This document shows, one piece after another, positions 1-64,000 of a stretch of 64,000 bases of DNA. How positions within the stretch are numbered: position 1 is the stretch's first letter; each line of letters starts with the position of its first letter. The stretch spans positions 62,001 to 126,000 of the forward strand of contig CAJQOH010000023.1 in the NCBI GenBank assembly GCA_905479915.1, in the 5' to 3' direction. A program made the position numbers and the translations under genes. Origin of the DNA: an uncultured Flavobacteriales bacterium. GTDB taxonomy: Bacteria; Bacteroidota; Bacteroidia; Flavobacteriales_E; Vicingaceae. The notes under the pieces were generated by a model, which was not told the origin of the DNA, made no database searches, and saw only the letters and a program-made list of their open reading frames with translations.

Positions 1-4
1 TTAG

Positions 5-2101
5 ATGAGATTATTGAAAAAATACATATTACTACCTTTAGTAGCGCTATTTTTGTTTGTAGCAAATGCAAATGCGCAAATGGAATTCCCTGAAGATAAG
101 GTGAGTTGGAAGTTTAGTATAGAGCAAGATGGTTGTAATGCTACCATAGTTGCAGACATTACTTGTGTTGAGCATTGGCATATTTATGCAGCCAATTTAC
201 CACCAGAAGCGTTTTCATTGCCAACTGAAATTGAACCAGATAAGTCAGGTAATTATACTGTTGTTGGGAAAGTAATAGAACCTAAACCAGAATTTTATCA
301 TGATGAAGCAGCTGATGAAGATATATATCAGCATTCCAAGAGTTTTACATTAAAGCGTAAGATTAAAATTTCTAGTAAAAAGGATTTTACATTAAAAGGA
401 AGGTTTTCATTTCAGACTTGTGATGAGACACATTGCTTGCCTCCTTTTGATACAGACTTTGAATTAAAAGTTAAGGGTTGTGGAGAAGAAGTGGTAGTTG
501 AGGAGTCTTCAGAAGAAGTGTCGGGCGAAGAAGTTACTGCGGAAAGTTCAGAGGAAGAGCTTGTTGAAGAGGAAGAGGTTGATGCTTCTGCAAATGAAGT
601 TGATGATATTAAAGATTCAGAAGAACCTTCATCTGACAATGATAAAAGTTCGCAATCATTATGGGCAATATTTTTAGAAGGTATACTTGGTGGAGCTTTA
701 GCTCTTTTTATGCCATGTATTTATCCAATGCTACCATTAACTGTTAGTTTTTTCATGAAACAAAGTAAGTCTAAGTCTGAAGGGATTAGGAAAGCTTTAA
801 TTTATGGGGTATCTATAATAGCAATTTATGTGTCTTTAGGTATGCTCGTTACGATACTTTTTGGATCGGATGCTTTAAATTCTATGGCTACCAATCCATG
901 GTTTAACCTTTCGTTTTTTGTATTGTTTGTTGTATTTGCAATGTCATTTTTTGGTGCGTTTGAAATTACATTACCTAATTCTTGGGCTAATAAAATGGAT
1001 GGAGCGAGTAATAAGGGAGGATTGATGGGGATCTTTTTTATGGCAGCCACTTTGGCAATTGTTTCGTTTTCATGTACGGGGCCTATTGTAGGAGATCTAT
1101 TGGTGAGAGCAGCAAATGATGGGGAGTATTTTGGTCCAGCAATAGGGATGTTAGGCTTTTCTACTTCGTTGGCTGTTCCTTTTGCTTTATTTGCAATATT
1201 TCCTAGTTGGTTAAACTCAATGCCGAAATCTGGAGGTTGGTTGAATACTTTAAAGGTAACTTTAGGTTTTTTAGAGTTAGCACTAGCTCTGAAGTTTTTA
1301 TCTAATGCCGATTTAGTTATTCAAGGAGGTTATTTGAAAAGAGAAATGTTTTTAGCGATATGGATAGGTATATTCTTTTTGATGAGTATGTATTTGCTAG
1401 GAATATTTAGAATGAATACTGATTCTCCAAATAATGGGCTTTCGGTTACTAGACTGAGTTTTGCTGTAATATCAATAATTTTCACTATTTATTTAATACC
1501 AGGTCTTTGGGGGGCTCCATTAAAACTCGTTAGTGGATTTCCACCACCATCTTCATATAGTGAGGCACCATTAGGCTTTGGTGGCTCAGGAGCAAGTGGA
1601 TCTTCTTCAGATAACCATGGCCCTGAAGGAACGCATTTGGCTGCACAAGGAATATACTTATTTCATGATTTGGATGAAGGAATGGCTTATGCTAAAGAGG
1701 TTGGTAAACCTGTAATGTTAGACTTTACAGGATGGGCTTGTGTTAATTGCCGAGCGATGGAAGAAAATGTTTGGGGAGAGCCTGGTGTGATTGAAATTAT
1801 GAAGGAAGATATTGTTATTATTTCTCTTTATGTAGATGAAAAAATAGAGTTGCCAAAATCCGAACAAAAAGAAGTTGAAGTTGCTCCAGGAAAAATTAGA
1901 ATGTTAAAAACGGTTGGGAATAAGTGGAGTTACCTACAAGCTACCAAGTATAAAACGAATTCTCAACCTTATTATAGAATGTTAGGTCCAAATGGAGAAG
2001 ATTTAGCCAATGGCTCTGCTGATTATCAGAACCATGGTAATAAAGATGATTTTAAGGCTTGGCTGGAAGAGGGCTTAAAACTTTATAACGAAGCAAAATA
2101 A
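5..2101 (+). CDS. dsbD: Thiol:disulfide interchange protein DsbD (protein-disulfide reductase)
   Basis: Inner-membrane protein that carries electrons from cytoplasmic thioredoxin to periplasmic thiol proteins. A signal peptide ends near residue 25 (ANAQ). An N-terminal DsbD-alpha domain follows, with the paired cysteines of CDETHC near residues 139-144. Residues about 160-215 are an unusually acidic Glu/Ser linker. The multi-helix membrane domain has its two redox cysteines visible, C238 (MPCIYP) and C357 (SFSCTG). The C-terminal thioredoxin domain carries CVNC at C579/C582. All three redox pairs are present and the 698-residue length suits the family. The ATG at position 5 starts the signal peptide directly. 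A terminator follows the stop. It is a plausible electron source for the TlpA and Omp28 proteins at 46-51 kb (inference). Confidence 0.95.
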   Translation: MRLLKKYILLPLVALFLFVANANAQMEFPEDKVSWKFSIEQDGCNATIVADITCVEHWHIYAANLPPEAFSLPTEIEPDKSGNYTVVGKVIEPKPEFYHDEAADEDIYQHSKSFTLKRKIKISSKKDFTLKGRFSFQTCDETHCLPPFDTDFELKVKGCGEEVVVEESSEEVSGEEVTAESSEEELVEEEEVDASANEVDDIKDSEEPSSDNDKSSQSLWAIFLEGILGGALALFMPCIYPMLPLTVSFFMKQSKSKSEGIRKALIYGVSIIAIYVSLGMLVTILFGSDALNSMATNPWFNLSFFVLFVVFAMSFFGAFEITLPNSWANKMDGASNKGGLMGIFFMAATLAIVSFSCTGPIVGDLLVRAANDGEYFGPAIGMLGFSTSLAVPFALFAIFPSWLNSMPKSGGWLNTLKVTLGFLELALALKFLSNADLVIQGGYLKREMFLAIWIGIFFLMSMYLLGIFRMNTDSPNNGLSVTRLSFAVISIIFTIYLIPGLWGAPLKLVSGFPPPSSYSEAPLGFGGSGASGSSSDNHGPEGTHLAAQGIYLFHDLDEGMAYAKEVGKPVMLDFTGWACVNCRAMEENVWGEPGVIEIMKEDIVIISLYVDEKIELPKSEQKEVEVAPGKIRMLKTVGNKWSYLQATKYKTNSQPYYRMLGPNGEDLANGSADYQNHGNKDDFKAWLEEGLKLYNEAK

Positions 2102-2120
2102 ATGATTTACAAATTGTTTA

Positions 2121-2153
2121 AAAAGGGTTGTCTTAATTGATAGCCCTTTTTTT
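2121..2153. terminator. Intrinsic terminator after dsbD, probably bidirectional
   Basis: AAAAGGGTT at 2121-2129 pairs with AGCCCTTTT at 2142-2150 (one G-U pair), and a T run continues to 2153 on the plus strand. A-rich sequence on the left gives T residues on the minus strand, so it could also end transcription of other minus-strand transcripts. Confidence 0.75.
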
Positions 2154-2154
2154 A

Positions 2155-2340
2155 TTAGTTTACAATTTTGCTAAGAATAACATAGCCAACCATCATTGCA
2201 ACTACAGCTATTAATACCCAATAAGTGCCCTTAAATAAGTCTTTATTCCTTTTGCCATCTTTATAAAACTGGTAGCCAATTCCTATGGCAAACACAACAA
2301 TAAAGATAAGTGCAAATATTTTTTGTCCGGGAGTAAACAT
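2155..2340 (-). CDS. Small membrane protein of unknown function
   Basis: A 61-residue protein with two predicted membrane helices: residues about 7-24 (FALIFIVVFAIGIGYQF) and about 41-58 (YWVLIAVVAMMVGYVIL). They are joined by a short basic loop containing GKRNKD. The ATG begins MFTPGQK. It lies 2 bases downstream of the Smr-domain gene on the same strand and is probably co-transcribed with it. I recognise no family beyond short hypothetical proteins common in Bacteroidota. No function is assigned. Confidence 0.7.
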   Translation of the reverse strand: MFTPGQKIFALIFIVVFAIGIGYQFYKDGKRNKDLFKGTYWVLIAVVAMMVGYVILSKIVN

Positions 2341-2342
2341 AG

Positions 2343-2597
2343 TTAGAACTTAAAGTGAACAAAGATACGTCCAAAATTTTTACTGTCTTTATCTATTCGG
2401 TGGTATTTGTTTTTGATGTGAGGTTGTTGTAAAAAGCGAATTACCTTCTTTTTAAGTTGTCCAGAACCTTTCCCTGGAATTATTTCAACAAGCTTAATTT
2501 TCTTATCAATAGCTTCTTCAATAATAGCATTTAATGATTGATCAATTAAGTGTGATTTGTTGTATATGTCGTGAAGGTCGAGCTTTATTTTGCCCAT
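2343..2597 (-). CDS. Stand-alone Smr domain protein
   Basis: Small protein consisting almost entirely of one Smr domain, as found at the C-terminus of MutS2. LDLH is at residues 6-9 and the GKGSG loop at 42-46. It ends in a basic strand (GRIFVHFKF) typical of the domain. Smr domains are nucleic-acid binding or nicking modules; recent work links several to RNA cleavage at stalled ribosomes. The 84-residue length is that of the domain alone. Substrate and role here are unknown. The small membrane protein gene follows after 2 bases. Confidence 0.85.
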   Translation of the reverse strand: MGKIKLDLHDIYNKSHLIDQSLNAIIEEAIDKKIKLVEIIPGKGSGQLKKKVIRFLQQPHIKNKYHRIDKDSKNFGRIFVHFKF

Positions 2598-2610
2598 GTA
2601 AGAAATGCAA

Positions 2611-3036
2611 TTATCCAGCAGAAGATTCAGTAACCTTCCATTCTCTGTCTTGTTTTTTCATGCTCACGTTAATTGCGATTTTATCAGATTTTCTAAACAT
2701 CGCTTTAATCGTAACTTGATTTTCTGTAAACTCCATAACTTCAAAAACAAAAAAGCTATCTAAGTTTTTTTTAGAGATAGATTTAAACGTTTCTAACTGT
2801 TCAGGGGTCATTATTTTAACCCTTTTATTGAATTTAAAAACGATTAAATTGTTGGGTATTTTATCATCATTTAATATGATTAATGGAGTTTCTCCTGCTT
2901 TTTCAGCATCATTAAAATGTTGCTTTAAGGCATGTAGATCAATGGTTTTCTGAATAACTGTATTGATATCTCTAGAGCTTTGGGCAAAGAAAAGTGTCGG
3001 AATAAAAATGGCAAGTAAAAGGCTAATTTTTTTCAT
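2611..3036 (-). CDS. Secreted protein of unknown function
   Basis: A signal peptide (MKKISLLLAIFIPTLFFAQ) is followed by about 120 residues rich in charged residues and predicted beta strands. I do not recognise a family. The open frame extends upstream to 3093, but a TATATTTG -7 box lies on this strand at 3061-3068, so the extension would start upstream of the promoter. The ATG at 3036 opens a clean signal peptide about 20 bases after the expected transcription start. It ends 13 bases before the Smr gene on the same strand and may form an operon with it. Confidence 0.75.
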   Translation of the reverse strand: MKKISLLLAIFIPTLFFAQSSRDINTVIQKTIDLHALKQHFNDAEKAGETPLIILNDDKIPNNLIVFKFNKRVKIMTPEQLETFKSISKKNLDSFFVFEVMEFTENQVTIKAMFRKSDKIAINVSMKKQDREWKVTESSAG

Positions 3037-3060
3037 GATACAGTTAGTTTTAACAGTGTT

Positions 3061-3068
3061 CAAATATA
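3061..3068 (-). promoter_or_regulatory. -7 box TATATTTG for the gene starting at 3036
   Basis: On the minus strand this reads TATATTTG and matches the Bacteroidota -7 consensus TAnnTTTG. No convincing -33 TTG is seen at 19 bases. It helps set the start of the downstream gene at 3036. Confidence 0.5.
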
Positions 3069-3209
3069 CGTAAAAAATCAAATTTTGTTTCATAGCGATT
3101 TTTTCTATTCATAATTATTTAGACTAATGAGTGTTTTTCGTGGATGCTTTATTGTATATGTCTGATTAAATAGGAATTCGGTATATTTACATATCTAAAA
3201 TTTAAAAGA

Positions 3210-4070
3210 ATGAAAAATTTAAAACTTACTGGGTTAGTATTATTTTCAATTGTATTGACAACATATAGTTGTAGAAAAGATAAATCTGAAGTTGTTGAGG
3301 TTGATAACTCTACAATTTCTTCTACTGATAATAGCTCTGCAGAAAATCTTTTTTCTGATATGAAAAAAGTAGTTGAGGAAGCAGCTGATGATGAAGGTCA
3401 ATCAGGTAAAAAAGCAGGGTATTCTTTTGGTGCATGTGCTACGGTTTCAACTGTTCCAGCATGGACAAATTCTACATTTCCAAAAGTAATGGAAATTGAC
3501 TTTGGGGCAAACAATTGTGCTGGATCGAATGGTGTAAATAGAAGAGGTAAATTAGTGGTTACATTAACAGATCATTTTAGAGATTCTGGTAGTGTTTTAA
3601 CGGTTCAGCCTCAAAATTACTTTGTTAACGATATTAAAGTTGAAGGAACAAAAACAATTACCAACAATGGTTACAATGCGAGTAGTAATTTATCCTACAA
3701 TGTTAACGTTTCTAATGCTGTAATTACTTTTACAGACAATACTACAATTACTTGGAATTCTGTGAGAACAACAGAGTGGATTGCGGGAGATGGTACGACA
3801 CTTTTTACACATGGATTAGCTGGGATTTGTGACGATGTTTATTCAGTTACTGGTTCAGGAAGTGGTGTGAATAGAAATGGATTGAATTATTCAGTAGTGA
3901 TTACTTCGCCAATAATAAAACAAGTTTGTTGTAGATGGTTGGTGAGTGGTTCTTTAGATGTTCTTCCACAAGGTTTTGCTACAAGATCTGTTGATTATGG
4001 TGGAGGAAATTGTGATAATAAAGCAACAGTTACAATTAACGGAAATGTGTACAACATTTCAATGTGGTAG
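3210..4070 (+). CDS. Lipoprotein of unknown function
   Basis: A type II signal peptide has its lipobox ending in TYSC, lipidated Cys at residue 21. A Ser/Asp/Glu-rich spacer is followed by a beta-rich domain with many Thr, Asn and aromatic residues. Conserved-looking features near the C-terminus are the CCRW pair (about 239-242), a VDYGGGNCDNKA segment, and the terminal NISMW. I recall this C-terminal signature from uncharacterised Bacteroidota lipoproteins but know no function. The single gene is flanked by minus-strand genes. Likely outer-membrane anchored, facing either side. Confidence 0.8.
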   Translation: MKNLKLTGLVLFSIVLTTYSCRKDKSEVVEVDNSTISSTDNSSAENLFSDMKKVVEEAADDEGQSGKKAGYSFGACATVSTVPAWTNSTFPKVMEIDFGANNCAGSNGVNRRGKLVVTLTDHFRDSGSVLTVQPQNYFVNDIKVEGTKTITNNGYNASSNLSYNVNVSNAVITFTDNTTITWNSVRTTEWIAGDGTTLFTHGLAGICDDVYSVTGSGSGVNRNGLNYSVVITSPIIKQVCCRWLVSGSLDVLPQGFATRSVDYGGGNCDNKATVTINGNVYNISMW

Positions 4071-4075
4071 TTTTC

Positions 4076-4651
4076 TTATATTTCTGAATCTGCAAATTTG
4101 ATGATTTCAGGAAAAAAGAGTTCAAAATCTTGATTTAAATCAGTTTCCTTCTCTTGTAAGATAATAGATGCTTGATGCATATTGTTAGGGTAGTTACTTC
4201 TTTTAGATAAACCAGTTAATGCCCTGTTTATTCCTTCAATTTTACGATAGTTATAAAGCCAATTACTTTTAGCCATAAAAGGCAGTCTAGCTTTGCTCGT
4301 TAAGGGAAGGTGATTGATATTTTTAAAAAGAGTTTTATAAATGTCTGTTGTAAAATCTAGTAGATTAACTTCTGAATACTTTTTCCAGTTTTTAGCTAAG
4401 AAGTAGTCATAAAACACATCCATTACAACAGGAGTGTATTTTTTTTGATGATCCCGAATGATGTCTTTACTATGCGTAACTATTGGATGAGAATCAGTAA
4501 ACTCATCAATTTTTCTATGAAGAAGTATTCCTTTTTGGATGTCTTCAGGATAGTTTAAAAATGCTTTTCCTTTCACATCATCAGCAATGTAATTGCCTAT
4601 AATTAAGTTTTTGTCATTGTTGGATAAGTAAAAATGTGCTAAATAGTTCAT
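4076..4651 (-). CDS. acpH: Acyl carrier protein phosphodiesterase
   Basis: Matches the ACP phosphodiesterase (DUF479) family, which removes 4-prime-phosphopantetheine from holo-ACP. Visible family motifs are the N-terminal MNYLAHFYLS, then GNYIADDVKGK (residues 19-29), and HRKID-FTDSH around residues 45-55. The last contains H45, R46, D49 and D53, expected metal and catalytic residues of this HD-like fold. The 191-residue length is normal. It converges with the lipoprotein gene 5 bases away, with no clear terminator between them. Its start faces the M61 peptidase gene across a short divergent region. Confidence 0.88.
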   Translation of the reverse strand: MNYLAHFYLSNNDKNLIIGNYIADDVKGKAFLNYPEDIQKGILLHRKIDEFTDSHPIVTHSKDIIRDHQKKYTPVVMDVFYDYFLAKNWKKYSEVNLLDFTTDIYKTLFKNINHLPLTSKARLPFMAKSNWLYNYRKIEGINRALTGLSKRSNYPNNMHQASIILQEKETDLNQDFELFFPEIIKFADSEI

Positions 4652-4696
4652 AAAAAACCTTTAATGGATTAAATATACCATTGATGTAAAAAAGAG

Positions 4697-4726
4697 TTAA
4701 AGATAGTTTAAACATAAATATATTTG
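4697..4726 (+). promoter_or_regulatory. Promoter of the M61 peptidase gene
   Basis: TTA at 4697-4699, 19 bases, then TATATTTG at 4719-4726; the -7 match is exact and the -33 is one base off TTG. The transcription start is expected near 4731. That excludes the GTG at 4728 as a start codon and favours the ATG at 4749. Confidence 0.6.
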
Positions 4727-4748
4727 TGTGATTGCAAAAAAAGAAATT

Positions 4749-6587
4749 ATGATGAAGAATGTTTTATGTGGGTTGTTAGTTGTATTAGGATTAACTGCTA
4801 ATGCTCAAAATGAGAAGTATCAATTTTATTTAGATCTAAATAAAATTAATAGTGATTTAATTCAAGTTACACTTACTACCCCAGTAATTAGTGAAGATAA
4901 AATAATTTATAATCTGCCTAAGATTGTTCCAGGAACATATAAAATTTATGATTTTGGTCAGTATGCTATGGATTTTGAAGCGTTTGATAAGGATGGAAGA
5001 GCTTTGAGTGTGAATCAATTGGATAAGAATAGGTGGGAAATTGATAATGCAAAAGCATTGGCCAAAATTAGTTATTGGGTTGAAGATACATGGGATGCTG
5101 ATGTTGATGAGCTAGTATTTGAACCTGGAGGGACAAATATTGAGGATGGAGAAAATGTGGTATTGAATAACCATGGGTTCTTTGGTTATTTTGATGGGAT
5201 GAAACATGTTAAGTATGAAGTGAATGTTACACGACCAGATGATTTTTATGGATCTACAGGCTTAACAACAATTAAAACGAATGGTAATGTAGATCAATTT
5301 ACAACGGAGAACTATATGGATTTGGTTGATGCACCAATTATGTATAATGTGCCAGATACGGTTACATTTAAAGTAGGAAATGCGGATATTTTGATTTCGG
5401 TTTACTCTAAGAATAAGTCAGCAACAGCTGAAGAGTTAGCGAAAGACATTAAAGGAATTCTAGAATTACAAAAAGATTATTTAGGAGGAACTTTACCGGT
5501 AGATAAATATGCTTTTATTATTTATTTGTATGCAGGGGCAAGTGGCTCAGGAGGAAGTGGAGCCTTGGAGCATTCATATTCTTCATTTTATTATTTACCT
5601 GAAATGTCTGCAGAGCAATTGTCAGGATTTGTTGTTAGTGTTGCTGCACATGAATTTTTTCATATTGTAACACCATTAAATATTCACTCTGAAGAAATTG
5701 GAGACTTTGATTTTATCAATCCTAAAATGTCTAAGCATTTATGGATGTATGAAGGGGTTACTGAATATTTTGCAGGACATGTTCAAGTTTATGGGGGAAT
5801 GCAAACTCCTAAAGAATATTTAGGAGTGATAGAGGAAAAATTAGCTGGAGCTTCTCATTATAAAGATGAATTGGCCTTTACAGAATTGAGTTTAGAATGT
5901 TTAGATAAGCACGAAGATCAGTATGGTAATGTATACCAGAAAGGAGCGATAATAGGAATGTGTTTAGATATTTTATTGAGAGATCAATCTGAAGGAAAAG
6001 TTGGAATTAAAGATATGATGGCTTCCTTATCTAAAGAATATGGGAAGTATAAATCTTTTGAAGATGTAAAATTATTTGATAAAATTGCAGAACTATCGTC
6101 TCCAGAAATAAGAACTTTTTTTACAGAACATGTTGAAAAGGGAAATGAATTACCTTTAGCAGATCTATTGAATAGAGTTGGAATTACATTTAAGAAAGAT
6201 GTGAAAATTCAAGAGATTAGTTTGGGAGGAGTTGCATTAAGTTTTAACCCTGAAACACAGCGTTTATTTGTGGCTGATATGAGCAGTATTAATGAGTTTG
6301 GTAAGATGCTAGGGTATAAAACCAATGATGAATTCGTGTCTATAAATGGTGTGGATATTGATATGAATACTGTGCAAGAGCAGATGGATCAATTTAAAAA
6401 GAATACCAAAGTTGGAGATAAAGTTGAGGTGGTAGTTATGAGAAATCATAAGGGAAAATTGAAGACTAAAAAATTAAAAGGAAAAGCAATTACTATAGAA
6501 AAAACCAAAAAGTTTTTAATAGAGTTTAATGATGATGCTAGTCAAGATCAAATTCAATTAAGAAACGCTTGGTTGGGGCAAAAATAA
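4749..6587 (+). CDS. Secreted M61-family aminopeptidase with C-terminal PDZ domain
   Basis: A signal peptide (MMKNVLCGLL...ANAQ) is followed by the M61 beta-sandwich N-terminal domain. The thermolysin-like catalytic domain contains the zinc motif HEFFH at H301-H305 and the third ligand Glu in MYEGVTEYF (E335). The last ~110 residues form a PDZ-like domain (LGYKTNDEFVSINGVDID). All catalytic zinc ligands are present. M61 enzymes (glycyl aminopeptidase type) cleave N-terminal small residues in the periplasm or outside the cell. The frame opens at a GTG at 4728, which falls inside the promoter, so ATG 4749 or the adjacent 4752 is chosen. A LytS-type kinase gene follows after 25 bases. Confidence 0.92.
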   Translation: MMKNVLCGLLVVLGLTANAQNEKYQFYLDLNKINSDLIQVTLTTPVISEDKIIYNLPKIVPGTYKIYDFGQYAMDFEAFDKDGRALSVNQLDKNRWEIDNAKALAKISYWVEDTWDADVDELVFEPGGTNIEDGENVVLNNHGFFGYFDGMKHVKYEVNVTRPDDFYGSTGLTTIKTNGNVDQFTTENYMDLVDAPIMYNVPDTVTFKVGNADILISVYSKNKSATAEELAKDIKGILELQKDYLGGTLPVDKYAFIIYLYAGASGSGGSGALEHSYSSFYYLPEMSAEQLSGFVVSVAAHEFFHIVTPLNIHSEEIGDFDFINPKMSKHLWMYEGVTEYFAGHVQVYGGMQTPKEYLGVIEEKLAGASHYKDELAFTELSLECLDKHEDQYGNVYQKGAIIGMCLDILLRDQSEGKVGIKDMMASLSKEYGKYKSFEDVKLFDKIAELSSPEIRTFFTEHVEKGNELPLADLLNRVGITFKKDVKIQEISLGGVALSFNPETQRLFVADMSSINEFGKMLGYKTNDEFVSINGVDIDMNTVQEQMDQFKKNTKVGDKVEVVVMRNHKGKLKTKKLKGKAITIEKTKKFLIEFNDDASQDQIQLRNAWLGQK

Positions 6588-6612
6588 AATTTAGCTAATT
6601 AGGTATATAAAG

Positions 6613-7656
6613 ATGTTAAACAAAAAAAGACTATACTGGGTTTCTCAAGTAGGAGGATGGTTGTTGTATGCTTTTGTTGTTGGTGTTTTTAATGTGTTAA
6701 CAGGTAATAGCTTAAGTGTAGAGTTGTTTTTTAGTTTGTTGTCAATATTTTTAATTGGAATTTCTGTTGCACATGCTTTTCGATTGGTTATCGTGAAATT
6801 AAACTGGATGAGATTTAATATTCCTCGTTTAATTCCAAGATTACTATTAGGTACACTAATTATTGGAATTATAGTTTACTTTTTACAGGCATTCATTATT
6901 GAACGCCTTATTGTTCAAAGTGCTTATGAGTTCAATATAAAAGAAGCATTTCCATCGGTTATAAACTGGACCTTGCTTTATTTAATGTGGTCATTGCTTT
7001 ATTTTTTGTTTCATTTTGTAACAAATTATAAGAAGGAAGAGATTAAAAATTTAAGGTGGCAAGCCGCAAAAAACGAAATAGAACTAAACAAGTTAAAGTC
7101 TCAATTAAACCCTCACTTTATCTTTAACTCCATGAATAGTATTCGAGCATTAATTAATGAGGATCCAGTTTTAGCAAAAAAAGCGATTACACAATTGTCT
7201 AATGTGCTTAGGACCTCCTTGTTAATGGGCAAACAAAAGTTAATTCCTTTTGGAGATGAAATGAAATTGGTGAATGATTATTTAGGCTTAGAAAAGACTA
7301 GGTTTGAAGAGCGCTTAACAATTCAAAAGAAAATTGATAAGAGTACTGAAGTATTTTTGTTACCACCATTAATGATTCAAACTTTAGTTGAGAATGGAAT
7401 AAAACATGGAACATCAAAATTGCCAGAAGGAGGAGTGTTGGAAATAAACGCTAAGCTTGAAAATGAAAGTTTGAAAATTGTAATATACAATAGCGGTGTT
7501 TATGATAAAAATCAAGAATCAGAAACTGGTTTTGGATTGGTTAATACTGTACAGCGTTTAAAATTATTGTACGGTAATAGTGCAAAGTTTGAGATTCTTA
7601 ATGAGGACAATAAGGTTAAAACGGTTCTTACTATCCCTAAAGAAACAACCCTTTAA
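6613..7656 (+). CDS. LytS/YehU-type sensor histidine kinase
   Basis: Four predicted membrane helices in residues 1-140, then a histidine kinase domain of the His_kinase (LytS) family. The phospho-acceptor is H168 in QLNPHFIFNSMNSIR. The N-box is at LVENGIKHG (N261) and the G-box at GFGLVNTVQRL (about 304-314). There is no recognisable extracytoplasmic sensor domain, so the signal is probably sensed in the membrane. The cognate LytTR regulator starts 11 bases later, and the M61 peptidase gene is 25 bases upstream, suggesting a three-gene transcript. The ligand is unknown. Confidence 0.92.
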   Translation: MLNKKRLYWVSQVGGWLLYAFVVGVFNVLTGNSLSVELFFSLLSIFLIGISVAHAFRLVIVKLNWMRFNIPRLIPRLLLGTLIIGIIVYFLQAFIIERLIVQSAYEFNIKEAFPSVINWTLLYLMWSLLYFLFHFVTNYKKEEIKNLRWQAAKNEIELNKLKSQLNPHFIFNSMNSIRALINEDPVLAKKAITQLSNVLRTSLLMGKQKLIPFGDEMKLVNDYLGLEKTRFEERLTIQKKIDKSTEVFLLPPLMIQTLVENGIKHGTSKLPEGGVLEINAKLENESLKIVIYNSGVYDKNQESETGFGLVNTVQRLKLLYGNSAKFEILNEDNKVKTVLTIPKETTL

Positions 7657-7667
7657 ATTATACAGAT

Positions 7668-8378
7668 ATGAAAGCTATAATAGTTGATGATGAGCGATTG
7701 GCAAGAAATGAATTGAAAAGTTTGTTGACTGAATTTCCTGAAATTGAAATAATAGGAGAGTGTGATAGCGCAGAATCGGCAATAGAAGCTGTAGATAAGC
7801 TAAAGCCCAATGTGGTTTTTTTAGATATACATATGCCTGGAAAGGATGGTTTTGGAGTATTAGAAGAATTGGATTTTATGCCTCATGTAATTTTTGTTAC
7901 AGCCTATGATGAATATGCAATAAAAGCATTTGAAGTAAATGCCTTAGATTATTTACTGAAGCCAATAGAGCAGGATCGTTTAAAATCGGCAATTGAAAAG
8001 GTTAAAGCAGAAATGATTGAACCTGTAGCTCCTTCAGATAAAATAGGTATAAACAATCAAGTTTTTGTAAAGGATGGAGATAAGTGTTGGTTTGTGAATT
8101 TATCAGATGTGCCTATGTTTGAATCAGAAGGGAATTATGTAAGGGTATATTTTGATAACAATAAGCCTTTGATCTTAAAATCATTAAATAATTTGGGAAA
8201 CAAATTAGATGAGAATGTATTCTTTAGGGCTAACCGAAAGTTTATTATTAATTTAAATTGGATTGAAAGTATCGAAAGTTGGTTCAATGGAGGTTTGATG
8301 GTGAAGTTGAAAAATGGTGAACAAGTTGAAATATCTAGAAGACAAGCAAGTAAGCTTAAGGATATGAAGAGTTTGTAG
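7668..8378 (+). CDS. LytTR-family DNA-binding response regulator
   Basis: An N-terminal receiver domain is followed by a LytTR DNA-binding domain. The phospho-acceptor Asp is D53 in FLDIHMPG, the acidic pocket is DDE near residues 7-9, and the conserved Lys is in LLKPIEQ (about 103). The LytTR part spans about residues 125-232 and includes FESEGNYVRVYF, FFRANRKFIIN and the final EISRRQASKLK. Length (236) and order are standard. It pairs with the upstream kinase (11-base gap). Target genes cannot be read from this sequence. Confidence 0.95.
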   Translation: MKAIIVDDERLARNELKSLLTEFPEIEIIGECDSAESAIEAVDKLKPNVVFLDIHMPGKDGFGVLEELDFMPHVIFVTAYDEYAIKAFEVNALDYLLKPIEQDRLKSAIEKVKAEMIEPVAPSDKIGINNQVFVKDGDKCWFVNLSDVPMFESEGNYVRVYFDNNKPLILKSLNNLGNKLDENVFFRANRKFIINLNWIESIESWFNGGLMVKLKNGEQVEISRRQASKLKDMKSL

Positions 8379-8411
8379 GTTTTAGGTGGTTGATCTATTA
8401 TTAAATGGATT

Positions 8412-8425
8412 TAATCTTAAGATTA
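8412..8425. promoter_or_regulatory. Perfect 14-bp palindrome upstream of the SiaC-like gene
   Basis: TAATCTTAAGATTA is a perfect inverted repeat in the 118-base gap between the LytTR regulator and the DUF1987 gene. It has the size of a dimeric regulator site. No regulator is known to me for it. Confidence 0.3.
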
Positions 8426-8496
8426 TGCTATTACGTATAATTTTTAACTGATTTGTCGTTTATTTTTCAGATATTGGTATTCAATAGCGTAAGAAT

Positions 8497-8892
8497 ATGG
8501 AAAAAATTATAATTAAAGAGACAGAAGTATCTCCTGAGGTTGTCTTTGATATGGAGAATAATAACTTCTTAATCAAAGGGAAATCTGTAGTTACGGAGGT
8601 AGATGCTTTTTATGCACCTTTAATGGAATGGTTAGAAAATGCTCAAGAAAAGTTTACCAACAGAGTTGATTTTGTTTTTGATTTAGAGTATTTCAATATT
8701 TTTTCCTCAAAAAGAATTTTATTTATGCTATACAAGCTTAGCGATTTAAAGAAGAATGGGGTAGATGTTAATATTATTTGGCACTTCTCTATGGAAGATG
8801 ACGATATGAAAGAAGTTGGAGAGGATTTCGCTTGTATGGTTAACTTACCTTTTGAATTTATTAGTAATACTACTCACACGGAGTTTGCTTAA
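8497..8892 (+). CDS. SiaC-family regulatory phosphoprotein (DUF1987)
   Basis: Single-domain protein of 131 residues matching DUF1987. In Pseudomonas the homologue SiaC is phosphorylated on a Thr/Ser by kinase SiaB, dephosphorylated by phosphatase SiaA, and in its unphosphorylated form stimulates a diguanylate cyclase. Here the matching loop is LEYFNIFSSKRILFML, with S70 and S71 as candidate phosphorylation sites. No SiaA or SiaB homologue lies beside it, so partners must be elsewhere. It lies in its own transcription context, 118 bases after the LytTR gene. Confidence 0.85.
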   Translation: MEKIIIKETEVSPEVVFDMENNNFLIKGKSVVTEVDAFYAPLMEWLENAQEKFTNRVDFVFDLEYFNIFSSKRILFMLYKLSDLKKNGVDVNIIWHFSMEDDDMKEVGEDFACMVNLPFEFISNTTHTEFA

Positions 8893-9008
8893 TTGGAATT
8901 CCTTCCATTTTTTAGCTTAAATCTTATATTTTTAGACCTCACTTTAATTTTATTGCTCACATTTGCGGTAACAAACTGTAATGGAGAATTCTAATCAATA
9001 AATCACAA

Positions 9009-9647
9009 ATGAAAAATTTATCTTTAGCATTGAATGCTGTACTAGTAGTGGCTGTAGCCATTTTATTTTATTTACATTTTTCTAGTAACCAACCTGTTGA
9101 AGAGGTGAAAGAGGAAGTTGAAGAGGTTGTTGAGGCTGAAGAATTAGTTGAGGTAGAAAAAATAGAATCTAAAATCGCTTATTTGAATGTTGATTCACTT
9201 CAAGCAAATTATGAGCTTTATTCAGAATTGATCAATAAGTTGAAAGGAAGAGAAAGAAAATATGAAAAAGAACTTTCTGCTCAATCAGCTTTATTTGAAA
9301 AGAAGGTAGTAGAATTTCAAAAAAATGCTGCAACTATGACTCAGTTTGAGGGCCAATTAAAACAAAAGCAGTTGGCTGAAGAAGAGCAGAGTTTATATAA
9401 AATGAGAGATGATTTTGCTGTGAAATTTCAAAATGAAGAGGCTAAGTTGAATGATGAGTTTCAAAAGAATGTAAAAGATTTCATTAAAAAGTTTAATGAA
9501 GAATCTGATTATAATCTAATTATCGGAGCATCACAATTAGGTAATGTAGTGTTGGACTATAATGAAGGAATAAACATTACCAATCAAGTTGTACAAGGCT
9601 TAAACAAACAGTACAAGGAAAAGAAAGCTCCTAAAGAAGTAAAGTAA
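9009..9647 (+). CDS. OmpH/Skp-family periplasmic chaperone-like protein
   Basis: An N-terminal hydrophobic segment (residues 4-25) is followed by an acidic linker rich in Glu and Val (about 30-55). An OmpH/Skp domain then begins with SKIAYLNVDSLQANYELY, the usual opening of this family. Residues about 75-165 are a long charged coiled coil, the tentacle of Skp. Skp holds unfolded outer-membrane proteins in the periplasm. The hydrophobic segment lacks a clear cleavage site, so it may be a membrane anchor. The next gene overlaps by one base, implying co-translation. Confidence 0.85.
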   Translation: MKNLSLALNAVLVVAVAILFYLHFSSNQPVEEVKEEVEEVVEAEELVEVEKIESKIAYLNVDSLQANYELYSELINKLKGRERKYEKELSAQSALFEKKVVEFQKNAATMTQFEGQLKQKQLAEEEQSLYKMRDDFAVKFQNEEAKLNDEFQKNVKDFIKKFNEESDYNLIIGASQLGNVVLDYNEGINITNQVVQGLNKQYKEKKAPKEVK

Positions 9648-10207
9648 TGCTAATTGCTCAAGAAAAACAAAAAACAAATATTGCTGAATATATACTGTAT
9701 ATGTGGCAAATAGAGGATATTATTCGTTCTCACCATTTTGATCTAACTCAAATAACAGAAAATGTTATTGGTAAGTTTAATGCTCCCAAAGAGGTTCAGT
9801 ATGATATGAAGTTATGGTATCAAAACTTGATTGAGCAGATGATGAAAGAGGGCGTTTCTGATAAAGGACATTTAAACATTACGCTGAAGCCTTTAGGAGA
9901 GTTAAATAACCTCCATAATTCCTTGTTAACTACAATGCAAGATGCAAAATATCAGGAAGCTTATTTGGCGGCAAAAGATAGTATCAATAATTTCATGATT
10001 AAATCTGGAGGTGAAGCTACTAACGAGATTCATGCTTGTTTAATAGGGTTGTACGGTTTTTTATTGTTGAAATTAAAACGAACAGAAATTAGTCCAGCTA
10101 CTAAGGAAGCGATGACCTTGTTTAGTACACTTTTGGCTATTTTGGTTGATCGTTATAACAAGCTTTTGAAAGGAGAATTATCTTTCCCAAAAGAAAAAAG
10201 CAACTAA
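9647..10207 (+). CDS. DUF4924 family protein
   Basis: A 186-residue, largely helical cytoplasmic protein with no signal peptide. The N-terminus (IAQEKQKTNIAEYILYMWQIEDIIR) is characteristic of DUF4924, which is essentially confined to Bacteroidota and has no known function. The ATG overlaps the last base of the upstream OmpH/Skp stop codon, so the two genes are probably translationally coupled. I cannot infer a role. Confidence 0.85.
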   Translation: MLIAQEKQKTNIAEYILYMWQIEDIIRSHHFDLTQITENVIGKFNAPKEVQYDMKLWYQNLIEQMMKEGVSDKGHLNITLKPLGELNNLHNSLLTTMQDAKYQEAYLAAKDSINNFMIKSGGEATNEIHACLIGLYGFLLLKLKRTEISPATKEAMTLFSTLLAILVDRYNKLLKGELSFPKEKSN

Positions 10208-10235
10208 ATACAACAATTTTAAGTCTTATACGTAG

Positions 10236-10243
10236 TATATTTG
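10236..10243 (+). promoter_or_regulatory. -7 box TATATTTG upstream of the T9SS type B cargo gene
   Basis: Exact match to TAnnTTTG, 16 bases before the TTG start at 10260, with the transcription start expected near 10248. No clear TTG lies 19 bases upstream, so it is a partial match. Confidence 0.5.
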
Positions 10244-10259
10244 CTGTTATAGACTGATT

Positions 10260-11792
10260 TTGAAAAAGTTAGTAATTATCATATTATTCCTTGCTGGATT
10301 TGTAAAAGTTCAAGCTAATTGTGCTACAGGTGTTGTGCCGGTTCCGGTTGTAGATTATGTTACTGTAGATATTGCAGGTAATGTAACCATTTGTTGGCAA
10401 CCAGTTGTTGACCCCGATTTAGCTTACTATACTATTTTTATGGTTAATCCATTAACTGGAGCCAATGATAGTATTGATATATCCCCTATTGGTTCTACAT
10501 GTTATACATTGCTTGCAGCAAGTAATAACTCTGATAATGTTTCCATTGAATTAGGAGTTGTTGCTGTAGATAATTGTGACAACAAAAGTGCAGTTGGAGT
10601 GAATTATCATAAAACTATTTGGTTAGATTATCTTTTTGATGTTTGCAGTGCAAGCGCTACATTAACTTGGAATGCATATACTGAATTCACATCAGGAACT
10701 AATGTGTTGTATAGTATATATGTAAGCGTTAATGGAGGGGCTTATACATTGGCAGGAACATCTTCACTAACTACTTATAGTTATTCTGGAATAACACAAG
10801 GAAGTACGTATGATTTTTATGTGGAAGCATCAGAGAATGTTGGAGCAGGACCATTTACTTCGTCTTCTAATGATATCAATGTTCCTACAGTTACATTTTT
10901 AAAAATCCCAACATTCACCTATCTGTATACGGCAACGGTAACAGATTCATTAGAAATAGCCTTGCAGTTTTATGTGGATACAGTGGCTGATGTTAGTTTT
11001 TATGATGTTCAAAGGTCTACCAGTATAGGAGGTCCTTTTGCTTCTGTAGGAACTATAACTAAGTTTGCAGGAATGAGTCCTGCTGTTTCATTTACTGATA
11101 ATGCAGATGTAAATGCCAATGAGAATTATTATTTCTATCAAGTGGTTCCGGTTAATATATGCGGAACTTATGGAGCTCCATCTAATATTGGTAGAACAAT
11201 TAATTTAAAGGTAGAGTCAGACCCTGTTAATGCAGTTAATACACTTCGATTTACTCAATACGATGGTTGGTTAGGTAATGTAGAAAAGTATGAGGTGTAT
11301 AGAGCTGTAGCTGGTGTTTGGGAAACTTCACCTTTAACTACATTTTCTGCGTTTACTGATACCATGGTTTATGTAGATGACATTACCAATGCTTTTCAAG
11401 GGGATGGGGAATATTGTTATAAGATTATTGCTAAGGAAAATTTTGTAACTCATGTGTATGGTACACCTGCGGCAGAGAGTTATTCAAATGAAGTTTGTGC
11501 TTATCATCAGCCTTATTTGTATGTGCCCAATGCGTTTGTGCCTTCAGGAACTTTTAACACTGAATTTAAACCTGTTTTAACATTTGCAGATCCTGAAAAC
11601 TACTTGTTTCAGATCTATAATAAATGGGGCTTGGTAGTGTTTGAAACTACTGACGTTAATGAAGCTTGGAATGGTCGAATTAACAATACAGGTGATATGA
11701 GTCAATCAGACGTGTATGTTTATTTGGTTGAATTTCTTTCAGCTCAAGGGAATGAGTTCTCACAAAGGGGGAAGATAACTTTGCTTAACTAA
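10260..11792 (+). CDS. Secreted protein with fibronectin-like modules and T9SS type B sorting domain
   Basis: A signal peptide (MKKLVIIILFLAGFVKVQA) is followed by several fibronectin type III-like beta modules through about residue 410. These show repeated Asp/Tyr motifs such as YDFYVEAS and YFYQVVPVN. The last ~85 residues are the gliding-motility-associated C-terminal domain (type B T9SS sorting signal), recognisable by YLYVPNAFVP, FQIYNKWGLVVFET, and the closing QRGKITLLN. It is probably exported by the SprA machinery and attached at the surface. The start is TTG; the next in-frame ATG would lose the signal peptide. Its 3-prime end overlaps the convergent fdhD gene by 8 bases. Confidence 0.88.
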   Translation: MKKLVIIILFLAGFVKVQANCATGVVPVPVVDYVTVDIAGNVTICWQPVVDPDLAYYTIFMVNPLTGANDSIDISPIGSTCYTLLAASNNSDNVSIELGVVAVDNCDNKSAVGVNYHKTIWLDYLFDVCSASATLTWNAYTEFTSGTNVLYSIYVSVNGGAYTLAGTSSLTTYSYSGITQGSTYDFYVEASENVGAGPFTSSSNDINVPTVTFLKIPTFTYLYTATVTDSLEIALQFYVDTVADVSFYDVQRSTSIGGPFASVGTITKFAGMSPAVSFTDNADVNANENYYFYQVVPVNICGTYGAPSNIGRTINLKVESDPVNAVNTLRFTQYDGWLGNVEKYEVYRAVAGVWETSPLTTFSAFTDTMVYVDDITNAFQGDGEYCYKIIAKENFVTHVYGTPAAESYSNEVCAYHQPYLYVPNAFVPSGTFNTEFKPVLTFADPENYLFQIYNKWGLVVFETTDVNEAWNGRINNTGDMSQSDVYVYLVEFLSAQGNEFSQRGKITLLN

Positions 11793-12573
11793 TTCGTTTC
11801 GGATTGGAATAACAGGTTGCCTTATTTTCTCTACAAAAACCTAATAACGTAATCCCTAATTCTTTTGCAAAATCTACGGCTAATGTAGATGGTGCAGATA
11901 CAGCCGCTAATATTGGAATCTTTGCAGCAAACACTTTGGCTACAATTTCATAAGATATTCTTCCACTAACAGTAATGCATTTAGCTTGTTTAAGCTTTTG
12001 TGTGTTTAACAATTCTCCGATGACTTTGTCTACTGCATTGTGTCTCCCTACATCTTCCATAGTGCAAAGTAGATCTCCTTCTATAGTGAAGGCCGATGCA
12101 GCATGAGAACCACCAGATAATTTAAAGGTAGCTTGTTCCTTTTTCATTAACTCAAACATCGTATAGAGTTGGTTAATGTTTAATTGGTTTTTATCATCAA
12201 TAGCGTAAGAGGTGTCAATATCATCTAGTTCAGTTTTTCCGCAAATGCCACAAGAAGCTACAGATAAAAAACTGCGACTATTGGAATAGCCATTTTTTAA
12301 TAAATTGGGAGCTATATTAATATCCGCTGTTGTTAATGATTTTTCTTTATTTTCAGTTAATTCGATGTCTAGGCTTTCGGAATTTCGATAAATATCTTCA
12401 GAATAAAGTAGTCCTCTTATTAATTCAATTTCATTTCCAGGGGTGCGCATGGTGACGGTTAGAGGCTTGTTGTTGATGTTTATTTGTAAGGCTTGCTCAA
12501 CAGTTAGGTTATCATCAACAGCATTAACTTGGTTGTTGCTAAATTTCTTTGCTTGATAATTGTTTGTTGCCAT
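11785..12573 (-). CDS. fdhD: Formate dehydrogenase accessory sulfurtransferase FdhD
   Basis: FdhD transfers sulfur from IscS to the bis-MGD molybdenum cofactor of formate dehydrogenases. The essential cysteine pair is present as CGIC at C108/C111 (SVASCGICGKTEL). Family motifs include MRTPGNEIELIRGLLYSE (42-59), FKLSGGSHAA, EDVGRHNAVDKVIG, and SGRISYEIVAKV. The length of 262 fits. No molybdoenzyme that would need it is in this window; ActB is related in fold but lacks the cofactor in known ACIII. It converges on the T9SS cargo gene with an 8-base overlap. Confidence 0.95.
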   Translation of the reverse strand: MATNNYQAKKFSNNQVNAVDDNLTVEQALQININNKPLTVTMRTPGNEIELIRGLLYSEDIYRNSESLDIELTENKEKSLTTADINIAPNLLKNGYSNSRSFLSVASCGICGKTELDDIDTSYAIDDKNQLNINQLYTMFELMKKEQATFKLSGGSHAASAFTIEGDLLCTMEDVGRHNAVDKVIGELLNTQKLKQAKCITVSGRISYEIVAKVFAAKIPILAAVSAPSTLAVDFAKELGITLLGFCRENKATCYSNPKRIS

Positions 12574-12610
12574 GGTTAATTCTGCTTTAAAAATCTGTAA
12601 GCTTGAGTGC

Positions 12611-12664
12611 CTCGATTTTTTGTTCTCGATACATTTCGTGAAAAACGAAATACTCGAACTGACA
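12611..12664. repeat. Intergenic hairpin element, probable dispersed repeat
   Basis: The gap between trmN6 and fdhD holds a hairpin with arms ATTTCGT (12633-12639) and ACGAAAT (12645-12651). It is flanked by TCTCGATAC on the left and ACTCGAACTGAC on the right. CTCGA recurs three times. The overall pattern resembles short hairpin repeats I recall from Flavobacteriia intergenic regions. Other copies are not in this window, so the repeat call rests on memory, not on the sequence. Confidence 0.45.
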
Positions 12665-12677
12665 AAAGGCGAAAAAT

Positions 12678-13382
12678 CTAAAACTTAAGATAAAAATCTT
12701 TGGTTAAAGATATGTATTCTTTTGTGTATTGATGTCTTGTTTCGGTTTCTATAATTAGCTCTTCTTCTTTGATCGTTTTTTGATGGAACGAAAATTCCAT
12801 TAATATTCGTTTGGCTGATTTATTAGGATTTGGTTTTACTTCACACCTTTTGTTTAAGAATAATTTGTGTTGTTTCGCTAGATTTATAAAATGTTCAGCT
12901 TCCTTTAAGGGTAGTATTAAAGAAAATATGCCGTCAGCATTTAAAAGTCTAACCACAGTATCAATTAAATCAACAAAAGAGAGTTGGTCCGTGTGTCTAG
13001 CTAAATTCCTATCTGATTTTGGGGCTTTGGTTGAATTTAAAAAGAAAGGAGGGTTGCTGATAATTAAGTTGTATTTCTTTTCTGTTTTGTATTCTTGAAT
13101 AGAGGAGTTGTAAGCTGTTATTCGTTCTGACCATCCAGAACTATGAATATTTGTTTTGGCTTCCTGATAAGCTTCTTTCTCTAGCTCTACGGCATCAATT
13201 TGTATAGAGCGATCTCTTTGAGCAAGCATAATGGCAATTAAACCTGTTCCTGTTCCAATATCTAAAATTGATCCCTCCATAATGTTGGACCAAGCGCCTA
13301 ATAAAACACCATCCGTACCAACTTTCATAGCAGAGCTATTTTGTTGTATAGAAAAATGTTTGAATTGGAACGGAGTGGACAT
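12678..13382 (-). CDS. trmN6: tRNA1(Val) adenine(37)-N6-methyltransferase
   Basis: Class I SAM-dependent methyltransferase of the TrmN6/YfiC type, which methylates N6 of A37 in tRNA1-Val. The SAM-binding motif DIGTGTGLIA lies at residues 41-50. The N6-adenine methylase motif NPPF is at 110-113 with the following FLNSTKAP. The N-terminal FQFKHFSIQQ and KVGTDGVLLGAW are typical of the subfamily. The length of 234 is normal. Its ATG begins one base after the rimM stop, so it is the third gene of an rpsP-rimM-trmN6 operon. Confidence 0.92.
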   Translation of the reverse strand: MSTPFQFKHFSIQQNSSAMKVGTDGVLLGAWSNIMEGSILDIGTGTGLIAIMLAQRDRSIQIDAVELEKEAYQEAKTNIHSSGWSERITAYNSSIQEYKTEKKYNLIISNPPFFLNSTKAPKSDRNLARHTDQLSFVDLIDTVVRLLNADGIFSLILPLKEAEHFINLAKQHKLFLNKRCEVKPNPNKSAKRILMEFSFHQKTIKEEELIIETETRHQYTKEYISLTKDFYLKF

Positions 13383-13383
13383 A

Positions 13384-13923
13384 TTACTCCAGGTACAAAT
13401 CGATTAAACCGTCAGGAGTATTTACCGTAATTGTTTTGTTCTTTCGATCTATTAGCGTTATAATGTGATCAACTGCAGGAATCAAAATTTCTTTATCATC
13501 TGGATTGATCACTTCAAAAATAGCCTGTTTGGTTTGATTATTTATATGAGAAATTTCCCCAATATCACCATAATTAGCATCAATTACAGTAAAGTTAATT
13601 ACTTCATGATGGTAAAATTCATTTCCTTGTTTGGTAGGTAAACCTGTTTTAGAAATGTAAATACTCTTTCCAGAAATGTTTTTTGCAGAAGCAATGTCAT
13701 CTATATCTTCAAGCTTGATGCGCAAGGTGCCATCATTTTGAAAGTTAGATTTGGATATAAAAAAAGGAATCAGTGAATTATCCGTTTTATTCATTTGGAT
13801 AAGCACTAATTCCAGTTTTTGTATTTCTTCAAGAAAATCTACGTCTAATTTAACGATGAGTTCTCCTTGTTTTCCATGAACTTTAGAAGTGTAGCCGATA
13901 TAGTGGCACGCATCTAAATTCAT
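13384..13923 (-). CDS. rimM: 16S rRNA processing protein RimM
   Basis: RimM helps mature the head of the 30S subunit and binds ribosomal protein S19. The N-terminal RimM barrel (residues about 6-85) starts with YIGYTSKVHGKQGELIVKL. The C-terminal PRC-barrel (about 98-175) contains YHHEVINFTVID and the LIPAVDHIITLID segment. The length of 179 is typical. The gene starts 5 bases after the rpsP stop and is followed one base later by trmN6. The usual trmD and rplS partners of other phyla are absent here. Confidence 0.94.
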   Translation of the reverse strand: MNLDACHYIGYTSKVHGKQGELIVKLDVDFLEEIQKLELVLIQMNKTDNSLIPFFISKSNFQNDGTLRIKLEDIDDIASAKNISGKSIYISKTGLPTKQGNEFYHHEVINFTVIDANYGDIGEISHINNQTKQAIFEVINPDDKEILIPAVDHIITLIDRKNKTITVNTPDGLIDLYLE

Positions 13924-13928
13924 TTGTT

Positions 13929-14633
13929 TTAATCTTCTTTTTTCTCTTCAGCAGCAGGAGCTTCTTCCTTTGCTTCAGCAGCAGGAGCTTCCTCAGCAGG
14001 AGCGTCTTTTGCTTCTTCAGCAGCAGGTTCTTCAGCTTTTGCTTCTGGAGCAGCTTCTTCTTTTACTTCCTCAGTTGCAGGAGCTTCAGCAGCAACTTCT
14101 TCAGTAGCATTTTCTTCTGCTGGAGCTTCAGTAGCAGCAGCTTCGGCAGCTTCAGCTTCTACAGCAGCAGCTAATTCAGATTGCTTAGCCAATACTTCGG
14201 CAGCTTTTTTGTTTTTAGTTTCAGTCTCAGCAGCTAATCTTGCTTTTGCTTCAGTAGCAGCAGCTTTAGCTAAACCGTCTTTTTTACCGTCAACTTTTGC
14301 TTCTTTCTCTTTCATCCAAGCTTCAAACTTTTTGTCAGCTTGCTCTTGAGTTAAAGCACCTTTAGTTACACCTCTATCAAGGTGATCTTTGTGCATTACT
14401 CCTTTGTAAGAAAGTAAAGCTCTAACAGTATCAGTAGGTTGTGCACCTTCTTTTACCCAGTGAAGGGATCTGTCAAAACTAATGTCAATCGTTGCAGGAT
14501 TGTCGTTTGGGTTGTAAGTACCTAGTTTTTCAATAAACTTCCCATCACGTGGGGCACGAGCGTCTGCTACAACTACGTGGTAGTATGCGTAACGCTTCTT
14601 TCCATGTCTTTGTAATCTAATCTTTGTAGGCAT
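13929..14633 (-). CDS. rpsP: 30S ribosomal protein S16 with long Ala/Glu-rich tail
   Basis: Residues 1-85 are a normal S16: MPTKIRLQRHGKKRYAYYHV, VVADARAPRDGKFIEKLGTY, and ALLSYKGVMHKDHL. They are followed by a Lys/Ala-rich helical stretch (about 95-150) and about 80 residues of almost pure Ala, Glu, Pro and Lys in AEEAPA-like repeats. Bacterial S16 is commonly 80-100 residues; tails of this kind occur in Bacteroidota. The tail is acidic, low complexity and probably disordered or helical on the ribosome surface. First gene of the rpsP-rimM-trmN6 operon. Confidence 0.95.
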   Translation of the reverse strand: MPTKIRLQRHGKKRYAYYHVVVADARAPRDGKFIEKLGTYNPNDNPATIDISFDRSLHWVKEGAQPTDTVRALLSYKGVMHKDHLDRGVTKGALTQEQADKKFEAWMKEKEAKVDGKKDGLAKAAATEAKARLAAETETKNKKAAEVLAKQSELAAAVEAEAAEAAATEAPAEENATEEVAAEAPATEEVKEEAAPEAKAEEPAAEEAKDAPAEEAPAAEAKEEAPAAEEKKED

Positions 14634-14664
14634 TCTTTAAGAATTTAATTAATAAATAGTTAAT

Positions 14665-14683
14665 CCCAATAAAAATTATCGGG
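14665..14683 (-). promoter_or_regulatory. Hairpin in the rpsP leader
   Basis: On the minus strand CCCGATAA pairs with TTATTGGG across a 3-base loop, with one G-U pair. It lies between the -7 box and the rpsP start and could be a regulatory or stabilising leader element. Evidence is structural only. Confidence 0.3.
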
Positions 14684-14686
14684 GTG

Positions 14687-14694
14687 CAAATTTA
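14687..14694 (-). promoter_or_regulatory. -7 box TAAATTTG of the rpsP operon
   Basis: The minus strand reads TAAATTTG, an exact TAnnTTTG match, 53 bases before the rpsP start. A TTTG lies further upstream, but at about 15 bases spacing, shorter than the usual 19. Confidence 0.55.
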
Positions 14695-14743
14695 GTAATT
14701 AATTGGAAACAAACTACTTCAACTAAAAAAAAATGATCCTAAA

Positions 14744-14779
14744 TGAAAAAACCAGAAATGAGATACTCATTTCTGGTTT
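14744..14779 (-). terminator. Intrinsic terminator of the M16 peptidase gene
   Basis: AAACCAGAAATGAG (14749-14762) and CTCATTTCTGGTTT (14766-14779) form a perfect 14-bp stem with a 3-base loop. Read on the minus strand, T residues follow. It sits 26 bases after the M16 stop and upstream of the rpsP promoter. Confidence 0.85.
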
Positions 14780-14804
14780 AGAATTGAAGCTTTAAATTTT
14801 AATA

Positions 14805-17729
14805 CTAGTATCCGAATATCTCTTCTAAAGTAAGTTCTTGTACTTCACCCATTTCCTTGAGAACATCCATTTTAACTAGCTTTTTATTACCTATAACTAA
14901 GTAAGTGTAGTTTTTTCCTTTGATGTTAGCATTAAAGAATGTTTTTAAATCTTTTAATTCTAAGCTTTTGATTTGAGGATAAATTTTTTCGTTTAAATCA
15001 TAATCTCTCCCCATTTCTTTAGCAGATAAATAACGCCAGAATAAGTTAGAACGTTTCGTTCTTGAAGTTTCAATTTTCTTTAAAGCAGCTGTTTTAGCCC
15101 CTTGGAATTGGTCTTCAATTTCTGGCATATTGTTCATTAGCTCCATGATGGCAATTTTAGCATCACCTAATTTATCAACTTGAGTTCCTACATAAGCTCT
15201 TACATAATGAGATTTATTTGCTTTTCTTGGAGTTGTAAAGGCAGAATAAGCAGAGTAAGCCAATGCTTTAGATTCTCTAATTTCTTGAAAAACAATTGAA
15301 GATAATCCAGAACCAAAATATTCATTAAAAATATTTGTTGTTGCGGCTATATCACCATTGTATGGACCAGCATTAGAAAGCATCATTACTTCAGATTGTA
15401 CCATGTCATAATCCACAAAAAAGACCTTGTTGTTCTCCATTGTTAATTCAACAAACTCTTTGGCTGGAATTAATGGTTTTAACGTTTCTGGTGTTTTATG
15501 ATTTTCATTTAATATTGTTTTTACAGCTTCTATATCTTGTCTACCATAATAGTAAATGTAGTGCTCGTAAGATGTTAAAGCTTTAATTTTTGCAACTAAA
15601 TTTTCAGGATCAAGAGCATTCAATTCGTCTTTACTTAAAATGTTCTTCATTGGAGAATCCTCTCCATACATCCCGTGGTTCATTAAACCTCCATAAAGAA
15701 TAGCTCCTTTATTTAGTTTGAGATCAGCTCTGTCTTTTAATTTATCCGCAATGCCATTTTTTAAAGCATCTGGATTAGGTTCTACGTTAGCAAGGATGTG
15801 TTCGAATAACTTAATTCCTTCTTCTAATGATTCATCCAGTCCAGATAAAGTAACATATACTCTTTCTTCAGCTGCATAAACATCATAACTTAAACCAAGT
15901 TTAAATAATTCCAATTGTAGTTCATTGGCTGAATATTTATCTGTACCTAAATATTCTAAGTACTCAACAGCTAAAGCCATTTCTTTATCACTATATGAAC
16001 CCATATCTAAAATGTAGTTCAAGCTAAAAGTTTCGTTAGATGTATTTTCTACATAATAAAGAGGTACTCCAGAAGCTAATTTGTCTTCTTTGATATCTTC
16101 TTTATAGTTGTCAAAAATTGGAGTCATTCTTGAAGATTCCATTTTCTCGAAATTTAAAGCAAAAACTGATGCAGTATCTCTGTTTAGTTGAACTTGAGTT
16201 ATAGCTGGTTTTTCAACCTTAGGATTATCTCCTTCTCCAGTTTCTTTGTAAACTACTACATAATTGTTTTTAAAGTATTTGTTAGCAAAAGCAATGATAT
16301 CTGCTTTAGTAACCTTACTTAGTTTTTTGTTTTTGTTTACAACGGTAGACCATTCTTCACCCATGATAAAGGCATTGGTCATTTTTCCAGCTCTAACAGA
16401 GTTGTATTGGTTACGCTGTTGTTCACTTAATTTAAAATCTTTTATTACAGCAGGTAGCATCCATTCTTCGAATTCACCAGCTTTAATTTTTTCTACTTGT
16501 GCCAGTAATAAATCTTTTACTTCTTCTAAAGATTGACCTTCTCTTGGGTTTCCAGATAATTGGAAAACAGAATAATCTTTCATTGTGTTGGGGCTTGAGT
16601 AAGCATCTAACACTTTTTGTCCTTTAATTAAATCTAAATCAATTAATCCTGCCTGACCATTATTTAATAAACCATCAAAAAGGTTTAACATGTAAATGTC
16701 TTCACTTTTTACACCGGGTAATCTATAACCAATGTTTACCCATGAAGCATCACTTCCTTTTACAGTAACGTATACTGGTTCTGTAATTTCATCTTCTACT
16801 GCAGGAGTAAAAGTTGGTACTTCTTTACTTTTGTAATCTCCGAAGTATTTTTTGATTAAATCAACTGAGTTATCAGGGTTTAAATCACCTGAAAGAATAA
16901 TCGCCATGTTGTTCGCTACATATCTTTCATTAAAATATTGGTGAATTTTTTCCATTGAAGGATTTTTTAAATGTTCACTAGTACCAATTGTAGATTGAGT
17001 TCCGTAAGTGTGTTTTTTGAATAAGTTTTTAGACATTGTTTCATAGGTTAATCTATAATCATTGTCTTTTCCTCTATTGTACTCTTCATAAACAGCTTCT
17101 AACTCGGTGTGAAATAATCGCAATACCAATTCACTAAATCTTTCAGATTCGATAGAGAGCCATTTTTCGAATTCATTTGAAGGGATGTCATTGATGTAGA
17201 CCGTCTGTTCAACAGATGTGTAAGCATTGGTTCCTTTTGCACCAATAGAACTGATCATTTTGTCATATTCGTTTGGTACGGCAAATTTTGCAGCTTCACC
17301 AGAAACACTATCAATTTGATGGTAAATTGCTTTTCTTTCAGCTTCATCAGTTACGCTTCTTCTTTTTTCATATAAGTCAGAAATTTCTTTTAAAAGCACT
17401 TTTTCTGAGTCCCAATCGATGGTTGCAATTTTTGAGGTTCCTTTAAAAACCATGTGCTCTAAATAGTGAGCCAATCCAGTTGCATCAGAAGGGTCTTGTT
17501 TACTACCTGTGTTTACAGCAATGTTTGTTTGGATTCTTGGTTCGTTCTTGTTTACAGACATGTATATCTTTAAACCATTGTCTAAAGTATAAATTAAAGT
17601 GTTGGTAATATCGCCTTCAACAGTTTCGTATTCATATTTATACTTGTTTTTAACTTCTGGTTTAGTATCGTTACCACATGATGCAATAAAGAATACTATT
17701 GTGATTAGTGCTAATGCTTTAATTTTCAT
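14805..17729 (-). CDS. M16-family zinc metallopeptidase, lipoprotein
   Basis: Two-lobed pitrilysin/insulinase-type peptidase of 974 residues. A type II signal peptide ends in IASC with lipidated Cys at residue 18. The inverted zinc motif HxxEH is intact as HYLEH (H88, E91, H92) within GLAHYLEHMVFKGT. The downstream Glu ligand is in the ELEAVYEEYNRG region. The second half contains the inactive M16C-like lobes. It probably degrades peptides at the outer membrane or periplasm. Single-gene transcript with its own terminator. The start MKIKALAL gives the signal peptide directly. Confidence 0.93.
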   Translation of the reverse strand: MKIKALALITIVFFIASCGNDTKPEVKNKYKYEYETVEGDITNTLIYTLDNGLKIYMSVNKNEPRIQTNIAVNTGSKQDPSDATGLAHYLEHMVFKGTSKIATIDWDSEKVLLKEISDLYEKRRSVTDEAERKAIYHQIDSVSGEAAKFAVPNEYDKMISSIGAKGTNAYTSVEQTVYINDIPSNEFEKWLSIESERFSELVLRLFHTELEAVYEEYNRGKDNDYRLTYETMSKNLFKKHTYGTQSTIGTSEHLKNPSMEKIHQYFNERYVANNMAIILSGDLNPDNSVDLIKKYFGDYKSKEVPTFTPAVEDEITEPVYVTVKGSDASWVNIGYRLPGVKSEDIYMLNLFDGLLNNGQAGLIDLDLIKGQKVLDAYSSPNTMKDYSVFQLSGNPREGQSLEEVKDLLLAQVEKIKAGEFEEWMLPAVIKDFKLSEQQRNQYNSVRAGKMTNAFIMGEEWSTVVNKNKKLSKVTKADIIAFANKYFKNNYVVVYKETGEGDNPKVEKPAITQVQLNRDTASVFALNFEKMESSRMTPIFDNYKEDIKEDKLASGVPLYYVENTSNETFSLNYILDMGSYSDKEMALAVEYLEYLGTDKYSANELQLELFKLGLSYDVYAAEERVYVTLSGLDESLEEGIKLFEHILANVEPNPDALKNGIADKLKDRADLKLNKGAILYGGLMNHGMYGEDSPMKNILSKDELNALDPENLVAKIKALTSYEHYIYYYGRQDIEAVKTILNENHKTPETLKPLIPAKEFVELTMENNKVFFVDYDMVQSEVMMLSNAGPYNGDIAATTNIFNEYFGSGLSSIVFQEIRESKALAYSAYSAFTTPRKANKSHYVRAYVGTQVDKLGDAKIAIMELMNNMPEIEDQFQGAKTAALKKIETSRTKRSNLFWRYLSAKEMGRDYDLNEKIYPQIKSLELKDLKTFFNANIKGKNYTYLVIGNKKLVKMDVLKEMGEVQELTLEEIFGY

Positions 17730-17762
17730 AATAAGTTTTTTTATTTTTTTTGATGTTACAAA

Positions 17763-18446
17763 TTAAGCGTATCCTACATCCATATCCAACTTTTTTACAA
17801 GATCATTTAGATGTGGGTTTTTATCGCTCATTTTTACAAATTTTTCTTGAGGAGTATATGCCGTTTTTAGTTTTACGTCTTTATTAACCTCAGTAATGAT
17901 TTGTATATCGTAATTAGATAGTTCTTTCCTGATAAATTCTAAAAAATCTGCCTTTTGAGAATTGAATTCATCTTCTAGTGCTTTGTTTTCTATTAATAAA
18001 TTTATTGTATTGTCGTTTATTTCTGGAACAACCTCAAAGATAGAAGCTAAACTATCTTTCCCTTCTTCTTTAAGTAGTGCTTTAAAGCTTTTTATTCCGC
18101 TTGAAAATTCTTCTGGTGAATAATTTTCAGAGGGCTTATTGGTAATGTCTAGTTCAGCTTCTTTAGCAATTTCTTCTTTTTTAGCTGCTGGATTGATTGA
18201 AATAGAATTTGAAAAAGAAAGGTTAGAGCCTCTCTTTAAAGTTGGTTTTTCTGAAGGAGTGTTTTCAGGGCTGTTAGGTTTTAATCCTGAAGGATTTTCT
18301 TCATTGACTTCTGATGAAGAAGGTTCTGGGATAATGTAATTAGGGGTTGTTTTTTCTATTGCTGCATCACGTGCAGGGTCTTTACTTTGTTCAGTTTTTG
18401 GAGCAACAAGACCAGCCTTCTTGTTGAAAGGTAGATTAATTAGGGC
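17763..18446 (-). CDS. dnaX: DnaX tau-specific C-terminal region, reached by a -1 frameshift
   Basis: Open in the -1 frame relative to the upstream dnaX frame, with no good start of its own. From GCC at 18446 it encodes 227 residues. First comes a Ser/Pro/Glu-rich linker, then a folded C-terminal part containing EFSSGIKSFKALLKEEGK, INLLIENKALEDEF, FLEFIRKEL, and the end TAYTPQEKFVKMSDKNP. That ending is the conserved C-terminus of Bacteroidota DnaX. Joined at the slip site it gives a 598-residue tau. Tau domains bind DnaB and the polymerase alpha subunit. Either programmed frameshifting or slippage makes both tau and gamma, or the A10 run is one base short of the true sequence. Confidence 0.85.
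   Translation of the reverse strand, partial: ALINLPFNKKAGLVAPKTEQSKDPARDAAIEKTTPNYIIPEPSSSEVNEENPSGLKPNSPENTPSEKPTLKRGSNLSFSNSISINPAAKKEEIAKEAELDITNKPSENYSPEEFSSGIKSFKALLKEEGKDSLASIFEVVPEINDNTINLLIENKALEDEFNSQKADFLEFIRKELSNYDIQIITEVNKDVKLKTAYTPQEKFVKMSDKNPHLNDLVKKLDMDVGYA
18404..18426 (-). promoter_or_regulatory. Hairpin downstream of the dnaX slip site
   Basis: CAACAAGA and TCTTGTTG form a perfect 8-bp stem with a 7-base loop, beginning 19 bases after the A10-G run in the direction of translation. Frameshift-stimulating stems usually start 5-9 bases after the slip site, so a stimulatory role is uncertain. Confidence 0.35.
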
Positions 18447-19558
18447 TTTTTTTTTTGAGAAGTATTACCTTCTATAGAGCAAAGTTGCATTAGCATAACT
18501 TCAACCAGCAAGCGCTGGTTTTTACTCCCTTTGTATTTGGTATCGGTAGTGCTTGCAATATTTAAAAAGGAAATTAATTGAGCAGTATTGCTTGCTTTTG
18601 CTTGAGCAATATATTTTTCTTTAATAGTTGCTCCTACTTCTAATAATTGTACCGTTTTTTCATCTTGACAAACCAATAAGTTTCTTAAGTGTTCAGCTAG
18701 TCCATTAATGAAATTATGACCATCAAATCCATTATTCAATACTTCATTAAATAATAACAGCGCATCAGCAATGTTGTTAGATAGGATAGAGTTGGTTACT
18801 TTAAAGTAGTAATCATAATCTAATATGTTAAGGTTTTCTATAACATCTTCATAGGTAATTGTTCCTCCAGAAAAGCTAACAATTTGATCAAACATAGAAA
18901 GTGCATCTCTTAATGCTCCATCTGCTTTTTGTCCTATGATATGAAGTCCATCAGGCTCTGCCTTAACTTTTTCTGCTTTTGCAATGTGTGCTAGATGGTT
19001 TGATATATCGTCAATTTGTATTCTGTTAAAATCAAAAATCTGACATCTAGATAGTATTGTTGGGATGATTTTATGTTTCTCTGTAGTTGCTAAAATAAAG
19101 ATGGCATGCTTTGGAGGTTCTTCAAGGGTTTTTAAGAATGCATTAAATGCGGCTTGCGATAGCATGTGTACCTCATCAATAATGTAGACTTTATGAGTTC
19201 CTAATTGTGGTGCAAAACGGACTTGGTCAATTAAGCTTCTTATCTCATCCACTCCATTGTTAGAAGCTCCATCTAGCTCCTGAATGTTTAATGAACGACC
19301 TTCATCAAAAGAAATACAAGATTCACATTCATTACAAGCTTCAATGTTTGATGTTACATTAAAACAATTGATTGTTTTTGCTAGTATTCTGGCACAAGTT
19401 GTTTTTCCAACACCTCTTGGTCCGCAAAACAAAAATGCCTGAGCAAGATGATTGTTCTTGATGGCATTCTTTAAGGTTGAGGTAATAGAAAGCTGTCCGA
19501 CAACAGAATCAAATGTTGTAGGTCTGTATTTTCTTGCTGAAACAATGAAATTTTCCAT
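18440..19558 (-). CDS. dnaX: DNA polymerase III subunit gamma (DnaX, zero-frame product)
   Basis: Clamp-loader ATPase of 372 residues in the zero frame. Walker A is GPRGVGKT at 46-53. The four-cysteine zinc module is C65, C75, C78 and C81. The DEVHMLS Walker B, the TLEEPPKHAIFILATTE segment and the sensor ILSRCQIFDF are all present, as is the domain III helical collar. The frame ends SQKKKP-stop directly after CAA AAA AAA AAG, which contains the A AAA AAG heptamer in the same phase as the E. coli dnaX slip site. The rest of the protein lies in the -1 frame (17763-18446). A -7 box precedes the start. Confidence 0.93.
   Translation of the reverse strand: MENFIVSARKYRPTTFDSVVGQLSITSTLKNAIKNNHLAQAFLFCGPRGVGKTTCARILAKTINCFNVTSNIEACNECESCISFDEGRSLNIQELDGASNNGVDEIRSLIDQVRFAPQLGTHKVYIIDEVHMLSQAAFNAFLKTLEEPPKHAIFILATTEKHKIIPTILSRCQIFDFNRIQIDDISNHLAHIAKAEKVKAEPDGLHIIGQKADGALRDALSMFDQIVSFSGGTITYEDVIENLNILDYDYYFKVTNSILSNNIADALLLFNEVLNNGFDGHNFINGLAEHLRNLLVCQDEKTVQLLEVGATIKEKYIAQAKASNTAQLISFLNIASTTDTKYKGSKNQRLLVEVMLMQLCSIEGNTSQKKKP
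18446..18456 (-). promoter_or_regulatory. dnaX slippery run (A10 followed by G)
   Basis: The minus strand has ten A then G, read in frame as CAA AAA AAA AAG, with a zero-frame TAA two codons later. A -1 shift here joins the gamma frame to the tau C-terminal frame. A run this long also permits polymerase slippage and is a common site of assembly error. Confidence 0.8.
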
Positions 19559-19577
19559 TACCTAATTAATAAGGAAA

Positions 19578-19585
19578 CAAATATA
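19578..19585 (-). promoter_or_regulatory. -7 box TATATTTG of dnaX
   Basis: The minus strand reads TATATTTG, 19 bases before the dnaX start codon, in the 210-base gap shared with the divergent gene at 19769. No matching TTG is seen at normal spacing. Confidence 0.5.
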
Positions 19586-19739
19586 AATTTTATTCGGAAT
19601 CCATTTTTCTAAAGTTTGATATTTATTTATAAACATTTAGTGAACGTTTTCACATTCTATAAAGTAACCGAAAAAGAGTGTAATCTTACCGTTTAATAAA
19701 AGGAAGGTGCAATAGTGAAACTTAAGTATTAACTTGATT

Positions 19740-19747
19740 TATATTTG
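19740..19747 (+). promoter_or_regulatory. -7 box TATATTTG of the barrel-like gene at 19769
   Basis: Exact TAnnTTTG match. The transcription start is expected near 19752, about 17 bases before the ATG at 19769, and this favours that ATG over the upstream TTG codons. Confidence 0.45.
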
Positions 19748-19768
19748 TTTTAATCGTTGTTGGAGTTT

Positions 19769-20392
19769 ATGCATAGGTGCGTTATATTTTTTCTGTTTCT
19801 GTTTTTATTTCTTGAGGTAAGTGTTGCTCAGGAAATCTCTAAGGATGAACCTGTTGAGTATGGTGTTCGTAAGAAGCAGGGGTGGATTGGTTTCGATTTT
19901 GGTAATGATGTTATTGGTGTAAATAGTTTTTCAAAAGACAATCATGTTGCTATATTTCATTCTTTTGGTTTGAAGTACCGATTAAAGAATCCAAAAGAAG
20001 GACCAAGTTTTTATATTTCAGAAAGTTTTGAAGGAGTAACTGATATTGATAGAATGTTTAATCATCTCAAAACGACTATAGGTACTGATGTAGAAATAGG
20101 TGGGAGGTTTTATTTTGTGTTGGGACTTGCGGGTTATTTTAAGGTTTTTGTTATGGAGAGTGGTTATAGGAGTGATTTCTATAATTTTTCTGCTGGATTT
20201 AAGTTTAATTCGGGGTTCGGTTATAAATTATCACCTAAGTTTATTGTTGATGTATTGTGTCATTTCCAATTGGGAAGTCCTCTATATGTCAACAATTATA
20301 CATCTTCAGGCGGTGCTAATTATTCTGTGGCAGAAAAAGAGACTCAGTTGTATTTTCAGTTAGGCATTAACTATTTATTGAGAAAAAAGTAA
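19769..20392 (+). CDS. Predicted small outer-membrane beta-barrel protein
   Basis: A signal peptide (CVIFFLFLFLFLEVSVAQ) is followed by about 185 residues of alternating aromatic and glycine strands, e.g. IGGRFYFVLGLAGYFKVF and FKFNSGFGYKLSPKF. The C-terminus is YFQLGINYLL, consistent with an 8-stranded outer-membrane barrel. The frame opens at TTG 19757, but the ATG at 19769 starts the signal peptide better and fits the -7 box. No named family is recognised. It is divergent from dnaX and upstream of rpsF. Confidence 0.7.
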   Translation: MHRCVIFFLFLFLFLEVSVAQEISKDEPVEYGVRKKQGWIGFDFGNDVIGVNSFSKDNHVAIFHSFGLKYRLKNPKEGPSFYISESFEGVTDIDRMFNHLKTTIGTDVEIGGRFYFVLGLAGYFKVFVMESGYRSDFYNFSAGFKFNSGFGYKLSPKFIVDVLCHFQLGSPLYVNNYTSSGGANYSVAEKETQLYFQLGINYLLRKK

Positions 20393-20444
20393 TAAATAAG
20401 GAGTAGGTGTTATTTATAATGAGTTAATTCTTTTTCTCAGCAAC

Positions 20445-20474
20445 TTGCAAATCAAACTAAAATGTTTACTTTTG
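20445..20474 (+). promoter_or_regulatory. Promoter of the rpsF-rpsR-rplI operon
   Basis: TTG at 20445-20447, 19 bases, then TACTTTTG at 20467-20474: an exact match to the Bacteroidota pattern TTG-N19-TAnnTTTG. The transcription start is expected near 20479. Confidence 0.75.
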
Positions 20475-20477
20475 CCG

Positions 20478-20498
20478 TCCTTTAAATAAATTAAAGGA
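20478..20498 (+). promoter_or_regulatory. Leader hairpin before rpsF
   Basis: TCCTTTAA and TTAAAGGA form a perfect 8-bp stem with loop ATAAA at the very 5-prime end of the expected transcript, preceded by CCG. S6:S18 leader elements elsewhere use a CCG next to a stem, but the resemblance here is slight. Confidence 0.35.
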
Positions 20499-20518
20499 TT
20501 AACTAAAATAAGTTGGAA

Positions 20519-20851
20519 ATGACAAAACGTTATGAAACTGTCTTTATTTTAACTCCCGTTTTATCTGCTGAGCAGGTAAAGGAGACAGTTGTAAAATTTA
20601 AAAAATCTTTGAAGGATGCTGGTGCAAAGCTTATGCATGAAGAAGATTGGGGATTGAAAAAATTGGCTTATCCAATTCAAAAAAAATCAACTGGTTTTTA
20701 CCATTTGTTTGAGTATGAGATGGAAGGTGAAAAAGTTGCTAATATGGAAGTAAACTTAAAAAGAGACGAAAAAGTAATGCGTTTCTTAACAGTTTCTTTA
20801 GATAAGCATGCTATCGCTTTCGTTGAATCTAGACCTCAAAGAAAAAAGTAA
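20519..20851 (+). CDS. rpsF: 30S ribosomal protein S6
   Basis: S6 of the small subunit platform, which pairs with S18. The sequence opens MTKRYETVFILTPVLSAEQ and contains LMHEEDWGLKKLAYPIQKKSTGFYHLFEYE, diagnostic for bacterial S6. The 110-residue length is normal. An in-frame TTG lies two codons upstream, but the ATG at 20519 matches family N-termini. First gene of rpsF-rpsR-rplI; rpsR follows after 32 bases. Confidence 0.96.
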   Translation: MTKRYETVFILTPVLSAEQVKETVVKFKKSLKDAGAKLMHEEDWGLKKLAYPIQKKSTGFYHLFEYEMEGEKVANMEVNLKRDEKVMRFLTVSLDKHAIAFVESRPQRKK

Positions 20852-20883
20852 TAACCTAGTAGTAACCCTTAAAAATTAGAAAA

Positions 20884-21153
20884 ATGGCTGAAAATACATC
20901 AGAAATTAGATATTTAACTCCTCCTAATATTGAATTACATAGAGAGAAGTATTGTAGATTTGAAAAAAACAGAATCAAGTATATTGACTATAAAGATGAA
21001 AAATTCTTATTACAGTTCGTAAACGAGCAAGGTAAATTATTACCAAGAAGAATTACTGGTACATCTTTAAAGTATCAAAGAAAAGTTTCACAAGCAGTTA
21101 AGAGAGCAAGACATTTGGCATTAATGCCTTACGTTGCTGATATGCTAAAATAG
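20884..21153 (+). CDS. rpsR: 30S ribosomal protein S18
   Basis: S18 of 89 residues. The conserved core [40 protein letters not shown] is split here only for description; key landmarks are LLPRRITG and the basic [19 protein letters not shown]. It binds 16S rRNA with S6. Middle gene of the operon; rplI starts 12 bases after the stop. Confidence 0.97.
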
Positions 21154-21165
21154 GAGGTATTTAAG

Positions 21166-21624
21166 ATGAAAGTTATATTAAAAGAAAATAAAGAACACTT
21201 AGGTTTTAAGGATGAGATAGTTGAAGTGAAAAACGGATTCGCTCGTAATTACTTAATTCCTAAAGGAATAGCTTCTTTGGCTACTCCATCAGCAATTAAA
21301 GTTTTAGAAGAAAATTTAAGACAAAGCGCTGTTAAGAATCAGAAAATTAAAGACGAAGCTCAAAAAACTGCAGATGCTCTTAACGAGTTGGTGGTTAAAG
21401 TTGCAGTTAAAGCTGGAGAAAAAGGAAAGATCTTTGGATCAGTAACAACTATCCAGTTAGCTGAAGCAATTGAAAAAGCTGGTCATAAAATTGATCGTAA
21501 ATACATTAAAATTAAAGGTGAATCAATTAAGAGCTTAGGTTCTTATGAGGCGTCTGCAAGGTTGCATAAGGATGTGGCTGTAAGCATTAAGTTTGATGTA
21601 ATTGCTGCAGGAAAAAACAATTAA
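21166..21624 (+). CDS. rplI: 50S ribosomal protein L9
   Basis: L9 of 152 residues. The N-terminal rRNA-binding domain reads MKVILKENKEHLGFKDE and GFARNYLIPKGIA. A long connecting helix (about residues 40-75) leads to the C-terminal domain with GKIFGSVTTIQLAEAI and the HKDVAVSIKFDV strand. Last gene of the operon, followed directly by a strong terminator. Confidence 0.96.
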   Translation: MKVILKENKEHLGFKDEIVEVKNGFARNYLIPKGIASLATPSAIKVLEENLRQSAVKNQKIKDEAQKTADALNELVVKVAVKAGEKGKIFGSVTTIQLAEAIEKAGHKIDRKYIKIKGESIKSLGSYEASARLHKDVAVSIKFDVIAAGKNN

Positions 21625-21641
21625 GACTATTTTATAGTTTC

Positions 21642-21676
21642 AAAAACTCTTCATAATTTATGAAGAGTTTTTTTTT
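21642..21676 (+). terminator. Intrinsic terminator of the rpsF-rpsR-rplI operon
   Basis: AAAAACTCTTCATA (21642-21655) pairs with TATGAAGAGTTTTT (21659-21672), loop of 3, then a T run to 21676. It is placed 18 bases after the rplI stop. Confidence 0.9.
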
Positions 21677-21698
21677 GTGCTTAAAATTTCTTGTAGGC

Positions 21699-21728
21699 TT
21701 GTATAAACGATTTATTTGATTATATTTG
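21699..21728 (+). promoter_or_regulatory. Promoter of the rimP-nusA-infB operon
   Basis: TTG at 21699-21701, 19 bases, then TATATTTG at 21721-21728: an exact TTG-N19-TAnnTTTG match. The transcription start is expected near 21733, leaving a leader of about 58 bases before rimP. Confidence 0.75.
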
Positions 21729-21739
21729 CAGAACGAAAT

Positions 21740-21754
21740 ATGAAGGAAATGTAG
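21740..21754 (+). other. Four-codon upstream ORF in the rimP leader
   Basis: ATG AAG GAA ATG TAG lies about 7 bases into the expected transcript, and its stop codon abuts the base of the leader hairpin. A translating ribosome would cover the left arm of the stem. Whether it is translated is unknown. Confidence 0.3.
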
Positions 21755-21781
21755 AGGGAACGACTAGTTCCCTTTTTCTTT
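21755..21781 (+). terminator. Terminator-like hairpin (putative attenuator) in the rimP leader
   Basis: AGGGAAC (21755-21761) pairs with GTTCCCT (21767-21773), loop GACTA, followed directly by a T-rich run (TTTTTCTTT). It has the form of an intrinsic terminator but sits between the operon promoter and the rimP start at 21791. NusA, encoded in this operon, acts on such hairpins, so autoregulation is plausible. Confidence 0.65.
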
Positions 21782-21790
21782 GCTGAAAAA

Positions 21791-22258
21791 ATGATAACGA
21801 AACAACAAATAGAGGGGCTAATTCAGGATAAGTTTGAAGAGCATAATTGCTTTTTAGTAGAGTTGGAAGTGAGTGGGGAAAATGTTATTTCATTGGAAAT
21901 AGATAGTTTGGTTGGAATTACGGTTCAAGAGTGCATGGCTTTTAGTAGGGCAATTGAAGGAGAGTTGGATCGCGAGGTTGAAGATTTTGAATTGAAAGTT
22001 TCTTCACCAGGTTTAGATAAGCCGTTTAGAGTGAAAGAACAATATCAAAAGAATATTGGACGAGATGTAAAAGTTGTTCCGGTTGATGGTATTGTTGTGA
22101 AGGGTGAATTGAAAGAGGTGAATGTAGAGGGTGTTTTAGTTGAATACTCGGTTAAAGAAAGAATTGAAGGAAGAAAAAAGAAAGAGACAATAGTCAAACA
22201 AGAGAAAATAAATTTTAATAACATAAAAGAAACAACGGTAATTATATCGTTTAAATAA
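21791..22258 (+). CDS. rimP: Ribosome maturation factor RimP
   Basis: RimP is needed for 30S subunit assembly. The N-terminal domain carries LEIDSLVGITVQECMAFSRAIEGELD and the FELKVSSPGLDKPFR motif (about residues 64-78), which is diagnostic. The C-terminal Sm-like domain covers about 85-155. The length of 155 is standard. First gene of rimP-nusA-infB; nusA starts 8 bases after the stop. A terminator-like hairpin lies just upstream of its start. Confidence 0.95.
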   Translation: MITKQQIEGLIQDKFEEHNCFLVELEVSGENVISLEIDSLVGITVQECMAFSRAIEGELDREVEDFELKVSSPGLDKPFRVKEQYQKNIGRDVKVVPVDGIVVKGELKEVNVEGVLVEYSVKERIEGRKKKETIVKQEKINFNNIKETTVIISFK

Positions 22259-22266
22259 ACCAAAAG

Positions 22267-23508
22267 ATGGAAAGTTTAAGTTTAATAGATTCGTTTCAAG
22301 AATTTAAAGAATTCAAGGATATTGATAGAGCAACACTAATGAACATTTTAGAAAGTGTTTTTAGAAGTACTATTAAAAGACAATTTGGAGATGATGATAA
22401 TTTCGATTTTATCGTAAACGTTGATAAAGGAGATTTAGAGATTTGGAGAAACAGAGAAATCGTTTATGATGGAGAAGTAGAGGATGATAATAAGGAGATT
22501 TCTTATTCAGACGCTATTTTAATTGAGCCAGATTTTGAAATTGGAGAAGAGGTTTCTGAAGAGGTGAAAATGGAAGATTTTGGACGTAGAATAGTATTGT
22601 CGTTAAGACAAAACTTAATGTCTAAAATTATGGAGTTAGAAAAAGATAATATCTATGCTTCGTATAAAGATAGAGTTGGAGATCTAATTACTGGAGAAGT
22701 TTATCAGGTTTGGAAGAGAGAGATTTTAATTTTAGATGATGAAGATAATGAGTTGATTCTTCCAAAAACAGAACAAATATCTAACGATAGATTTAAGAAA
22801 GGTGATGCTGTAAGAGCGGTTGTGGTTAAGGTTGAAATGAAAAACAACAAGCCATTAATTATCTTGTCTAGAACTTCACCATTGTTCTTAGAACGTTTGT
22901 TTGAATTAGAGGTTCCTGAGATTTATGATGGATTAATTACAATTAAGAACATTGTAAGAGAGCCAGGAGAAAGAGCGAAAGTTGCAGTAGAATCATATGA
23001 TGATAGAATTGATCCTGTAGGAGCATGTGTTGGAATGAAAGGAGCGAGAATTCATGGAATTGTAAGGGAGTTAAGAAATGAAAATATTGATGTAATAAAC
23101 TATTCGGCAAATGCAGAATTGTTCATTCAAAGATCATTAAGTCCTGCAAAAATTACGGCTATCAAATTGGATAGAGAAAAGATGTCTGCAGAGGTTTTCT
23201 TAAAGCCAGATCAAGTTTCTTTGGCTATTGGTAGAGGTGGATTTAACATTAAGTTGGCTGGAAAGTTAGTAGGGTATGAGATTGATGTTTATAGAGATGT
23301 GGATGAGGAAGATACTGATGATGTTGCATTGGATGAGTTTAAAGATGAAATAGAAGGATGGGTAATTTCTGAATTGAAGTCTGTAGGATGTGATTCTGCT
23401 AAAAGTGTTCTTGAACAATCTGTAGAAGAATTGGTAAGAAGAACTGATCTAGAAATAGAAACTGTAGAAGATGTAATGAACATCTTAAAACAAGAGTTTG
23501 AAGATTAA
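22267..23508 (+). CDS. nusA: Transcription termination/antitermination factor NusA
   Basis: NusA binds RNA polymerase and modulates pausing and hairpin-dependent termination. Domain order: N-terminal polymerase-binding domain (1-130), S1 domain (about 132-200, with ITGEVYQVWKREIL), KH1 (about 225-275, with GACVGMKGARIHGIVRELR) and KH2 (about 300-345, with LAIGRGGFNIKLAGKL). A short acidic helical tail follows instead of the two long acidic repeats of enterobacteria. The length of 413 is normal for the phylum. infB follows after 78 bases. Confidence 0.96.
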   Translation: MESLSLIDSFQEFKEFKDIDRATLMNILESVFRSTIKRQFGDDDNFDFIVNVDKGDLEIWRNREIVYDGEVEDDNKEISYSDAILIEPDFEIGEEVSEEVKMEDFGRRIVLSLRQNLMSKIMELEKDNIYASYKDRVGDLITGEVYQVWKREILILDDEDNELILPKTEQISNDRFKKGDAVRAVVVKVEMKNNKPLIILSRTSPLFLERLFELEVPEIYDGLITIKNIVREPGERAKVAVESYDDRIDPVGACVGMKGARIHGIVRELRNENIDVINYSANAELFIQRSLSPAKITAIKLDREKMSAEVFLKPDQVSLAIGRGGFNIKLAGKLVGYEIDVYRDVDEEDTDDVALDEFKDEIEGWVISELKSVGCDSAKSVLEQSVEELVRRTDLEIETVEDVMNILKQEFED

Positions 23509-23586
23509 TAAATCTTAAGTTAAGACTTATTAAAAGAAAAATATATACTTTAGTATTTATAACTGATTGAAAAAGAGCAATAGCAA

Positions 23587-26250
23587 ATGGCTGGAGGAGT
23601 AAAAAGATTAAGTAAAGTAGCAAGAGAGTTTAATGTTGGGATTCAAACCCTGATAGAATTTTTAGCGTCAAAAGATATTACGATTGAAAGCAATCCTAAT
23701 ACAAAAATTGATGCTGAAATTTATGGGGTATTGCAAGCTGAATTTCAATCGGAAATAAGTGCTAGAGAAGAATCGAAAAAAGTTTCTATTGGTACTGAAA
23801 AAGAAACAATAACTTTAGATAAGGTTGCTGAAGTAGCTCCTGAGAAAGAAGTGGAAAAGGTTGAGGAGCCTGCTCCGGTTAAAGTTGAAGAGCCTGTTGC
23901 TGAAGAAGCGCCTGCTGAAGCGGAAGAGGATGGAGATTTAAAAGTTGTTGGGAAAATAGATTTAGATAAATTAAATTTAAAAACCAGACCAAATAAAAAG
24001 AAAGCTGAAAAGGAAGAAGTAGCTCCTGTTAAGGTAGAAGCTCCTGCTGAAGAAGAGGTTAAGGAAGAAGTTAAGCCTGTTGCAGAAGAGGTTAAGGAAG
24101 AGGTTAGGTCAGCTCCTGAAGAAATAGAAACTAAATACGAAAAACTTGATGCGCCTAAGATTTTAGGTAAAATTGAGTTGCCTAAAAAGGTTAAAAAACC
24201 TGTTGCTTCATCTTCTGGAGATGTTGATGCGCAAAAGAAAAAGAGAAAACGTATTGTACGTAAGGTGGATGTTTCTGCTGAAAAGAAAAAACCTTTTGTA
24301 AAAGGGAAACCTAGAGGAAGGGTTGAGAAGAGAGCTGAATTAACAGAGGAACAAGTTCAGGCTCAAATTAAAGAAACTCTTGCAAGATTAACTGGAGGAG
24401 GTAAAAAGAAAGGTGTAAAACACAGAAAAGATAAAAGACAAGCAGCTAGTGAATTGGCTGATATTGAAGCAGAAATAGAAGCTGCTGAAAAGAAAGTATT
24501 AAAGTTAACTGAATTCGTTACGGTAAGTGAGTTGGCTATAATGATGGATATTGGAGTAAACGATATTATTGGAGCTTGTATGAGTTTGGGTATGTTCGTG
24601 TCTATTAACCAACGTTTAGATGCTGAAACATTAACAATTATTGCAGAAGAGCATGGCTTTATGGTTGAGTTTATTTCTGCTACTGAAGAAAATGAAGTTG
24701 ATTTAGAAGTTGAAGATGCTCCTGAAGATATGATTGAAAGAGCTCCTATTGTTACAGTAATGGGACATGTTGATCACGGTAAAACATCTTTATTGGATTA
24801 CATTAGAAAAGCCAATGTAATTAAAGGTGAAGCAGGTGGAATAACACAGCATATTGGTGCATATTCTGTTGAGGTTAAGGATGGGAAAAATATTGCGTTT
24901 TTAGATACTCCTGGTCACGAGGCCTTTACAGCAATGAGAGCTAGGGGTGCACAAGTAACAGATGTAGTAATTGTAGTAATTGCAGCAGATGATAATGTGA
25001 TGCCTCAAACAAAAGAAGCAATTAATCATGCTCAAGCAGCAGGAGTGCCTATTGTTTTTGCTTTTAATAAAATGGATAGAGATGGTGTTACTTCTGATAA
25101 ATTAAAAGAAGAGCTTTCTCAAATGAATATACTAGTCGAAGAATGGGGGGGTAAATTCCAACATCAAGACATTTCTGCCAAAACAGGTATGGGAATAGAC
25201 GAGTTGTTAGAAAAGGTTTTATTAGAAGCTGAACTTTTAGAGTTAAAAGCTAATCCTAATAAAAACGGAGTAGGTGCAGTTGTAGAGTCGGAGCTAGATA
25301 AAGGAAGAGGTTATGTTTCTACTATTTTAGTACAAGCTGGTAACTTAAAAGTTGGAGATGTTGTTTTAGCTGGATGTTATTCAGGTAGAGTAAAAGCAAT
25401 GTTTGATGATCAAGGAAGAACGTTGGCGGAGGCAGGTCCTTCTACTCCAGTTTCATTACTAGGGTTAAATGGAGCTCCAAGTGCTGGAGATAAATTCCAT
25501 ATCATGGATGATGAGAAGGAAGCAAGATCTATAGCTGAAAGAAGATTGCAATTACAAAGAGAACAAGGTGTAAGAACTCAGAAACACATTACACTAGATG
25601 AGATTGGAAGAAGATTGGCAATAGGAGATTTCAAGGAATTAAATGTTATTATTAAAGGTGATGTTGATGGTTCTATTGAGGCGCTTTCAGATTCTTTACA
25701 GAAACTATCTACAGATCAAATTGAAGTAAATATTATACACAAGTCAGTTGGAGCAATATCTGAAACAGATGTTATGTTGGCAGCCGCTTCGGAAGCGATT
25801 ATTGTTGGTTTCCAAGTAAGGCCTTCTGCTGAAGCAAGAAGAGTTGCGGAAAGAGAGCAAATTGATATTAGATTGTATTCTATTATTTACGCAGCTATAG
25901 ATGAGATTAGAGATGCAATGGAAGGAATGCTTGCTGCTAAGATTGAAGAGAAGATTGTTGCAACTGTTGAGATTAGAGAAATATTTAAAGTTTCTAAGGT
26001 TGGAACGATTGCTGGATGTATGGTTCAGGATGGTAAGATCAGTAGAAATAGCAAGATTCGATTAATTAGAGATGGTGTTGTAATTTACACTGGTGAACTA
26101 GGATCTTTAAAACGTTTTAAAGATGATGCTAAAGAAGTGAGTAAAGGATATGAGTGTGGATTGAATATCGCTAACTATAATGATATTAAAGTTGAAGATA
26201 TAGTTGAAGCTTACGAAGAAGTAGAAGTTAAGCAGAAGTTAGCGAAATAA
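23587..26250 (+). CDS. infB: Translation initiation factor IF-2
   Basis: GTPase that places initiator tRNA in the P site. An IF2 N-terminal motif ([25 protein letters not shown]) is followed by a long Glu/Lys/Pro/Val-rich linker to about residue 240 and a second N-terminal domain. The G domain carries GHVDHGKT at 393-400, DTPGHEAF (G3) and FNKMD (G4). Domains II-IV are complete, ending in [18 protein letters not shown]. The length of 887 is usual for Bacteroidota. Last gene of the operon, followed by a strong terminator. Confidence 0.97.
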
Positions 26251-26294
26251 TAAAAACTTTTGTTTCTTGAGAAATCAAGAAATGTCAGAGATAA

Positions 26295-26330
26295 AAAAAG
26301 TCCCGAAGAAATTTCTTCGGGACTTTTTTA
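26295..26330. terminator. Strong terminator between infB and the SPOR gene, bidirectional
   Basis: AAAAAGTCCCGAAGAA (26295-26310) pairs with TTCTTCGGGACTTTTT (26313-26328). The short loop and the T/A runs on both sides let it stop convergent transcription from both genes. Confidence 0.92.
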
Positions 26331-26345
26331 TGTTTCATTCTTTTT

Positions 26346-26756
26346 TTAATCGATTAGTTCATTGATGTCAATTTCATCTTTTACAATGAAACAGTTTGGG
26401 AATTCTTTAGCAATAAAGTTTTTGTATTTTAAAGCTTCGAGTTTGGTCTTGAAATCGCCAACTCTCACTTTGTAGTAAGGTTGTTCATAGTCAAGATGTG
26501 CTTTTGTTTTGGGATGAACCCTTAAAAATTTGGACCTTGCTTGGTTGGCAGGCTGTCTTTTGTTTCCTGAATAAATTTGAACTCGAAATCCTTTAAGTTG
26601 GTAGGATTCGGTATAACTCTCGTTAAGCTTATCTATTCTGGGGTCTTTAATGGTGTTGTCTATCTTTGATGTTACAATGTTGCTATCAATATTTTCTTGA
26701 GAAAATAAGAGTTGGCAAGAAAAGCAAAGTGCGACTATTAATAGAATTTTCTTCAT
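26346..26756 (-). CDS. Secreted SPOR-domain protein
   Basis: A signal peptide (MKKILLIVALCFSCQLLFSQ) is followed by a short linker and a C-terminal SPOR domain (about residues 62-125). The domain begins KGFRVQIYSGNKRQPA and continues PYYKVRVGDFKTKLEALKY. SPOR domains bind septal peptidoglycan lacking stem peptides, so a role in envelope or division is likely. The frame extends to an ATG at 26786, but the internal ATG at 26756 directly opens the signal peptide. It lies divergent from the ACIII operon. Confidence 0.88.
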   Translation of the reverse strand: MKKILLIVALCFSCQLLFSQENIDSNIVTSKIDNTIKDPRIDKLNESYTESYQLKGFRVQIYSGNKRQPANQARSKFLRVHPKTKAHLDYEQPYYKVRVGDFKTKLEALKYKNFIAKEFPNCFIVKDEIDINELID

Positions 26757-26842
26757 AAGAATGTAATAAATCAAATTAGTTTTCAAAAATACAGAAATCT
26801 AAAAACAATAAATGAACCAAAAATAAATTTATCCTCAACACT

Positions 26843-26861
26843 ATTTAGAATGATTCTAAAT
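26843..26861. promoter_or_regulatory. 9-1-9 palindrome, possible Fur-family operator
   Basis: ATTTAGAATGATTCTAAAT is a perfect inverted repeat around a central G. Its core TTAGAAT-G-ATTCTAA has the 7-1-7 layout of Fur-family boxes (compare TNATAATNATTATNA). It lies in the 229-base divergent region between the SPOR gene and actA, 56 bases upstream of the actA -7 box. Regulator identity is inferred from shape only. Confidence 0.45.
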
Positions 26862-26917
26862 TAACAATTTATAGTTGTTTTTTTATTCAAAGATTTAGTA
26901 AAAACGACCTATTCTTA

Positions 26918-26925
26918 TACATTTG
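26918..26925 (+). promoter_or_regulatory. -7 box TACATTTG of the ACIII-cox operon
   Basis: Exact TAnnTTTG match about 60 bases before the actA start. At 19 bases upstream the sequence reads TAG rather than TTG, so the -33 box is weak. Confidence 0.5.
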
Positions 26926-26985
26926 TTGGCTATTGCACGAAGGTATATAATAAAAAAAATATAAAGTAATTGTAACTCATTTAGT

Positions 26986-28284
26986 ATGAACAAGATAATC
27001 AATTTAACAAAAGCAAATACACTGATTAAGGTGTCTTTACTTTGTCTTTCTTTTCTGTTCTTTCAATTCGATTCATATTCTCAGGATACAGAAAAAGGGA
27101 AAAAGTTATTTAAAGCAAATTGTGCTGCTTGTCACAATGTAGGAACAAAAGTAGTTGTTGGTCCTGGTTTGCAAGGTGTAGGAGAAAAGCATGATAGAGA
27201 GTGGTTGGAGAAGTGGATTAAGAATTCTGGAGAGTTGATTGCTTCTGGAGATGCTGCTGCAAATGAGATTTTCAATGAGTTTAAGAAATCTATTATGCCT
27301 CCTCAGGCGGTTAGTACTGAAGATATTGATAATATTTTAGCTTACATTGCTAATCCTGGAGATGGTGGTGGAGAAATTATTGTTGATGGACCTCCGACTG
27401 GAGAAGTTGTTGAAGAAGATAATTCAGTTATGATGTATTTATTCGGTGGAGCAATTGTATTGTTATTGATACTGATTATTACTTTAAATAAAACTGGTGT
27501 ATTTGTAAAAGAAGTTATCGCTAAAGATGCTGGAGAAACTTATGAAGGACCTACGACATTGTATGGGAACCTTAAAAAGTTGATGGGTGACAATAAAGGA
27601 ATTGTTGCTGCAATTGTAATTGTTCTTTTCTTTGGTGGATTGTTGAACTTAGTTGATGGAGCTTTTCAAATTGGAGTTCACCAAGGGTATAAGCCTGAAC
27701 AACCAATTAAGTTTTCACATAAAATCCATGCTGGAGATGATAAGATAGATTGTAACTATTGTCACTCTAGTGCTCGTCATAGTAAAACATCAGGAATACC
27801 TTCACTAAATGTTTGTATGAATTGTCATAAAGCAATTGATGGTTCTGATGGAAAAACATTTATGTACAATGGAGAGCAGTATTCTATGACTGAAGAGATT
27901 CAGAAGATTTACGATCACTTAGATTACAATCCAGAAACTCAAGAGTATGGAGATAATCCAACTCCAGTTAAATGGGTGAAGATTCACAACTTACCAGATC
28001 ACGTTTATTTTAGCCATCAGCAACACGTTGTAGCAGGTAAACAAAAATGTCAAACATGTCATGGTCCTGTTGAGGAAATGGATGTTGTAGAACAACATGC
28101 TCCATTAACTATGAAATGGTGTATTGAATGTCATAAAGAAACAGCTGTTGCAACAGAAGGTAATGGTTATTATGATGAGATGCATGATAGAATGACTCCA
28201 GAATTTAAAGAAAAAGTATTGAATGACGGAGTGTTGACTGTTGATGAGATTGGTGGTTGGGAATGTGCAAAATGTCATTATTAA
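26986..28284 (+). CDS. actA: ACIII subunit ActA: pentaheme cytochrome fused to a monoheme cytochrome c
   Basis: Multiheme subunit of alternative complex III (menaquinol:acceptor oxidoreductase). Six CxxCH motifs are visible. CAACH at 46-50 with Met ligand M104 (IMPP) forms an N-terminal monoheme cytochrome c domain. CNYCH (256-260), CMNCH (277-281), CQTCH (355-359), CIECH (379-383) and CAKCH (427-431) form the pentaheme part. Membrane helices lie at about 146-168 and 203-225, and a signal peptide at the N-terminus. The monoheme domain is an addition relative to the minimal pentaheme ActA. First gene of the operon; actB follows after 29 bases. Confidence 0.92.
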   Translation: MNKIINLTKANTLIKVSLLCLSFLFFQFDSYSQDTEKGKKLFKANCAACHNVGTKVVVGPGLQGVGEKHDREWLEKWIKNSGELIASGDAAANEIFNEFKKSIMPPQAVSTEDIDNILAYIANPGDGGGEIIVDGPPTGEVVEEDNSVMMYLFGGAIVLLLILIITLNKTGVFVKEVIAKDAGETYEGPTTLYGNLKKLMGDNKGIVAAIVIVLFFGGLLNLVDGAFQIGVHQGYKPEQPIKFSHKIHAGDDKIDCNYCHSSARHSKTSGIPSLNVCMNCHKAIDGSDGKTFMYNGEQYSMTEEIQKIYDHLDYNPETQEYGDNPTPVKWVKIHNLPDHVYFSHQQHVVAGKQKCQTCHGPVEEMDVVEQHAPLTMKWCIECHKETAVATEGNGYYDEMHDRMTPEFKEKVLNDGVLTVDEIGGWECAKCHY

Positions 28285-28313
28285 TTGATTTGAATTTTAA
28301 GCTTTAACAGAAT

Positions 28314-31300
28314 ATGGCTAATACAAAAAAATATTGGAAAGGTTTAGAACAACTGGATAACGATTCTAAGTTTGTTGAATCAAGCAACGATGAGTTTGCT
28401 GAACAATTACCAGTTACTGAATTTTTAGGTAACAAAGAAGATTTAGAAGATGCTACTACTACAAGAAGAGATTTCTTAAAGTATTTAGGATTTGGAGTAG
28501 CTGCAGCATCTTTAGCAGCTTGTGAAACTCCGGTTACAAAAGCAATACCTTATTTAAATAAACCAGAAGAAATTACTCCTGGTTTAGCAAATTATTACGC
28601 ATCAACTTATTATGATGGTAATGATTATGCACCTATCTTAGTAAAAACTAGAGAAGGTCGTCCAATTCATATTGTTGGAAATAAAGAATCTGTTTTAACG
28701 AAAGGTGCAATTAATGCCAGAGTTAATGCTTCAGTTCTTTCATTGTATGATAACAATAGGTTAAAAGCTCCTTCAGTAAAAGGAGAAGATACTACTTGGG
28801 CAACTATCGATAATAGATTAGGAAAAGAATTGAAAGCTGCGAAATCAGTAAGGATTTTAACAGGATCTGTTATTAGTCCTTCTGCCCAAAGTGTTCTTGA
28901 TACATTTTTTGAGGCAAATGCTTCAACAGTATTTGTGGGTGATGAAAGAGTTGCGATGAAGCGGCCTTATGAAGCGACTGTTTATGATACTATTTCTTAC
29001 TCAGGAATTTTAGAAGCAAATGCAGCATCTTTTGGAAAAGCGATTGTTCCAACTTATAATTTCGAAAAAGCAAAAACTATAGTAAGTGTTGGAGCTGATT
29101 TTATGGGTAACTGGTTGGACGCTTTACAATATGTTAATGATTATGCTCAAACAAGAAAGCCAAATGGTGAATGGATGTCTAAAACATTCCAGTTTGAAGC
29201 AAGCATGTCTTTATCAGGAACAAATGCTGATGTAAGAGTTCCAGTTAAGCCATCTGAATATGGTGCTGTTATTTCTTCACTTTACGCTCACTTAGGTGGT
29301 AGCGGTGGAGCAAAAACTGCTTACGATGCAAGAGTAAAAGAAGCTGCTAAAGCTTTAAAAGCAAGCAAAGGTGAATCTATCGTTGTTTGTGGATCAAATG
29401 ATAAAAATGTTCAAGTAATAGTTAATGCAATTAATGAATTACTAGGGAACTACGGAAAAACAATTGATGTGAACACGGTATCTAATTCTAAGCAAGGATT
29501 AGATAGTGAAGTGGCTGCATTAATTGCAGATATGAATGCTGGTAAAGTAGATGCATTATTAATAAGTGGAGTTGATCCTTTATTTACAATAGGAGATGCT
29601 TTTGCTAAGGCAATGAAAAAAGTTAAAACAACTGTTTCATTTGCTACTAAGATGGATGATACTGCTGCTGCATGTATGTACGTATGTCCTTCAAACCATG
29701 CTTTAGAATCTTGGAGTGATGCAAACCCTGTTACAGGGCATTATTCTTTAGGTCAACCTACAATATCTCCTTTGTTTGATACGCGTCAAACAGAAGAAAG
29801 TTTATTGAAATGGTCTGGTAATGATTCTTCTTACCATGATTTCATTAAAAAATATTGGGAAGAAAATGTATTCCCACAATCAGGATCTTTAATGTTTACA
29901 GATTTCTGGAACAAAACTTTACACGATGGTGTAGTTGAGGTATCAACTCCAGCTTCAGAAACTACTGCTGTTTTTGCAGGAGATGTTAGTAAAGCTGTTT
30001 CTGCTGTTAAAGCAATTAAAGGGAATGGGATAGAATTGGAATTGGTTCAGAACATGGGTGTAGGAGCTGGTGTAGGAGCTGATAACCCTTGGCTACAAGA
30101 AATGCCAGATCCAATTACTAAAATTACTTGGGATAACTATGTAACTATGAATCCTTCAGAAATGGAGGAGAAAGGATACGAAACTCACTTTGGTCAAGAG
30201 CATTCAATGAATGTTGTTACTGTAGATGCTAGTGGTGGTGGATCAATTCAATTGCCAGTAATTGCTCAGCCAGGTCAAGCAAAAGGAACGGTTGGAGTTG
30301 CTGTTGGTTACGGTAAAAAAGTTGGGAACCAAGAAGAAATTACAGGAGCAAATGCTTACTTGTTAATTGATAGAAAAAAATCTGATGTTTCTTATTATGG
30401 ATCTGTTACATTAAAAGATGTAGAGTTAGATGAGCCTTACTACATTGCTTGTACTCAAACACAGCAAACGGTTATGGGTAGAGACTCTGTAATTAGAGAA
30501 ACTACATTAGATACTTATAAGAAAGGAGATAGAGAAGCTTTTAATCCTGTATGGACTTTGTTGTCTGGTGAAACAGAAACGGATGAGCATGGACATCAGC
30601 ATCAAGTAGCTAAGCCATTAAAAGAATTTGATTTATGGGGTGATCAACCAGTTAAAAACATTGGTCACAGATGGGGTATGTCTATTGATATGAATAGCTG
30701 TACTGGATGTAGTGCTTGTGTTACTTCTTGTGTTTCTGAAAATAACATTGCTGTTATTGGTAAGGATCAAGTAAGAAGAGGTAGAATTATGCACTGGATG
30801 AGAATCGATAGATATTATTCAAGTGAACACCAGCCATTAGGTGATGTTGGAGGTACGCATAAAGCGACTAAAGAAGCGGAAGAATTAGGTGCTATTGGTG
30901 CTTACACTTCAATGGAAAACCCAGCAGACAACCCAAGTGTTGTTCATCAACCAATGATGTGTCAACATTGTAATCATGCAGGTTGTGAAACTGTTTGTCC
31001 AGTTGCTGCAACAACTCACAGTAATGAAGGGTTGAATATGATGGCTTACAACAGATGTATTGGTACAAGATATTGTGCAAACAACTGTGCTTATAAAGTA
31101 AGAAGATTCAACTGGTTTAACTATATCGCATATAGCAAGTTTACAGATATTAATCCTTCTCAAGATGATTTAGGAAGAATGGTATTGAACCCTGATGTAG
31201 TTGTTAGATCAAGAGGTGTTATGGAAAAATGTAGTCTTTGTGTACAAAGAATACAAGAAGGGAAATTGGATGCTAAGAAGGCTGGATCGAAAGTTCAAGA

Positions 31301-31493
31301 TGGAGCAATTCAAACAGCTTGTTCAGCAGCTTGTCCTACAAACGCAATTACTTTTGGAGATCACAATGATAAAGAAAGTAAGCTGGCAGCAGAAAGAGAA
31401 AGTGATAGAGCATATAGAGTAATTGAAGAAGTTGGACAGGATGGAAATGTATACTATCAAACAAAAGTTAGAAATTTAAAAGCTAAAGCTTAA
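28314..31493 (+). CDS. actB: ACIII subunit ActB: molybdopterin-oxidoreductase-like iron-sulfur protein
   Basis: A large peripheral subunit of 1059 residues. A Tat motif TTRRDFLKYLGFG (RR at 51-52) is followed by SLAAC with Cys at residue 70, so it reads as a Tat-exported lipoprotein. The middle part resembles molybdopterin oxidoreductases, which in characterised ACIII bind no cofactor. The C-terminal part carries ferredoxin-type cysteine groups. These include CTGCSACVTSC, CQHCNHAGCETVC, CIGTRYCANNC, CSLCVQR and CSAACPTNA, enough for the four Fe-S clusters of the complex. actC starts 25 bases downstream. Confidence 0.93.
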   Translation: MANTKKYWKGLEQLDNDSKFVESSNDEFAEQLPVTEFLGNKEDLEDATTTRRDFLKYLGFGVAAASLAACETPVTKAIPYLNKPEEITPGLANYYASTYYDGNDYAPILVKTREGRPIHIVGNKESVLTKGAINARVNASVLSLYDNNRLKAPSVKGEDTTWATIDNRLGKELKAAKSVRILTGSVISPSAQSVLDTFFEANASTVFVGDERVAMKRPYEATVYDTISYSGILEANAASFGKAIVPTYNFEKAKTIVSVGADFMGNWLDALQYVNDYAQTRKPNGEWMSKTFQFEASMSLSGTNADVRVPVKPSEYGAVISSLYAHLGGSGGAKTAYDARVKEAAKALKASKGESIVVCGSNDKNVQVIVNAINELLGNYGKTIDVNTVSNSKQGLDSEVAALIADMNAGKVDALLISGVDPLFTIGDAFAKAMKKVKTTVSFATKMDDTAAACMYVCPSNHALESWSDANPVTGHYSLGQPTISPLFDTRQTEESLLKWSGNDSSYHDFIKKYWEENVFPQSGSLMFTDFWNKTLHDGVVEVSTPASETTAVFAGDVSKAVSAVKAIKGNGIELELVQNMGVGAGVGADNPWLQEMPDPITKITWDNYVTMNPSEMEEKGYETHFGQEHSMNVVTVDASGGGSIQLPVIAQPGQAKGTVGVAVGYGKKVGNQEEITGANAYLLIDRKKSDVSYYGSVTLKDVELDEPYYIACTQTQQTVMGRDSVIRETTLDTYKKGDREAFNPVWTLLSGETETDEHGHQHQVAKPLKEFDLWGDQPVKNIGHRWGMSIDMNSCTGCSACVTSCVSENNIAVIGKDQVRRGRIMHWMRIDRYYSSEHQPLGDVGGTHKATKEAEELGAIGAYTSMENPADNPSVVHQPMMCQHCNHAGCETVCPVAATTHSNEGLNMMAYNRCIGTRYCANNCAYKVRRFNWFNYIAYSKFTDINPSQDDLGRMVLNPDVVVRSRGVMEKCSLCVQRIQEGKLDAKKAGSKVQDGAIQTACSAACPTNAITFGDHNDKESKLAAERESDRAYRVIEEVGQDGNVYYQTKVRNLKAKA

Positions 31494-31518
31494 TAATTTT
31501 ATATTAAATAATTATAAA

Positions 31519-32937
31519 ATGCATAAAGAAGCAGCAATAAGAGAACCATTAATATTAGGAAATCCTACTTATACGGATATTTCTAATGATGTATTACATG
31601 CAATAGAAAATAAGCCAACCAAACTATGGAAGGTTCTTATGGTAATTGCCTCAATCGCTGCCGTTTGGGGAGTTGGTTGTATCCTTTACCTTTTAGGAGT
31701 TGGAATTGGAACTTGGGGATTGAACAATACCGTAGGTTGGGCTTGGGATATTACCAACTTTGTTTGGTGGGTAGGAATCGGACACGCAGGAACGTTAATT
31801 TCTGCTGTACTTTTATTATTCCGTCAAAAATGGAGAATGGCAATTAACCGTCCTGCAGAGGCAATGACAATTTTCGCTGTATTTATGGCAGGAATGTTCC
31901 CGATGATTCACATGGGAAGAATTTGGATGGCATACTGGGTATTGCCTATTCCAAATCAATTTGGATCGTTATGGGTAAACTTTAACTCTCCTTTATTATG
32001 GGATGTATTTGCAATTAGTACTTACTTATCAGTTTCTTTAGTATTCTGGTATATTGGTTTAATTCCAGATTTCGGAACAATTAGAGATAGAGCTACTCGT
32101 CCAGTTCAAAAATTAATGTACAGTTTATTAAGTTTCGGTTGGACAGGAAATGCTAAAGCATGGCAACGTTTTGAAGAAGTATCTTTAGTATTAGCAGGTT
32201 TAGCTACTCCTTTAGTATTCTCGGTACACTCTATTGTATCTATGGATTTTGCTACTTCAGTTATTCCAGGATGGCATACAACAATTTTCCCACCTTACTT
32301 CGTTGCAGGAGCTGTATTCTCAGGATTTGCGATGGTACAAACATTAATGTTAATTGTAAGAAAGGCAATGAGATTGGAACAGTATGTTACTATCAAGCAC
32401 ATTGAATACATGAACATTGTAATTATTGTTACTGGTTCTATAGTTGGTGTTGCTTACTTAACAGAGTTGTTTATTTCTTACTATTCAGGTGTTGAATATG
32501 AGTCATACGCATTTATTAATAGATTCTCTGGTCCTTACTGGTGGTCTTATTGGGCAATGATGACATGTAATGTTGTTTCACCACATTTATTCTGGTCTAA
32601 AAAATTAAGAACAAACCTAGCCTTTACTTTCGTGATGTCTATCATCGTGAATATCGGAATGTGGTTCGAGAGATTTGTAATTATTGTAACTTCTGTTCAC
32701 AGAGATTACTTACCATCAAGTTGGTCTATGTTCTACCCAACATGGGTTGATATAGGAGTGTTTATGGGAACATTAGGAATCTTTAGTGTATTCTATTTAC
32801 TGTTCTTAAAGTATTTCCCAGTATTGGCTTTCAATGAGGTAAAATCGATTTTGAAATCATCAGGAGAACAATATAAGAATATGTCGGATGAAGAGTTTAA
32901 GGCACTTCACCCAGTATTTAAAAAAGATAAAAAATAA
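31519..32937 (+). CDS. actC: ACIII subunit ActC (NrfD-like membrane protein)
   Basis: Integral membrane subunit of 472 residues with about ten predicted helices, of the NrfD/PsrC family. Landmarks are the cytoplasmic N-terminus containing REPLILGNPTY, NFVWWVGIGHAGTLISA, GRIWMAYWVLPIPN and FVIIVTSVHRDYLPSSW. In ACIII structures ActC forms the menaquinol site with help from ActD and ActF. It overlaps no gene; actD begins 19 bases after the stop. Confidence 0.95.
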   Translation: MHKEAAIREPLILGNPTYTDISNDVLHAIENKPTKLWKVLMVIASIAAVWGVGCILYLLGVGIGTWGLNNTVGWAWDITNFVWWVGIGHAGTLISAVLLLFRQKWRMAINRPAEAMTIFAVFMAGMFPMIHMGRIWMAYWVLPIPNQFGSLWVNFNSPLLWDVFAISTYLSVSLVFWYIGLIPDFGTIRDRATRPVQKLMYSLLSFGWTGNAKAWQRFEEVSLVLAGLATPLVFSVHSIVSMDFATSVIPGWHTTIFPPYFVAGAVFSGFAMVQTLMLIVRKAMRLEQYVTIKHIEYMNIVIIVTGSIVGVAYLTELFISYYSGVEYESYAFINRFSGPYWWSYWAMMTCNVVSPHLFWSKKLRTNLAFTFVMSIIVNIGMWFERFVIIVTSVHRDYLPSSWSMFYPTWVDIGVFMGTLGIFSVFYLLFLKYFPVLAFNEVKSILKSSGEQYKNMSDEEFKALHPVFKKDKK

Positions 32938-32956
32938 TTATTTAGATATTTTAACT

Positions 32957-33481
32957 ATGTCAGATAAAGCAATATACGCGATTTACGATGATGACTATGT
33001 ACTTTTAGAAAGTGCAAAGCATTTAGTAAGTAAAGGAATTCACATTAGAGATGTATTTTCTCCATTTCCAATTCACGGAATAGATCCAGTTATAGGATTG
33101 GCTAGAACAAGAATTGCAATGACTGCATTTATTTATGGTATGTGTGGGGTTACTTTAGCACTAACAGGAATGTGGTTTTTCATGATTCATGATTGGCCAT
33201 TAAACATTGGTGGTAAACCAAACTTTTCTATCCTAACTAACATTCCATCATTTGTTCCAATTACATTTGAATTTGGAGTTTTATGTGCTGGACATGGTAT
33301 GGCAATTACCTTTATGTTAAGAAACTGGACATTGCCTGGATTTAAAGGAAGAAATCCTTATCCAAGTACAACAGACAATAGGTTTGTAATGGAAATTCAC
33401 GCTGGAGATTCTGATTTAAGTGCTGAAGAAATTAAAGCATTTATTGATGAAACTTGCGTTTTAGAAATTGACGAAAAATAA
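32957..33481 (+). CDS. actD: ACIII subunit ActD (DUF3341)
   Basis: DUF3341 membrane subunit of 174 residues with a cytoplasmic N-terminal domain (IYAIYDDDYVLLESAKHL) and two membrane helices (about 55-80 and 95-118). The motif FSPFPIHGID is diagnostic. The frame stays open upstream to an ATG at 32888 inside actC, but the family N-terminus is MSDKAIYAIYDDD at 32957. actE starts 10 bases after the stop. Confidence 0.94.
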   Translation: MSDKAIYAIYDDDYVLLESAKHLVSKGIHIRDVFSPFPIHGIDPVIGLARTRIAMTAFIYGMCGVTLALTGMWFFMIHDWPLNIGGKPNFSILTNIPSFVPITFEFGVLCAGHGMAITFMLRNWTLPGFKGRNPYPSTTDNRFVMEIHAGDSDLSAEEIKAFIDETCVLEIDEK

Positions 33482-33491
33482 TTTAATACAG

Positions 33492-34187
33492 ATGAAAAGA
33501 AAGTATTTAAATAGATTATCAAAATTGGCTATCGTTGCTGCTGTAATTTCTATTACATCTTGTCAAGAAGAAGGCGGATTAGCTCCTGAATACATGCCAG
33601 ATATGTATCGTTCTCCAGCAGTAGAACCTTATGTTGATTATGGTGAATTAAGAGGGAACTATAGCGATGCAAAGTATACTGATAAAATGACTGCTCGTCA
33701 GTCTGTAGAAGGAACTATTCCAAGAGGTTTTCAACCTTATGGATATGAAAATACTCCTGAAGGGTACCAATTAGCTGGACAGAATTTAAAAAATCCAATG
33801 GCTTATTCTGAAGATGTTGTAAAAGACGGAGAAGAGTTATACGGAATGATGTGTGTACACTGTCATGGTAAAACAGGACAAGGAGACGGAACTTTAGTTG
33901 AAAGAGGTAAATTTCCTCCGATACCGACAAAATTTGCTCCAGGTTTAGTGAAAACAGAAGGTGAAATGTTTCATACAATTACCTATGGTAAAGGTTTGAT
34001 GGGATCTCATGCTTCTCAATTGAACCAAGAAGAAAGATGGAAGTTAGTTCACTTTATTAGAGCTAAATTCATGGAAGAAGTTCCAGCTATAGATACTACA
34101 GCTGCAGTTGCTGTTGTAGAAGAAGTAGTTGCTGAAGTAGTTGAAGCTACAGAAGAAGTTAAAGAAACCGAAGCACACGGACATTAA
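33492..34187 (+). CDS. actE: ACIII subunit ActE, monoheme cytochrome c lipoprotein
   Basis: A type II signal peptide ends in ITSC with lipidated Cys at residue 24. A spacer containing MYRSPAVEPY is followed by a cytochrome c domain with heme motif CVHCH at 121-125. A Met ligand probably lies in YGKGLMGSHASQL. The C-terminus is Val/Glu/Ala-rich and ends in HGH. ActE passes electrons from the complex toward the oxidase. The open frame extends 24 bases upstream, overlapping actD, but ATG 33492 opens the lipoprotein signal. Confidence 0.94.
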   Translation: MKRKYLNRLSKLAIVAAVISITSCQEEGGLAPEYMPDMYRSPAVEPYVDYGELRGNYSDAKYTDKMTARQSVEGTIPRGFQPYGYENTPEGYQLAGQNLKNPMAYSEDVVKDGEELYGMMCVHCHGKTGQGDGTLVERGKFPPIPTKFAPGLVKTEGEMFHTITYGKGLMGSHASQLNQEERWKLVHFIRAKFMEEVPAIDTTAAVAVVEEVVAEVVEATEEVKETEAHGH

Positions 34188-34217
34188 AATTTAAAAGAAA
34201 ACAAACATTCTTATAAA

Positions 34218-35429
34218 ATGGAATACAAAGTATCAAAACACGCAAAATTAACTACGATTATTTTAGTCGTTGTAGGTCTGTTATCATTGGTAGCAGGTAT
34301 AGCTATGGATCATAATCATCATGGAGTTTCAGGAAGACTTTGGGCTAACTTATTAGTGGATGGATATTTCTTTTTTACTATTTCACTAGCTGCAGTATTC
34401 TTTTTAGCCTTACAATATGTTTCCGAAATGGCTTGGGGAGTTACTACACAAAGAGTATTTCAAGCAATAATGGCTTTTATGCCAGTTGGTGCGGTTGTTC
34501 TTTTAATTGTATTTGCAGCAAGTTCTTTACATATGAACCACTTATATCACTGGATGGCTGAAGGTGTTATGGAAGAAGGACATGAGAACTATGATAAAAT
34601 TATTGCTGGTAAATCAGCTTATTTAAACCAGCCATTCTTCTGGGTAAGAACAATATTATACATTGGAGTATGGATGTATTTTGCAAATTGGTTTAGAAAA
34701 AACTCATTAAAAGAAGATAAATTAAACTTGGATGGAGCTGTTTCTCCAGTTTATAAAAAAGCAATTATTAAAGGTGTGTTATTTATCGCATTCTTTGCAT
34801 ACACATCTTCTTCTTCTGCTTGGGATTGGATTATGGCAATTGATGTTCACTGGTTTAGTACAATGTTTGGATGGTATGCATTCTCAGGAATGTGGGTGTC
34901 TATGATGATTGTTGCAGTGGTAATGGTGCAATACTTAAAGAAAAATGGATATTTAAAAGAAGTTAATTCAAGTCATGTTCATGATATTGGAAAATGGATG
35001 TTTGCAATTAGTTGTTTATGGTCTTATATTTGGTTCTGTCAGTTTATGTTGATTTGGTATTCTAATATACCTGAGGAAGTAACTTATTACGTTCAACGTT
35101 TTAATGATTACAGAGGTTTATATATAGGAACTTTCTTTGTAAACTTTATGATGCCATTCTTTATCTTAATGTCTAGAGATGCTAAACGAAACGGAATATT
35201 CTTAATTCCTGTTGCATTAATAATTTTCTTAGGGCACTGGGTAGATGTATTGATTATGGTTTTACCAGGAACAATGTTTGAGCATGGTACTTTAGGATTG
35301 GTAGAAATAGGAATGTTCTTAACATTTTTAGGAGTATTTATTTTTATGGTGTTAAACGCACTATCTAAAGCTCCTTTACAGACTAAGAATCATCCAATGT
35401 ATGATGAAAGTTTACACTTACACCATTAA
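34218..35429 (+). CDS. actF: ACIII subunit ActF
   Basis: Integral membrane protein of 403 residues with about ten predicted helices, ACIII subunit F, a relative of ActC fold. Landmarks are MDHNHHGVSGRLWANLL near the start, FFWVRTILYIGVWMYFANWFRKNS, SSSSAWDWIMAIDVHWFSTMFGW and the C-terminal HPMYDESLHLHH. In known complexes ActC and ActF sit at opposite ends of the membrane part. coxB starts 38 bases later with no terminator between, linking ACIII with the oxidase. Confidence 0.94.
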   Translation: MEYKVSKHAKLTTIILVVVGLLSLVAGIAMDHNHHGVSGRLWANLLVDGYFFFTISLAAVFFLALQYVSEMAWGVTTQRVFQAIMAFMPVGAVVLLIVFAASSLHMNHLYHWMAEGVMEEGHENYDKIIAGKSAYLNQPFFWVRTILYIGVWMYFANWFRKNSLKEDKLNLDGAVSPVYKKAIIKGVLFIAFFAYTSSSSAWDWIMAIDVHWFSTMFGWYAFSGMWVSMMIVAVVMVQYLKKNGYLKEVNSSHVHDIGKWMFAISCLWSYIWFCQFMLIWYSNIPEEVTYYVQRFNDYRGLYIGTFFVNFMMPFFILMSRDAKRNGIFLIPVALIIFLGHWVDVLIMVLPGTMFEHGTLGLVEIGMFLTFLGVFIFMVLNALSKAPLQTKNHPMYDESLHLHH

Positions 35430-35467
35430 TAACAAATTAGAATAATAATAAAGAAAGTCTTATAATT

Positions 35468-36439
35468 ATGATGACTATAATAGTAGTAGTAGCAGTAATA
35501 TTAGTAGTAATCGCAGGATCGCAATTACTTAAAATTGCAGAACTTAGAGCTCTAAGCAAAGGTGAATTAATTTACGAGGTGTCTGAAAAAGAAGGTAAAC
35601 AGTCAGGTCTTTTGATGCTTGGTTTCTTTGCTGCTTTCATGGCATTTTTTGCTTGGCAAATGTGGTCTTGGTATGGATTAAAATTACCCGTTTCAGCTTC
35701 TGCACATGGTGTTGATACAGATTGGTTAACGGGAGCAACTTATGCTGTTATAACTCCTGTATTTATCCTTACAAACGGATTGTTATTTTTCTTTTGTTTC
35801 AAGTATTCTTACAGCTCTACTAGAAAAGCAACTTTCTTTTCTCATAGTAACAAATTAGAAATGATATGGACAATTGCTCCATCTTTGGTTCTTACAGTAT
35901 TAATTTTAATGGGATTAAGTAACTGGAATAAGATTATGACTCCTATTGCTGATGAAGATGACCGTGTATTAATAGAATTAACAGGTCAACAGTTTACTTG
36001 GACGGCAAGATATGCTGGAGCAGATAAGAAATTAGGACGTTCTCATGTAACACTTATTGAAGGAGTAAACGCTACTGGTGTTGATGCTACGGATGATAAT
36101 GCTAAAGACGATAAGTTGGTTAAAGGAGAATTTCATTTACCTGTTGGTATGCCAGTTCAATTCGTATTTAGATCGTTAGATGCAATACACAGTGCTTATA
36201 TGCCTCATTTCAGATCTCAAATGAATTGTGTTCCTGGAATTACTACTCAGTTTAATTTTGTACCAACAAAAACAACTGAAGAAATGAGAAAAATTACAAA
36301 TAACGATGAGTTTAACTATGTGTTATTGTGTAATAAGATTTGTGGAGCAGCACATTACAATATGCAAATGGATATAGTTGTAGAAAGCCAAGAAGACTAT
36401 GATAAATGGTTGGCAGAGCAAAAAACATTTGTAGAATAA
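35468..36439 (+). CDS. coxB: Cytochrome c oxidase subunit II
   Basis: Subunit II with the dinuclear CuA site. Ligand residues are visible near the C-terminus: C288, C292, H296 and M299 in CNKICGAAHYNM, with the upstream His in DAIHSAYMPHF. There are three to four hydrophobic segments instead of the common two (residues 3-22, 48-70, 95-120, 136-160). No C-terminal cytochrome c domain is fused, so the enzyme is aa3 rather than caa3 in subunit II. Fourth family of the same long operon; coxA follows after 39 bases. Confidence 0.93.
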   Translation: MMTIIVVVAVILVVIAGSQLLKIAELRALSKGELIYEVSEKEGKQSGLLMLGFFAAFMAFFAWQMWSWYGLKLPVSASAHGVDTDWLTGATYAVITPVFILTNGLLFFFCFKYSYSSTRKATFFSHSNKLEMIWTIAPSLVLTVLILMGLSNWNKIMTPIADEDDRVLIELTGQQFTWTARYAGADKKLGRSHVTLIEGVNATGVDATDDNAKDDKLVKGEFHLPVGMPVQFVFRSLDAIHSAYMPHFRSQMNCVPGITTQFNFVPTKTTEEMRKITNNDEFNYVLLCNKICGAAHYNMQMDIVVESQEDYDKWLAEQKTFVE

Positions 36440-36478
36440 TAAAATAGATATTTAGAACATTACTTAATTTATATAAGA

Positions 36479-38260
36479 ATGAGTACACATCACCATCACG
36501 CAAAAGATTTTTTATTTACTTACATCTTTAGTACTGATCATAAAATGATTTCTAAACAGTTTTTGGTAACTGGTTTTTTAATGGGATTCATTGGTTTAAT
36601 TATGTCTACATTGTTTAGACTTCAACTTGGTTGGCCAGGAGAAAGTTTTGAAATGATAGAATTGTTAATGGGAAGTTGGCAAGAAGATGGAGTTATGGCT
36701 CCTGATAAGTATTTGTCATTAGTTACTATGCACGGAACTATTATGGTTTTCTTCTTGCTTACAGCAGGATTAAGTGGAACTTTTAGTAACCTTTTAATTC
36801 CACTTCAAATTGGAGCAAGAGATATGGCTTCAGGATTCTTAAACATGTTATCTTATTGGTTCTTTTTCATTTCTTCTGTAGTAATGTTATGTTCATTATT
36901 TGTAGAAGGTGGAGCAGCATCAGCTGGTTGGACAATCTACCCACCATTAAGTGCATTGCCACAAGCTATTCCAGGATCTGGAGCAGGTATGACTTTATGG
37001 TTAGTTTCAATGTCTATCTTTATTGTATCTTCTTTATTAGGATCATTAAATTATATCGTAACGATATTAAACATGAGAACAAAAGGAATGTCAATGACAA
37101 GATTACCATTAACTATATGGGCATTCTTATTAACAGCTATCTTAGGTGTATTATCTTTCCCAGTTCTTTTATCAGCAGCTTTATTATTAGTATTTGATAG
37201 AAGTTTTGGAACAAGCTTCTATTTATCTGATATCTATATTGGTGGTCAAGTATTAGAACATTCAGGAGGTAGTCCAATTTTATTTGAGCACTTATTCTGG
37301 TTCTTAGGTCACCCTGAGGTATATATTGTATTATTACCAGCATTGGGTATTACTTCAGAAATTATTTCTACAATGACTAGAAAACCAATTTTTGGTTATA
37401 GAGCAATGATTGGTTCTATGATGGCAATTGGATTTTTATCGTTTATTGTTTGGGGACACCATATGTTCTTAACAGGAATGAATCCTTTCTTAGGATCTGT
37501 ATTTACATTTACAACATTATTAATTGCAATACCTTCTGCAGTTAAAGTATTTAATTACTTAACAACACTTTGGAAAGGGAATATTGTATTTACACCGGCA
37601 ACTATGTTTAGTGTTGGTTTAGTATCTACATTTATTTCTGGAGGTGTTACAGGATTAATTCTAGGAAACTCTGCATTAGATATTAATGTTCATGATACTT
37701 ACTTTGTTGTAGGTCACTTCCATATTGTAATGGGATTATCTGCAATCTTTGGTATGTTCGCTGGTGTTTATCACTGGTTCCCGAAGTTATTTGGTAGAAT
37801 GATGAATAATAAACTTGGGAATATCCATTTCTGGATTACAATTTGTTGTGCTTATGGAGTATTCTTCCCAATGCATTTCTTAGGATTTGCTGGAGTACCA
37901 AGAAGGTATTATACAAATTCTGAATTCCCTATGTTTGATAACATGATTGACATTAATGTATTTATTAGTGTTTGTGCGATCTTAGCAATGATAGGTCAGT
38001 TAGTATTCTTCTTTAACTTTGTTTATAGCGCATTTAGAGGGCCTAAGGCACCAATGAATCCTTGGAAAGGAAATACATTAGAATGGACTTCTCCTGTTGA
38101 ACATTTCCACGGAAACTGGTATGGAGAAATTCCTGCAGTTTACAGATGGCCTTATGACTACAGTAAAGTTAATGCAAATGGAGAGTATGTTTATGGTGAA
38201 GATTTTATCCCTCAAACAACTCCATTAGGAGATGATGAAAAAGATGGAGGAGAACACTAA
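36479..38260 (+). CDS. coxA: Cytochrome c oxidase subunit I
   Basis: Catalytic heme-copper subunit of 593 residues with twelve helices. The cross-linked His-Tyr pair of A-type oxidases is present in HPEVY (H278, Y282). The heme ligands are in HDTYFVVGHFHIVM and the high-spin region in WGHHMFLTGM. The N-terminus carries a natural HHHH stretch at residues 4-7. Length and motifs place it in the A family of heme-copper oxidases. The subunit III gene starts 47 bases later. Confidence 0.96.
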   Translation: MSTHHHHAKDFLFTYIFSTDHKMISKQFLVTGFLMGFIGLIMSTLFRLQLGWPGESFEMIELLMGSWQEDGVMAPDKYLSLVTMHGTIMVFFLLTAGLSGTFSNLLIPLQIGARDMASGFLNMLSYWFFFISSVVMLCSLFVEGGAASAGWTIYPPLSALPQAIPGSGAGMTLWLVSMSIFIVSSLLGSLNYIVTILNMRTKGMSMTRLPLTIWAFLLTAILGVLSFPVLLSAALLLVFDRSFGTSFYLSDIYIGGQVLEHSGGSPILFEHLFWFLGHPEVYIVLLPALGITSEIISTMTRKPIFGYRAMIGSMMAIGFLSFIVWGHHMFLTGMNPFLGSVFTFTTLLIAIPSAVKVFNYLTTLWKGNIVFTPATMFSVGLVSTFISGGVTGLILGNSALDINVHDTYFVVGHFHIVMGLSAIFGMFAGVYHWFPKLFGRMMNNKLGNIHFWITICCAYGVFFPMHFLGFAGVPRRYYTNSEFPMFDNMIDINVFISVCAILAMIGQLVFFFNFVYSAFRGPKAPMNPWKGNTLEWTSPVEHFHGNWYGEIPAVYRWPYDYSKVNANGEYVYGEDFIPQTTPLGDDEKDGGEH

Positions 38261-38307
38261 TTTAACTCACAAGGGTTTAAGTTAAAGTGTAAAACATAGA
38301 AATTAAA

Positions 38308-38901
38308 ATGACAACAGTAACATTGGAAAATACAAACTATAAAGATGAGATTAGAAGAAAGACTTCTAAGCCTTTGATGTGGGTGGGTATTATGAGTATT
38401 GTTATGTTCTTTGGAGGATTAACGAGTGCAGTTGTAGTTAGTCAAGGAGGAGGAAGTTTCCTTACGATAGCAATGCCTCAGGCTTTTGTTATAAGCACAT
38501 TTGTTATTGTGTTAAGTAGTTTAGCTTTTCATTTTGGATTAATTTCTGTGAAGAAGGGTAATCACACAATGGCTAAATTGAGTGTAGGAATAACATTGGC
38601 TTTAGGATTAGCTTTTGTTGCAACGCAATACATGGGGTGGGTAACATTACATGATAATGGTGTTTATGCAATAGGTAGTGAAAGTACTCAACAAAGTTCT
38701 TTTTTATATCTATTAACCGCTTTACACATTTTACACCTAATAGGTGGACTTGTAAGTTTAATAGTAGTATTAGTAAAAACAATGAAAGAAAGGTATACTT
38801 CTGAAGATTCAGTTGGAATGCAAGTAAGTTTAACTTATTGGCATTTTCTAGGTGGACTTTGGGTTTACTTGTTCTTTTTTTTAAGATATTCAATAGCGTA
38901 A
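38308..38901 (+). CDS. Cytochrome c oxidase subunit III, first paralogue
   Basis: Heme-copper oxidase subunit III family, 197 residues, five predicted helices. Typical features are MWVGIMSIVMFFGGLTSAVVVSQ near the start, the ALHILHLIGGLVSLIVVL helix, and the end LTYWHFLGGLWVYLFFFLRY. It is followed 13 bases later by a longer subunit III paralogue. A pair of subunit III genes in the operon is usual in Flavobacteriia. Confidence 0.92.
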   Translation: MTTVTLENTNYKDEIRRKTSKPLMWVGIMSIVMFFGGLTSAVVVSQGGGSFLTIAMPQAFVISTFVIVLSSLAFHFGLISVKKGNHTMAKLSVGITLALGLAFVATQYMGWVTLHDNGVYAIGSESTQQSSFLYLLTALHILHLIGGLVSLIVVLVKTMKERYTSEDSVGMQVSLTYWHFLGGLWVYLFFFLRYSIA

Positions 38902-38914
38902 AAAATAATATAAT

Positions 38915-39787
38915 ATGTCTCATACAGAAGTAGTAGATAGTAAAACAGCTTGGGCTGGAGATAACAACTCTCCTTTCGGTGCAGGTTACGGTAAATTAAT
39001 GATGTGGTTCTTCTTAATGTCGGATGCTTTATCATTTACTGGATTTTTAGCAGCATACGGTTTTTATCGTCATGATTATTCGGCTATTTGGCCTACCGCA
39101 GAAAATGTATTTACACACTTTCCATTTGTGCATAGTCATCAACCATTATTATATGTTGCATTAATGACTTTTATCTTAATTATGAGTTCTGTTACTATGG
39201 TATTGGCCGTAGAAGCTGGACAAAGAATGGATAAAGGAGCAGTTATTAAATGGATGTTTTGGACTATTATAGGTGGTTTAATATTCGTAGGTTCTCAGGC
39301 TTGGGAGTGGATGCACTTTATACATGGAACTGAGTTAGGAGCTATGGAATTAGGTATAGGGACTGTTGAAATTAATGGAGTAATAGAACAAACACAAGGA
39401 ATTATTGGACGTTGGGCAGACGATTCTAAACAAGTTTTAATGTTGCCTTGGAGAGAAACTCTTGGAGATGTTACATCACCTTATATTACTTTAGAGGGAG
39501 ATGCATTAAAAGCAGCTTTAGCAAATGCTCACGAAATACATGGAGCTAATCTTACTCATAATGAGTACGGTCATCCATTGTTTGCAGATTTCTTTTTCTT
39601 TATAACAGGATTTCACGGAACTCACGTATTTAGTGGGGTTGTATTAAACTTTATCATTTTTGTTAATGTAATAATGGGAACGTACGAAAAACGTGGTCAT
39701 TATGAAATGGTAGAAAAAGTTGGACTATATTGGCACTTTGTAGATTTAGTATGGGTATTCGTATTCACATTCTTCTACTTAGTATAA
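38915..39787 (+). CDS. Cytochrome c oxidase subunit III, second paralogue
   Basis: Second heme-copper oxidase subunit III of 290 residues with about seven helices. It opens with PFGAGYGKLMMWFFLMSDALSFTGFLAAYGFYRH and ends KVGLYWHFVDLVWVFVFTFFYLV, the family signature. Between helices it has an extra soluble segment (about residues 145-215) containing ETLGDVTSPYITLEGDAL, longer than in standard subunit III. The 114-base spacer after it is strongly structured. Confidence 0.93.
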   Translation: MSHTEVVDSKTAWAGDNNSPFGAGYGKLMMWFFLMSDALSFTGFLAAYGFYRHDYSAIWPTAENVFTHFPFVHSHQPLLYVALMTFILIMSSVTMVLAVEAGQRMDKGAVIKWMFWTIIGGLIFVGSQAWEWMHFIHGTELGAMELGIGTVEINGVIEQTQGIIGRWADDSKQVLMLPWRETLGDVTSPYITLEGDALKAALANAHEIHGANLTHNEYGHPLFADFFFFITGFHGTHVFSGVVLNFIIFVNVIMGTYEKRGHYEMVEKVGLYWHFVDLVWVFVFTFFYLV

Positions 39788-39798
39788 TTAGTGAAACC

Positions 39799-39872
39799 TT
39801 ATTTTGATGAGTCCATTTTAGTTGGACGAGATTAAAATAAAAAGTTGAACTTATCCCGTTGTAGAACGGGAT
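39799..39872 (+). promoter_or_regulatory. Structured spacer in the cox operon (two hairpins)
   Basis: Hairpin 1 has outer stem TTATTTT/AAAATAA (39799-39805 with 39834-39840). Its internal loop sets GATGA against GAGATT, and its inner stem is GTCCA/TGGAC (39811-39815 with 39823-39827). Hairpin 2 is ATCCCGTT/AACGGGAT (39853-39860 with 39865-39872), loop GTAG. No T run follows, so neither is a standard terminator. They may tune mRNA stability or be repeat elements. Confidence 0.5.
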
Positions 39873-39901
39873 CTAATAATAAAAGATTTAATAAAGATAT
39901 T

Positions 39902-40261
39902 ATGGAACATTCAAACGAACCGTATAAGTACGCAGCTCATCATTCAGAAGAAGAAGGTAAGAAAACCAGAAGAATGATCTGGAATATGTTTTGGGTATTA
40001 CTAGCCATTACTTCTGTTGAAGTTGGATTAGGTCTTACTTGGAAAGAATTAGCCATCGCATGGAGTTGGGTTAAAATGACATTCATTATATTAACGTTGG
40101 CTAAGGCTTACTTTATTGTAGCATATTATATGCACTTAAAGCATGAAAGAACAGGTCTTCAGAATACTATAATTATACCTTACGTATTGTTAGCGTTGTA
40201 TCTGATTTACATGGTTGTAACAGAAGCAACATATACTCACTATATGGAGTATTTGTTTTAA
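39902..40261 (+). CDS. Cytochrome c oxidase subunit IV-like protein
   Basis: Small membrane protein of 119 residues with three predicted helices, matching the bacterial cytochrome oxidase subunit IV (COX4_pro) family. Landmarks are RRMIWNMFWVLLAITSVEVGLGL, FIILTLAKAYFIVAYYMHLKHE and the C-terminal helix. The open frame extends upstream into the structured spacer; the ATG at 39902 fits the family. Last gene before the operon terminator. Confidence 0.9.
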   Translation: MEHSNEPYKYAAHHSEEEGKKTRRMIWNMFWVLLAITSVEVGLGLTWKELAIAWSWVKMTFIILTLAKAYFIVAYYMHLKHERTGLQNTIIIPYVLLALYLIYMVVTEATYTHYMEYLF

Positions 40262-40279
40262 CCGAATTTAAACACATTT

Positions 40280-40310
40280 AAAAGATCACAATTTTTTGTG
40301 ATCTTTTTTT
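40280..40310 (+). terminator. Terminator of the ACIII-cox operon
   Basis: AAAAGATCACAA (40280-40291) pairs perfectly with TTGTGATCTTTT (40296-40307), loop of 4, then T residues to 40310. A GTG inside it opens the downstream frame, but the SCO gene more likely starts at 40319. Confidence 0.9.
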
Positions 40311-40318
40311 ATATCACT

Positions 40319-41038
40319 ATGCCAGCACCATCATCAAAGTTTGTAAAAGTTTTTTTTCTTGCTATAATTTTAATGTTACCAGGAGTTATTTACCTGTTAA
40401 TGTCTAAAGGAATACACCATTACACAAAGCTTCCATATATAGGACCAAAAGAAGCTGTGAAAAATGCTGATGGAGGTTATGATACAACTTATCATCAAAT
40501 ACCATATTTTGAATTTACAAATCAAGATGGTGAAACTGTAACACGAGACGATTTGTTAGGTACAGTTTATGTAACCGATTTTTTCTTTGCTACTTGCCCA
40601 ACCATTTGTCCTAAAATGGCCGGTAATATGAAATACCTTCAAGATAAGTTTAAAGATAAAAAGAATTTAAGATTCATTTCTATTACTGTAAACCCAGAGC
40701 ATGATACTCCAGAAGTCTTAAAAGACTATGCTGAAATGGTTCATGCAGATACAGACAATTGGACTTTCTTAACAGGGGATAAAGATGCAATATATGAAGC
40801 TGCCTTAAAAGGATTCTTTATTAGTGTGGGAGAAGATGAAGTGGCTCCTGGAGGATTTTTACATTCACAGTATTTTATTTTAGTTGATAAAAATGGACAT
40901 ATTAGAGGTTTGTTTGATGGAACGGTTTATTCAGAAATGAAGAAAGATTTAACAGATGCCTTAGATATTTTATATAGAGAGGAATCTGTACCATTTAAAG
41001 GACAAGCAAATAAAAATAAACTGGAACAGCGAAAATAG
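40319..41038 (+). CDS. SCO1/SenC-family copper chaperone
   Basis: Membrane-anchored thioredoxin-fold protein that delivers copper to the CuA site of cytochrome oxidase subunit II. An N-terminal membrane helix (about residues 8-27) is followed by the SCO domain with copper-binding C93 and C97 in FFATCPTICPKM. The distal His lies in GGFLHSQYF. It is just downstream of the cox operon terminator, so it is either expressed by readthrough or from its own promoter. Start chosen at ATG 40319 because the alternative GTG at 40298 lies within the terminator hairpin. Confidence 0.93.
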   Translation: MPAPSSKFVKVFFLAIILMLPGVIYLLMSKGIHHYTKLPYIGPKEAVKNADGGYDTTYHQIPYFEFTNQDGETVTRDDLLGTVYVTDFFFATCPTICPKMAGNMKYLQDKFKDKKNLRFISITVNPEHDTPEVLKDYAEMVHADTDNWTFLTGDKDAIYEAALKGFFISVGEDEVAPGGFLHSQYFILVDKNGHIRGLFDGTVYSEMKKDLTDALDILYREESVPFKGQANKNKLEQRK

Positions 41039-41047
41039 TTTATGTTC

Positions 41048-41077
41048 TTGTTATCTAGTAAATCATTACTAAATTTG
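41048..41077 (+). promoter_or_regulatory. Promoter of the CAMCK membrane protein gene
   Basis: TTG at 41048-41050, 19 bases, then TAAATTTG at 41070-41077, an exact consensus match. The ATG at 41083 is only 5 bases after the -7 box, implying a leaderless or nearly leaderless mRNA. Confidence 0.7.
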
Positions 41078-41082
41078 TTAAA

Positions 41083-41310
41083 ATGATTGCTGTGAAAAAA
41101 ATACTTAGTCTTCTATTATTTACTTTAATAAGTCTGTCTACATTTTCACAATGTGCAATGTGTAAAGCAGTAGTTGAATCTAGTGACCAAGGTGAAGGAA
41201 TTAACAATGGAATAATATACCTCATGTTTATTCCGTATATGCTGATAGGAACAGTTGGTTACCTGATTTACCGTCATCATAAAAAGAACAACCAGTCAGA
41301 AGAAGTTTGA
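41083..41310 (+). CDS. Small secreted/membrane protein with CAMCK motif
   Basis: 75 residues: a signal peptide (residues 1-22, ending TFSQ), then CAMCKAVVES at the mature N-terminus, and one membrane helix (about 44-62, IYLMFIPYMLIGTVGYLIY). A basic tail (RHHKKNNQ) follows. The two cysteines lie right after the predicted cleavage site. I have seen similar short genes beside Bacteroidota cox genes, but no function is known to me. Its position beside SCO and the oxidase suggests a copper or heme-assembly role (inference). It has its own promoter, and the next gene overlaps its stop codon. Confidence 0.75.
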   Translation: MIAVKKILSLLLFTLISLSTFSQCAMCKAVVESSDQGEGINNGIIYLMFIPYMLIGTVGYLIYRHHKKNNQSEEV

Positions 41311-41981
41311 TGATCATGAGACTATATCTTGTTGTTTTAACATTAGTCATATTTCCAAGTATTTTATCTGCTCAATACGGTGAAGCAAAAGATGTTGTTT
41401 TTGAAGATGAATTCAAGAAAAGTTTTAAAACAAAACCAAAACTAGACGTAAAATTTGATAACCGATTTTCTTTTATTAGAGATGGAGCACTTAAGACAGT
41501 AGGAATTAAGGTTGGGTTGAATTTTCGAAGAAAATTTAAAGTAGGCCTAGGTATAAATCAAATGTTGGTGCCAATAGAAACGACAACTTTTGATGATAGT
41601 GGTAATGAGTTTCCTGTAAATTTAGAATACTTTTATTTTTCACCTTACATTGAATATGTGTATCATAATTCAAGAAAGTGGGAATTTAGTTTGTCAATAC
41701 AGCATGGTGTTGGTGGAGCAAGTTATCAATATAACAATCCTCAAGGAGAAAAAATAAAATTACAAGAGAGCATGGTTTTGTCATATGAACCAGCAATGTT
41801 AATTGATTACAAGATTGTTCGATGGGTTGGAATAGGAACAGGGGTTGGCTATAGAATGGTTTACTATAAAGAATCTGGAATTAAAGAACGATTTTCCTCT
41901 CCTGAATATGTTATTAAACTGAAAGTTTATTTAGGTGAAATATTTAGAACTATCACCGGAAAGGAATTAGAAATTGATTAA
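41310..41981 (+). CDS. Predicted outer-membrane beta-barrel protein
   Basis: A signal peptide (residues about 3-20, ending LSAQ) is followed by about 200 residues with barrel-like strands. Examples are RFSFIRDGALKTVGIKVGLNF, YFYFSPYIEYVYH and the aromatic-rich repeats near the C-terminus. No family is recognised with confidence. The ATG overlaps the TGA stop of the preceding gene, so the two are translationally coupled. A second ATG two codons later is also possible. Confidence 0.72.
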   Translation: MIMRLYLVVLTLVIFPSILSAQYGEAKDVVFEDEFKKSFKTKPKLDVKFDNRFSFIRDGALKTVGIKVGLNFRRKFKVGLGINQMLVPIETTTFDDSGNEFPVNLEYFYFSPYIEYVYHNSRKWEFSLSIQHGVGGASYQYNNPQGEKIKLQESMVLSYEPAMLIDYKIVRWVGIGTGVGYRMVYYKESGIKERFSSPEYVIKLKVYLGEIFRTITGKELEID

Positions 41982-42000
41982 TAAATATTGTCATATTTAG

Positions 42001-42034
42001 TTGATCGAAGCAAAAAGAAAAAGAACTACCTTTG
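42001..42034 (+). promoter_or_regulatory. Promoter of ruvB
   Basis: TTG at 42001-42003, 23 bases, then TACCTTTG at 42027-42034. The ruvB ATG at 42039 lies where transcription is expected to begin, so the mRNA may be leaderless. Confidence 0.5.
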
Positions 42035-42038
42035 AAGT

Positions 42039-43061
42039 ATGAATGAATACCTTGATGCAGATAATGACAATTTAAGCTCTACAGAAAAAGAAATTGAAAA
42101 GGTGTTAAGACCACTTTCATTTGACGATTTTACGGGGCAGGCTAAAGTTGTAGAGAATTTAAAAGTATTTGTAAAAGCTGCAGAGCAAAGAGGTGAAGCT
42201 TTAGATCATGTTTTACTTCATGGCCCTCCCGGACTAGGTAAAACAACATTGGCTCATATTATTGCCAATGAATTGAATGTGGGTTTTAAAGTTACTTCAG
42301 GACCCGTTCTAGAAAAGCCAGGAGATTTAGCAGGGTTACTTACCAATTTAGAAGAAGGAGATGTATTGTTTATTGATGAAATTCATCGATTAACGCCAGT
42401 TATTGAAGAGTATTTGTATTCTGCTATGGAAGATTATAAAATCGATATTATGATCGATTCAGGACCAAATGCAAGAAGTGTAGAAATTGAGTTAAATCCA
42501 TTTACATTAATTGGAGCTACAACACGAACAGGCTTATTAACATCTCCTTTAAGAGCTCGTTTCGGTATAACATCAAGATTAGAGTATTACGATGCAAAAT
42601 TACTCGCAACCATTATAAAAAGATCAGCCAATATCTTAAATGTTGGAGTGGATGGTAATGCAGCAGATGAAATAGCAAGAAGAAGTAGAGGTACTCCACG
42701 TATTACGAATTCATTATTGCGTAGAGTTCGAGATTTTGCTCAGGTTAAAGGAGATGGCAAAATAAATATGGATATTGCTTTATTTGGATTGGATGCCTTA
42801 AATGTGGATAAGAATGGGTTAGATGACATGGATAATCGCATCCTATCTGCAATTATAGATAAATTTAAAGGTGGCCCTGTTGGTTTAACAACAATTGCTA
42901 CAGCAGTAGCTGAGCAAGCAGGAACAATTGAGGAAGTATATGAACCTTTTTTAATTAAGGAAGGGTTTTTAATGCGAACACCTAGAGGGCGAGAAGCTAC
43001 CGAAAAAGCATACAGACACTTAGGAAAAGTTAAAGGTCCAGATCAAGGCCAACTGTTTTAA
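42039..43061 (+). CDS. ruvB: Holliday junction branch migration ATPase RuvB
   Basis: AAA+ motor of the RuvABC resolvasome, 340 residues. It opens the domain with [11 protein letters not shown]. Walker A is GPPGLGKT at 62-69, Walker [10 protein letters not shown], sensor [17 protein letters not shown], and a C-terminal winged helix contains [16 protein letters not shown]. All landmarks are intact. Its partner ruvA lies separately at 55.5 kb. The next gene starts 16 bases downstream. Confidence 0.97.
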
Positions 43062-43077
43062 AGTGTTTTAAAATATT

Positions 43078-43644
43078 ATGAAGTTAGATCATCCTAAATT
43101 AATTAGATTGCTTCAGAAAGCTTATTCAGCAGAACAAGCTGCTGCCTTTGCGTACATAGGTCATGCAAAAGCATCTAACTTAGTAGAAGAGAAAATAGCC
43201 ATTAAACAAATTGAATTGGATGAGTGGGAACACCGTAGAGAAGTTCTATCCATCATGAGTCAATATGGAATACCCGTTTCTAGTTTTTATGAGTTTCAGT
43301 TTTATATTATAGGAAAAGTAATTTCGGCAAGTTGTTTTGTTATCGGTTGGTTTATGCCTCATTTCTTTGCTGGAAAATTAGAGAGTGGAAATGTTTGTGA
43401 ATACTTTGTTATCATGCATTATTTTCATGAATTAGGCATTAAAGAACATGATCAGGTTCTATATGATATGGGGATTAAGGAGAAAGAGCATGAGGTGTAC
43501 TTTTTGGAACAAGTAAAGGACTCTAGATTGCTTCCAATTTTTGAAAAATTGTTTGGTTGGGGAGATAACAAAAGCCTTAATGATGTTGACTATACGAACA
43601 TTGAAACAGTTAAGGAATCAATAAAGTATTGTAAAATCAAATAG
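43078..43644 (+). CDS. Ferritin-like (COQ7-type) diiron protein
   Basis: Four-helix protein of 188 residues with ferritin-type diiron motifs: E19 in YSAEQAA, E49-x-x-H52 in LDEWEH, E108, and E135-x-x-H138 in IKEKEH. The overall pattern resembles demethoxyubiquinone hydroxylase (COQ7), including a hydrophobic central part (about 70-98) that may touch the membrane. Bacteroidota use menaquinone, so ubiquinone hydroxylation is unlikely and the true substrate is unknown. Probably co-transcribed with ruvB and queG. Confidence 0.75.
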   Translation: MKLDHPKLIRLLQKAYSAEQAAAFAYIGHAKASNLVEEKIAIKQIELDEWEHRREVLSIMSQYGIPVSSFYEFQFYIIGKVISASCFVIGWFMPHFFAGKLESGNVCEYFVIMHYFHELGIKEHDQVLYDMGIKEKEHEVYFLEQVKDSRLLPIFEKLFGWGDNKSLNDVDYTNIETVKESIKYCKIK

Positions 43645-43668
43645 ACAAATAATCTATCTAAAACTGAA

Positions 43669-44598
43669 ATGAATTTGAAATCTAAATACTCGCAACAAAT
43701 TAAAACCGAAGCACAACGTTTGGGTTTTTCTTTTTGTGGTATTTCAAAAGCAGGATTTTTAGAAGAGGAAGCTCCACGATTAGAAAGTTGGCTCAATAAA
43801 AACATGCATGGAGAAATGCGTTACATGGAAAACCATTTTGACAAGAGATTGAATCCAACTTTATTGGTAGAAGATTCTAAGTCGGTTATCTCTCTATTGT
43901 TTAATTATTATCCAGAAGAAACCCAAAGGGAAGATACATTTAAGATATCTAAGTATGCCTATGGAGAAGATTATCATTTTGTAATTAAAGACAAATTAAA
44001 AGATATTGTCCATTTTATAAATGATGAAATTGGTGAGGTAAGTGCACGTGTTTTTGTTGACTCTGCACCTGTTCTAGATAGAGCTTGGGCCAAAAAAAGT
44101 GGTTTAGGTTGGATTGGTAAAAATGGAATGCTAATCAATAAAGAACAAGGTTCTTTCTTCTTTTTAGCCGAAATAATATTGGATCTAGAGTTAGACTATG
44201 ATAACCCTGTAACTGATCATTGTGGAACTTGCAGAGCTTGTTTGGATGCTTGTCCTACTGAAGCAATTCTTCCAAATAAAGTAGTTGATGGGAGTAAATG
44301 TATCTCATATTTTACGATTGAATTAAAAGATGAAGTCTTACCGAATGAGGTTAAGGGAAAGTTTCAAGATTGGGCTTTTGGTTGTGATATTTGTCAGGAT
44401 ATATGCCCTTGGAATCGTTTTTCTTTAGTGAATAATGAACCTAAATTTAAACCAAATGAAAAGCTTATTAATTACTCAAAAGTAGAATGGGAGGAACTCA
44501 CTGATGAGATTTTTCAAGAAATTTTTAAAAAATCTCCAGTAAAAAGAACCAAGTTTAAAGGATTAAAACGAAACATTAATTTTATTAGTGAAAAGTGA
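43669..44598 (+). CDS. queG: Epoxyqueuosine reductase
   Basis: Cobalamin-dependent reductase that performs the last step of queuosine synthesis in tRNA. The N-terminal part includes [24 protein letters not shown]. Two [4Fe-4S] clusters are supported by C185, C188, C191, C195 and by C239, C242, C246 ([11 protein letters not shown]) with C211. The length of 309 is normal. The last codons and the stop fall inside a run of GTGAAAA repeats, so the final residues (SEK) come from repeat DNA. Confidence 0.95.
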
Positions 44599-44643
44599 AA
44601 AGTGAAAAGTGAAAAGTGAAAAGTGAAAAGTGAAAAGTGAAAA
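44588..44643 (+). repeat. Tandem repeat, eight copies of GTGAAAA
   Basis: Eight perfect 7-base units. The queG stop codon at 44596-44598 lies in the second copy, so changes in copy number downstream would not alter the protein. Confidence 0.97.
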
Positions 44644-44665
44644 GTAATGAGGAATTAGTTTTTTT

Positions 44666-44686
44666 CTCTACTCTCTACTCTCTACT
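44666..44686 (+). repeat. Tandem repeat, three copies of CTCTACT
   Basis: Three perfect 7-base units that run into the ubiX stop codon (44685-44687 on the minus strand). With the GTGAAAA run it makes up most of the queG/ubiX junction. Confidence 0.95.
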
Positions 44687-45248
44687 ATGATCCCCACCGA
44701 TAGGTATCAATATCAATTTCCATTAAATCTAGTACTCTATCAACAACGGTTTTAGCTACCTCTTCAATAGTTTTTGGTTGACTATAGAAAGATGGTGTTG
44801 CTGGACAAATAATTCCACCAGCTTCAGTAACTAATTTCATATTATTGATATGAATTAAACTATAAGGTGTTTCTCTAGCTACTAAAATAAGTTTTCGTCT
44901 TTCTTTTAAAATAACATCAGCAGCTCTACTTAGTAAATCATTAGATATTCCGTTGGCAATTCTTCCTAAAGTGCCCATTGAACAAGGGATGATCACCATT
45001 GTATCGTACTTTGCAGACCCTGAAGCAAAAGGGGCATTAAAGTCATTTTTATCGTAAAAAGTAAAAGGGTAATTTTTATAATTATCGTTTTCAAGTTCGG
45101 TTTCCCAAACAATCTTGGCATTATCTGATAATAAAATACCAATTTCAATTTCTTGAATTTTAACAAGTGTGTCTAACAAAATTTTAGCATAGATACTTCC
45201 TGAAGCTCCAGTTATAGCAATAACTATTTTCCTTTTTTTGATTGACAT
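44685..45248 (-). CDS. ubiX: UbiX-family flavin prenyltransferase
   Basis: Makes prenylated FMN, the cofactor of UbiD-type decarboxylases. The flavoprotein fold begins with VIAITGASGSIYAKILLDTL (GASG at about 13-16). Other family segments are the PCSMGTLGRIANGISNDLLSRAADV region and the RETPYSLIHINNM segment. The length of 187 is normal. In a menaquinone organism it more likely serves a UbiD enzyme of another pathway. It starts 3 bases after the stop of the PorT-like gene and ends in a CTCTACT repeat. Confidence 0.93.
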   Translation of the reverse strand: MSIKKRKIVIAITGASGSIYAKILLDTLVKIQEIEIGILLSDNAKIVWETELENDNYKNYPFTFYDKNDFNAPFASGSAKYDTMVIIPCSMGTLGRIANGISNDLLSRAADVILKERRKLILVARETPYSLIHINNMKLVTEAGGIICPATPSFYSQPKTIEEVAKTVVDRVLDLMEIDIDTYRWGS

Positions 45249-45251
45249 ATT

Positions 45252-45878
45252 TTATTTTTCAAAGTGATACCTTACGGTAAAGTTTAAATCAACATTATAC
45301 CAACCTCGACTAAATAGTTGATTAAAGATTCCAATTTGTTGATCTGAATTTTCAAAATCTCTTATAGGGATTATTGAATTTTTTGATCTTAGATTACAGC
45401 TGAACTTTTTATTAATTTGATAAGAAACTCCTATTAAACCTCCAAAATCAAAACTTTTAAAGGGGTATCGAGTTATAAATATTTCTCCATTTTGATTTTC
45501 AAGATGTGGGGTGCCAATTAGTTTGGCGATATAAAGTCCAATCTCAAAATTTAATTTCTCATACTTATACCTTAAAACAACAGGTACTTCAATGTAATTG
45601 ATATTAATACTTAATTTATCAAAATCCCCTCTATCTGGATGAGCGGCATCAAAACTTCCTTTATTGATAAAATAAATTTCGAATTGGGCCGCTAACTTTT
45701 CAGAAAGACTTGTATTTACAAATCCACCACCAATAAAACCTAGTTTGTTATATCCACCATATCCATCTCCTTCTATTTGTGCTCCAGTTATTCCCGCAAT
45801 AGCACCTGCTTTGAAAGCTTGAGCTGAACAGTTTATGTAAGAGGCAATAACTATTAATATGGCAATAATGAATTTCAT
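45252..45878 (-). CDS. PorT-like outer-membrane beta-barrel protein
   Basis: A signal peptide (residues 1-20, ending NCSAQ) is followed by a 190-residue barrel of the PorT/outer-membrane beta-barrel type. Landmarks are FKAGAIAGITGAQIEGDGYGGYNKLGFIGGGFV, LNFEIGLYIAKLIG, FDFGGLIGVSYQINKKFS and the end VDLNFTVRYHFEK. The specific role is unknown. Likely co-transcribed with ubiX (3-base gap). Confidence 0.82.
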   Translation of the reverse strand: MKFIIAILIVIASYINCSAQAFKAGAIAGITGAQIEGDGYGGYNKLGFIGGGFVNTSLSEKLAAQFEIYFINKGSFDAAHPDRGDFDKLSININYIEVPVVLRYKYEKLNFEIGLYIAKLIGTPHLENQNGEIFITRYPFKSFDFGGLIGVSYQINKKFSCNLRSKNSIIPIRDFENSDQQIGIFNQLFSRGWYNVDLNFTVRYHFEK

Positions 45879-45896
45879 TAATTCAAAGATAAAGAA

Positions 45897-45926
45897 AAAG
45901 CCCTTGAAGATTTCTTCAAGGGCTTT
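45897..45926 (-). terminator. Terminator of the DUF6029-Omp28 transcript
   Basis: AAAGCCCTTGAAGA (45897-45910) pairs with TCTTCAAGGGCTTT (45913-45926). On the minus strand it follows the Omp28 stop by 18 bases and is trailed by a T-rich tract. Confidence 0.88.
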
Positions 45927-45944
45927 ACTTAAATTATTTTTTTA

Positions 45945-46790
45945 TCAGTGAGTGTCTACAATATGTATTTCTTCTGCTTGTAAAATTTCATAATTTGGAG
46001 CAACTTGATATACATAGGCAACTACAATACATTGGTCTTTCTCCCAGGTTGGATCCATTGTAATTGCAAAATCTTGAGAGTCAGTATCACCAGTGTTAGA
46101 AGAAGGTAGTGGTGTACCCCAAGTACTGTTAATTGCTTTTCGTAACATATGTCTGTGCATATAGTTCGGAATATTAACATTATTATCAAGCTGATAAGCT
46201 ACTATGCTGTCCTGTACAAGGTAAATTTGTATGTTATATGTTCCTGTTTCAGAAGATAACCATTCAGTATTTACAATAGTTTTTAATGTTTTAGTTGAAT
46301 CATCATATAATGTGGATAACCCTATGCTCACTTTTGGAACATCATTTTTAATTGATAGAATGTCGATATCCCATTGAGAAAGACCAGTAGGAGCGCCATT
46401 GTTTAATCGAGATACTACGCCTGCAGGGAATTGTGTAATACCAAATGTTGAATTGTACAAATCACCAGCAGTAGTTCTAAAATCATCAGGAGCACCATTT
46501 GCTGGATTTGCAAAACCACCAGCATGAATTGAAACTGGGATTAATTGATCGGTGTATATAGAATCTAATCGTTCAATTTCTCGTGCTCCACCAGGGCAAT
46601 ATGTACATAATTGACCAGTAAATTCTTCAAGAACAATTTTTCGCATGGTTGCTGATGATTCAATGTACAATGAATCATCCCATTCAATACCGTCTGTGCT
46701 TACGATATCATTAGGTGTTGGGTCATCAATTTTATCACACCCTATAAAAACAATTCCTCCTAATAACAATATACTTAGTAATTTTCTCAT
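45945..46790 (-). CDS. Omp28-related lipoprotein with CxxC motif
   Basis: A type II signal peptide ends in FIGC with lipidated Cys at residue 18. The Omp28 domain begins with KIVLEEFTGQLCTYCPGG, a thioredoxin-like opening in which C62 and C65 form a CxxC pair. Further family segments are VSIHAGGFANP and FPAGVVSR. Omp28 proteins are outer-membrane-associated in Bacteroidota, and their redox function is not proven. It follows DUF6029 by 23 bases on the same transcript. The 281-residue length covers a single Omp28 domain. Confidence 0.88.
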   Translation of the reverse strand: MRKLLSILLLGGIVFIGCDKIDDPTPNDIVSTDGIEWDDSLYIESSATMRKIVLEEFTGQLCTYCPGGAREIERLDSIYTDQLIPVSIHAGGFANPANGAPDDFRTTAGDLYNSTFGITQFPAGVVSRLNNGAPTGLSQWDIDILSIKNDVPKVSIGLSTLYDDSTKTLKTIVNTEWLSSETGTYNIQIYLVQDSIVAYQLDNNVNIPNYMHRHMLRKAINSTWGTPLPSSNTGDTDSQDFAITMDPTWEKDQCIVVAYVYQVAPNYEILQAEEIHIVDTH

Positions 46791-46813
46791 AATTATATTT
46801 GTTTTTGTAGTTT

Positions 46814-48499
46814 CTAAAAACTACTTGTTATACTTACTGTTAAACCACTTGCTGCAGGTACATTTCTACATACACCTCCTACACAAAATATTCCAGCCCT
46901 TTGTCTACCATACCCAACTTGGATTCTGTTTGTTCCTTTTGAGTAACCCGCAGAAGCAAAATAATAATGTATTCTTTCATCATACTCACCATCACTATTT
47001 TTATGCTCATTACCATAGTTGTATTGATCCATTACCGCTAAAAACCAGTGTGGTGCGAAAGAATATTCAATTAATAATGTTCCCCAATCTTGCTGATCTT
47101 GTTCTGTAAATAAACCCTGAACTTCTACTCTTAAAGCGTGCTTTTTCGATAGCTTATAAGTAAGATCTAATACACCAATATTTGCATATACATTAGGGTA
47201 ATCTTCTGGTTTTTTACCTTGAATAACTGCTTGATTAAACATCAGGTTTGAGTATGTAAATGTTCCTTTAAATTTCTTATTAAATTTCTTATTTATTTCT
47301 ACATTTATTTCTTCGTAATATTTATCGTCTCCAACTGAAAATAGGTTTGTTGTGTAACCTTGCATTGAAGTATCTATTGCACTTGGTATTGCTGTAGAAT
47401 CGATATTGTATACAGTAGAGTAATTAATTAAAATTCCCATTCCGTATTTACCTCCTAAAAGAGATTTCTTTTTGATTTTATAGATCAATTCTCCTTGAAA
47501 AGCAATTTCACCATTTGGCTGAGTTGCATAAGGATAAAGAGTTGCTAATAAGTTATAGGTGTGTTGTCTTGTTAGTGCTGGTAAATAGTTTATTTGTAAA
47601 TCTGTAAGTGCAGCATTTCTCTCAGATCTAAAACTCATATTGTCTACACCTTTTGCAGAGAGGTTAAGACCAAAACCTTTGGTAGAGTATACTGCTTCTG
47701 CAAAAAAAGCTTCACCATCTTTATAGATAAAACCATTATCAGCAGAAGGGTCATTTATCTTTCTAGCATATTCACCATTAAGTTTTACTTTTCCGCGTTG
47801 AATTGTAAACCTACCAGCTGAGGCACCTACATTTTCTGGTAAGTTTAATGTGGCACTTTGATCTACTTGATATTTACTTACAAAACTCCCTCCTAAGGTA
47901 AGTTTGGTTTTAGCTTCTTTAAGTTTGCCTCCAAGAAAATCGTTAACCATCAATTCACCATCAATACCTCTAACAATACCTTCACCATAATCAAAATAAA
48001 AACGCTGTTTACCTATAATTCCTTTAACATGAAGTCCTTCAGCTAATTTGTAATTTATTCGCATTCCATCCATTGCATTGTCATAACCTAAACCTCTTGC
48101 TTCATAAGATCTAAATATTAGTCCACTACCAAATTGCTCATAATAATTACCTACTGTGATTTTCATATCTTCATTGATAAATGAGGCATAACGATAACCT
48201 ATTCCATTGCCTTTATAACCAGTAGGGAAACCTAACATTGTGTTTAAGTAACTTTCGTATCTAAAACCAGCGGAAAAGTTTCCATTCGTATAGTTGAAGT
48301 TTGCAAATCCATTCATAAGAACGTCTTCAGGAACCTCTACAGCTCCGGTTAAACTATCTTCTTGATAATATTGAAGGTCAAGTTGAAAATTCCCATGAAC
48401 TTCTCCTCTGTTCATGATTTCATCAATGCTTTGAGAATAACTATAGTTGATAGAAAATAAGGAGACAAATACTATTGTAATAACTTTATGTAGTTTCAT
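46814..48499 (-). CDS. DUF6029 family outer-membrane protein
   Basis: 561 residues with a signal peptide ending SYSQ (about 23), then a long predicted beta-barrel. The opening IDEIMNRGEVHGNFQLDLQYYQED, the GNYYEQFGSGLIFRSYEARGLGYDNAMDG segment and the end SGLTVSITSSF match the DUF6029 family of Bacteroidota. A cysteine pair appears near the end (FCVGGVCRN). Function is unknown. It shares a transcript with the Omp28 lipoprotein downstream. Confidence 0.82.
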   Translation of the reverse strand: MKLHKVITIVFVSLFSINYSYSQSIDEIMNRGEVHGNFQLDLQYYQEDSLTGAVEVPEDVLMNGFANFNYTNGNFSAGFRYESYLNTMLGFPTGYKGNGIGYRYASFINEDMKITVGNYYEQFGSGLIFRSYEARGLGYDNAMDGMRINYKLAEGLHVKGIIGKQRFYFDYGEGIVRGIDGELMVNDFLGGKLKEAKTKLTLGGSFVSKYQVDQSATLNLPENVGASAGRFTIQRGKVKLNGEYARKINDPSADNGFIYKDGEAFFAEAVYSTKGFGLNLSAKGVDNMSFRSERNAALTDLQINYLPALTRQHTYNLLATLYPYATQPNGEIAFQGELIYKIKKKSLLGGKYGMGILINYSTVYNIDSTAIPSAIDTSMQGYTTNLFSVGDDKYYEEINVEINKKFNKKFKGTFTYSNLMFNQAVIQGKKPEDYPNVYANIGVLDLTYKLSKKHALRVEVQGLFTEQDQQDWGTLLIEYSFAPHWFLAVMDQYNYGNEHKNSDGEYDERIHYYFASAGYSKGTNRIQVGYGRQRAGIFCVGGVCRNVPAASGLTVSITSSF

Positions 48500-48534
48500 A
48501 TTCGTTAAATATGGTTTTAAATTTATGATGTAAA

Positions 48535-48569
48535 AATAAGCCCGAAATTAGATAAATTTCGGGCTTATT
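48535..48569 (-). terminator. Terminator of the tlpA-like gene
   Basis: AATAAGCCCGAAATT (48535-48549) pairs with AATTTCGGGCTTATT (48555-48569), loop of 5. On the minus strand it lies 24 bases after the stop and is followed by T residues. Confidence 0.88.
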
Positions 48570-48592
48570 CAAGGTATTATTGAAATCTTATT

Positions 48593-49111
48593 TTAATGTT
48601 CTATTTTCTCTCCAGCTGCTACTTTCTTTACAACCTCAAGTAATTTCTCTTCATCACCTTCTTTATAACCTGAATGTGTCCATACAATTTGTCCATTTGC
48701 ATCTACTACTGCAGTATATGGAGGGTTTTGAAAACCAATTGCTCTTTGAAAATCTTGATTAGGATCAATGTAACATTCGTACTCCCAACCTTTACCATTT
48801 ACATAAGGAGCTACTTTACCAGCATTCCTTGAATCGTCAATAGATATAGCAATTAATTTCACACCAGTTTCCTCAACCCAGTCATCGTAAATATCTGCAA
48901 TGTTGTTTAATTCTCTTTTACAAGGTGTACACCAAGTTGCCCAAAAATTAATAATCATTGGTTTCCCTTCATTGCTAAATTTTTTGGTGTTAACAGTATT
49001 TCCTTCTAAATCTTTAACGTTTGCAGACGGAATTGATCTAGCCTCCTTTTGAGAGTAAGCGATTAGACCTGAAGATAAAGTGATTAGTGATAATAAAATA
49101 AGTTTTTTCAT
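48593..49111 (-). CDS. TlpA-family thiol-disulfide oxidoreductase
   Basis: A signal peptide (residues 1-20) is followed by a TlpA/ResA thioredoxin domain. The active site is CTPC at C61/C64 in INFWATWCTPCKREL. Other features are LIAISIDDSRNAGKV and the cis-Pro region PPYTAVVDANGQIVW. The length of 172 is normal. Such proteins reduce periplasmic disulfides or help cytochrome c maturation, with electrons from DsbD or CcdA. It lies between two Omp28 genes and the DUF6029 gene on the same strand, with its own terminator. Confidence 0.93.
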   Translation of the reverse strand: MKKLILLSLITLSSGLIAYSQKEARSIPSANVKDLEGNTVNTKKFSNEGKPMIINFWATWCTPCKRELNNIADIYDDWVEETGVKLIAISIDDSRNAGKVAPYVNGKGWEYECYIDPNQDFQRAIGFQNPPYTAVVDANGQIVWTHSGYKEGDEEKLLEVVKKVAAGEKIEH

Positions 49112-49132
49112 AATAATTGTAAATTTTAATTT

Positions 49133-49183
49133 AAAAAAAGAATCAGTAGTGATTAGGCAAATTTAGTGCCACACTACTGATTC
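49133..49183 (-). terminator. Terminator of the Omp28/T9SS gene
   Basis: GAATCAGTAGTG (49140-49151) pairs with CACTACTGATTC (49172-49183), loop of 20. On the minus strand a run of seven T follows at 49139-49133. Confidence 0.8.
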
Positions 49184-49207
49184 CTTAAAAGTTATTTACC
49201 TAAAGTC

Positions 49208-51265
49208 TTATTGTTTGATCAATGAAACTTTTTTAGTGATTACTTCATCACCAATAGTAAGGTTTACAAAGTAAATTCCATCTGGTAATTCAGTACCATC
49301 AAATACTACTTTTTGAGTTCCTGCATTCATTGTTTCAACGTTGTTAAATACAACGCTTCCTAATGCATTAACAATTTCAGTATTAACTGAAGTAGACTCC
49401 GTTAATTCAAAAGTAATTGTAGAAATATCAGCAGTAGGGTTAGGGAATGCTGTTAATCCTCCTTGAGCAGCAATAGGATCTATTCCTACAGTAGACTCAC
49501 GAACATTGATATTATCTAAATAGATACAGTTACCATTAGTAGCAGAAATAACAGTTACTTTGATGATTACATCTGTTACTTTGTAATTGCTTAAATCAAC
49601 ACTTTTTGATCCCCAGTCTCCAGCAACAGGATAGAAAATGTTAACACCATCAACTGCTCCTGTAGCAAATGCGTTACCAGTTTCTAAAAACTCTTGAGTC
49701 CAAGTAGCACCACAATCAGTAGAAACTGAAATTCTAAGTCCATCATTAGAACCACTAGCTAATTGAGCATAAGCATAATCAAATTCAAATGCTGGATTTG
49801 TTGTTCCACTTAAATCAAACTTATAAGTAACAAAATCATTCTCTTGACCATTTGCCATGTTATAAAGTCTGTGACGGAAACTTTTAGGTGAGTTAGCATA
49901 TCCACCTAAATCTGTAGTAGTTGAACTGATAGATTGGTCAACAACAAAAAAGTCAGCATCATCAGTATTAATTGTGTTGGCCCAAGTTCCTGTTCCAACA
50001 GCGCTGCTCTCAAAATCCCAAGTGTAAGTAGCACCAATTGATGTACTAGGGATATAAGGGATAGTGATACTAGCAGTTGAGTTGTTATTAGACTGCATAT
50101 CAACAAATGTAGTTGAACTACCATTTGATACAGAATAAACGATAGTATTGTTACCAGCTGGTAAAGATATAGCTGGGAAAGTATGTGTATAAGTACCTCC
50201 TGCAATTACGTTACTAATAATATCTCCTGAAGTTACAGCAGTTCCTCCATTTAAAGAATAACTAACTTCTAATGTATCAGTAGGATCTGTTGTAGAGTTG
50301 TTTGTGAACGTTGCTTCTGGTGTAAATGACTGTGTACACATGTCAGAAGGAAGAGTGTGTGCTGTTGAAGCAGAACCATCAATTGAGAAAGTTCCAGCTG
50401 GGAAAGTGTAAGTAATGTCACCTACAACACCTGTAACAATATCTTGACATTTTGTTCCTTCACCAATAAAAGCAACAATTTCCATGTCAGCTAAATTTGT
50501 AGGGATTCCTCCAATAGAAGCAGGAATGTTATATGTGAAAGATCCACTTGGGTTAGATCCCATTGTAGTTGGAGTTAATGCATCACCATAATTTCCAGCT
50601 GTTAAATAAGCTCTTAAAGCATGTTGGTGGTTGTATTTTCCATTAGCTAAAACTTGAGATGGATTTCCTGTTGCTCCAGATTGATTTTCTTCAATATTAC
50701 TTTGAAGAAGAGCAAAAGTAATTCTGTTTGAACCTGCAGTTGAGTTTGCTGTAAAAAAAGCATCCCAATCAACAGTCATAATGTTAGTGCTTACATCAAT
50801 ATCAGCTTTTAATCCAACATTTACGTAAGAATTTGCTGAAGAAATAACGGTACTCGCTTGGTTTGTCCATTCTCCTCTACTATATGCAAAAGTTGCAGTA
50901 CAGTTAGTACCAGTTTGAATACTTCCACCATAAGAAGTACTTCTATTCATAGCTCCTGCAGGATAACCACAAGGAGAAGCTTCATTGTCTATGTCATCTC
51001 CTACAGTTGTTCTGAAATCGTATTCTCCAGCATTTGGTATTGCAAAACTACCTGCATGAACATTAATGATAATAGCATCGTCACCGTGAGTAGTTTTAAT
51101 TGCGTCAGCAATGGCATGTCCTGCTGGACAGAAACCACAGTGAATTCCTGTAAATTCTTCAAGTACAGCTTTTTTTGTGTCTGATACCTGGCTTGCAGGG
51201 TAAGATTGTGCAAATAAGACAGATCCTCCTGCCAATGCAACAATAGAGAGTAATAATTTTTTCAT
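49208..51265 (-). CDS. Omp28-domain protein with C-terminal T9SS type A sorting domain
   Basis: 685 residues. A signal peptide ends LFAQ (20). An N-terminal Omp28 domain carries a CxxC pair C43/C46 in VLEEFTGIHCGFCPAGHA. Ig-like and jelly-roll-like beta domains occupy roughly 290-590. The C-terminal ~75 residues are a type A T9SS sorting domain: LTAFPNPTADISTITFEL through VFNN to YFVNLTIGDEVITKK. It should be exported by the SprA system to the surface. The ATG at 51265 opens the signal peptide; the open frame runs further upstream to 51307. It has its own terminator. Confidence 0.9.
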   Translation of the reverse strand: MKKLLLSIVALAGGSVLFAQSYPASQVSDTKKAVLEEFTGIHCGFCPAGHAIADAIKTTHGDDAIIINVHAGSFAIPNAGEYDFRTTVGDDIDNEASPCGYPAGAMNRSTSYGGSIQTGTNCTATFAYSRGEWTNQASTVISSANSYVNVGLKADIDVSTNIMTVDWDAFFTANSTAGSNRITFALLQSNIEENQSGATGNPSQVLANGKYNHQHALRAYLTAGNYGDALTPTTMGSNPSGSFTYNIPASIGGIPTNLADMEIVAFIGEGTKCQDIVTGVVGDITYTFPAGTFSIDGSASTAHTLPSDMCTQSFTPEATFTNNSTTDPTDTLEVSYSLNGGTAVTSGDIISNVIAGGTYTHTFPAISLPAGNNTIVYSVSNGSSTTFVDMQSNNNSTASITIPYIPSTSIGATYTWDFESSAVGTGTWANTINTDDADFFVVDQSISSTTTDLGGYANSPKSFRHRLYNMANGQENDFVTYKFDLSGTTNPAFEFDYAYAQLASGSNDGLRISVSTDCGATWTQEFLETGNAFATGAVDGVNIFYPVAGDWGSKSVDLSNYKVTDVIIKVTVISATNGNCIYLDNINVRESTVGIDPIAAQGGLTAFPNPTADISTITFELTESTSVNTEIVNALGSVVFNNVETMNAGTQKVVFDGTELPDGIYFVNLTIGDEVITKKVSLIKQ

Positions 51266-51435
51266 CGTATTAAGTTTAAGTTTATAAAAATGTGAATTTG
51301 GCATCAAAAATAATTAAAAGGAGTTTCAATTTTTAACATGCTGTTGAATAATTTTCAAATAAAGTTGGAATCCTAGTTGTTTTATGTTTTTTTGATTTAC
51401 ATCGAATTCTTAATGAATGGAATCATATTAATAAG

Positions 51436-51443
51436 TAAATTTG
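51436..51443 (+). promoter_or_regulatory. -7 box TAAATTTG of the repeat-bearing T9SS gene
   Basis: Exact TAnnTTTG match, 28 bases before the ATG at 51472. No TTG at the normal -33 spacing. Confidence 0.45.
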
Positions 51444-51471
51444 ATTCATATAAATTTTAAAACTATTAACT

Positions 51472-52404
51472 ATGATTAAAAAAATACTCTTTGTAACAGC
51501 TCTTGCAAGCGCGTCTGCTTTAATGGCTCAAAATATTGAATTAAAAGACGCAAGTAACAATAATATTGGAGGAGGAACTTATTGGATATACGATAATGCT
51601 ACTAATCTAGGAGCAACAAAATTTCATGTTGGAAATAATTCTGGAACTGCGATAACATTTGATGCTAGAGTTTATGAATTGCACAATGGACCAAATTCAG
51701 ATTTACAAGTATGTTTTGGAACAGCTTGTTATATAGCTAATGCAGGTGTTTCTGCAGCTCAAAACTACTCTGATGTAGCAGCTGTTGCTCCTGCTGGCGG
51801 TGTGTATAATGATTTTAAAGTAGCTCCGTTTTCTGGACAGTGGGCAACTGGTAACTTCGCTAAGTGGAGACTTGTAGTTGTTGATGTGGCTAACCCTACA
51901 GATACTTCAACTGCTTGTGTTGTTTGGTCTGAAGGTGGTACTTTTGCTGGTGATCAAAATGGTAACAAAATTGTTGATGGAAGTGAAATAGCTGGTGATG
52001 TTGATTTAAATGGTATTATTGATGGAAACGAGCTTGCTGGAGATATGAATGGTAGTGGATGGATTGATGTTTGTGAGATTAGTGGAGATGCTAATGGTAA
52101 TGGTAAGATTGATAATGGAGAAGTAGCTTCTACTGGAGAACTTGCTAAAGGTGATGTTGGGTTTGATGTTTATCCAAATCCTGTTGCTGATAACTTAACA
52201 ATTAGATATGCTGTAGAAGGAGCTAATAGCCCGGCAGTGGTTGAGGTGTATGATGTTTTAGGACAAATAATGATCTCTAGAACTGTGAATAGTAGAAAAG
52301 GACAAATCAATTTAAATGTTACTGAATTAAATGCTGGAGTTTACTTCTGTTCAATTAAAGTTGATGATAAAGCAGTTAAAACAAAAAGAGTTATTGTAAA
52401 GTAA
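51472..52404 (+). CDS. T9SS cargo protein with four calcium-loop-like repeats
   Basis: 310 residues. A signal peptide ends LMAQ (20), followed by a beta-rich domain to about 155. Four tandem repeats with a strict 15-residue period start at D161, D176, D191 and D206. Each resembles a calcium-binding loop (D-x-N/D-G/L-N/S... I/W-D-x-x-E), like dockerin or thrombospondin type 3 loops. The last ~75 residues are a T9SS type A sorting domain (VYPNPVADNLTIRY... VFLD-like strands ... KTKRVIVK). Probably a secreted, calcium-stabilised surface protein. Its terminator lies inside the convergent sirtuin gene. Confidence 0.85.
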   Translation: MIKKILFVTALASASALMAQNIELKDASNNNIGGGTYWIYDNATNLGATKFHVGNNSGTAITFDARVYELHNGPNSDLQVCFGTACYIANAGVSAAQNYSDVAAVAPAGGVYNDFKVAPFSGQWATGNFAKWRLVVVDVANPTDTSTACVVWSEGGTFAGDQNGNKIVDGSEIAGDVDLNGIIDGNELAGDMNGSGWIDVCEISGDANGNGKIDNGEVASTGELAKGDVGFDVYPNPVADNLTIRYAVEGANSPAVVEVYDVLGQIMISRTVNSRKGQINLNVTELNAGVYFCSIKVDDKAVKTKRVIVK

Positions 52405-52407
52405 TAC

Positions 52408-53088
52408 TTACTTTAATAAAGTATTGGCGAGTATTGGAATTCCAATACTCGCTTTTTCTTTTATATACGTTAAGTTTTTAATTCCTTTGCTTGAGATGTC
52501 TTTTGGGTCAATTATGTACTTAGGGCAGGATTCAGGAACGAATTCTACGATGTTAGCAGCAGGATAAACAGAAAGAGATGTTCCGATAATGATCAAAATA
52601 TCTGCATCTCGGCAAATCTTTTCGGCTTCTACCATTTTTGGGACAGCCTCACCAAACCAAACGATATCAGGCCTTAATTGAGTTTTTTGCTCGCATAGAT
52701 CGCCAATGTTTAATTCTTCGCCATTGATTTTGTATTCTTTTTGAGTACCAGTACTTCTTGATCGTAATATTTCTCCATGGAGATGGAGTATGTTTGAAGA
52801 TCCAGCGCGTTCATGAAGGTCGTCAATGTTTTGGGTAATAATTTGAACGTTGAACTTCTCTTCAAACTTTACTAAAGTTAAATGAGCTTCGTTTGGTTGT
52901 GCTTTTATTACCTGTTTTCTTCTTAAATTGTAAAAATCTAAGACTAACTTTGGATTCTTTTCCCAAGCTTCAGGAGTAGCAACTTCTGTTAAATCATAAT
53001 TTTCCCACAAGCCGTCACTGTCTCTAAAAGTTTTTAGTCCGCTTTCGGCACTAATTCCTGCTCCAGAAAAAATAACAATTTTTTTCAT
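52408..53088 (-). CDS. cobB: Class III sirtuin (NAD-dependent protein deacylase)
   Basis: Sir2 fold of 226 residues: GAGISAESGLKTFRDSDGLW at the start, TQNIDDLHERAG, LHLHGEI and GTSLSVYPAA. The Y53-x-x-R56 motif (FYNLRRKQ) marks the SIRT5-like class that removes succinyl and malonyl groups. The four zinc-binding cysteines of most sirtuins are missing; only one Cys lies in the expected module region (GDLCEQ). This zinc-free form is known in some bacteria. The last residues are encoded by a palindrome that acts as terminator for the opposite gene. Confidence 0.92.
   Translation of the reverse strand: MKKIVIFSGAGISAESGLKTFRDSDGLWENYDLTEVATPEAWEKNPKLVLDFYNLRRKQVIKAQPNEAHLTLVKFEEKFNVQIITQNIDDLHERAGSSNILHLHGEILRSRSTGTQKEYKINGEELNIGDLCEQKTQLRPDIVWFGEAVPKMVEAEKICRDADILIIIGTSLSVYPAANIVEFVPESCPKYIIDPKDISSKGIKNLTYIKEKASIGIPILANTLLK
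52427..52462 (+). terminator. Terminator of the T9SS cargo gene, embedded in the sirtuin coding region
   Basis: A perfect 26-bp inverted repeat, GCGAGTATTGGAA and its complement (52427-52452), followed by a T-rich tract on the plus strand. It lies 23 bases after the stop of the plus-strand gene and within the last 20 codons of the minus-strand sirtuin gene. Confidence 0.85.
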
Positions 53089-53243
53089 CTTTAGTTAAAA
53101 AATAGATAATAAATGTATTCATTTTCAGCTAATTAACAATAACTAATTTGAATCAATTTATTTGCTGTGTTTTTACCTCTTTTTCGTTTCTAAAGCCCAA
53201 ATTTTATTGCTATTTTTACGGGTTTTAGTAGAATAAAAATTAT

Positions 53244-55514
53244 ATGAAAAAATCACGTAAAGACATAGAGGCATTAGAGTATCATTTACAGGGTAAACCA
53301 GGTAAAATTGAAGTGGTTCCTACTAAGCCTTATAGCACACAAAGAGATTTGTCTTTGGCATATTCTCCAGGTGTTGCTATTCCTTGTACTGAGATTGCAG
53401 AAAATAAAGAGGATGTATATAAATACACAGCAAAAGGAAATCTTGTTGCCGTAATTTCAAATGGTACAGCAGTTCTTGGTTTAGGAGATATTGGGCCAGA
53501 AGCATCTAAACCTGTTATGGAAGGAAAAGGGTTGTTGTTTAAAATTTTTGCAGATATAGATGTTTTTGATATTGAAGTAGATGCTTCTGATGTTGATTTA
53601 TTTGTGAATACAGTCAAGGCAATAGCGCCAACTTTTGGAGGAATTAATTTAGAAGATATCAAAGCTCCAGAATGTTTTGAAATAGAAGAGCGTTTAAAAG
53701 CAGAATTAAATATTCCTGTTATGCATGATGATCAGCATGGTACAGCGATTATCTCATCTGCAGCAATGCTTAATGCAGTGGAGTTGGCAGGAAAAGAAAT
53801 TAGTGAAATAAAATTAGTAGTTAGTGGGGCGGGAGCTTCTGCGATGTCTTGTTCAAAGCTTTATCTTTCACTTGGAGTAAAGAAAGAGAACATTGTAATG
53901 CTTGATAGTAAAGGTGTTATTCGAAAAGATAGAGATGGACTAACGAAAGGTAAAAAGTTCTTTGCAACAGATCGAAAAATTGATTCGATAGAAGAAGCTT
54001 TGGTTGATGCGGATATGTTTTTAGGATTATCTAGAGGGGGAACACTTTCTAAAGAAATGCTTAAAACAATGGCCGAAGACCCTATAGTTTTTGCATTGGC
54101 AAACCCAGATCCTGAGATAGCTTATAAAGACGCCATTGCATCAAGAGAAGATATTATTGTGGCGACTGGGCGTTCAGATCATCCTAATCAGGTGAATAAC
54201 GTTTTAGGATTTCCATTTATTTTTAGGGGAGCTCTTGATGTTAGAGCAACCACAATAAATGAAGAAATGAAGTTGGCTGCTGTAAAAGCAGTTGCTGAAT
54301 TGGCAAAAGAAGCTGTTCCAGAGGAAGTGAATGAGGCTTATGATGAAAAAAACATTGTTTTTGGTAGAGACTTTATAATCCCAAAACCACTAGATCCAAG
54401 ACTGATTACTACTGTAGCGCCAGCAGTTGCAAAAGCTGCAATGGATTCAGGTGTTGCTCAAATTCAAATTGAAGATTGGGAAGTTTACAAGGAAGAATTG
54501 TCCAGAAGATTAGGCTTGGATAACAAGCTTATTAAGAATGTTACGGAAAAAGCAAAGAGAAATCCTAAGAAGGTAATATTTGCTGAGGCAGATAATTATA
54601 AAACCTTAAAAGCAGCTCAAATTGTTCATGAAGAAGGAATTGCAAAACCGATTCTTTTAGGGAAGGTTAAGAAAATACAAGAATTAGTTGATGAGTATCA
54701 ATTAGAGTTAGGAGATATTCCAATTATTGACCCTAGAAGTTCAAGTGAAAACGATCGAAAGCAAAAGTTTGCAGAGTTATTGTTTGAAAAAAGAAAGCGC
54801 AGAGGAATTACTTTAGTTGAAGCAAGGGATTTGATGCGTAGTCGAAATTATTTTGGTTCAGCAATGGTTGAGTTTGGAGAAGCAGATGCATTGATTTCAG
54901 GTTTAACTAGAAATTATGCAAGTACAATTCGTCCAGCACTTCAGGTTATTGGTACAGATGATGATGTAACTAAAATTGCAGGGATGTATATTCTATTTAC
55001 GAAGAATGGACCATTCTTTTTTGCAGATACTACAGTAAATGTAAATCCAACAGCAGAGGATATTGTAGATATAACAGCACTTGTAGCTAAAATTGTAAAT
55101 CGATTTAAAATTACTCCAAGAATTGCATTGTTGTCGTATTCTAATTTTGGATCAGCAGAAGGAGAAGATCCTTTAAAAATGAGAGAAGCTACAAGAATGC
55201 TGCATGAAAAGCATCCAAACATTATTGTTGATGGAGAGATTCAAGCAAATTTCGCTTTAAATAAAGAGTTAAGAACAGAGATCTTTCCTTTTTCAGAATT
55301 GGCAAGAAGGAATACGAATACATTAATTTTTCCAAATCTTTCTTCAGGAAATATAGCCTATAAGTTAATGCAAGAGATGGGAGGGACTGAAGCAATAGGA
55401 CCTATTTTGTTAGGGATGAAAAAACCGGTACACATTCTTCAACTAGGAAGTTCGGTAAGAGAAATTGTAAATATGGTAACAATTGCAGTTGCTGATGTTC
55501 AAACAAGAAAGTAA
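53244..55514 (+). CDS. maeB: NADP-dependent malic enzyme with phosphotransacetylase-like domain
   Basis: Converts malate to pyruvate and CO2 with NADP. The malic enzyme part (residues 1-420) has SPGVA at 41-45, HDDQHGTA at 161-168 and nucleotide-binding GAGASA at 195-200. The C-terminal part (about 430-756) resembles phosphate acetyltransferase, containing [27 protein letters not shown] and [10 protein letters not shown]. In fused MaeB it is a regulatory acetyl-CoA-sensing domain without transferase activity. The length of 756 is typical. ruvA follows after 2 bases. Confidence 0.95.
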
Positions 55515-55516
55515 TT

Positions 55517-56098
55517 ATGATCGCACAAATTAACGGTAAATTAATAGAGAAGACCCCTACCTATGTAGTTATAGATTGTGGAGGAGTTGGGTATGAATTG
55601 AAAATATCTTTAAACACATTTTCTCAAATAGGAGCAAATGAAAATTGTATGTTGTATACTCACTTTGTAGTGAGAGAAGATGCGCAATTGTTATATGGAT
55701 TTAAAGAAACAGGAGAGCGAGAATTGTTTCGATTATTGATATCTGTATCTGGAGTTGGATCAGCCACTGCAATGATGATTCTATCTTCTTTATCTTCTAA
55801 TGAGATAAAGCAGGCAGTTTTAAGTGGAGATGTAAATACGTTGAAAAGTGTTAAAGGAATTGGAGCGAAATCAGCCGAAAGAATTATCATTGATTTAAGA
55901 GACAAGATAGGGAAGGTTGATGGAGCTAGTACAATTTCTTTAGTATCAAACAATACTATTAAAGAAGAAGCGTTAAGTGCGTTAGTAATGTTAGGTTTTG
56001 GTAAAAACCCAGCAGAAAAAGCATTAAATAAAATATTGTCAGAAGGAGAAGAATTGACTGTAGAAGAACTTATTAAAAGAACTTTAAAAAAGCTTTAA
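55517..56098 (+). CDS. ruvA: Holliday junction DNA-binding protein RuvA
   Basis: Tetrameric junction-recognition subunit that loads RuvB. Domain I (OB fold) opens MIAQINGKLIEKTPTYVVIDCGGVGYEL. Domain II has helix-hairpin-helix motifs LISVSGVGSATAMMIL and LKSVKGIGAKSAERIIIDL. The C-terminal domain III contains EALSALVMLGFGKNPAEKAL, which binds RuvB. The length of 193 is normal. It is sandwiched between maeB and sprA, an order I recall as common in Flavobacteriia. Confidence 0.96.
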   Translation: MIAQINGKLIEKTPTYVVIDCGGVGYELKISLNTFSQIGANENCMLYTHFVVREDAQLLYGFKETGERELFRLLISVSGVGSATAMMILSSLSSNEIKQAVLSGDVNTLKSVKGIGAKSAERIIIDLRDKIGKVDGASTISLVSNNTIKEEALSALVMLGFGKNPAEKALNKILSEGEELTVEELIKRTLKKL

Positions 56099-56116
56099 TA
56101 AGAGATAAAGGTATCA

Positions 56117-59100
56117 TTGAGTTTTAAGAAGAATACATATAATAAGTTAGCGTTAATTCTTGGTTTTTCAGCCGTTATTATGGTTGGAACTTGGATGATT
56201 AATCCAGTTAAAACAGAAGCTGGGCCCCATTACAATAAGTTAGTAAACTATAATGCAGAACCTTTACCTATTGATTCTCCTGAAATAGATTTACCCTATC
56301 CATTTAAAGATGGAATTGGAGGTCCCAAAAGTCAAAATTCGGGAGGATTGTTCCTGAAAAACCCAAGCAATATTAAATCAGGTTTTGAGTATGATCCAGA
56401 AACGGGGTCGTATAATTATTCTGAAAAGATGGGTGATAATTACTTCAAATATCCAACGTATATGGATTTTGATGAATACATTAATTATGATTCAAAAAAA
56501 TCATTACAAGATTATTGGAAACAGAAATCATCGGCAGATGATATTAATCAAACCAAAGGATTTAGACCTAAATTAACTGTAAAAGGACAAGCTTTTGATC
56601 GAATTTTTGGAGGTAATGTAATTGATATTAGACCCCAAGGTTCGGCAGAGTTATCTTTTGGAATTAACCGTTCTACTAGAGATAATCCAGCTTTGCCAGC
56701 AAATCAAAGAAGTACTACAACTTTTGATTTTAATCAAAAGATTCAATTGAATGTTGTCGGGAATATTGGTGAGAAACTGAAAATTACTACCAGTTATAAT
56801 ACTGAAGCAACGTTTGATTTTGAAAATCAAATGAAAATAGAATATACTGGTTATGAAGATGAAATTATCCAAAAGATTGAGGCTGGTAATGTTTCATTGC
56901 CTTTAAAAGGACAATTAATAACGGGTAGTCAAACCCTATTCGGGATAAAAACAAAGTTGAGGTTTGGAAGATTAACTGTTACAAGTGTTTTATCACAAGA
57001 AAAAGGAGAGAAGAAAGAAATTAATGTACAGGGAGGAGCTCAAATTAAAAAGTTTGAAAAAGAAGGCTCTGATTATGAACAAAATAAACACTATTTCTTG
57101 TCGCAATACTTTAGAGATACGTATGAAAGTTCTTTATCATCACCACCATTGGTTACCTCTAGGGCTTCTATTACAAAGGTTGAGGTTTGGGTTTCGAATA
57201 GAAATTTTTCAAACAATGATATCACCAAAAATGTAATAGGTTTTATTGATTTAGGTGAAGCAACCACTGCAAATATTTACAACAATGCCCAAGTTTCGGA
57301 TAATAATCCTTTACCCAACGCTGACTTTTCAACTAATGATGCGAATAACCTTTATTTTAATATATCTGATACAACTGGAACTTCACCATATAATACCTTG
57401 GATATTAGAAACTTTGTAGACGCAAGTCAAGAATTACAAACTCAAGGTTTTGTTAATGGAGTTGATTTTGAAAAGTATGAAAATGCGAAACTGTTAAACC
57501 CTTCAGCCTATACTTTAAATTCTCAGTTGGGATATATCTCCTTAAATTCAACGCTAAATCCAGACGATATCTTAGCCGTTTCTTTTCAATATACATTGGA
57601 TGGTCAAGTATATCAAGTTGGAGAGTTTTCTACAGATGGAATAAGTGGACAGGATGGACTTTATACAAAACTGTTAAAAGGAACAAGTATTAATACGAAT
57701 ATTCCAACGTGGGATTTGATGATGAAAAACGTTTATGCATTGGGTGCATTTAATATTTCTCCAACCGATTTTTATTTAGATGTTTTTTACAACAACCCTG
57801 CTACTGGAGTTCAGATTCCTTTTATTCCTGAAGGAGAAGTGAATGGATTGCCTTTAATCAGTGTTTTAAATTTAGATCGATTAAATACAAATAATCAAGC
57901 TAACTCTGATGGAGTGTTTGATTACATTAATGGAGTTACCATTAACCAGAACAATGGAAGGGTTTATTTTCCAGTATTAGAGCCATTTGGTTCTCATTTA
58001 AGGAGCAAGTTCTCTGATCAAATCACAGCAAATAAATATGCATTTGATTCCCTATATGTAACTACTCAAGTCTTGGCAGAACAAGATGCAAGTAAAAATA
58101 GATTTGTCATTAAAGGTCAATATTCATCATCGTCAAGTTCCGATATTTCTTTAAATGCATTAAATATTCCTGAAGGATCTGTTAGTGTTACAGCTGGAGG
58201 AGCTACATTAACAGAGAATGTAGATTATACCGTAGATTATAACTTAGGAAGGGTTAAGATTATTAATGATGGAATACTACAGTCTGGTACACCAATTAAG
58301 ATTTCCTTAGAAAGTCAATCATTATTCAATATTCAGACGAAAACATTAATGGGGACAAGGCTTGATTATAAGTTTAATGAGAATTTTAATTTAGGGGCAA
58401 CAGCAATTAAATTATCTGAAAGACCATTAACAAATAAAATAAACATTGGGGATGAACCAATTAACAATACGATTCTTGGTTTTGATTTAACGTATACACA
58501 TGATGTTCCTTTTCTTACCAGATGGGCTGATAAATTGCCAATTTATAGTACAAAAGAAAAGTCTACGATAACTGTAGAAGGTGAATTTGCTAAATTATTA
58601 CCAGGTAATCCAGGAGCAATAGGTAAGGATGGTACAGCTTATTTAGATGATTTTGAAGGAAGTCAATCCACTATTGATATGCGATCTGTTTTCCAATGGA
58701 AATTAGCCAGTACACCACAAGGACAGCCAACATTGTTTCCTGAAGGACAATTGCCTTTATCTAATCAATTGGATTATGGATACAATAGAGCAAAATTAGC
58801 GTGGTATAATATTGATCCATTATTTTGGAGAAATGATTCTAGAACTCCATCTCATATCTCTAACGATCCACTTACCCAATCTAATCATTACTCTAGAGAG
58901 GTTTTACAAACAGAAGTTTTCCCTTTTAAAGCACAACAAAATGGAACAACTCAAAATATATCTACGTTAGATTTAGCCTATTATCCATCAGATAGGGGGC
59001 AATACAATTTTGATAATGGAACTACGGCTGCGGGTATTGATGCAAATGGAAATTTATTAAACCCTTCTACACGTTGGGGTGGGATAATGAGAAAAGTTGA

Positions 59101-62100
59101 AACTACAGATTTTGAATCCTCTAATGTTGAATTTATTCAGTTTTGGGTGATGGATCCATTTGATGCAACTGATGGAGATCCTAATCATTCGGGAGGGCAA
59201 TTATTTTTCAATTTAGGTGATATTTCTGAGGATATATTAAAGGATGATAGGAAAGCTGTAGAAAATGCAATGCCACTTTCTGCTATTGATTATGCTACAG
59301 GTGCTAATACTAATTTAGTTGATACAACGGTTTGGGGTAGGGTTCCGACTGTTCAAGCTCTTGTTCAGGCATTTGACAATACGCCAAGTACTCGTCCGTT
59401 TCAAGATGTAGGACTGGATGGTTTGAATGATGCAGATGAAATTGCCTTTTTTGGAGGTGCATTTGGAGCAGATCCAGCTGGAGATAACCATCACCACTAT
59501 AGAGGAGATGATTATGATAACTTAGCTTTAAGTATACTAGATCGATATAAATTACATAATGGTGTACAAGGAAATTCAAATACTTCTGATCAAGATCCTA
59601 ATCCTAATTATTCTTCTGCAGCAACTACAAAGCCTGATATTGAGGATATCAATACGAATAACAACCTTGATTTCAGAGAGAATTATTTTCAATATTCGGT
59701 AAATATGAACCCTTCAGAGGTTAATCCATCAAATGTTGGGAACAATTACATTACAAATGTTTTAGAAACTTCTGTTAAAACAGCTGATGGAACAACAAAA
59801 TCAGTTCGTTGGTATCAGTTTAAAATCCCGATTAGAGAACCAGAAAGCGTAATAGGTAATATCCAAGATTTTAAATCAATTCGTTTTATGAGAATGTTTA
59901 TGAAAGGTTTTGATAAAGAAGTAGTTCTTCGATTTGCACGATTAGAGTTGGTAAGAGGGGAGTGGAGAAAGTATACAGATGGATTGTTAAGTCCTGGAGA
60001 TTTTCTTGGAGATGATGATGATGGGACAGTATTTGATGTTTCTGCTGTAAATGTTGAAGAGAACAGTTCTAAAACACCGGTTAACTACATTATCCCTCCA
60101 GGAATTGATAGAGAGATAAACCCTAATCCATCATCAGCAGCAGTAACTCAGCAATTAAATGAGCAGGCCTTGGTTTTAGATGTATGTAACCTTAATGATG
60201 GTGATGCAAGAGCGGCCTATAAAGTTTTAGATATTGATATTAGAAGGTACAAAAGGTTAAAGATGTTTATTCATGCTGAAGAAAGTGATCCTTCTAAACC
60301 TTTAGCAGATGAAGATCTTGCGGTATTTATTAGAATGGGGTCTGATTTTGATAACAATTATTATGAATATGAAGTTCCATTAGTAGTTACTCCAGCAGGG
60401 ACTTACAATACTGATAACAATAGTAACTCATCGGATAGAGAAGTAGTTTGGCCTGAAGCAAATAATATTGATTTGCAGTTTTCTAAATTCACCGATATGA
60501 AAGTGGTAAGAAATAGTTTGTTGCCCGATCCATCTAGTGGAGTTTTACTCATTAAACCTTATGAGCAGGATGATGGAAACAATAGAATGAGAATAAAAGG
60601 AAATCCAAATTTTGGTGATGTTAGGGTGTTTATGATTGGTATACGAAATAGGAAACAAAGTCCTTTAAACCCTAATGATGACGGATTAGAAAAATGTGCA
60701 GAGGTATGGGTAAATGAGTTGCGAATGGCGGAATTTGATAATGAAGGAGGTTGGGCAACCGTTGCTCGAATAACTACTCAAATAGCAGATTTAGGAAATG
60801 TTACCGTTGCAGGTGATTATAGTACGCCAGGTTTTGGTAGTGTTGAACAAAAATTAAATGAAAGACAACAAGAAACAAGAAAGAGTTATGATCTTTCTAC
60901 GAGTATAGAGTTAGGTAAATTTATTCCAGAAAAAATAGGGCTAAGTATCCCTATGTACTACAATGTTTCTCAAGGTGTTGTTACACCAAGATATAATCCT
61001 TTGGATCCAGATTTGGAATTGAATGATTTGTTAGCAAATGATGTCTTGACTCAAAATGCTAGAGATTCTATTGGACAAAGAACACAAGAAGTTACCAGAA
61101 GGAGAAGTATAACTTTTACTAATGTTAGAAAATTAAAACCTAAAGGGAAAAAGAAGTCCCATTTTTATGATCTTTCAAACTTCTCATTCAATTATGGTTA
61201 TTCTGAAACAAAGTATAGGGATATCAATACTGAATTTGACAATAAGAAAAATTATAGAGGAGGTTTTGGGTACGCATTCGGTGCTAAACCTAAAAACTTT
61301 AAACCTTTTAATAAGGCTGGTTTTGCTAAGAAAAAGGCATTCAAATTGATTAAAGATTTTAACTTTTATTTGACTCCCAAACAACTTTCTTTTCAGACCG
61401 ATGTGGATAGAATGTATTCAGAAAGAAGAGCAAGAAATAATACAGGGTTTGAGTTTGATTTGCCAACTTACTTTCAAAAACATTTTTATTGGAATAGGGT
61501 TTATGGGTTGAAATATGACATCACTAAGTCATTAAAGTTTGATTTTAATGCCTCTAATAATGCTACAATAGAAGAACCATTAACCTTTAACGGAGTAGAT
61601 ACTAGAGGTAGGGTAGATAGTGATTATGAAGAAGAGTATCAATCATGGAAAGATACTGTATGGCAAAATATTAGAGACTTTGGAACAAATACACATTATC
61701 ACCATAACTTTAATTTTAACTACAAAGTTCCTATTGATAAGTTGCCAGGGTTTAACTTTATAACACTTAATACAAAATATTCTGGAGATTATGATTGGCA
61801 GAGGTCTCCAATAGGAGCAGATAGTCTAGGGCATACCATACAGAATGCAAATACCGTTTCTGCTACTTCTCAGTTTAATATGACGAAACTTCACAATAGT
61901 GTTGGTTTCTTGAAAAAGGTTAATAAAAGAGCTAGAGAAAGACAGAAGCGAAGAACATTAAATGCCCTAAAACCAGATAGGAACAAAACAAAAGCAGAAA
62001 ATGCAAAAGCTAAAGGATGGAAAGAGGGAACTCCAACTCCAGAGATAAAATTTGATACAAAAAGATTTAAAGATTCTGATACAACAAAGGTTGAGTTGTG

Positions 62101-63547
62101 GAGAAAAGTTCTTCCTTTTAAACCGATGGATCAATTTTGGTTAGGTTTAATGAGTGTTAAAAATATCTCGGGAACATATACAAAAAACAGAGGTACATTG
62201 CTGCCAGGATATAATCAAGAAACACAATTGCTAGGGTCAAGCCCAGGGTTTACTGCTCCAGGATTTAATTTTATTTCAGGGATACAAGAAGATGACTTTG
62301 CACTTAGAGCAGCTAATGAGGGTTGGTTGGTGAATAATGATTCAACAGGCCTGATTTATAATTATGCAACAACTTTTTCTGAAAATTATAACATTAGGGC
62401 AACCATAAGACCATTCAAAACATTAAGAATTCAGTTGACAGCTACGCGTAACTATGCAATAAATAGTACACAACAGTTTTTTGCTATTGATGATGCTTTT
62501 GTAGATACCTTATCTAACGGAACAGCTCATGATATTGATAACAATGGTATAGATGATTACTTTTTAGTAAACCCTGTAAATACAGGTAATTTTAGCATGT
62601 CATTTTTATCTTTAAACACTGCCTTTATTGGAGATGATGATTTGGATAGATCTTCGGAAGTGTTCGCTAATTTCTTAAGAGAAAGAGAAACAATCTCTCA
62701 ACGTTTAGCTGCAGAAAATGGAAATTCTGTAGGGACTTCTGCCAGTGGTTTTGCTGATGGATATAGTGAAACCTCTCAAGATGTATTAATATCATCATTC
62801 ATTGCTGCTTATTCAGGCAAGAGCGGAGATGAGGTTTCAATCAAATCGTTTACCAAATTTATTCCTTTACCGAATTGGAGAATTACTTATGATGGTTTAA
62901 GTAAGTTGGCATTTGTAAATAGATTGTTTAAGAAGTTTACATTAACACATTCTTATAAATCTACTTTAAGTTATGGTTCATTTACGACCAACTTATTGTA
63001 TGAAGGAAATGATGAAGGAGCTTTTGCTAGAGATATTAACGAAGACTTTATTCCTGAATTACAAATAGGTACGGTTACCTTATCAGAACAGTTTTCTCCG
63101 TTATTAGGAGCGGATATGACTTTAAATAACAATATGATTTTAAGGGTAGAATATAAAAGAGATCGAAATGCATCTTTAAGTATGGTGAATGATCAAATTA
63201 CAGAATTGAAAGGAAGTGAATGGTCTATTGGAACCGGGTATAAGTTTAGACAAGTAAGAATGCCTTTTTCTAAGAAAAAAATGGTTAGAAGTGATATCGA
63301 TACAAGAATAGATGTAGGACTTAGAAAAAACAATACGATCATTAGAAAGATAGTTGAAGAAGTAAATCAATTGACCGGAGGACAAAGAGTGCTGTCAATT
63401 AAATTTACAGCAGATTATAGAGTAAGTGCTAAGCTTAATGTAAGAGCATTTTATGATTATGTTTCTACAACTCCTTTTATTTCTACTTCATTCCCAACAT
63501 CAAATACAAATGCAGGGATTAGTTTAAGGTTTACATTAACACAATAG
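56117..63547 (+). CDS. sprA: Type IX secretion system outer-membrane translocon SprA
   Basis: Giant outer-membrane protein of 2476 residues. SprA forms the 36-strand barrel through which T9SS substrates cross the outer membrane in gliding Bacteroidota. After an N-terminal hydrophobic signal (to about 36) the sequence shows the family's repeated beta-strand segments. Examples are FGINRSTRDNPALPANQRSTTTF (in pieces), FKTRIRFGRLTVTSVLSQ-like strands, AYLDDFEGSQSTIDMRS, KCAEVWVNELR and the aromatic C-terminus ISLRFTLTQ. Start is TTG, the only plausible start after the ruvA stop. It is intact with no frame break. Confidence 0.95.
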   Translation: MSFKKNTYNKLALILGFSAVIMVGTWMINPVKTEAGPHYNKLVNYNAEPLPIDSPEIDLPYPFKDGIGGPKSQNSGGLFLKNPSNIKSGFEYDPETGSYNYSEKMGDNYFKYPTYMDFDEYINYDSKKSLQDYWKQKSSADDINQTKGFRPKLTVKGQAFDRIFGGNVIDIRPQGSAELSFGINRSTRDNPALPANQRSTTTFDFNQKIQLNVVGNIGEKLKITTSYNTEATFDFENQMKIEYTGYEDEIIQKIEAGNVSLPLKGQLITGSQTLFGIKTKLRFGRLTVTSVLSQEKGEKKEINVQGGAQIKKFEKEGSDYEQNKHYFLSQYFRDTYESSLSSPPLVTSRASITKVEVWVSNRNFSNNDITKNVIGFIDLGEATTANIYNNAQVSDNNPLPNADFSTNDANNLYFNISDTTGTSPYNTLDIRNFVDASQELQTQGFVNGVDFEKYENAKLLNPSAYTLNSQLGYISLNSTLNPDDILAVSFQYTLDGQVYQVGEFSTDGISGQDGLYTKLLKGTSINTNIPTWDLMMKNVYALGAFNISPTDFYLDVFYNNPATGVQIPFIPEGEVNGLPLISVLNLDRLNTNNQANSDGVFDYINGVTINQNNGRVYFPVLEPFGSHLRSKFSDQITANKYAFDSLYVTTQVLAEQDASKNRFVIKGQYSSSSSSDISLNALNIPEGSVSVTAGGATLTENVDYTVDYNLGRVKIINDGILQSGTPIKISLESQSLFNIQTKTLMGTRLDYKFNENFNLGATAIKLSERPLTNKINIGDEPINNTILGFDLTYTHDVPFLTRWADKLPIYSTKEKSTITVEGEFAKLLPGNPGAIGKDGTAYLDDFEGSQSTIDMRSVFQWKLASTPQGQPTLFPEGQLPLSNQLDYGYNRAKLAWYNIDPLFWRNDSRTPSHISNDPLTQSNHYSREVLQTEVFPFKAQQNGTTQNISTLDLAYYPSDRGQYNFDNGTTAAGIDANGNLLNPSTRWGGIMRKVETTDFESSNVEFIQFWVMDPFDATDGDPNHSGGQLFFNLGDISEDILKDDRKAVENAMPLSAIDYATGANTNLVDTTVWGRVPTVQALVQAFDNTPSTRPFQDVGLDGLNDADEIAFFGGAFGADPAGDNHHHYRGDDYDNLALSILDRYKLHNGVQGNSNTSDQDPNPNYSSAATTKPDIEDINTNNNLDFRENYFQYSVNMNPSEVNPSNVGNNYITNVLETSVKTADGTTKSVRWYQFKIPIREPESVIGNIQDFKSIRFMRMFMKGFDKEVVLRFARLELVRGEWRKYTDGLLSPGDFLGDDDDGTVFDVSAVNVEENSSKTPVNYIIPPGIDREINPNPSSAAVTQQLNEQALVLDVCNLNDGDARAAYKVLDIDIRRYKRLKMFIHAEESDPSKPLADEDLAVFIRMGSDFDNNYYEYEVPLVVTPAGTYNTDNNSNSSDREVVWPEANNIDLQFSKFTDMKVVRNSLLPDPSSGVLLIKPYEQDDGNNRMRIKGNPNFGDVRVFMIGIRNRKQSPLNPNDDGLEKCAEVWVNELRMAEFDNEGGWATVARITTQIADLGNVTVAGDYSTPGFGSVEQKLNERQQETRKSYDLSTSIELGKFIPEKIGLSIPMYYNVSQGVVTPRYNPLDPDLELNDLLANDVLTQNARDSIGQRTQEVTRRRSITFTNVRKLKPKGKKKSHFYDLSNFSFNYGYSETKYRDINTEFDNKKNYRGGFGYAFGAKPKNFKPFNKAGFAKKKAFKLIKDFNFYLTPKQLSFQTDVDRMYSERRARNNTGFEFDLPTYFQKHFYWNRVYGLKYDITKSLKFDFNASNNATIEEPLTFNGVDTRGRVDSDYEEEYQSWKDTVWQNIRDFGTNTHYHHNFNFNYKVPIDKLPGFNFITLNTKYSGDYDWQRSPIGADSLGHTIQNANTVSATSQFNMTKLHNSVGFLKKVNKRARERQKRRTLNALKPDRNKTKAENAKAKGWKEGTPTPEIKFDTKRFKDSDTTKVELWRKVLPFKPMDQFWLGLMSVKNISGTYTKNRGTLLPGYNQETQLLGSSPGFTAPGFNFISGIQEDDFALRAANEGWLVNNDSTGLIYNYATTFSENYNIRATIRPFKTLRIQLTATRNYAINSTQQFFAIDDAFVDTLSNGTAHDIDNNGIDDYFLVNPVNTGNFSMSFLSLNTAFIGDDDLDRSSEVFANFLRERETISQRLAAENGNSVGTSASGFADGYSETSQDVLISSFIAAYSGKSGDEVSIKSFTKFIPLPNWRITYDGLSKLAFVNRLFKKFTLTHSYKSTLSYGSFTTNLLYEGNDEGAFARDINEDFIPELQIGTVTLSEQFSPLLGADMTLNNNMILRVEYKRDRNASLSMVNDQITELKGSEWSIGTGYKFRQVRMPFSKKKMVRSDIDTRIDVGLRKNNTIIRKIVEEVNQLTGGQRVLSIKFTADYRVSAKLNVRAFYDYVSTTPFISTSFPTSNTNAGISLRFTLTQ

Positions 63548-63628
63548 GTAAATAAGAATTTGGAGTTAAGAATTAAGAATTATAAATTAGCGAAATAAAA
63601 ATAGTCAATAACGAAATTAGATAAAGAG

Positions 63629-64000
63629 ATGAACGTTCCAGCAGAATTAAAATATACTAAAGATCACGAATGGATTAGAGTTGATGGAAATACTGTAACA
63701 ATTGGAATTACCGATTTTGCACAAGGAGAATTAGGTGATATTGTTTATGTTGAAGTAGAAACAGAAGGAGAAACTTTAGCCCAAGAAGAAGTTTTTGGAA
63801 CAGTAGAAGCTGTAAAAACAGTTTCGGATTTGTTTATGCCTGTTTCAGGTGAAGTAACAGCATTTAATGAAGCTATCGAATCTGCTCCAGAATCAGTAAA
63901 TAACGATCCTTATGGTGATGGTTGGATGATTAAAGTAGAGCTTTCTGATGCAAGTGAATTAGATGCTTTACTTACAGCAGATCAATACAAAGAATTGATT
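63629..64000 (+). CDS. gcvH: Glycine cleavage system H protein, cut at the window edge
   Basis: The first 124 codons are present; the stop lies beyond the window. The sequence opens [16 protein letters not shown]. It contains the lipoylation site in the [21 protein letters not shown] segment, the Lys of EAVKTVSD, and [17 protein letters not shown]. GcvH shuttles the aminomethyl group on its lipoyl arm between the P, T and L proteins. The end of the visible part (ADQYKELI) suggests only a couple of residues are missing. It follows sprA by 81 bases. Confidence 0.95.

Follow-up and report, generated by a model that had tools for sequence, protein, structure and literature searches.

Organization of the split dnaX gene

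The window, i.e. the whole 64,000-nucleotide stretch of DNA that was analysed, carries on its minus strand a dnaX gene divided between two reading frames. The reading of open reading frames, together with profile matches, revealed that the zero frame (positions 18440–19558) encodes a gamma-like product of 372 residues, comprising the AAA+ ATPase, the lid and domain III; against DnaX models this N-terminal product scored far over the cut-offs (TIGR02397, E = 1.1e-131). The 3' end of the frame reads CAA AAA AAA AAG CCC TAA, so that gamma would end in QKKKP, and contains a tract of 10 A's (18447–18456, with a G at 18446), which is the proposed slippage site. The zero-frame stop that ends gamma is the TAA at 18440–18442, one codon past the run, and a TAA of the +1 frame (18436–18438) lies two codons past it. 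The -1 frame (17763–18446, with its TAA at 17763–17765) is open for 227 codons plus the stop and constitutes the tau C-terminal region. These 227 residues resemble the C-terminal portion of PRK14971, a dnaX model of NCBIfam (positions 408–613; E = 1.1e-16, 60.8 bits, which is under the model's whole-protein cut-off), and no Pfam family matched them. An Rfam scan of positions 17700–19700 gave nothing up to E = 1. Either one extra A in the transcript or a slip of the ribosome to -1 would yield 371 + 227 = 598 residues, i.e. tau.

The initial annotation of this locus (dnaX split at A10, the 372-residue zero frame, the 227-codon -1 frame and the 598-residue tau) was reproduced on re-reading, coordinates included. 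Its statement that the A_AAA_AAG heptamer stands in the same phase as the E. coli dnaX site was confirmed at 18446–18452 (minus strand), where an additional ribosomal slip is possible, and its expectation of both tau and a shorter gamma is upheld as a prediction.

The genome that contains the window (G000; 74 contigs, 97.5% complete) yielded a single full-length match to DnaX, besides five weak partial matches. By identity of the N-terminal part, the nearest relative of the window gene is L004 (94%), likewise a split gene; among uninterrupted genes L005 comes closest (92%). In 11 of 11 pairs examined, the substitutions in the tau part peaked at the third codon position (for L001 and L005, 42/18/92 at positions 1/2/3), and this bias argues that the split genes still encode a constrained tau C-terminus. 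The tau parts of L001 and L004 are only 59% identical, against 94% for the DnaX N-terminal parts of the same pair, and the tau parts of L001 and L005 are 78% identical; recombination or fast drift are possible explanations of this mismatch.

The window gene is a further member of the two-ORF dnaX type of Antonov et al. (2013; PMC3711429), in which tau requires recoding. The part of that paper available to us reports 17 such genes from 12 genera, nine with 10 A's, for which transcriptional slippage was proposed; the input of that study included 22 Bacteroidetes genomes, so some of the nine A10 genera may belong to the Bacteroidetes. As in those genes, gamma of the window lies in the zero frame, tau in the -1 frame and the poly-A at their junction.

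Distribution of the A-run among dnaX loci

The survey covered 290 dnaX loci: 42 of the family of the window organism, 80 of named relatives chosen by similarity alone, 138 of the same class (Bacteroidia, as judged from the named relatives) and 30 of other classes of the phylum. The class set combines 49 best matches with 89 loci chosen by hand, with a preference for split genes, so that frequencies are better judged from the named and family sets; the 80 named loci are themselves the closest in sequence and not a random sample. The family set was drawn from 46 genomes and gave 42 loci with the site; five genomes had no full match (G003, G005, G009 and G024 are unrepresented, and G037 is represented only by a fragment). 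Repeats (L062–L066, L309) and other genes (L002–L003, L014–L030) were left out before counting. The 290 loci include two identical pairs (L040/L067 and L105/L236), and a third flagged pair proved to be two contigs ending near the site. The run was measured as the longest stretch of A's within 240 nt after the fixed anchor NQRLLVE.

This analysis revealed a run of 9–13 A's at the site in 237 of the 290 loci (9 in 36, 10 in 181, 11 in 17, 12 in one and 13 in two). The longest run was of seven or fewer in 53 loci and of exactly eight in none, so that 237 of the 243 loci with at least seven A's have at least nine. In six of these 53 loci the longest run is A7, which in three (L192, L210, L258) stands close to the usual position; such sites may have decayed or may serve the ribosome. 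Nine or more A's were found in all 42 family loci (A10 in 38, A9 in three, A11 in one), in 66 of the 80 named and 122 of the 138 class loci, and in 7 of the 30 from other classes. The run is a feature of the window's class, with exceptions. Elsewhere in the same genes, runs of at least nine A's occurred 14 times in 468,646 nt (0.007 per 240 nt), and the run at the site is therefore not due to chance; it is also found in GC-rich surroundings (GC of at least 0.50 in 23 of 236 run loci).

Alignment of close relatives, which the initial annotation had proposed as a check, revealed an intact A10 in the split loci L001 and L004 as well as in the uninterrupted L005. The annotation had also reckoned with uninterrupted relatives lacking the run, and the nearest uninterrupted relative has the same A10; the bases that follow it in L001 and L004 differ from those of L005.

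The idea that A10 is unique to dnaX was rejected, since G000 has A/T runs of at least 10 in 12 places. Six of the 11 besides dnaX lie inside stop-to-stop frames of at least 100 codons, five with runs of 10–11 A's on the coding strand (on contigs C7, C16, C23, C56 and C63; L317, L319, L321, L325 and L326). The 30-nt 5' flanks of these six sites fold with 0 to -4.9 kcal/mol, two of them as strongly as the flank of the window run, though not adjoining the run.

Frame of tau and stops in the other frames

Tau continues in the upstream frame (frame 0) in 171 of the 237 run loci; relative to that frame, 61 loci have it at -1 and five at +1 (single-assembly errors being possible in a few of these five). 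In the family, the frame is 0 in 32 loci and -1 in 10. The run ends in all three codon phases (130/62/45; n = 237). A lysine-rich linker as the cause of the run was rejected on this ground, because a run kept for lysine would hold its phase.

Stops follow closely in both frames other than that of tau: they were met within five codons in 92% (-1) and 89% (+1) of 236 loci, counted relative to the tau frame, as against 40% and 36% at control positions deeper in these tau regions. The named run loci (n = 66) gave 89% and 88%, with control values of 36% and 35%. Both stops lie within eight codons in 214 of the 236; exceptions are L190 (13 and 17 codons) and L195 (85). The presence of the run in all three frames and phases, together with near stops in both off-frames, indicates that the tract is maintained at the nucleotide level and would function whatever the frame.

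A FastTree phylogeny of 288 DnaX N-termini (L013 and L061 were omitted from it and from the comparison that follows) implied at least 34 changes of the tau frame among 235 run-bearing tips, a number that tree errors would inflate. When the 66 split loci were each compared with the nearest uninterrupted locus, run length agreed in 40 pairs and differed in 26 (18 and 12, respectively, when identity was at least 80%), the pairs being non-independent. In the pairs of equal length the frame was changed outside the run; changes of run length also occur, as in L007/L006 and L168/L176.

Hairpin immediately upstream of the run

The minus strand of the window also contains a hairpin, AGAAG-GTAATA-CTTCT (18458–18473; -4.6 kcal/mol), located 1 nt 5' of the A-run and proposed here as a nascent-RNA stimulator of slippage. 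It was absent from the initial annotation. L004 and L005 have a 5' stem at the same position. On its own, the window hairpin falls short of significance (-4.6, compared with a mean of -2.4, SD 1.8, for synonymously recoded sequences).

The signal is strong for the set as a whole. In a scan with 28-nt windows (up to 237 loci), the 28 nt ending at the run folded 2.45 ± 0.17 kcal/mol more stably than dinucleotide shuffles, no other distinct window went beyond -0.77, and the one 8 nt further upstream gave +0.02. The last hairpin ends 0–3 nt before the run in 170 of the 237 loci, and none is formed in eight. Synonymous recoding at each gene's own codon usage cost the site 2.01 ± 0.17 kcal/mol (0.03–0.91 in five upstream control windows), and chimeras in which 5' arms were exchanged at equal spacing lost 2.27 ± 0.20 kcal/mol (n = 131).

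The excess is seen whatever the tau frame (frame 0, -1.91 ± 0.20; -1, -2.05 ± 0.32; +1, -5.03 ± 0.95, n = 5), and in the named (-2.79 ± 0.34) and family (-2.56) sets. It is weaker in A9 genes (-0.90 ± 0.43; n = 30), and the seven run-bearing loci of other classes gave no hairpin signal (+0.35). Loci lacking the run offer no tract as a reference point and were therefore scanned at a range of offsets; they had no such peak (windows of +0.6 to about -1.1). RNAalifold found zero consensus pairs in 33 flanks, and fixed-register (column-dealing) pairing tests were moderately above shuffles (z from 0.7 to 4.9), the registers having been picked afterwards; the weight of the argument is therefore placed on the recoding and arm-swap controls. 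The register and sequence of the hairpin drift among loci.

Proposed mechanism

The RNA–DNA hybrid within a transcribing RNA polymerase is 9–10 bp long. A stem abutting about 10 A's would accordingly sit where the nascent RNA leaves the hybrid. We propose that, once the tract has been copied, the hybrid would consist entirely of rA:dT pairs, with the short RNA hairpin forming just behind it; the hybrid could then realign, giving transcripts with A9, A10, A11 and so on. Those in which tau is in frame would be read into tau by ordinary translation, which in the window would require a net gain of one A or loss of two (598 residues), and the remaining transcripts would give gamma, since stops in both non-tau frames would end translation within a few codons. 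Were both products drawn from such a heterogeneous mRNA population, insertion or deletion of one base within the tract or next to it would shift the DNA frame of tau at little cost, as has happened repeatedly.

Slippage at comparable sites has been described. The Thermus thermophilus dnaX slips at nine A's, with stops near in both other frames and two products (PMC5009743, PMC1088944). The window resembles it in having at least nine A's, near stops in both non-tau frames and two predicted products, whereas tau of Thermus is in the zero frame and that of the window in -1; the tau frame is uninterrupted in 171 of our 237 loci. In the Roseiflexus IS630 element a stem-loop is 5' adjacent to the slippage motif T5C5 and slippage is stem-loop-assisted (PMC5009743); in IS1447 an A9 tract follows a stem-loop and slips both ways, about 16% each (PMC6211511); and in tssM slippage occurs at A11 (PMC4256274). 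The position of the stem-loop directly 5' of the motif is common to the two IS elements and to dnaX, where it is strong for the set and present, though non-significant, in the window alone. However, these elements encode transposases, in contrast to a replication gene across a large group, and the Roseiflexus hairpin drives base loss, whereas the window tau needs a gain of one base or a loss of two.

From the geometry of hairpin and tract and from the precedents in the Roseiflexus element, IS1447 and Thermus dnaX, we consider slippage of RNA polymerase to be the mechanism shared by these loci. It is thus probable that dnaX carries a frame-indifferent cassette, composed of a hairpin, about 10 A's and off-frame stops, on which the polymerase slips; that it does so, in which direction and in what ratio, we infer from the arrangement of these elements. 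On balance we also favour the broader view that, in much of the Bacteroidia, both clamp-loader proteins are produced through one inherited, frame-blind combination of hairpin and hybrid-length A-tract, the DNA frame being nearly neutral and having drifted among 0, -1 and +1 dozens of times.

Alternative explanations

The mechanism offered by the initial annotation was a ribosomal slip of the E. coli type aided by a 3' hairpin, with Thermus-type RNA polymerase slippage as a further possibility; for the gene group the former is the weaker analogy and the latter fits better. Programmed -1 frameshifting at A_AAA_AAG, i.e. the E. coli dnaX mechanism with the roles reversed (tau being the frameshift product), has precedent in the reversed dnaX type mentioned by Atkins et al. 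(2016) and suggested for Chlorobium (PMC5009743, in the part available to us). The window shares with E. coli dnaX the heptamer in correct phase and the same two expected products (PMC5009743, PMC3711429), and the only tRNA-Lys seen has the anticodon UUU, in an incomplete list (31 tRNA matches, none of them a tRNA-Glu; 150 of the 291 candidates were scored). Yet the heptamer is in this phase in only 20 of the 61 split genes with tau in -1, and the five genes with tau in +1 are out of reach for a -1 ribosomal slip. Moreover, selection for a -1 ribosomal slip would preserve A_AAA_AAG without calling for a stop in the third frame, whereas stops are enriched in both off-frames; seven A's suffice for the heptamer, although no locus has a run of eight and 181 of 237 have 10.

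As for stimulators, the hairpin that the initial annotation placed 19 bases downstream does exist (18404–18426, minus strand; 8 bp, -7.5 kcal/mol, 19–20 nt from the run), but its stem is absent in L004, L005 and L006 and it is probably incidental. Over the set, downstream 50-nt folds were slightly better than the control (mean z of -0.48 against -0.14; z below -1.5 in 19% against 11%). The presence of the window hairpin and this slight excess count in favour of a ribosomal slip, but a 3' hairpin was rejected as stimulator because near relatives lack it and the excess is so small; the 106-nt context of the window run folds no better than shuffles (z = +0.48), and L004 has a different 3' structure (z = -3.3). 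SD-like 5-mers (six were searched) occur within 20 nt 5' of the run in 11% of 237 flanks, as against 1.7% in the control, spacing aside, and none of the six is present in the 20 nt before the window run; as these 5-mers occur in a minority of flanks, an SD-like stimulator was not favoured. GGAG touches the run in many of the aligned sequences. Unlike in E. coli dnaX (PMC5009743, PMC3711429), the tract is longer, the roles are reversed, a 3' stem-loop and SD are not conserved, and the strong hairpin signal is 5', mostly 0–3 nt away, so close that a ribosome occupying the run would be expected to keep it unfolded. We consider ribosomal frameshifting unlikely as the general explanation; in the window organism a ribosomal share could be added to slippage or replace it. 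Much less likely still is a real split in which the run serves as a replication-slippage (phase-variation) switch, cells carrying A9, A10 or A11 chromosomes. Homopolymer tracts do mutate readily, and run length differs from that of the nearest uninterrupted locus in 26 of the 66 split loci (12 of 30 at 80% identity or more). On the other hand, it is the same in 40 of the 66 (pairs that are not independent), length 10 predominates, and dnaX is a replication gene with a single full-length match in the window's own genome. The least probable reading, and a very improbable one, is an assembly error or a decaying gene, the former having been raised by the initial annotation as a missing A. G000 is a draft and homopolymers are error-prone; nevertheless, other assemblies are split too, including 10 of the 42 family loci (L004 among them) and one-contig genomes of other families (L220, L222, L310), substitutions in the tau part favour the third codon position in every pair examined, and L001 shares its A10 with the uninterrupted L005 while differing in the bases after it.

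RNA polymerase slippage thus remains the preferred reading. The two-ORF A10 dnaX is known from Antonov et al. (2013), and the frame-indifferent cassette with its 5' hairpin is apparently new. The part of that paper available to us (PMC3711429) treats split genes only, and in it we found no uninterrupted run-bearing relatives, class-wide paired stops or 5' hairpin. In the literature searched we found no report of the run in uninterrupted dnaX of the class, of class-wide paired off-frame stops or of a 5' hairpin in dnaX; an earlier mention is possible, e.g. in the supplement of Antonov et al.

According to a 2012 review (PMC3290774, in the part available to us), most bacteria keep no dnaX frameshift signatures and may not make gamma. 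The presence of the cassette in 66 of 80 named, 122 of 138 class and 42 of 42 family loci suggests that a large group makes two forms and that selection keeps the short one, and its retention bears on the old question of the purpose of gamma. If slippage is indeed responsible, an essential gene would here have its reading frame determined by RNA polymerase and not by the DNA. In species with a split gene, single-frame gene callers would be expected to annotate a truncated DnaX.

dnaX variants lacking the run

Split genes were also found at L217 (genome G212) and L135, with tau in -1 and +1, respectively, and no homopolymer of six or more within 330 nt of the anchor. The apparent stop of L121, at a contig end, lies in sequence that we take to resemble a Nextera transposon end, and is probably an assembly artefact.

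Some uncultured Bacteroidales have a dnaX that lacks the A-run and has an in-frame TAG at the gamma end, beyond which tau continues in the same frame (201–254 codons). The context CCN TAG ATT GCW AGG TCG CC is shared by L117, L146/L363, L360, L361 and L362, and in a family search centred on the genome of L146 this type was found in 4 of 101 genomes, that genome included. TAG also terminates other long stop-to-stop frames in those loci, and the in-frame TAG suggests programmed stop-codon readthrough serving the same end.
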